A stretch of DNA of 6,690 bases, taken from positions 1 to 6,690 of the forward strand of contig JAJRZV010000044.1 of NCBI GenBank assembly GCA_024275095.1. The letters run 5' to 3'. The notes under the pieces were generated by a model, which worked only from the letters and a program-made list of their open reading frames with translations, searched no databases and was not told where the DNA came from. Source of the stretch: a bacterium. Lineage in GTDB: Bacteria > JAJRZV01. This document shows positions 1-6,690 of this stretch, piece by piece; within the stretch, counting starts at the first letter, position 1, and each line of letters begins with the position of its first letter. Made by a program: the position numbers and the translations under genes.

Positions 1-624
1 CAGGATTTTATGCACTGCGTTTTTTAACGCATTTTCATGGCCCCCAAAAAAGTGGTCTGCTCCTTCAATCACTTCCAGGACTTTTCTTTTATGTACCTTT
101 CCCATTATTTCCTTCAGGATTTCTTCTGAGCAAAAAACATCGTTGCCGCCCCGTACCACACCCACTGGCTTGTGGCACTTCTCAAGGAAGGAAAAATCAA
201 AAATGCTCACAGGTGGTGCCACAGCAATGAGCAAATCCACATCAGGCAAACTCACACCCGCACGCAGTCCCACCCAGGCACCAAAGGAGTACCCGGCAAC
301 AGCCAGGCGGCTCCAGCCTTTCTCTTTCAAAAAGTAAAGGCACGCGGTTACGTCTCTGAGTTCGCCCTCCCCGTCAGAATATTTTCCCTCTGAGCGCCCC
401 ACCCCCCGGAAGTTAAAACGCAACACAGGGTGTCCCCTCTCCAGCAAAGCCTCCGCAACAGCCATGACCACGTTGTTGTACATATCTCCACCGTAGAGGG
501 GGTGAGGGTGACATACCACCCAGGCAGGAAGCACACCTTCACCCTTATCCAGCAAGCCTTCTAACCGGCACTCACCTTCTACGAAAAGTTCGCTGGGTCC
601 GGACACGCAGGACTCATACACCAC
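1..624 (-). CDS. Alpha/beta hydrolase, partial (C-terminus beyond the left edge)
   Basis: This is a predicted serine hydrolase of the alpha/beta superfamily, of the small cytoplasmic type related to COG2945; its substrate is unknown. Translation from GTG 624 gives 208 codons up to the window edge. Visible motifs are CHPHPLYGG (residues 38-46, oxyanion/N-terminal strand region), RGVGRSEG (73-80), the nucleophile elbow GYSFG with Ser113, a likely acid Asp162 in RGGND, and the catalytic His191 in GADHFFGG. The whole triad is therefore present, and only a short C-terminal tail should be missing. There is no signal peptide or membrane segment. The reading frame is open back to a stop near 750 but has no ATG; GTG 624 and GTG 621 are the first usable starts, with a weak AAAGAG about 8 bases before 624. 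It starts 26 bases after the GXGXG gene with no terminator between, so it may be the last gene of the same transcript. A link to glutamate synthesis is not apparent. Confidence 0.85.
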   Translation of the reverse strand, partial: MVYESCVSGPSELFVEGECRLEGLLDKGEGVLPAWVVCHPHPLYGGDMYNNVVMAVAEALLERGHPVLRFNFRGVGRSEGKYSDGEGELRDVTACLYFLKEKGWSRLAVAGYSFGAWVGLRAGVSLPDVDLLIAVAPPVSIFDFSFLEKCHKPVGVVRGGNDVFCSEEILKEIMGKVHKRKVLEVIEGADHFFGGHENALKNAVHKIL

Positions 625-650
625 GTGTTTTTCTCTTTTACAAAATCCCG

Positions 651-1409
651 TTACGACCGGATTATGGGACTGTCCATGGTGTAGAGGCTCCCATAAGGTC
701 TGTGTGTAACAGGTATGAGCTTGGTAAATTCTGCGTCAAGGATCTCTTCAGCATTTAATTCGAATTCCCGTGCAAAGTCCTTGATGGTTTCGCGCAGGAA
801 ACGACGATCCTCTTCCGTAAGTGGCACCTCCCCTACCTCTTTCCCCATAAAATGCCTATCCACACGCCCCCTGAGAAAAATAGAACCTCCGTGCATACCC
901 GTTGCCAGGTAATCACCGGTAAGCACGCCCGGAGTACGGCCGAACATACCCAGCACAATCACACGACCGCCAGCCATGTACTCGCACAGAAATTCCCCTG
1001 CTGTACCGCCGATAACAATGGTGGGAATGAGGTGTTTGTAGCCCTTCATGTGGATACCCACGCGATAACCGCAATCACGCAAAATATACAGTTTGCCTCC
1101 ACGCATGCCGTAACCGCATACATCACCTGCCATGCCGTGAACCACAATTTTTCCGCCGTTCATGGTATTGCCGGCCCCATCCTGAGCATTACCGTAAACA
1201 GTAATGCGCGGGCCATTCATGAAAGCCCCAAGGTCACCTCCTGCAACACCATAAATATCAATCTTCACCTCCCGGGTAATGCCGTCGCCGATATAACGCT
1301 GGCCGTTCACGTTGCGAAGCACGATGTGGTCTTCACCCCGATCAACAAGTTCCCTGATGCGGTCATTGAGAACGCGATAATGAATACCTTTTGCGTCAAT
1401 TTCCACCAT
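651..1409 (-). CDS. gltB3: Glutamate synthase GXGXG (beta-helix) domain protein
   Basis: A 252-residue protein equivalent to the C-terminal domain of the glutamate synthase large subunit, here a separate polypeptide as in archaeal-type enzymes. In the family this right-handed beta-helix is structural and helps hold the amidotransferase and FMN domains together. Glycine-rich turns recur roughly every 16-20 residues from about 50 to 180, for example GVAGGDLGAFMNG, GNAQDGAGNTMNGG, GMAGDVCGYGMRGG, GGTAGEFLCEYMAGG and GMFGRTPGVLTG. An acidic, helical tail follows (about 195-230). The start is ATG 1409, preceded by GGAG with a 7-base spacer. An upstream ATG at 1460 would add 17 residues with no family resemblance and a deep overlap. 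The gene overlaps the end of the amidotransferase gene by 14 bases, which suggests translational coupling. A GlxC/MgsB-type role in N-methylglutamate synthase is the main alternative. Confidence 0.9.
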   Translation of the reverse strand: MVEIDAKGIHYRVLNDRIRELVDRGEDHIVLRNVNGQRYIGDGITREVKIDIYGVAGGDLGAFMNGPRITVYGNAQDGAGNTMNGGKIVVHGMAGDVCGYGMRGGKLYILRDCGYRVGIHMKGYKHLIPTIVIGGTAGEFLCEYMAGGRVIVLGMFGRTPGVLTGDYLATGMHGGSIFLRGRVDRHFMGKEVGEVPLTEEDRRFLRETIKDFAREFELNAEEILDAEFTKLIPVTHRPYGSLYTMDSPIIRS

Positions 1410-2487
1410 CTTCCAGCTCCACAATAGTGGGTTCTCCAGCCTTGGGCATCCAGACCTCATCGGGGTCCGGTATCACCTCGTGTATGGCGGCATTTTCACT
1501 GGCAAGCACGTGAATATCGCCTTTATAGCCTGCCACCAGCGGCCTGAGCTTGATACGGTCGTTGAGACCCATGATACCCCTTTCATAAGCAAGCACAATG
1601 GCAAACGGCCCATTGAGGGCTGCACTTCCGTAAATCATGCGCAAGCGGGTGTAAAATTCACGCTTTTCCTCTTCCATGCGGTCTATATCCTTCCAGAACG
1701 GCGGAGCAAGCACCGAAGCCGCAACATCCAGCGAAAGCCCATGACGTCGAATGAGCAGGTCACACAGATATGCCACAACCTCTGTATCTGTCAGAAGTGT
1801 ACACTTGTACCCGAACATCTCGAGATAGCGTTTATTGATGCCGTAAGAAGAAATTTCACCGTTATGCACAATGCTCCAGTCCAAAAGCGCAAAGGGATGA
1901 GCGCCACCCCACCACCCGGGGGTATTGGTGGGGAAGCGTGTGTGCGCACTCCAGATATGGGCCTTGTACTCGTCAATCCGGAAAAAGTCTGCAATCTCAT
2001 CCGGCTGACCCACACCCTTGAACACGCCCATATCTTTACCGCTGGAAACCACGTATGCACCATCCACCTCTGCATTGATGGCCATGACCACCTTCACCAC
2101 ATAATCGTCGTCGTTGAGGTCCACCATATCGTGAGGGCGTCCCTGCGCGAGAGGTTTGACAAAATACCTTCGGAAGATGGGTGTAGCGCCCAAGGAAAGA
2201 ACACGACGCGTGGGGATCTGTTCCGAGTGTTCCACCTGCATTGTGTTCATGAGAATTTCCTCAGCACGACCAATGGCCGTTTCGTTATCGTACATGATGT
2301 GAAATGCGTAAAAATCTCTATAATCCGGATATATCCCGTAAGCTGCAAACCCAGCTCCAAGGCCGTTTCCGCGCTCTTCCATGTTGCAGATGGCGCAAAT
2401 AACCTTTTCACCTTCAATGAGCTTCTTTTTCCGGTGAATAATACCCACCAGACCACAACCTGAGATGCTTCGCGACCACCAGCTCAT
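1396..2487 (-). CDS. gltB1: Class II glutamine amidotransferase subunit of split glutamate synthase
   Basis: A 363-residue Ntn-type glutaminase that releases ammonia from glutamine for transfer to the FMN subunit; it matches the N-terminal domain of GltB. The nucleophile is Cys11 in SGCGLVGI, so a 10-residue leader must be removed to expose it, as in GltB and other class II enzymes with propeptides. Other visible elements are HTRFPTNT (182-189, Arg184 contacting the glutamine carboxylate), AHPFALLDWSIVHNGE (196-211, with the Asn209-Gly210 oxyanion pair), TDTE (233-236, Asp234), GPFAIVLA (293-300), RIKLRPLV (311-318) and LASENAAI (328-335). Length fits stand-alone archaeal-type GATase subunits, which lack the central domain of bacterial GltB. 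ATG 2487 overlaps the oxidoreductase stop in an ATGA arrangement and is preceded by GAGGT with a suitable spacer. GlxB/MgsA-like enzymes are close relatives, so the final acceptor is inferred from context. Confidence 0.92.
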   Translation of the reverse strand: MSWWSRSISGCGLVGIIHRKKKLIEGEKVICAICNMEERGNGLGAGFAAYGIYPDYRDFYAFHIMYDNETAIGRAEEILMNTMQVEHSEQIPTRRVLSLGATPIFRRYFVKPLAQGRPHDMVDLNDDDYVVKVVMAINAEVDGAYVVSSGKDMGVFKGVGQPDEIADFFRIDEYKAHIWSAHTRFPTNTPGWWGGAHPFALLDWSIVHNGEISSYGINKRYLEMFGYKCTLLTDTEVVAYLCDLLIRRHGLSLDVAASVLAPPFWKDIDRMEEEKREFYTRLRMIYGSAALNGPFAIVLAYERGIMGLNDRIKLRPLVAGYKGDIHVLASENAAIHEVIPDPDEVWMPKAGEPTIVELEDGGN

Positions 2488-3752
2488 GCCCTTACCTCAA
2501 GCAACGACTTTCTCAGCTTTTCGGGAAATTTATGAAAGTGAAACCGACTCTCTGAAAGAGCATGAACCATGTCCCCCAGTTCTACGCGGTTCCTGATGAG
2601 AGCTGTGTACACTCCTGCATTTTCCACATCTCTTGTAAGCACGTAACCCGCAAGACGCCCGCCAGAGACAATAAATTTTTTGTACAGGCGCTTCTCCTCT
2701 TCAACATAGGTAATGACTTCATCTCCCTCCTCGGGCGTGAGTTTACCGGCAGAAATAATCTCCAGTTCTCCAAAATGAAAAGAGTTCATGCTGAGGGCTC
2801 CTGGATAGGTCCGGGACTTACCCGCCATGTTAAACCCCGCGATTTTTCCCTGTTCGGTAGCCACTGGAATAATGGGAATCACCTGCTTCTCGCCTGTGAG
2901 AACCTCAGGAGCCTGAGCCACATCTCCAGCAGCAAAAACGTCTTCAACGCTCGTTCTCATGTGCTCGTCCACCAGTACACCACGATCCACCTTTACGGAA
3001 GAAGACCTCAGAAAGTCCACGTTTGGCCTCACACCGATAGCCACAACGAGTATATCAGGCTCAAGTACATCCCCACTTTTCAGCTTCACGGACTTGAGCC
3101 TGCCATCTGCTGAAATGACCTCTTCCACCGTGTCGGAAAGCCGGACGGAAATGCCCTCTTTGTGAAATTCCTCCTCGATCCACCCCGCCACTTTCGAGTC
3201 CACTGCACGCGGCAGCACCTGATTCTCCAGTTCCACGATGGTGACCTTCACACCCCGGGCTGCCAATCCTTCAGCACACTGGGTTCCGATAAGACCCGCT
3301 CCAATAACAACGGCAGATCTCACCTCCCCCGCATCCACGCGGTCTTTAATGCGCATGGCATCGCCCCAGGTTGTAAACGTATAAACATCTCTGCACTCAT
3401 CAACACCCTTTATTGGAGGAACAAACGGCACGCCACCTGTAGCAATGAGCAGCCGGTCGTAGGTAAACTTTTCACCACTCTCCAGAACTACTATTTTAGC
3501 GACATCGTTGACCTCTACAACAGGAGACCCGAGCCCCGGCTTTACCTTCATGCGCTCGTACCAGTGTTCACCTCGATAATACATATGATGTTCGGTAAAA
3601 CGCATGGACACGTAATCCTGAAGAAGGGCCTTGGCGTAAGGTCGAAATTTTTCAGCCGAAATCATAAACACTTCACCATCAGCATCCACGCGCCTGATAG
3701 CCTCAGCTGCCCATACAGCTGAATACGAATTACCAACGAGCACGTACTTCAT
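2484..3752 (-). CDS. FAD-dependent NAD(P)H oxidoreductase, putative electron-input subunit of glutamate synthase
   Basis: A 422-residue two-dinucleotide-fold flavoprotein of the rubredoxin reductase / nitrite-reductase-like family (Pyr_redox_2). The FAD fold opens at residue 1 with VLVGNSYSA (4-12), a relaxed form of GxGxxG. ATGG (104-107) and VFAAGDVAQ (272-280) complete the FAD site. The second nucleotide fold is VVIGAGLIG (148-156), with acidic Glu174 at the end of the next strand, suggesting NADH rather than NADPH. There is no CxxC pair, so it is not a disulfide reductase. The C-terminal ~110 residues resemble the dimerisation part of the family. I chose ATG 3752 because it begins exactly at the first beta strand and has GGTGA 8 bases ahead; GTG 3764 is the alternative and adds four residues. 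It overlaps the ferredoxin gene by 23 bases and the amidotransferase gene by 4. It probably passes electrons from NAD(P)H to the neighbouring polyferredoxin and so stands in for GltD. That role is inferred from gene order. Confidence 0.88.
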   Translation of the reverse strand: MKYVLVGNSYSAVWAAEAIRRVDADGEVFMISAEKFRPYAKALLQDYVSMRFTEHHMYYRGEHWYERMKVKPGLGSPVVEVNDVAKIVVLESGEKFTYDRLLIATGGVPFVPPIKGVDECRDVYTFTTWGDAMRIKDRVDAGEVRSAVVIGAGLIGTQCAEGLAARGVKVTIVELENQVLPRAVDSKVAGWIEEEFHKEGISVRLSDTVEEVISADGRLKSVKLKSGDVLEPDILVVAIGVRPNVDFLRSSSVKVDRGVLVDEHMRTSVEDVFAAGDVAQAPEVLTGEKQVIPIIPVATEQGKIAGFNMAGKSRTYPGALSMNSFHFGELEIISAGKLTPEEGDEVITYVEEEKRLYKKFIVSGGRLAGYVLTRDVENAGVYTALIRNRVELGDMVHALSESRFHFHKFPEKLRKSLLEVRA

Positions 3753-4203
3753 CGTTCCTCTCACCCCGATCTTCGAACAAAAGAGCGCCGTTAGGACATG
3801 CCCTCACACATGCAGGGATTTCACTCTCAGGACACAGATCACATTTGTGCGCAATTCGCCGGGTCTCAAGCTGCCTTCTTTTTATGACGCCGTAAGGACA
3901 TGCCATGATGCACATCCAGCAACCAACACACTTTTCAGGATTAACGAGAACCCTCCCTTCCTCGTCCCGGTAGAGCGTACCATTTTTACACGCTTCTAGG
4001 CATTCGGGTTCTGTGCAGTGCCTGCACATGAGGGAAAAACTTACAGGTCCCTCGGCGTACACGGAGCACCGTTCTGTAAACCTGAGGTTTTCTCTGAAAT
4101 ATGCATTGATAACGTTCTTTGACTGCGAATGTTCCACCACGCACGCTACCTGGCACAGGTAACACTGAACGCAGAAGTCTTCTCTTGGATAAACAACCTT
4201 CAC
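3730..4203 (-). CDS. Polyferredoxin with four [4Fe-4S] motifs (HycB/DmsB-like), glutamate-synthase associated
   Basis: A 157-residue electron-transfer protein with 16 cluster cysteines in four groups: Cys11/14/17/21, Cys60/63/68/72, Cys92/95/98/102 and Cys121/124/132/136. This is the pattern of the HycB/DmsB/NrfC-type iron-sulfur subunits, which carry electrons between redox partners. It has no Tat or Sec signal and no membrane segment, so it should act in the cytoplasm. It lies between the FMN synthase gene and the FAD oxidoreductase gene, which suggests it relays electrons from the flavoprotein to the synthase, doing the job of the Fe-S domain of GltD. The start is GTG 4203, one base after the TGA of the FMN subunit, with AGGAG 6 bases ahead. 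Its 3' end overlaps the oxidoreductase gene. It might also accept electrons from other donors, which the sequence cannot settle. Confidence 0.9.
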   Translation of the reverse strand: MKVVYPREDFCVQCYLCQVACVVEHSQSKNVINAYFRENLRFTERCSVYAEGPVSFSLMCRHCTEPECLEACKNGTLYRDEEGRVLVNPEKCVGCWMCIMACPYGVIKRRQLETRRIAHKCDLCPESEIPACVRACPNGALLFEDRGERNDEVRARW

Positions 4204-4204
4204 T

Positions 4205-5728
4205 TCACGCTCCTGCCGGCTTGATTCCCAGTATTTCCAGCTCCCAGTCCTCCAGGCCCACGCCCCTCAATCGGTCTCTATTACCGCGGAGACTCTCTAT
4301 GGCATTGATGCCCATCAACCCCAGCATCTCCTGGATCTCATGGGCCCACGCCTTGAGAAGATTTGCAGCCCGCTCAGCTCCAATATCAGGGTTCACACGC
4401 TTCATGAGTTTGGGATCATTGGTTGTAATTCCCCACGCGCATTTTCCCGTGGGACACTGCATGCAAAGCGTGCATCCCATGGTCATGAGTGCAGGTGTGC
4501 CGATGTACACAGCATCGGCACCGAGAGCAATGGCTTTGATCACGTCGCTGCTATCGCGAAATCCTCCAGCTGCCACCAGTGCTGCATGATTCCGAATTCC
4601 TTCCTCGCGCAACCGCTGATCCACAGCAGCAATGGCCAGCTCAATGGGAATTCCCACGTTATCGCGGATAACCTTAGGTGCAGCACCTGTACCACCCCGA
4701 AATCCATCAAGTACCACTATGTCCGCACCGGCTCTGACAATTCCACTGGCAATGGCTGCCGAGTTGTGCACTGCCGCAATTTTGACAGCCACAGGCTTTT
4801 CATAGCGTGTCGCTTCCTTGAGAGCGTAAATGAGCTGGCGTAGATCCTCGATGGAGTAGATGTCGTGGTGAGGCGCAGGAGAAAGGGCATCGCTACCTTC
4901 AGGAATCATGCGTGTTTCAGATATACGCTTGAGCACCTTGTTCCCCGGCAGGTGACCTCCGATACCCGGCTTGGCTCCCTGCCCGATCTTAATCTCGATG
5001 GCGGCACCTGCATTGAGATATTCGGGAGAAACCCCGAAACGGCCGGAAGCGCATTGCACGATGGTGCGGTGCCCGTACTGGTAGAGTGAGCGTGGCAGTC
5101 CGCCTTCTCCTGTATTCCAGTAAGTACCCACCTCCACGGCAGCCCTGGCCAGTGACTCACACACGTAATAATTGATGGAACCGTAGGACATGGCTGTAAA
5201 CATCACAGGTACTTCCAGGATGAGCTGTGGTCCAAGCGTTGTCTTCAGGGAAGCCTTTGCTCTGGGATCAATGGCGTTGATGTTGTCAGGCTTGCGTCCC
5301 AGATACGTGCGGAGTTCCATGGGTTCACGCAGAGGGTCAATGGACGGGTTGGTTACCTGGCACGCATCCAGTACGATATGGTCCCAGTAATTCTTAAAGG
5401 GTTTATTGTTACCCATACCTGTAACGATGATGGCTCCGGTGGATGCCTGTTTATAAAGTGCCTTGACATGGACAGGAGACCAGTTGTTATTGGGTCTTAC
5501 ATTTCTTTCAGTGGGTCTTACAGTAATACAATCGGTGGGGCAAAAAGCATCACAGCGGTGACATCCCACACAGTGGTCATCCAGAGTGTACACCAGGTCC
5601 CTTTCCTCATCGTACCGCGTGGCTTCATAGCTGCACTGAGTGACACAGGCGAGACAACGAATGCACCTGTCGTAATCCCTCTCAACCGTGAAGTCGTAGT
5701 ACCAGTCATATGGACTATTATAAAGCAA
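4205..5728 (-). CDS. gltB: Glutamate synthase FMN domain subunit with N-terminal 2x[4Fe-4S] ferredoxin domain
   Basis: A 507-residue catalytic subunit that should reduce the 2-iminoglutarate formed from 2-oxoglutarate and ammonia to glutamate. Residues 12-72 are a two-cluster ferredoxin domain (Cys22/25/28/32 and Cys53/56/59/63). Residues from about 90 onward are the FMN-binding TIM barrel of glutamate synthase: TGEGG (206-210), IKIGQGAKPGIGGHLPG (246-262), SPAPHHDIYSIEDL (283-296), VAVKIAA (313-319), VVLDGFRGGTGAAP (338-351), and the phosphate-binding AAGGFRDSSDV and GADAVYIGTPAL near 386-414. Cys419-x5-Cys425-x4-Cys430 matches the GltB [3Fe-4S] ligand spacing, with an extra Cys422. The start is TTG 5728 after a perfect GGAGGTGA. 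It is the first gene after the promoter at 5758-5787. The amidotransferase and GXGXG parts are encoded downstream. Family members also include GlxD/MgsC (N-methylglutamate synthase) and archaeal GltB2; context with the redox genes favours glutamate synthase. Confidence 0.93.
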   Translation of the reverse strand: MLYNSPYDWYYDFTVERDYDRCIRCLACVTQCSYEATRYDEERDLVYTLDDHCVGCHRCDAFCPTDCITVRPTERNVRPNNNWSPVHVKALYKQASTGAIIVTGMGNNKPFKNYWDHIVLDACQVTNPSIDPLREPMELRTYLGRKPDNINAIDPRAKASLKTTLGPQLILEVPVMFTAMSYGSINYYVCESLARAAVEVGTYWNTGEGGLPRSLYQYGHRTIVQCASGRFGVSPEYLNAGAAIEIKIGQGAKPGIGGHLPGNKVLKRISETRMIPEGSDALSPAPHHDIYSIEDLRQLIYALKEATRYEKPVAVKIAAVHNSAAIASGIVRAGADIVVLDGFRGGTGAAPKVIRDNVGIPIELAIAAVDQRLREEGIRNHAALVAAGGFRDSSDVIKAIALGADAVYIGTPALMTMGCTLCMQCPTGKCAWGITTNDPKLMKRVNPDIGAERAANLLKAWAHEIQEMLGLMGINAIESLRGNRDRLRGVGLEDWELEILGIKPAGA

Positions 5729-5734
5729 TACCCC

Positions 5735-5742
5735 TCACCTCC
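5735..5742 (-). promoter_or_regulatory. Shine-Dalgarno GGAGGTGA for the TTG start of the FMN synthase gene
   Basis: Read on the minus strand, GGAGGTGA is an eight-base perfect complement of the usual 16S anti-Shine-Dalgarno. It lies 6 bases before TTG 5728. Its strength and spacing decide this start, since no in-frame ATG is nearby and the frame then runs straight into the ferredoxin domain. Confidence 0.85.
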
Positions 5743-5757
5743 TACCAAAGGGCCGTG

Positions 5758-5787
5758 ATTTTAGCGAGCAGTGACAATTATTGTCAA
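5758..5787 (-). promoter_or_regulatory. Sigma-70-type promoter of the glutamate synthase cluster
   Basis: On the minus strand a consensus -35 box TTGACA (5787-5782) is followed after 18 bases by TAAAAT (5763-5758), one mismatch from the consensus -10 box. The predicted transcription start is near 5751, giving a leader of about 23 bases that contains the Shine-Dalgarno. It sits in the only gap of useful size in the cluster, between the nadE stop and the first glutamate synthase gene. Its position supports an independent transcription unit. No terminator is visible after nadE, so read-through could add to expression. Confidence 0.65.
5772..5786. promoter_or_regulatory. Perfect 7-1-7 palindrome over the -35 box, likely operator
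   Basis: TGACAATAATTGTCA is a perfect inverted repeat of 7 bases around a single central base. It covers five of the six -35 bases and part of the spacer, so a bound dimer would block RNA polymerase. The 7-1-7 geometry is that of Fur/PerR/Zur boxes; each half differs by one base from the classical Fur half TGATAAT. Which regulator uses it is an inference. It does not fit the GlnR/TnrA consensus. With only a one-base loop it is unlikely to be an RNA hairpin, and it lies upstream of the predicted transcription start. Confidence 0.6.
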
Positions 5788-5807
5788 ATCCATTCCACAT
5801 CGCTATT

Positions 5808-6690
5808 TCACACTCCATTTGTAAACCTGTTGGTAATGGGAAATCTCCGGTCCTTACCAAAGGCTCGTGGTGTGATTTTTACACCAGGAGGAGCCTGGCG
5901 CCGTTTATATTCATTCTTATCCACCATTTTTATAATCTTACGCACGATTTTCATGTCAAACCCCGTGGCTGCAATATCTTCCACTGTTCGATCCTCTTCA
6001 ACATAAGCTCTAAGTATAGGGTCAAGAATTCTGTAAGGTGGGAGCTCATCCTCATCCTTCTGGCCAGGTCGCAATTCAGCGGTGGGTGGTCTTTCAATGA
6101 CGCTGCGGGGGATCACTTCCCTGCCCCACCGGCGGTTAATAAAATCTGCCAGTTCATACACAAGGGTTTTAGGAACATCCTTAATTACAGCAAAGCCTCC
6201 AACCATATCACCGTAAAGTGTGCAATATCCAACTGCCAGTTCACTTTTGTTACCTGTAGAAAGCACCAGATAGCCAAATTTATTGGAAATAGCCATGAGA
6301 ATAGACCCCCTGATACGGGCCTGAAGATTTTCCTCGGTAATATCCATGGGGCGGTCGCCAAAAACAGGATGGAGAGCCTCCAAAAACGCTTTGAAGACAG
6401 GTTCAATGGGCACCACGTGGAATTCAATGCCCAGATTCTCTGCAAGGCATCTCGCATCATCCTGAGTTTCAGAAGATGAATACCGCGACGGCATCGATAC
6501 ACCAACAACATTTCCAGGGCCCACAGCATCCACTGCGATACATGCTGTCACGGATGAATCAATGCCCCCGCTGAGGCCAATCACTGCTTTTTTAAACCGA
6601 TTTTTGCGCAAATAATCACGTGTACCCAGCACCAGGGCCCGGTACACCTCCTCAACACGCTCCATTTCCTCCGGCGGACGAGGTTCTACA
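5808..6690 (-). CDS. nadE: Glutamine-dependent NAD+ synthetase, C-terminal synthetase domain (5' part beyond the right edge)
   Basis: The visible 293 residues form the ATP-pyrophosphatase synthetase domain, which converts deamido-NAD+ to NAD+ using ATP and ammonia. Motifs are the PPi loop SGGIDSS (6572-6552), [27 protein letters not shown] followed by VGYCTLYGD (deamido-NAD/ATP contacts), [33 protein letters not shown] and the closing [26 protein letters not shown]. An ATG at 6665 looks like a start, but its GGAGGAA is only a base or two ahead, too close for a ribosome site. The same bases read in frame as VEPRPPEE, typical of the linker joining the N-terminal nitrilase-like glutaminase domain. 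The gene should therefore continue to the right for roughly 250-300 residues. It ends 79 bases before the FMN synthase gene, with no terminator seen. A stand-alone ammonia-dependent enzyme starting at 6665 is possible but less likely. Confidence 0.9.

Follow-up and report, generated by a model that had tools for sequence, protein, structure and literature searches.

A split glutamate synthase locus with an AorA/AorC-type ferredoxin–flavoprotein pair as its probable NADH input module

Organization of the locus

The window analyzed here, 6,690 bases long, is an entire contig of a 2.45-Mb draft genome that is 97% complete. Read along the minus strand, the genes discussed here are NAD synthetase (truncated where the contig ends), gltB2, ferredoxin, FAD oxidoreductase, gltB1, gltB3 and hydrolase (Table 1). 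A sequence-only reading of this DNA had described an overlapping ferredoxin and flavoprotein gene inside a split glutamate synthase cluster, and we confirmed both their positions and strand and the division of GltB into three genes, each with its own domain match. The ferredoxin start follows the gltB2 stop after a gap of 1 nt, and the next three joints are overlaps of 23 nt (ferredoxin/flavoprotein, counted from the flavoprotein ATG at 3752), 4 nt (flavoprotein/gltB1, ATGA) and ~14 nt (gltB1/gltB3). Because these joints are so tight, the stretch gltB2–ferredoxin–FAD oxidoreductase–glutaminase–GXGXG reads as one five-gene operon. The NAD+ synthetase fragment matches positions 264–544 of the 546 in PRK13981, and its product is probably not part of the glutamate synthase enzyme.

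Table 1. Features of the 6,690-base window
Feature	Coordinates	Strand	Match or remark
gltB3, GXGXG domain	651..1460	-	GXGXG E=8e-36; likely ATG at 1409
gltB1, class-II glutaminase domain	1396..2487	-	GATase_2 E=6e-16
FAD/NADH oxidoreductase, AorC/WorN/FNOR type	2484..3752	-	likely ATG 3752; ORF opens GTG 3764
Glu174 codon of the flavoprotein	3231..3233	-	end of second strand, NAD(H)-binding Rossmann fold
Four-[4Fe-4S] polyferredoxin, AorA/WorS/CooF type	3730..4203	-	Fer4_11 E=5e-17; 157 aa
gltB2, FMN/synthase domain of split glutamate synthase	4205..5728	-	Glu_synthase E=3e-133
Glutamine-dependent NAD+ synthetase gene, 3′ part	5808..6690	-	open to contig end

The three core genes form a split (archaeal-type) glutamate synthase in which glutaminase, FMN and GXGXG domains are encoded separately and the catalytic residues are intact. 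GltB2, whose gene starts with TTG downstream of AGGAGG, has an N-terminal 2x[4Fe-4S] ferredoxin domain (C22/25/28/32 and C53/56/59/63), a C-terminal cluster motif (C419/422/425/430) and the 2-oxoglutarate/FMN motif IKxGQGAKPGxGGxLPG common to solved GltB structures; at least 91 of 93 relatives retain its cluster cysteines, both N-terminal and C-terminal. GltB1 has a short leader followed by Cys11 as the N-terminal nucleophile (CGLVG), a cysteine present in 84 of 86 aligned proteins, with the remaining two gapped. As read from its sequence, the locus is intact, with all ligands and catalytic residues present and nothing broken, and a chance origin is excluded by the E-values and the conservation across phyla. 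The genome has a single split gltB2, two glutamine synthetase genes and a glutamate dehydrogenase.

The two redox genes encode an AorA/AorC-type pair

The ferredoxin contains four complete 4-Cys motifs (C11/14/17/21, C60/63/68/72, C92/95/98/102 and C121/124/132/136), and none of the 16 cysteines varies among the 35 sequences aligned, bearing out the earlier description of a four-cluster ferredoxin. Its AF2 model (pLDDT 83) matches the folds of 9mqx_G (Z 18.1) and 8c0z_C, which is AorA (Z 14.7), and AorA of 8C0Z is also among its best solved sequence matches. AorA forms filaments driven by a C-terminal helix of ~20 residues; in 35 relatives of the window protein, 8–21 residues come after the last cluster cysteine, and the window protein has 21, modeled there with low confidence. 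We propose that the polyferredoxin acts as an electron relay.

The flavoprotein, whose likely ATG is preceded by AGAGG, combines Pyr_redox_2 and Rubredoxin_C domains (PF18267, 37.8 bits vs a cut-off of 25.9), and both dinucleotide-binding regions are present. The sequence-only reading had called it rubredoxin-reductase-like, which holds for this domain content but not for its nearest solved relative, which is AorC: 8c0z_E is the best PDB sequence match (E=4e-54), and its fold aligns with the AF2 model (pLDDT 94.9) across 414 residues with Z 40.9. No other structure in the fold comparison has a higher sequence identity (31%), although Z is higher for several classical ferredoxin reductases. Taken together with the polyferredoxin matches, the pair is, by sequence family, a relative of the AorA/AorC module (8C0Z; WorS/WorN of the class III tungsten enzymes, WORs; PMC13328260), with which it has in common a polyferredoxin of four [4Fe-4S] clusters and an adjoining FAD subunit, NAD(H)-linked in that module and probably so here. 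The cluster is nevertheless not a class III WOR, because the partner genes are GltB domains, whereas the catalytic partner of AorA/AorC is an AOR-family tungsten enzyme. In 8C0Z, the AorA cluster FS4 lies 9.5 A from the AorC FAD (PMC10413684), and the Aromatoleum aldehyde oxidoreductase reduces NAD+, not NADP+ (PMC6365974), with electrons directed mainly towards NAD+.

The same two families recur elsewhere. CooF/FNOR is the same pair beside CO dehydrogenase (PMC4703632), and we found it adjacent to or around cooS in loci L147–L150 and L154–L158, with the CO dehydrogenase gene (Prismane family) directly adjoining the pair in L150 and L155; an AOR gene adjoins it in L159, and the window's cluster contains no CooS gene. 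In phenylglyoxylate dehydrogenase, PadH matches the flavoprotein and PadI the ferredoxin, but PadH (NF045765), the best NCBIfam model, scores 344.2 bits against an equivalog cut-off of 475, so the flavoprotein is not the same protein, and the catalytic subunits of that dehydrogenase differ.

Residues 174 and 42 in the glutamate synthase-linked flavoproteins

An acidic residue at the end of the second Rossmann strand is a standard sign of NADH preference. The residue here is Glu174, a numbering that is exact from the ATG at 3752, and it aligns with AorC Glu171. All 66 flavoproteins linked to glutamate synthase (GOGAT) have Asp or Glu at position 174, whereas the nine CODH-linked relatives have Val or Glu, often Val. 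At position 42, all 65 GOGAT-linked proteins that are ungapped at this site have Pro or Ala, never Cys, and each of the nine CODH-linked relatives, whose partner is a Ni-CODH, has Cys. The window protein carries Ala42 in place of AorC's Met42, a residue believed to lie between the FAD and a cluster, and this difference counts against the NADH model. Partner labels were strongly clustered on a tree of 44 flavoproteins, with 4 changes vs 12.1 in shuffles. PDB titles among the fold matches include BphA4 and NADH oxidase variants with engineered changes, which we take to lie in the region equivalent to position 174. The conservation indicates that the NADH-type residue 174 is under constraint, and the flavoprotein is the likely site of NADH entry; the NADH preference that the earlier reading had suggested from Glu174 is strengthened both by the acidic residue throughout the GOGAT-linked set and by the use of NAD+ rather than NADP+ by AorC's enzyme (PMC6365974).

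The pair recurs with split gltB as an interchangeable unit

We surveyed the neighborhoods of split gltB2 in several phyla. Among 299 Bacillota genomes, 100 carry split gltB2, and in 54 of these the flavoprotein gene has the same orientation and is no more than 6 kb away. It sits behind gltB2 in 51 of these 54 positional cases, in 50 of them at a distance of 437–610 bp, which is the size of a ferredoxin gene and thus leaves room for one. Reading the remaining loci added two further pairs and one fusion (L100), where ferredoxin and flavoprotein form a single 935-aa protein encoded upstream of gltB1, for a total of ~57 of 100. Among 247 Desulfobacterota genomes, 45 carry split gltB2, and 25 of 43 inspected loci contain the pair, as do L010 and L052, giving 27 of 45 core-bearing genomes; many of the Desulfobacterota pair loci have the window's exact gene order. 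These counts are lower bounds, as ~5 candidates were scored per genome and two pairs were missed in this way. For the phylum of the window's genome, the survey consisted of that genome alone. In 31 Halobacteriota loci, hand-chosen from 106 genomes and hence not a random sample, 11 had an FrhB-type F420 subunit, 8 had the pair and 10 had only the core.

The pair is therefore far from rare beside split gltB, and the sequence-only reading's suggestion of comparable neighborhoods in other anaerobes was correct for Bacillota and Desulfobacterota, including a cluster already annotated and deleted in Clostridium thermocellum. The ferredoxin and flavoprotein genes move together to different positions in the cluster, and since the pair, the F420 subunit and GltD-like domains fused to GXGXG (L045, L046, L127, L139 and L225) alternate on the same core, the pair behaves as an interchangeable unit. 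The F420-dependent glutamate synthase (FGltS) of methanogens likewise joins the split GltB core to a subunit dedicated to electron input and encoded in the same cluster, but that subunit is of the FrhB type and predicted to use F420H2 (PMC3448663). The three core genes also occur in many genomes that lack the pair, so the core can probably use another donor. Some Bacillota have flavoproteins of ~460 aa beside split gltB, which we rejected as input modules, as they carry the dihydrolipoyl dehydrogenase motif GGTCLNxGCIPTK. Lipoate genes adjoin some of these ~460-aa flavoprotein genes.

The relation to GltD

The GltB/GltD NADPH glutamate synthase catalyzes the same reaction with homologous catalytic domains, but GltD is a single polypeptide in which an Fe-S domain (Fer4_20) is fused to the FAD/NADPH domain, whereas the window encodes two proteins of other subfamilies; a domain search found no Fer4_20 (PF14691) in the flavoprotein. 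The only GltD homologue in the genome, a 475-aa protein encoded on another contig, passes the TIGR01316 ‘gltA’ model at 619 bits, a name that is ambiguous as the P. furiosus member now goes by the name NfnI (PMC8097209). An NfnA-type gene (PRK06222) lies directly ahead of it and overlaps it, and we read this homologue, from its gene context, as NfnB-like and part of an NfnAB-type operon. For this reason we rejected it as a gltD partner of the split synthase.

With no gltD pairing with the split subunits, and with the pair very often beside split gltB, the idea of an electron-input module distinct from GltD is supported. The claim that GltD has been replaced goes too far: a GltD may never have belonged to the split core, which in other lineages carries F420 subunits or GltD fusions. 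Likewise, ‘different ancestry from GltD’ was too strong, because GltD and the flavoprotein both match Pyr_redox_2.

A proposed NADH-dependent glutamate synthase and its alternatives

What the sequences show directly is which genes are present, their operon-like spacing, the integrity of ligands and catalytic residues, the protein families, the NAD-type residue and the recurrent linkage, and from these we infer a complex, an electron route and an NADH donor: the locus probably encodes a five-subunit NADH-dependent glutamate synthase. In this enzyme, NADH would reduce the FAD of the AorC-type subunit. Single electrons would then move along all four clusters of the polyferredoxin, the AorA-type subunit, enter GltB2 at its N-terminal ferredoxin domain and reach the FMN through the C-terminal cluster. 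GltB1 would release ammonia from glutamine, the ammonia would combine with 2-oxoglutarate to give 2-iminoglutarate, and the GltB2 FMN would reduce this intermediate. The evidence points to NADH as the donor without settling the donor question, and the chief rival view derives from work on Clostridium thermocellum.

In Clostridium thermocellum, Clo1313_2032-2036 (Cthe_0197 to 0200 plus a neighbor) contains the split GltB together with a 4Fe-4S ferredoxin and an FAD oxidoreductase. Its consecutive tags run GATase (Cthe_0197), synthase (0198), ferredoxin (0199) and FAD oxidoreductase (0200) (PMC2852388, PMC3478167), whereas the window has the order gltB2-Fdx-FAD-GATase-GXGXG. The protein levels of Cthe_0197, 0198 and 0200 increase together upon ethanol treatment (PMC3478167). 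NADH- and NADPH-linked GOGAT activities were sought in this organism and not found (PMC9888227, PMC4676874), and in vivo deletion of Clo1313_2032-2036 affected ammonium assimilation, with shifts in H2 and in products and fluxes that were read as ferredoxin-linked GOGAT, an annotation that the authors themselves called unconfirmed (PMC9888227).

These results fit a ferredoxin-dependent synthase, in which soluble reduced ferredoxin would be the main donor, docking on the polyferredoxin or on the GltB2 ferredoxin domain, and the FAD subunit would serve as an NAD(H) side valve. The frequency of the three-gene core without the pair also shows that a feed without the flavoprotein is possible. However, the C. 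thermocellum claim is based on annotation and flux patterns rather than an assay, the flavoprotein and the ferredoxin are retained together, the NADH-type residue of the flavoprotein is constrained, and its closest characterized relative is NAD+-specific (PMC6365974). On balance, we consider ferredoxin as the main donor rather unlikely.

A synthase with both donors, either confurcating NADH and ferredoxin or bifurcating, with the electrons of NADH divided between iminoglutarate and ferredoxin, is favored by the many low-potential clusters and by the polyferredoxin's best structural match, which lies in an electron-bifurcating aldehyde oxidoreductase (9mqx). The step from NADH to iminoglutarate also leaves spare driving force. 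Bifurcation in the class IV tungsten enzymes, however, is associated with WorABC subunits (PMC13328260), which this locus lacks, and the AorC type has one FAD and is classed as a simple NAD+ transfer subunit, making the use of both donors improbable. A paper on a bifurcating-enzyme family does not mention glutamate synthase. We regard as quite improbable the energy-coupled form of this idea, a synthase joining NADH and ferredoxin (bifurcating or two-donor) in which ammonia assimilation would help to balance the ferredoxin pool of anaerobes.

It is very improbable that the flavoprotein acts as a reductase of peroxide, disulfides or rubredoxin and merely shares the operon: it does belong to the superfamily of NADH oxidases and CoA-disulfide and rubredoxin reductases and has the Rubredoxin_C domain, but the redox-Cys position 42 is without Cys in 65/65 GOGAT-linked proteins, the protein is nearly always paired, and once fused, with the four-cluster ferredoxin, and no rubredoxin gene was found in the cluster. 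The least probable reading makes the core a related amidotransferase, such as N-methylglutamate synthase, which also has the three GltB domains as separate subunits; against it stand the intact GATase Cys and FMN/2-oxoglutarate motifs and the presence in the genome of only one gltB2 alongside two glutamine synthetase genes. The effect of the C. thermocellum deletion on ammonium assimilation (PMC9888227) argues against it as well.

Discussion

The gene arrangement described here is widespread and has already been annotated and deleted in C. thermocellum, and so is not new. What the analysis adds is the link from the pair to AorA/AorC, together with the residue signals at positions 174 and 42. 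In the open-licence literature that we searched, we did not find the GOGAT redox pair described as an AorA/AorC (WorS/WorN, CooF/FNOR) module, and earlier statements may exist elsewhere; Thermotoga locus tags had no match in the open literature.

Many anaerobes, including the biofuel organism C. thermocellum, carry this GOGAT, for whose electron donor several assays have failed. The link to an NAD+-specific AorA/AorC system, the conserved acidic residue and the diagnostic position 42 reduce the question to one decisive assay, with the five-subunit NADH-dependent enzyme as the probable outcome. The assignment would also correct model entries that name the pair genes formate dehydrogenase or nitrate reductase. 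More broadly, one catalytic core appears with at least three alternative electron plugs, of NADH, F420 and GltD type, and one electron plug appears on several unrelated catalysts, namely GOGAT, CODH and AOR.

Alternative electron-input subunits and fusions

GltB3, the GXGXG subunit of the split glutamate synthase, is fused in some loci (L045, L046, L127, L139 and L225) to a GltD-like Fer4_20/Pyr_redox domain and a C-terminal ferredoxin, the hosts being Spirochaetes, some of the Bacillota and a single Desulfobacterota genome. Among methanogens and their archaeal relatives, the gene immediately after gltB3 encodes an FrhB-type F420 subunit (loci L041, L042, L043, L044, L048, L217-L220, L222, L226-L230 and L236), an arrangement that matches a proposed F420-dependent glutamate synthase. 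The four-cluster ferredoxin and the flavoprotein are themselves naturally fused upstream of the glutaminase gene gltB1 at one locus, where the 935-aa product contains long low-complexity inserts.

Locus context and host lineage

Two loci carry a flavoprotein of the GOGAT-linked group, lacking its ferredoxin, after a canonical fused GltB-GltD operon; split gltB2 (synthase domain) had no match at the survey cut-off in either genome, and the lone flavoprotein may be left over from a split enzyme that has since been replaced. In Candidatus Methanolliviera, the ferredoxin gene is followed by an unrelated ORF, possibly a transposase as judged by eye, and a separate contig begins with the flavoprotein and gltB3 genes together. 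A Bacillota set (L106, L107, L109, L110, L114, L131 and L134) has dihydrolipoyl dehydrogenase and an HdrB-like cysteine-rich protein near split gltB, with lipoate genes adjoining some of these loci. The window's cluster is bordered by a gene for glutamine-dependent NAD+ synthetase that is truncated where the contig stops, and NadE (586 aa) follows gltB3 in L183 and L186, both Desulfobacterota. The window's lineage is rare, since the surveyed collection contains no second genome from its phylum.

Features at the surveyed loci and in the window
Locus	Positions	Strand	Feature
L045	2084-4285		GXGXG/GltD-like fusion
L046	5491-7659		GXGXG/GltD-like fusion
L100	589-3393		Ferredoxin-flavoprotein fusion
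L152	4961-6208		Lone flavoprotein
L153	5152-6402		Lone flavoprotein
L009	10963-11955		Unrelated ORF, Methanolliviera
L235	1-5308		Flavoprotein and gltB3, Methanolliviera
Window	5808-6690	-	NAD+ synthetase

Annotation of the redox module

Gap-filling has assigned the Clostridium thermocellum ferredoxin and FAD oxidoreductase, Cthe_0199/0200, to formate dehydrogenase and nitrate reductase; many 'Fdh' matches from the gut also score as glutamate synthase (PMC2852388, PMC11338639). It is possible that both sets of labels represent misannotation of the ferredoxin-flavoprotein GOGAT module.
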